This document shows positions 1-11,704 of a DNA stretch of 11,704 bases, one piece after another. Source of the DNA: Planctomycetota bacterium (GTDB taxonomy: Bacteria; Planctomycetota; Planctomycetia; Pirellulales; Pirellulaceae). The stretch covers positions 1-11,704 of the forward strand of contig JAHWKS010000073.1 in the NCBI GenBank assembly GCA_019347795.1. Direction: 5' to 3'. How positions within the stretch are numbered: the first letter of the stretch is position 1; every line of letters begins with the position of its first letter. The translations under genes were made by a program, and so were the position numbers. The notes under the pieces are model-generated. The model was not told the DNA's origin. It saw nothing but the letters and a program-made list of their open reading frames with translations, and did not search any database.

Positions 1-22
1 CGCCGACGGCGGCGGTGCTCAT
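1..22 (-). CDS. Start of a gene cut by the left edge, probably cytochrome c oxidase subunit I
   Basis: An ATG at 20-22 read on the minus strand opens a frame of seven visible codons (MSTAAVG) that runs off the window. A good Shine-Dalgarno sequence (GAGGA on the minus strand, 31-35) lies 8 bases before the ATG, which supports a real start. The gene follows cytochrome c oxidase subunit II in the same direction, where subunit I is commonly encoded, so subunit I is the best guess. Nothing in seven residues identifies the protein itself; the product name rests on context only. A subunit III, an assembly factor or an unrelated gene cannot be excluded. Confidence 0.45.
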
Positions 23-30
23 GAGCGGTT

Positions 31-35
31 TCCTC
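31..35 (-). promoter_or_regulatory. Ribosome binding site of the left-edge gene
   Basis: The minus strand reads GAGGA 8 bases upstream of the ATG at 20-22. It lies just downstream of the inverted repeat at 43-98, so the repeat fills the intergenic space without destroying the binding site. Confidence 0.6.
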
Positions 36-42
36 GTGGTTT

Positions 43-98
43 GTTGGAGTTCACGCTTTAGCGTGTCTACAGAAGCACGCTAAAGCGTGAACTCCAAC
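43..98. repeat. Perfect 23-base inverted repeat abutting the COX2 stop codon (copy 1)
   Basis: Arms at 43-65 and 76-98 are perfect reverse complements over 23 bases, separated by a 10-base loop (66-75). The inner 20 bases of the left arm read GGAGTTCACGCTTTAGCGTG. The right arm shares its last base with the TAG stop codon (98-100) of the COX2 gene. A related, decayed copy lies at 4233-4287, also at a stop codon. In RNA this would form a very stable hairpin. No run of U follows it, so it is not a textbook intrinsic terminator, but it could end or stabilise transcripts. Its recurrence suggests a dispersed REP- or MITE-like intergenic element. Confidence 0.9.
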
Positions 99-961
99 TA
101 GTCTTCTTGCGCCAGCGAGGGCGGAAGCTGTGTTCTTTGTTGCTGGTTGTACTGCTCGTTCAGCCAGCGGTCGAAGTCGGCCCGGGATTCGACCGTCAAT
201 CGGCCTTTCATCTTGTAATGGCCCCAGCCGCACAGCTCGGCGCAGACGATGTCGTACACGCCGGGGCGATTGGCGTGGAACCACACGAACTGCTTCATGC
301 CGGGCACCACGTCCTGCTTGACCCGCAGGTTGGGCAGGAAGAAGCTGTGCAGCACGTCGTGGCTTTCGATCTGCAAGACCACGTCTTCGTTGAGGGGAAC
401 GTGCAGGTCGTTGACGGTGAAGAAGTCGTCGTCCAGCGTCCCGCGAATCCCGTCGGCGCCGGGCATCAGGTAACGGATCCGCCACTCGAACTGATGGCCG
501 GTGACCAGCGCCAGCGGCTCACGGTAGACGTCGTCGGCGGTCCCTTCCTCCAGGTCCGGACCGGGACCGAACACCGGGCGCCGCATTTTGTGATCGGCCC
601 AAGCATTCATCTGGTAAATGGCGATGAACAGCAGCGTCGCCGCCGGAAGAATGGACCACACCACTTCCAGCGTGTGGCTGCCGTGCGTGAACTTTACGGG
701 GCCGGCGTTCTTGAAGCTGTCGTACTTCCACAGGAACCAGAATAGCGCCAGGCCCGTGCCGATGAAGATCACGCCGGTCAGGTACATGATGAAGTAGTAC
801 AGCTCATCGATCACGCCGCCGTACTCGTTGATGTTCTCCGGCAGCCAATGGCCGTAGAACGGGCCCACTCCCGCCATCGAGAGCGCGAACACCGCCACGC
901 CGAGCACCGGCACCAGCAGAAACAGGATGCTCCACACCCAATTCCAAGAACTTCGTCCCAC
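98..961 (-). CDS. coxB: Cytochrome c oxidase subunit II (CuA subunit)
   Basis: The 287-residue protein accepts electrons from a periplasmic carrier at a binuclear CuA centre and passes them to haem in subunit I. All CuA ligands are visible: H205 in HDVLHSFFLP, then C240, E242, C244, H248 and M251 in CAELCGWGHYKM. E99, in the family-typical TLEVVW sequence before the last membrane helix, corresponds to the glutamate at the K-channel entrance of A-type oxidases. Three hydrophobic segments (about 7-32, 51-80 and 98-121) give one more than the usual two helices. There is no cytochrome c fusion at the C-terminus. The start is GTG (959-961), with AAGGTGA four bases upstream. Two acidic GT-DD loops (about 135-144 and 168-179) interrupt the copper domain. 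The gene follows a dihaem cytochrome c by 29 bases, a likely electron donor. Confidence 0.95.
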   Translation of the reverse strand: MGRSSWNWVWSILFLLVPVLGVAVFALSMAGVGPFYGHWLPENINEYGGVIDELYYFIMYLTGVIFIGTGLALFWFLWKYDSFKNAGPVKFTHGSHTLEVVWSILPAATLLFIAIYQMNAWADHKMRRPVFGPGPDLEEGTADDVYREPLALVTGHQFEWRIRYLMPGADGIRGTLDDDFFTVNDLHVPLNEDVVLQIESHDVLHSFFLPNLRVKQDVVPGMKQFVWFHANRPGVYDIVCAELCGWGHYKMKGRLTVESRADFDRWLNEQYNQQQRTQLPPSLAQED

Positions 962-990
962 TACTTCACCTTCGTTTTGCAGTCGCTGAG

Positions 991-2226
991 TTACAGGCGC
1001 TCGCGGCCGTACTCGATTCCGTGTCCTTCGGGCTTGCTCATCGGCTCGTGCGGAAGCGAGCGGACGTAAGCGATGATGCTCCAGATGTCCTCCGACGTGA
1101 GGCCGGTGGCCGGCGCCGCCGGCATGGGCGTGCCTTCGATGCCGTTCTTCACACGCAGAAACAAATCCACCGGGCGACGCCCTCCGCGGTAGATCCCCGC
1201 CCGCAGGTTCCGCGGCTGAATGGGGCGGGGGTTCAGGATGCGCGGCTCCTGCACTCCCAGCGCCAGATATTCTTTGGCCTGGAGAGCGGGGTTCTTGTCG
1301 TCGATCTCCTTAGTCCAGTCATCGTAGTCTCCGGTCTCGCCGTCCCCCAGCGCGAGCTGTCCATGACACTTCACGCAGTTGGCCACCGTGCCGAAGAATA
1401 AGTCCCGGCCGTGACGGATCGATTCCTCCGACATCCAGTCTTCGGGCGGCGTGGGAACCTCGGTCACCTGCGCGGAGGCGTTTTCCCATTGACCGACGAC
1501 CATGCCGACCGTCTCCCGCACCATGCCGAGCTGCTCCTGAAACACGTCGGCGGCTTCGCGGCGCACCAGCGGATCGAGAACCGGCTCTCCTTCGTCCAAC
1601 TCGGTGAGGAGGTTCACCAACCGCCGCTCCACCTCGCCGCGAATGGCGAGATACTTGACGTAGTGCGCCAGGGCGTCGATCTCGTCATCGGCCAGGAGGC
1701 GGAACGACGGCATCGCGGTGCCGGGAATGCCGTCGATGAGGATCCGCCGCAGGTCGTCGTGCGTCGGCTTGACGCCCAGCGGCGTCGATTTGAACTTGAA
1801 CTTCGCCATCCGGTAGTCGCGCGGATAGGGGTTCAAGAACGCCGCCGTGGGGCCGGCGCCGTCGCCGCTGACGCCGTGGCAGTGAGCGCAGTGCTCGCGA
1901 TATAACCCGCGGGGCGTGCCGTCCTCGTGCCTGCCCACCGGTCCGGCCGCCATGCGGATGAGCTGCGGATCCAGGACCTCCCCCACCTCGACGTCGGCCA
2001 ATTGCGGGACGTGCGGGTCGTCGGGCGTGCCGAACAGGCCGACCATCACGTCCTTCAGATTCTGCAGTTGCGTCGTCAGCGCCTGCACTTCCTCGCCGTT
2101 TTCCGGCTCGCCCAGCGTCTTTTGGATGTAGACGCGATCGAGCCGGAAGTCCGCCTCAGGCGAATCGCACCCGGAGAGAAAAAAGCCCGTGGAAAGGAGC
2201 AGGAACAGAACGACCCGGGAATCCAT
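991..2226 (-). CDS. Dihaem cytochrome c lipoprotein
   Basis: This 411-residue protein begins with a hydrophobic signal ending in a lipobox (LSGC, cysteine at residue 20), so it is probably tethered to the membrane facing the periplasm. It has two class I-like cytochrome c domains. The first has CAHCH at 113-117 and probable axial methionine M172 in GTAMPSF. The second has CVKCH at 284-288 and probable axial methionine M368 in GTPMPA. A linker rich in charged residues (about 195-260) joins them. The gene stops 29 bases before COX2, so the protein is a good candidate for carrying electrons from the quinol-oxidising module to CuA; this role is inferred from position. The ATG at 2224-2226 places the signal peptide at the very N-terminus, although no clear Shine-Dalgarno sequence precedes it. 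The family resembles many unassigned dihaem cytochromes, so no gene name is given. Confidence 0.9.
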   Translation of the reverse strand: MDSRVVLFLLLSTGFFLSGCDSPEADFRLDRVYIQKTLGEPENGEEVQALTTQLQNLKDVMVGLFGTPDDPHVPQLADVEVGEVLDPQLIRMAAGPVGRHEDGTPRGLYREHCAHCHGVSGDGAGPTAAFLNPYPRDYRMAKFKFKSTPLGVKPTHDDLRRILIDGIPGTAMPSFRLLADDEIDALAHYVKYLAIRGEVERRLVNLLTELDEGEPVLDPLVRREAADVFQEQLGMVRETVGMVVGQWENASAQVTEVPTPPEDWMSEESIRHGRDLFFGTVANCVKCHGQLALGDGETGDYDDWTKEIDDKNPALQAKEYLALGVQEPRILNPRPIQPRNLRAGIYRGGRRPVDLFLRVKNGIEGTPMPAAPATGLTSEDIWSIIAYVRSLPHEPMSKPEGHGIEYGRERL

Positions 2227-2276
2227 TGCAAACGTCGGGGGGAAGTAGTTCGCGAACTTTAACTCGGCTTTCGCGT

Positions 2277-2295
2277 CCTTTCGCGGAGCGAAAGG
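2277..2295. other. Short hairpin between lipoprotein and cytochrome c genes
   Basis: An 8-base perfect inverted repeat (CCTTTCGC at 2277-2284, GCGAAAGG at 2288-2295) with a 3-base loop begins six bases after the stop codon of the upstream gene (2302-2304). No U tract follows on the minus strand, so it may be an RNA-processing or stability structure rather than a full terminator. Confidence 0.45.
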
Positions 2296-2301
2296 CGACC
2301 A

Positions 2302-3207
2302 TCAAAACATCGCCGCGTCCAACGTGACGTTGAAGTCGCGCGCCTCATCGGGATTGAGCGTCAACTTCACCCGGCCGCGGGAGATGGACTCGTCTGAACC
2401 TTCGGGCGTCACGCCGTCCACGTAGTCCAGGTGGGGCTGCCAGACGCGGAACTCCAACTCCACGCCGGCGGGCAGGTTGGGGATTTCGAACTCGCCGTTC
2501 TCATTCGTAACGGCAAAGTACGGATTGTCGCGCGGCAACAGCCAGGCCTTCATCCAGGGATGGATGCTGCACGAAACCGGCGCCGGCGAGCGCTCCTCGC
2601 CGCCCGGCTGATACGTGGTCGAGCCGTTGGCGCCGATCGTCTGGTTGAACGGCCGGGCGCCGCCTTTGGGATCGATCTTCGTGTTATGGCCGATCGGGTC
2701 GCTGTTGAGGATCTTCAGCGTCTGCGAGGTCCATATCGCGGCGACGTGCGTGGTGAAGATGCAGTTCTCCTGATCGAACATGACCTCCGCGTTCCGCTGC
2801 GCCTCGTAGCTTTCGTGAAGCCACTTGGGATCGTCGGTGGGAATGGGCGTCGAGAGATAGACGACCACGCCCGAAAGGCCGCCGTTGGGGCCGACGACGA
2901 TCTCTTCCGATCGCGGCGGCTGTCCGCCGGGAGCACAGATCCGCGCATCCTGGTGGGTGGCCGCGGCCGCGAGCGGATCCGGCGCCGGCGGTTGACCGCT
3001 GACTTTGAAGATCCCCTTGAGCGTCCCCCACCCCATCGGGTCGGGAAGCGCCGCCGCGACGGCCTGCGCCCCGCCGGCCCCTTCTTCGACGGCGTCGCGA
3101 ATCGTCAGAGCCGACTCCATATCGGCCGGCGGCTCATCGGGGAACCGCGCCTCGCAGCCAACAAGGAGCAACAACGCGGCCGCAATTGCAAATCTACGAG
3201 CGTTCAC
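2302..3207 (-). CDS. Putative cupredoxin-type lipoprotein (second of a tandem pair)
   Basis: The protein (301 residues from the chosen GTG at 3205-3207) starts with a signal peptide ending in the lipobox LVGC, cysteine at residue 18. Its middle resembles a plastocyanin/amicyanin fold. H174 in NSDPIGHNTK, then C213, H216 and M219 in CSIHPWM, match the His-Cys-His-Met set of type 1 copper sites. The 39-residue H174-C213 spacing and the CxxHxxM loop are those of amicyanin. A segment after it (about 229-250, FAVTNENGEFEIPNLPAG) resembles carboxypeptidase regulatory-like (Greek-key) domains, the likely database annotation. It is a paralogue of the gene 38 bases upstream. It probably carries electrons in the periplasm, but copper binding is inferred. 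The frame stays open further upstream into the neighbouring gene; the GTG start is preferred because it puts the signal peptide first. Confidence 0.8.
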   Translation of the reverse strand: MNARRFAIAAALLLLVGCEARFPDEPPADMESALTIRDAVEEGAGGAQAVAAALPDPMGWGTLKGIFKVSGQPPAPDPLAAAATHQDARICAPGGQPPRSEEIVVGPNGGLSGVVVYLSTPIPTDDPKWLHESYEAQRNAEVMFDQENCIFTTHVAAIWTSQTLKILNSDPIGHNTKIDPKGGARPFNQTIGANGSTTYQPGGEERSPAPVSCSIHPWMKAWLLPRDNPYFAVTNENGEFEIPNLPAGVELEFRVWQPHLDYVDGVTPEGSDESISRGRVKLTLNPDEARDFNVTLDAAMF

Positions 3208-3245
3208 AATCGTTACTCGTCTTCCTTTTTCTAACGCGGTTACCC

Positions 3246-4019
3246 CTAGAACGCTGCGGCGGGGACCTTCACCTCGCCCAGGTTCAAGGCGGCCTTGTCC
3301 TTGATGTTCAACTCCACCCGGCCGCGCTTCCACTCGACCGACTTGCCGTTCATCGAGACCGTGTCCAGGTAGCCGGCCTTCTCGTGCCAGAACTGGAACG
3401 TCCAATTCCCCTCGGGGATGTTCTTGATCTCGAACTCGCCGTTCTCATCGGTGACCGCCATGTAGGGATGCTCCTTCACCACGATCCAGCCGGTCATCCA
3501 CGGATGGATGCTGCAGCTTGCGCGGGCGGGGAGCCGCTCGGGGGCGGTGAACTTCTGCGGCAGCTTGGCGCCGGGCGGGAGCAGCGGGTTGATCGGCTGG
3601 TTGAAGGCGTCCACCTTCGTGTTGTGTGCGATCGGATCGCTGTTGCTCAGGATCAGCGTCTGGCCGGTCTGCACTGTCGCCACCCGCGGATCGAAGCGGC
3701 AGTTTTTGTTGTCGAACGTGACCGGCGCCTGCTTGGCCAGGTCCGGATGAACCTGGGGAGCGGTATCGCCGGGACCGACGTAGATGTAAACGATCACGTT
3801 CTTCAGCCCCCCCTTGGCGTCGACCACCAGCGATTCATCCACCAGCTTTTTGTCTCCGCAGAACTGCTGGTCTTTGGTGACGGCGATCGGCTGCGGCGCC
3901 GGCGGCTTACCGTCGTAGATGAAGCGGCCCTTGATGCTGCCCCAGCCTTGAGCGTCGGCGACGCCGGACATCAACACGGTAAGAGCAAGGGAAGCGAATA
4001 GTAGATGAATTCGTCGCAT
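3246..4019 (-). CDS. Putative exported cupredoxin-like protein (first of a tandem pair)
   Basis: The 257-residue protein has a classical signal peptide (1-23, likely cleaved after VADA), so a soluble periplasmic location is expected. A plastocyanin-like region contains H132 in NSDPIAHNTK and C169, H172 and M175 in CSIHPWMTG. This is the ligand order and loop length of amicyanin, suggesting a type 1 copper electron carrier. C54 and C107 are additional cysteines that might form a disulfide. A carboxypeptidase regulatory-like strand pattern follows (about 187-210). The next gene is a paralogue with the same ligand set but a lipoprotein signal. The start at 4017-4019 has an excellent ribosome binding site (AAAGGAG, 7 bases away); an in-frame extension to about 4244 would put 75 residues before the signal peptide and is unlikely. 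This gene probably opens the second transcription unit of the window. Function is inferred from ligands and context. Confidence 0.85.
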   Translation of the reverse strand: MRRIHLLFASLALTVLMSGVADAQGWGSIKGRFIYDGKPPAPQPIAVTKDQQFCGDKKLVDESLVVDAKGGLKNVIVYIYVGPGDTAPQVHPDLAKQAPVTFDNKNCRFDPRVATVQTGQTLILSNSDPIAHNTKVDAFNQPINPLLPPGAKLPQKFTAPERLPARASCSIHPWMTGWIVVKEHPYMAVTDENGEFEIKNIPEGNWTFQFWHEKAGYLDTVSMNGKSVEWKRGRVELNIKDKAALNLGEVKVPAAAF

Positions 4020-4026
4020 CTTATTT

Positions 4027-4033
4027 CTCCTTT
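4027..4033 (-). promoter_or_regulatory. Strong ribosome binding site deciding the start of the first cupredoxin-like gene
   Basis: The minus strand reads AAAGGAG, 7 bases upstream of the ATG at 4017-4019. It is the best Shine-Dalgarno sequence in the window. It fixes this start against longer in-frame alternatives, and it fits a first gene in a transcript that cannot rely on translational coupling. Confidence 0.75.
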
Positions 4034-4184
4034 GCCGTCCGCGGACGCTGGGCCGGCGGCCGACAGGCAGGGGCGCTCGCCCGGAGCACTCGGTGGGCGT
4101 TCGCCAGGCGGGAAGGCGCTCCCGAGGGAGCAGAAAGCCAACCGCGGTCGAGGAAAAGCCGGCCGCGGCGACGACGCTTCTCGC

Positions 4185-4190
4185 ATTATA
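4185..4190 (-). promoter_or_regulatory. Candidate promoter -10 box for the carrier/oxidase genes
   Basis: The minus strand reads TATAAT, a perfect consensus -10 hexamer in otherwise very GC-rich, non-coding DNA. It lies between the giant cytochrome gene and the first cupredoxin-like gene and would give a leader of roughly 160 bases. No convincing TTGACA-like hexamer is seen 16-18 bases upstream, so the call rests on the -10 element and on its place in the largest gap. The rest of the 268-base gap (4020-4287) shows only GC-rich sequence with short palindromes, for example GCTCCC/GGGAGC at 4118-4131. Confidence 0.4.
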
Positions 4191-4232
4191 GGCGACCGCG
4201 CACCCTCGCGGGAGACGGCTTGCGCTGGGGTT

Positions 4233-4287
4233 GTTGGAGTCCACGCTTTAGCGTGTTTTCTTCGCACGCCACGGCGGGAACTCCAGC
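4233..4287. repeat. Degenerate inverted repeat abutting the giant cytochrome's stop codon (copy 2)
   Basis: The left arm (4233-4255) matches the left arm of the element at 43-98 at 22 of 23 positions. The right arm (4265-4287) matches its counterpart at 18 of 23. The loop is 9 bases. The right arm ends exactly where the TGA stop codon (4288-4290) of the giant gene begins. The two arms of this copy now pair at 17 of 23 positions, so it looks like an older or decaying copy of the same element. Confidence 0.85.
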
Positions 4288-7200
4288 TCATTCTGGACTG
4301 TTTGTGCTGTTCGCTTCTCCTGAACCGCCGCCCGACGCGGCTGCCGCGCCGGTGGCCGGCTCGGCAGCTTCTCCCGTGGCCGGCTCGGCGCCTTCCTCGC
4401 CGGTCATGGGCGGATTCGCCGCCTGCACCAACTCGGCGATCGACGTCTTCTGTTGCGCGAAGTGGTCGTAGTTCATCAGCAGGTCCACCAGCGCATCAAG
4501 CTGCTCCTCCGGCGTGCCGTGATAGAGACCTTGCGTGGCGAACCCGGTGTTCGGATTGATGTTCATCGGCATCCCCGTGTATGGCAGGATGCTGTCGGGC
4601 TTGGCGATCCACGGGCGGACGAAGCCGGCCCGCAGGCGGCGGTATGCATCCGCGAGATCGGGCGCCAGGGCCCGGGGGCTACCCTGCGGGGCGAAGTCGC
4701 CCACGAGGTGGCACTTTACGCAGCCGGCGTTGTTGGTGACGATTCTCATCGCGTCGTCGAAGCGGCCGGCGCCGGAAGTCTGCTCGCCGTACTGCTGGGC
4801 CTTCGTTTCCAGCACGTCGCGGCGGCGATGGGCCAGCCGATCGTACGGATAGGCGGCGTTGTCCTTCGCGGCGAAGTAATCCACCAGCGCCTGCGCCTCG
4901 GCGCCCGACATGTTGAACTTCGGCATCCGCAGGAACACCGCCGGGCGGATCGGATACGGATCGAGCAGGAAGTTATACAGCCACTCAGGCTGCACCTTCC
5001 GTCCTTCGCCGACCAGCGGCGGCGGGACCCAGCCCCACGCCTCGGACGCCTTCGCCTGCGGATTCGCCTGCCGCTCCAGGTCGACCACCCGCGGCACAAG
5101 ATAGCGGGCGAGGTAGCCGCCGTGGGCGGGATAGGACTTCTCGATGCGGGCCGCCTTCACGATCATCGGCGCCGGGCCGACCATGTAGCTGTTGCCGTCG
5201 ATGGCGGCCGGCTCAAAAATCTGGATGAGGTGCTCGAGCTGGGCCGGATCGTACTCGTCGCCTGGTTGGACCGGATCGCCGAACTCGTCATAGGCGGTGG
5301 GCATTCCGTCGTTGTCCAAAAACGGCTGCCCGGTGATGGTGGCGTGCAACATCCCGCGGCGGTCCGTTCGCTGCGACTCCGCCAACTGCTCGGGCGTGAA
5401 GTCGGGACGCACGAAGTCGAAGGCCTCCATCGTGGGCGGCTCCCGGAATTCGCCCGGCGGGAACGAGAGGTCCCACTTCTCCATCTCCAGCGTATGGCAG
5501 CCCCCGCAGTTGTACTTGGCCAGCACGCGGCGGCCTTCATGAATCGCCCGGCTTCGCTCATCCGGCTGATAAATGAACTGCGGCGCCGGGGGCTCGGCCA
5601 CCAGCCCCAGAACAAACGTGATGACCTGCTCCCGCTCGTCGTTGTTGAAGGGGAACTGCGGCATACGCAGCCACTCGTTGTAGCCCTTGTTCTCGGCCTT
5701 CTCGAAGTCGTAGCTGCGCGGTTCGCGAAGCTTCTGGAAGATGAAGCCTTCTCGATGGTTCGCCGTCAGCGCTTCCTCATAGTAGGGCGGTAGCGGCTGC
5801 TCGTCGGCCTCGCCCGGCGGCGCCTCGCCGTGTCCGGCGTGTCCGTGCTGGTGCTGATGATGCAGGTAGTGCGTGATGTGCTCGAACGCCAGCCGCGAAG
5901 TATCTTTGCGTCCCCAGTCGGCCAGTCCCGTGCCGATCGGCTTGGCGTCCTCGAAGCCGGGGATGTCGTGACAGCCGTAGCAGCCGTACTTGCTGAGCGC
6001 CTTGGCGCCGACGTAGATCAGCCGCTGCCGGTCGTTCAGGCTCTCGGAAATCAGCTCGACTTCGGCGCCCTTCAGCTCGTCGCGCAGCTCCTCGGGGACG
6101 CCGGTTTCGTAGTAATCCTCGGCGGCCCGCTCATAGAACTGCGTCGTCAGATATTGCAGGCTCAAGTCGCGAAGCGCTGTCTCGGCGAGAGAGTCCGCCG
6201 GCAGGTTCCCCTCGGAATTCAGGACGTAGCTCTCGGGGAAAGCAGGCTGCCAGTCTTCGCGCTGATGACTGAGCAGAAATCTGGCGATGTCCAGCGCGGG
6301 GTCGATCAGCCGTCCTTCCTCGTCTTCATAAGGATCAAGGAACAGGTCCGGCATTTTCGTGCGAGCGTGGTACCGCGTCGGCTCTTTGATCCAGCTATAG
6401 AGCCACTGCGGCCCGACCGGATTCCGCTGCGAGTCGAACTTGGAGCCGATCCCCGAGAGGTTCGGACCCTGCACGATCTCGCCGTCGTAGCGGTAGTCGG
6501 CGGCTTCGGGAAACTCCTCGTGATTGTGGCACGCCAGGCAGCCGCGGGTCTCAAAGAGGATTTTGCCGCGGGTGATCTGCTCCTCCTCGGTCCAGTCGTG
6601 AAGGTTCTCGGGCGGCTCGAGGAACTCGAAGTTCTGGCTGCGGTCGAGCAGGTAGAGCGTCATGCCGAGGATCTCGACCGGCTCGAACGCCTCCGCAACC
6701 TTGATGGCCGATGCCCCGGCGTCGGCGGGCTCGCGGCTTTCCGCGGCGGTGTCGGTGTCGGGGAGCTCCGTCGCCACTTCGGCGTGGGCCATCGCCTTCA
6801 AGTGCTCGTGCAGGCCAAAGAACTGCGGCATCCGCGTATCGGGACGGAAGTGCGACGGCTTGCGGATCCAGTCCAATAGGAACGCCTCATCATCTTTGCT
6901 GGCGACGTAGCGCAGCGCCGGCCCGGCCTTTCGCAGCGTGCCGGGAACTTCGACGTCCCTCAACAACGGCTCCAGTTCATGCGACTCGGGCGGAAGGACG
7001 GCCGCCGCCTCGGCCTGCTCGGAGACATCGCCCGCAACCGATTCCGGCCGTTCCCCTTGGGCAAGGTCGATGTCTTGCAGGATCAAGCGGTGCAGTTCCC
7101 GCCGCGGCGCGTCCAGTTCGGGATTGACGGCTAACCGCCCGGCAAGCTCCGTCACCTGGTTGAGCGTCTGCAGCCGGTTGCCGCTCTCGGCCACCGCCGC

Positions 7201-9798
7201 CAGTTGCGGCAGCACCTCGCGAATGGCGGCCAATCGCTGCTGCGTGGCCTCGTCCAAGTCGCCGCCGATATCCTCCCACGCCTTCAGCTCCTGCTGGAGC
7301 GCGTCGCTGCGCTGTTGGAGATCGGCGACATTGCTCAAATCGGCGCCTTGGAGCACGCCCCCTTCGCCGGCCGCGGCTTCCAGTTTCTGGGCGATCTCCC
7401 CCACCTGCTCCCCGAAGCGTTGCCGCCGCTCGTCCACTTGCGAGAGCAACTGCTGCGCGGCGGCGTAGTAGTTCGGCTCCAACCGCAGGTCGGGACCGAT
7501 ACGGCGGTTCGGACCGTCGAAGCCATTGATCTCGTGACAGCCGAAGCAGCCGTAGGCGGCGATCAGGTCGTGTCCTTGCACCACCTTCGGCGCCGGCGGC
7601 TCGGGAAATTTTTCGCTCGGCTCCAGCTCGGTCACGTCGTGATGGCACTTCAAACAAGTGCTCTCGGCGAACCGCTCCGGCTGCATCGGGAAGATCCAGT
7701 GGTGGTTGTAGAACCAGCCATGCTCCTCCCGCCATTCCTCGGCCTCGCGCGGCGTGTTGGGCGTATGCGAGGCCCACTTGAACGCGGTGGCGCTCCCTTG
7801 CCCCTCGTGGCAAACGGTGCAGCCGAAGACGGTCATCGGGTGCGGGCTGAGCGAGCCGAGGAACAGGTCCAGCCGCGGGTGCGAAGCGTACGGATGCGGC
7901 AGACCGCGGCGGACGGTGAGCGTCAGCGGCTCGCCCCACTTCACCGTGTGCAGCAAAAGCCGCACGGCTTCGGTTCGGTCGCGGACGTAGGTGTCGTTGA
8001 TTCGCACGATCACGTCGCCGAGCATCAGGCCCGGCTGCGGCCTCTCCAATTCCTCCTGGTCGTATCCCTCCGTGTGGAGCAGGCTTTCCATCAGTTCGGC
8101 GCCGGGGCGGCTTTGGCTTTCGACGTCGGAAACAAGCGTCGCCCGGGCCGCCCGGGACTCGTTGCGGACGTACGACACCGCCACCTCATCGCGGCTGATC
8201 AGACCCCGGTCGGCAAGCTGCAGCCCGTAAACCTCGTCCAGGGTTAGCTCCTCCCCCTCGGCCGTCTCCGGGAGCTGTGTCCGATCGGGCGTGGCCAGGA
8301 CCAACTGAAACTCCTCGCCGTGCGGGTATGCCCCATCTACGGCCGAGCCCGGCATCGTTTTGACGATCGCCTGATGGCAGGTGGTGCAGCGGTCGAAGCG
8401 GCGCACTTTGCTGAAGCTGCCGTACTGGATGGTCAGCCCTTCCGTCCAGAGGTTGTCGATCTTGCGCGGCGAGTTGAAGGCGTCGAGAATCGGCATCTCC
8501 AACCAGCGTTTGCCCAGCCACGGGAACGTGCTGGCGAAGAACGTCGAGCGCTGCTGCTCGATCGTTTCCCGCAGCCGCTCGAGGTCATTGCGGTTCTCGG
8601 CGATCTCTTTCTCGACCGCATCCGCTTCGGCGGTGATCTCGCCGATCGTCTCCTGCAGGTCGCGGCGATGTTGCGAGGCGTCTTGATACGCGATGTTCAA
8701 CGCGTCCAACTGCTTCTTGAGGCGGTCGATCTCCGCCTGAGCTGGGGGAATCTGCTCGGCAAGATTGTCACGGACGTACAGGTCGCGGACGGCGCGGGCT
8801 TCGTCATATTGGGCGGCCTTGAACTTCCGATCGCGGAGCAGGCTGTCTTCGCGAAAGCGGGCTCGACGGAGGATGTCTCGCATCTGGCTAAGCAAGTTGT
8901 CGCGCACTTCGGCGGCGCCGGCTTCCGCCTCGACGGCCGCTTCACTGCACCTTTGATAGGCCTCTGCGAATCTCTGGCCTGCCAGAAGTCGAGCCTGGCG
9001 GGCCTCTTCGGGATTCGCCGCCTCGTCGGCGCCTTGTTTCTCTTCGCCGGTTTCGGCGGGAACGGCCAGCTTGTCCGCCTTCGCGGCCGCCTCGCCAGCT
9101 TCCCGGAGCGAGGTGGCAATGGCGGCGAACAGCTCGGCGTCTCCGGACTCAAAAACGCCTTCCTCCGTGTTCTGCGCCTGCTGCTGAAGCTCGCTCGCCT
9201 GCTGCGCCCCCTGGAACGCCTGGTCTGCCAGGTCCGATTGCTCGCGTCCGGAAACCGCCGGAGCGCCTTCGCCGGCCGCTTGTTGGGCTTGTTGCGTTTG
9301 CTCGGTTCGCTCCTGCTCGCTGACCAACTCATCGATCAGCTCGGCCAGGCCGCGCAGGGCGACGGCCCGGGCGCCGCGCCGGGTGGAGGTTTGGCTTAGA
9401 TCTTCGATATTTGCCAAGTCCTGCGCTTCATCGAATACTGGAATCCCTTGCTCCTCTGCGACCTCTGGATCGAGCGCATAACCCCGCTGAACAGCGTCCT
9501 GCTTAACTTCCTCGGTGAACTCCGCCACCAGGTTGTCGGCCACGGGCTGTCCGCGGACCGAGAGCAGCCGCGACTGGAGCCGCTCGTGGGTCTTTTCGAT
9601 GTCGGCCGCCATCGCTTCATCTCGCCACGCGGCTTGGCGGGTTTCGATGTCAATGAAGGTCCGCTGCGTGTCCTTCCACTCCCGGGTGTGGTCGGCGTAG
9701 AACATCCAGACGGTGGACAACAGCATCAGGACGCCGGTCACCGCGAACACGGCGTGCAGCCAATGCTGGTTGCGCCAGGTTTGCTCCGTTGCAGGCAT
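4288..9798 (-). CDS. Giant membrane-anchored octahaem cytochrome c with PDZ-like domain
   Basis: This 1836-residue protein has one N-terminal membrane helix (about 14-34) and a large, presumably periplasmic body. Eight CXXCH haem sites start at residues 471, 660, 715, 751, 1087, 1273, 1431 and 1693. The last five each have a downstream methionine in an MP context (M990, M1149, M1379, M1625, M1743) typical of class I cytochromes; the first three lack one and may be bis-histidine. Residues about 521-632 resemble a PDZ domain (GDVIVRIN and LTLTVRRG). Charged, Gln- and Ala-rich coiled coil is likely at about 150-420, and again at 775-905, where it splits the fourth haem module. A cluster of eight histidines spans 1307-1323, and the tail is Ala/Gly/Glu-rich. 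The start is 2 bases after the cytochrome b stop, so translation is probably coupled. It may replace cytochrome c1/f in the bc-type complex; that role is inferred. Confidence 0.9.
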   Translation of the reverse strand: MPATEQTWRNQHWLHAVFAVTGVLMLLSTVWMFYADHTREWKDTQRTFIDIETRQAAWRDEAMAADIEKTHERLQSRLLSVRGQPVADNLVAEFTEEVKQDAVQRGYALDPEVAEEQGIPVFDEAQDLANIEDLSQTSTRRGARAVALRGLAELIDELVSEQERTEQTQQAQQAAGEGAPAVSGREQSDLADQAFQGAQQASELQQQAQNTEEGVFESGDAELFAAIATSLREAGEAAAKADKLAVPAETGEEKQGADEAANPEEARQARLLAGQRFAEAYQRCSEAAVEAEAGAAEVRDNLLSQMRDILRRARFREDSLLRDRKFKAAQYDEARAVRDLYVRDNLAEQIPPAQAEIDRLKKQLDALNIAYQDASQHRRDLQETIGEITAEADAVEKEIAENRNDLERLRETIEQQRSTFFASTFPWLGKRWLEMPILDAFNSPRKIDNLWTEGLTIQYGSFSKVRRFDRCTTCHQAIVKTMPGSAVDGAYPHGEEFQLVLATPDRTQLPETAEGEELTLDEVYGLQLADRGLISRDEVAVSYVRNESRAARATLVSDVESQSRPGAELMESLLHTEGYDQEELERPQPGLMLGDVIVRINDTYVRDRTEAVRLLLHTVKWGEPLTLTVRRGLPHPYASHPRLDLFLGSLSPHPMTVFGCTVCHEGQGSATAFKWASHTPNTPREAEEWREEHGWFYNHHWIFPMQPERFAESTCLKCHHDVTELEPSEKFPEPPAPKVVQGHDLIAAYGCFGCHEINGFDGPNRRIGPDLRLEPNYYAAAQQLLSQVDERRQRFGEQVGEIAQKLEAAAGEGGVLQGADLSNVADLQQRSDALQQELKAWEDIGGDLDEATQQRLAAIREVLPQLAAVAESGNRLQTLNQVTELAGRLAVNPELDAPRRELHRLILQDIDLAQGERPESVAGDVSEQAEAAAVLPPESHELEPLLRDVEVPGTLRKAGPALRYVASKDDEAFLLDWIRKPSHFRPDTRMPQFFGLHEHLKAMAHAEVATELPDTDTAAESREPADAGASAIKVAEAFEPVEILGMTLYLLDRSQNFEFLEPPENLHDWTEEEQITRGKILFETRGCLACHNHEEFPEAADYRYDGEIVQGPNLSGIGSKFDSQRNPVGPQWLYSWIKEPTRYHARTKMPDLFLDPYEDEEGRLIDPALDIARFLLSHQREDWQPAFPESYVLNSEGNLPADSLAETALRDLSLQYLTTQFYERAAEDYYETGVPEELRDELKGAEVELISESLNDRQRLIYVGAKALSKYGCYGCHDIPGFEDAKPIGTGLADWGRKDTSRLAFEHITHYLHHQHQHGHAGHGEAPPGEADEQPLPPYYEEALTANHREGFIFQKLREPRSYDFEKAENKGYNEWLRMPQFPFNNDEREQVITFVLGLVAEPPAPQFIYQPDERSRAIHEGRRVLAKYNCGGCHTLEMEKWDLSFPPGEFREPPTMEAFDFVRPDFTPEQLAESQRTDRRGMLHATITGQPFLDNDGMPTAYDEFGDPVQPGDEYDPAQLEHLIQIFEPAAIDGNSYMVGPAPMIVKAARIEKSYPAHGGYLARYLVPRVVDLERQANPQAKASEAWGWVPPPLVGEGRKVQPEWLYNFLLDPYPIRPAVFLRMPKFNMSGAEAQALVDYFAAKDNAAYPYDRLAHRRRDVLETKAQQYGEQTSGAGRFDDAMRIVTNNAGCVKCHLVGDFAPQGSPRALAPDLADAYRRLRAGFVRPWIAKPDSILPYTGMPMNINPNTGFATQGLYHGTPEEQLDALVDLLMNYDHFAQQKTSIAELVQAANPPMTGEEGAEPATGEAAEPATGAAAASGGGSGEANSTNSPE
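7903..8238 (-). other. PDZ-like domain inside the giant cytochrome
   Basis: Residues about 521-632 show the PDZ pattern: an opening strand with YGLQL, a VSYVRNESRAARA segment, then GLMLGDVIVRIND, a helix (EAVRLLLHTV) and a closing strand PLTLTVRRG. About 30 extra residues appear between the two halves. The domain sits between the first and second haem sites, where it could bind a partner's C-terminus. The assignment is by eye from the motif pattern. Confidence 0.65.
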
Positions 9799-9800
9799 AT

Positions 9801-11156
9801 CTAAAAGTTCAAAAAGTATTCAGGAATCGCGACGAAGTACTTCAAGTTCAACGTCCAGCGAAAGAGCATCTTGATGGGCAACAGCGCCATGAACAGCAGC
9901 AGGTTGGCCAACACCATAAAGCGAATGAAGCCCATCCGCAGGAAGAACTTTCGCATAACGGTGACCGCCAGCATCGGCGGCACGGCGATGAAGTAGAACA
10001 GCACCAGGAGAATGCCTGGCCCCTCGCGGAGCAGGATATATCCCACCTTGGTCGCCTCCCCCGCCCCTTCCGGCGCCTGAGGCCGGCCCATCTCCAGCGC
10101 GGAAATCCAGAAGTATTCGGAGAGGTCCACGTTGCTGAGCGCTTCCACTTTGTGCGCGTCCCACACCTCGTACGGCCCGAAGAAATTCCAGTTGGGGCCG
10201 CGGAGGAAGGTGCCCATCACGATCAGCGTGACCCATAGCACGAGGAACCCGAACTGGAACGTGATGTACGCGAACTTTCGCTGATCGATGGTGTAGTAGC
10301 CGCTTCCCTGCTTGTTGAAGTCCAGGTACGGAATGGCCATCAGTCCGAAGACGACCAGGCTCGGCAGCACGACGCCCGCCATCCAGGGGTCGTAGTAGAC
10401 CAGCATCTCCTGCAGGCCGAGGAAGTACCACGGAGCCTTCGAGGGGTTGGGCGTCTTGACGCTGCTGGCCGGCTCCTCCAGCGGCGCCTGCAGCGCCACC
10501 GCCCACACGATCATCAGCGCCGTCAGGGCCACCATGCAGATCAGCTCGGTGTAGACCAGGTCGGGCCAGACGAGCACTTTCTCGTTCTCAAGCGACTCCA
10601 GCGGGGGCTCGTTGCGGCGCGCGCGGTCGTCGTTCTGCACCGCCCGATACGCGCCCAGCCAGGTGAAGAAGCCCAGTAGAAAGACCATCCCCACAATAGG
10701 GACGTTGTCGGGCTTGGTCACGATGGCGGCGAAGCTGGGGTTGGTCATCGACAGCCCCATCAACAAGAGCGACAGATTCAAGAGCGACCACGCCACCCAG
10801 GGCTGGACGAAGAACCGCCGCAGCACGAACAGCACGCCCAGAATCACCAGCGACCCCAGCGTGTAGACCGTGGGGTCCATAAAGCGGTTGACCGCTTCTT
10901 CCACCGCCAGGGGAAGCCGCAGAAGTCCGGCCCCGCCGCCCAAGGCGATGGGCGCGATGATCGTAAACACCCCGGCCACCGCCAGCCACGCCAGCGCCGT
11001 CGTGACGGGAAACCGGCCGATGCGAAACAGCGTTCTCGCCTTGCCCGTCTCCCACAGGTAGAACGCGGCGACGGCGTTCACCACGGCGAGAAAAAGGTAA
11101 TACCCGCCGAGAAACCCCGACATGCTCTTGAGAAAAACGTCGTAATCGCCGTGCAT
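9801..11156 (-). CDS. Cytochrome b C-terminal subunit (subunit IV-like, enlarged)
   Basis: The 451-residue protein is the second half of a split cytochrome b, forming part of the quinol-oxidising (Qo) site with the b6-like subunit. The core (about 180-330) has WPDLVYTEL, the Qo-loop counterpart APWYFLGLQE (241-250), YDPWMAGVVLP and GTFLRGPNWNFFGPYE. Canonical subunit IV is about 160 residues with three helices. Here about ten hydrophobic segments are visible (roughly 17-35, 51-71, 94-114, 120-137, 152-172, 201-222, 257-275, 299-317, 379-400 and 410-430), so both ends are extended. The PEWY glutamate is replaced: the sequence is APWY, with a glutamate at 250. The ATG at 11154-11156 lies 12 bases after the cytochrome b6 stop, with no clear Shine-Dalgarno sequence. 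The family is secure; the quinone used (probably menaquinone in this kind of bacterium) is inferred. Confidence 0.9.
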   Translation of the reverse strand: MHGDYDVFLKSMSGFLGGYYLFLAVVNAVAAFYLWETGKARTLFRIGRFPVTTALAWLAVAGVFTIIAPIALGGGAGLLRLPLAVEEAVNRFMDPTVYTLGSLVILGVLFVLRRFFVQPWVAWSLLNLSLLLMGLSMTNPSFAAIVTKPDNVPIVGMVFLLGFFTWLGAYRAVQNDDRARRNEPPLESLENEKVLVWPDLVYTELICMVALTALMIVWAVALQAPLEEPASSVKTPNPSKAPWYFLGLQEMLVYYDPWMAGVVLPSLVVFGLMAIPYLDFNKQGSGYYTIDQRKFAYITFQFGFLVLWVTLIVMGTFLRGPNWNFFGPYEVWDAHKVEALSNVDLSEYFWISALEMGRPQAPEGAGEATKVGYILLREGPGILLVLFYFIAVPPMLAVTVMRKFFLRMGFIRFMVLANLLLFMALLPIKMLFRWTLNLKYFVAIPEYFLNF

Positions 11157-11168
11157 GAAAGTTAAACC

Positions 11169-11704
11169 CTACAGCGGGCCGCTGATGCCGCCGTCCTTGC
11201 GGACGCGCCAGAAGTGGATCGCCATCAAGAGCGCCGCCCCCAGCGGGATCGCGATGCAGTGCAGCACGTAAAACCGGTTGAGCGTCTCTTCGCCCACGAA
11301 CCGCGCCCCCAAGAGGCCAAACCGGGCGTCCGAGGCGTTGGTGATCATGTCGATGCCCCCCACCGTGAGCAACTGGGCGCCGGGGCCTTCATGCCCGAGA
11401 AACGGCGTGGCGCGGGCCATGTTGGAGCCGACCGTGATCGCCCAGATCGCCAGTTGGTCCCACGGCAGCAGATAGCCCGTGAAGGAGAGCAAGAGCGTGA
11501 GTAGCAAGAGAATCACCCCCACCACCCAATTAAACTCCCGCGGCGGCTTATAACTGCCCGTGAGAAACACACGGTACATGTGCAGCCAAACGGTGATCAC
11601 CATCGCGTGGGCGCCCCAGCGGTGCAGTTCGCGCAAGACGCCCATCGAAGTCACATCACGGAGGGCGAGAATATCGTTGTAAGCCCACTCCAACGTGGGA
11701 CGAT
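11169..11704 (-). CDS. Cytochrome b6-type subunit of a quinol-cytochrome c reductase (5' end missing)
   Basis: The last 177 residues of a cytochrome b N-terminal subunit are visible; the gene enters from the right edge. It binds the two b haems of a bc/b6f-type complex. Helix B carries the ligand pair in HRWGAH and WLHMYR (codons at 11622-11624 and 11580-11582, 14 residues apart). Helix D carries FYVLHC and MAIHFW (11259-11261 and 11214-11216). The helix D pair is 15 residues apart, as in cytochrome b6 rather than mitochondrial cytochrome b. The Qo helix motif TGYLLPWDQ and the terminal GGISGPL, typical of the b6 branch, are present. The stretch between TVGS and NRFYVLH is longer than in plant b6. 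The N-terminal region that would show a cysteine for an extra c-type haem lies outside the window. A Rieske gene is expected upstream but cannot be seen. Confidence 0.93.

Follow-up and report, generated by a model that had tools for sequence, protein, structure and literature searches.

An octahaem cytochrome c as the probable replacement of cytochromes c1 and f in a Rieske/split cytochrome b operon of Pirellulales

Results

The window, that is, the whole stretch of DNA analysed, is a complete contig (G000:C387, 11,704 bases) of a draft genome estimated to be 72% complete. All genes of the locus, from cytochrome b6 through cytochrome c oxidase subunit II (CoxII), lie on the minus strand. The N-terminal cytochrome b6 gene (11169..11702; PF13631/PF00033) is cut by the contig end, so that the upstream end of the operon, Rieske gene included, falls outside the window. 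It is followed by a gene for a cytochrome b C-terminal, subunit IV-like protein of 451 aa (9801..11156; PF00032) with SKAPWYF in the Qo motif region, and then by an ORF with an ATG start encoding an octahaem cytochrome c (4288..9798), identified from the ORF call, the CXXCH count and homologues. Farther downstream are genes that did not figure in the original prediction. They encode a blue-copper-like protein with the motif HN...CSIHPWM (3246..4019, 4019 being the probable start; PF13715 below cut-off), a second blue-copper-like protein recognised by its motif, with a lipobox-like VGC, an uncertain start and no Pfam match (2302..3405), a dihaem cytochrome c with a lipobox-like SGC and two CXXCH (991..2226; PF00034), and CoxII with the CuA motif CAELCGWGHYKM (98..961; PF00116). 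As originally stated, no cytochrome c1 or f gene is in view within the window, which stops inside cytochrome b6.

The original description of the octahaem was confirmed in its particulars: one protein of 1836 residues with eight CXXCH and a single membrane helix, whose start codon lies 2 bases past the end of the cytochrome b C-terminal gene. Hydropathy places the helix at the N-terminus (residues 12–34; 9697..9765, minus strand, as are all features below). Next comes a long coiled-coil-like stretch (residues 38–430; 8509..9687), delimited by alignment and site positions, its coiled-coil character being judged by eye. Exactly eight haem sites follow: CTTCH at residue 471 (8374..8388), CTVCH at 660 (7807..7821), CLKCH at 715 (7642..7656), CFGCH at 751 (7534..7548), CLACH at 1087 (6526..6540), CYGCH at 1273 (5968..5982), CGGCH at 1431 (5494..5508) and CVKCH at 1693 (4708..4722). 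Their spacing is wide, from 36 to 336 residues. Chance origin of the eight motifs was ruled out by 5000 shuffles of the protein, which gave on average 0.0028 CXXCH and never more than 1.

The only His and Met residues conserved in at least 17 of 19 diverse homologues were the eight CXXCH histidines, three further His, five Met and the start Met. The three extra His (H640, H653 and H678; 7765..7881) and the five Met (M990, M1149, M1379, M1625 and M1743; 4570..6831) were each invariant (19/19), as were Lys residues K1298 and K1356; Lys can ligate haem, albeit rarely. This provides one candidate distal ligand per haem and predicts three bis-His and five His/Met haems. The first three haems would form a bis-His cluster, and the five C-terminal ones, each with His/Met ligands, would occupy mono-haem domains resembling class I.

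A PDZ domain lies between haem sites 1 and 2 (residues 526–634; 7897..8223). The Pfam PDZ_2 match stays below cut-off (21.2 bits versus 27); the segment is confidently predicted by AlphaFold, finds PDZ folds (best E 0.008) and appears in the alignment, where it belongs to the consensus of 21 Pirellulales-side proteins and is missing in most of the wider set. Homologues of about 940 residues have haem site 1 at residue 222–234, versus 471 in the window protein, whose coiled-coil-like stretch is about twice as long as theirs. The size of the window octahaem can thus be traced to inserts (coiled coil, PDZ and helical) around a core of about 940 residues.

Predicted folds of the two octahaem halves were compared with known structures by Foldseek, with no match at E ≤ 0.001 for either. 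The half carrying haems 5–8 (mean pLDDT 82) retrieved SoxX mono-haem cytochromes first, weakly (E 0.12). Next came complex III, cbb3 oxidase, c551 and NorC chains, and unrelated proteins ranked among the lower matches. The half carrying haems 1–4 folded poorly (mean pLDDT 65) except for the PDZ domain and helices, and its first matches were PDZ domains. Sequence searches of the PDB gave only weak SoxX-like and unrelated matches (best E 0.093).

Strong octahaem matches were present in 30 of the 40 nearest genomes, the source genome included; the other 10 had none or weak ones, and the weak matches listed among them fell mostly in the last ~200 residues. More widely, query residues of about 1585–1790 weakly match other planctomycete ORFs of about 490–1580 aa in many near genomes, so a different family of cytochromes may also possess this last haem domain.

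Twenty near loci were read. All encode an octahaem with eight CXXCH, and in all of them the cytochrome gene directly preceding it is the cytochrome b C-terminal gene (at L033 an unassigned 95-aa ORF is listed between the two), with SKAPWYF kept in all 20 relatives. Cytochrome b6 is present in 19, the twentieth (L027) being cut by the contig, and the octahaem-linked b6 copies of relatives are 80–98% identical to that of the window. The protein preceding b6, available at 17 near loci, was a Rieske protein by Pfam or motif in every case (Pfam in all six scanned; the motif in 16 of 17, the seventeenth, L026, being among the Pfam matches). The gene order in relatives reads Rieske, b6, IV, octahaem, blue-copper-like 1 and 2, dihaem cytochrome c, CoxII and CoxI; downstream, the dihaem cytochrome was found at 17 and CoxII at 15 of the 20 near loci, some of which end before these genes.

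A further 20 loci come from other families and classes in which matches were obtained. Their octahaems, of 937–1865 residues, all have eight CXXCH and one hydropathy helix. Rieske, b6 and IV genes precede the octahaem at 15, b6 and IV without a recognised Rieske at L168, and a Rieske gene only at L167; at L160, L162 and L164 the octahaem has no adjacent Rieske or b genes. The genomes of these three and of L167 carry b6 elsewhere. Over 80 named loci an ORF was obtained in 79, with eight sites in 73, seven in five and six in one; the six ORFs with fewer than eight measure only 990–1394 aa, and five of these lie where a contig ends; L092 was left unresolved.

Homologues are spread over much of the phylum: among 292 of its genomes that were sampled, the octahaem model (1e-20) matched 113 and the b6 model (1e-60) 135, so that b6 also occurs without a recognised octahaem. 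For 100 tabulated octahaem genomes, b6 lay within 15 kb in 79, at 20 kb in one and on another contig in 17; of the remaining three, two had a b6 match at 1e-60 and G144 had none. Among the near genomes, a close b6 was found in 29 of the 30 that bear the octahaem, source genome included (G006 shows only 55 residues of it, where a contig ends); in the thirtieth, G035, the octahaem sits on a 5.1-kb contig. The 10 near genomes without octahaem had no close b6, three showing weak matches of 33–45% identity. Linkage to a split cytochrome b, which was to be checked for constancy, thus proved near-constant: the near loci uphold it, whereas L160, L162, L164 and L167 have no b gene beside the octahaem and G144 lacks a b6 match. 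Separately, G010:C527 and G015:C4 each carry a second b6 (50–52% identical) in the vicinity of a shorter ORF (560 and 791 aa) that matches the octahaem weakly; this may be a sister complex.

A cytochrome c1 or f gene immediately upstream in the operon had been named as a finding that would speak against the proposed role. No c1/f-like gene stood upstream of the octahaem at any of the loci read, where the only upstream CXXCH was one inside the anammox reductase (L163/L169). Cytochrome f (PF16639) was absent from all 40 genomes, the control matching in Synechococcus. The c1 model (PF02167) matched in 12 of the 40 (10 of them above cut-off), but each match spans just 20–44 of the model's 219 positions and lies inside an ORF of 491–1369 aa; there was no full-length cytochrome c1 among the 40 genomes, and the Pfam scan gave no PF02167 match in the window octahaem. 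The idea that a c1 or f lies at some other site was set aside on these searches.

Alternative complex III (ActA–F) is a multihaem, quinol-oxidising complex that lies beside oxidase genes in some bacteria and whose membrane subunits differ from those of a Rieske/cytochrome b complex. ActD, the single marker used for it, was found in all 10 near genomes without octahaem versus 12 of the 30 with it, the source genome being one of these 12 (Fisher p 0.0008, kinship ignored). By these gene counts, octahaem and alternative complex III marker show a complementary pattern, and an octahaem complex III would be present in relatives where the marker was not found.

Genes downstream of the octahaem were compared as well. 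At the near loci, HN or HT ... C..H..M is conserved in 38 of 38 blue-copper-like proteins, and from this motif alone a type-1 copper site would be expected. In two distant lineages a blue-copper-like domain is fused to the C-terminus of the octahaem (L026, residues 1557–1800; L160, residues 1652–1862). The CuA motif is found in CoxII of 15/15 relatives, as in the window. The blue-copper-like proteins, the dihaem cytochrome c and the CuA oxidase are likely partners of the octahaem.

Among known systems, cytochrome b6f and bc1 share with the octahaem type the b6/IV split, the Rieske protein, the four b-haem His and the haem cN Cys, the last as seen in relatives; the four His and the Cys were present in 14/14 aligned b6 relatives, the Cys position being outside the b6 part in the window. 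The octahaem type differs in lacking cytochrome f or c1 and in having SKAPWYF rather than PEWY, the Qo motif of cytochrome b6f/bc1. ExtP/ExtQ, from selenite/tellurite reduction operons of Geobacter, were the best NCBIfam matches of both cytochrome b proteins, below curated cut-offs, and ExtS, the cytochrome of that operon, matched the window octahaem weakly (20.7 bits versus a cut-off of 100).

The closest likeness is with anammox bacteria. In the Kuenenia Rieske/cytochrome b complexes, a cytochrome c with six or eight haems takes the place of cytochrome f, and the octahaem Kustd1485 has long helices that wrap halfway round its complex (PMC12954380). The operon at L169 comprises Rieske, b6, an FAD/Fe-S NAD(P) oxidoreductase, IV and a 948-aa protein with eight CXXCH. 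Over 117 residues its Rieske protein shows 100% identity to PDB 9rk3, which Table 1 of PMC12954380 gives as Kustd1480, and its b6 has the His62 that in Kustd1481 ligates an unexpected haem b (PMC12954380); on these grounds L169 was equated with Kustd1480–1485. BLASTP aligned the window octahaem with that of L169 in separate stretches (4e-35 and 2e-29), and by this comparison the window octahaem is homologous to Kustd1485 over the haem domains. The hexahaem Kuste4573 (363 aa) and HAO-like Kuste4574 (584 aa) at L170 gave no match to it at E 1e-4.

Both octahaems have eight CXXCH; that of the window is encoded with b6 and IV there and with a Rieske protein in its relatives only. The two systems are alike in an octahaem replacing cytochrome f, a b6-like protein, a Rieske protein and a IV-like protein with extra helices (PMC12954380). 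They differ in that Kustd1485 has 948 aa, versus 1836 aa for the window protein with its PDZ domain, longer coiled coil and inserts, and in that the Kustd1480–1485 operon has the NAD(P) oxidoreductase and no recognised oxidase gene beside it, whereas the window has copper-protein and oxidase genes. The Kuste4569–4574 complex likewise combines b6, IV and Rieske with a multihaem cytochrome c instead of cytochrome f (PMC12954380). The His equivalent to Kustd1481 His62 was invariant in 14/14 aligned b6 (L021:12676-13452 included), among them relatives whose loci show no relative of the NAD(P) oxidoreductase.

Discussion

The octahaem is probably a Kustd1485-homologous cytochrome c subunit of a Pirellulales Rieske/b6-IV complex III, in which it would stand in for c1 or f. 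Its proposed role as electron-exit subunit in their place is supported by operons without c1/f, genomes without cytochrome f and near-constant linkage to cytochrome b. From the parts, their order, their homology and their conserved ligands, all read from sequence, we infer an electron route, together with its potentials and an assembly with the oxidase. Quinol, probably menaquinol, would be oxidised at the Qo site, one electron passing through the b haems while the mobile Rieske head delivers the other to one of the octahaem's haems; moving along these haems, it would then reach the blue-copper proteins, the dihaem protein or both, and finally the CuA site of the oxidase. The coiled coil and PDZ domain would act as a scaffold that perhaps keeps complex III and the oxidase in one assembly. 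Some observations sit less easily with this reading. With three haems predicted to be bis-His, a type normally of low potential, it is not evident that electrons could run downhill through the full set of eight; two Lys are invariant as well, b genes are not adjacent to the octahaem at some of the wider loci, and 12 of the 30 octahaem genomes also have ActD.

The original prediction also suggested that the octahaem is perhaps a wire to partners at some distance from the membrane; in its broadest version this would be a long-range wire that links cytochrome b with remote or even extracellular acceptors. Great length, eight haems and a long coiled-coil-like stretch fit such a wire, but the same eight haems are kept in homologues of about 940 residues, the size is accounted for by inserts, and sites 36 to 336 residues apart make no tight bis-His stack; five haems have a conserved Met as in class-I mono-haem domains, to which fold matches are weak. 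Candidate acceptors are moreover encoded next door in the same operon, and in two lineages the octahaem itself bears a fused copper domain. An easy linear wire is further disfavoured by the usually low potential of bis-His haems, set against values of +303 and +335 mV measured for the two Rieske proteins of Kuenenia (PMC12954380). We regard the distant wire as unlikely.

Less likely still is a bifurcating complex that yields NAD(P)H, the role proposed for the complexes of Kuenenia. The homologous octahaem would suit it, as would the same extra His and haem cN Cys in all 14 aligned b6. However, the anammox FAD/Fe-S NAD(P) oxidoreductase had no BLASTP relative (1e-5) among ORFs of the 20 near loci, for which this version was dismissed, and in the 20 wider loci a relative appeared only at the anammox locus L163. 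Its gene stands between b6 and IV in anammox bacteria, whereas b6 and IV are adjacent in the window, with oxidase genes downstream instead. Comparably improbable is an enzyme docked on cytochrome b, for instance an octahaem protein converting nitrite or hydroxylamine. The HAO-like octahaem Kuste4574 does adjoin another Kuenenia complex (PMC12954380), but the Pfam and NCBIfam matches of the window octahaem at E ≤ 0.001 included no HAO-type family, and eight invariant extra His/Met for eight haems would leave no open site; an HAO-like enzyme was rejected on both counts. The Onr/HAO-like octahaems of Phycisphaerae (PMC11266412) are a different protein.

An octahaem in place of c1 or f is already known for anammox bacteria, and the statement that known complexes use small c1/f subunits or mono- to few-haem replacements overlooked Kustd1485 and Kuste4573 (PMC12954380). 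Rieske paralogues of a b6f complex are mentioned for Planctomycetes in PMC4013037. No description of the octahaem outside anammox bacteria was found in the literature covered, which takes in few subscription journals. Apparently new, though it may be in print elsewhere, is the aerobic form, with its ~940-residue core swollen by coiled coil, PDZ domain and helical inserts and its copper, dihaem and CuA genes. A survey of multiple Rieske/cytochrome b complexes reportedly exists.

More tentatively, and with the balance of our judgement somewhat against it, aerobic Planctomycetota may possess a hard-wired, one-piece complex III–IV in which the octahaem, with blue-copper domains either built in or docked and with a PDZ/coiled-coil scaffold, replaces c1/f and mobile cytochrome c, the same module having been recombined with an NAD(P) oxidoreductase by anammox bacteria. 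On the main reading, the odd octahaem of the anammox complex would be more than a quirk of those bacteria: it would belong to a complex III that is widespread among planctomycetes and has an electron exit of its own. The ligand set (three bis-His, five His/Met) and the copper-protein link are directly testable, and the extra His of cytochrome b in the absence of a neighbouring NAD(P) oxidoreductase bears on the published proposal that links this His to NAD(P)H production.

Two further observations concern anammox bacteria. Five MAGs labelled Candidatus Kuenenia stuttgartiensis (L107, L113, L123, L126 and L129) encode a long octahaem of 1520–1660 aa, unlike the 948-aa one of L169; these labels look wrong. 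In G183, from the same order as the window, five ORFs of 705–1398 aa match the hydrazine synthase alpha Pfam domain, which indicates that this domain alone need not mark anammox.
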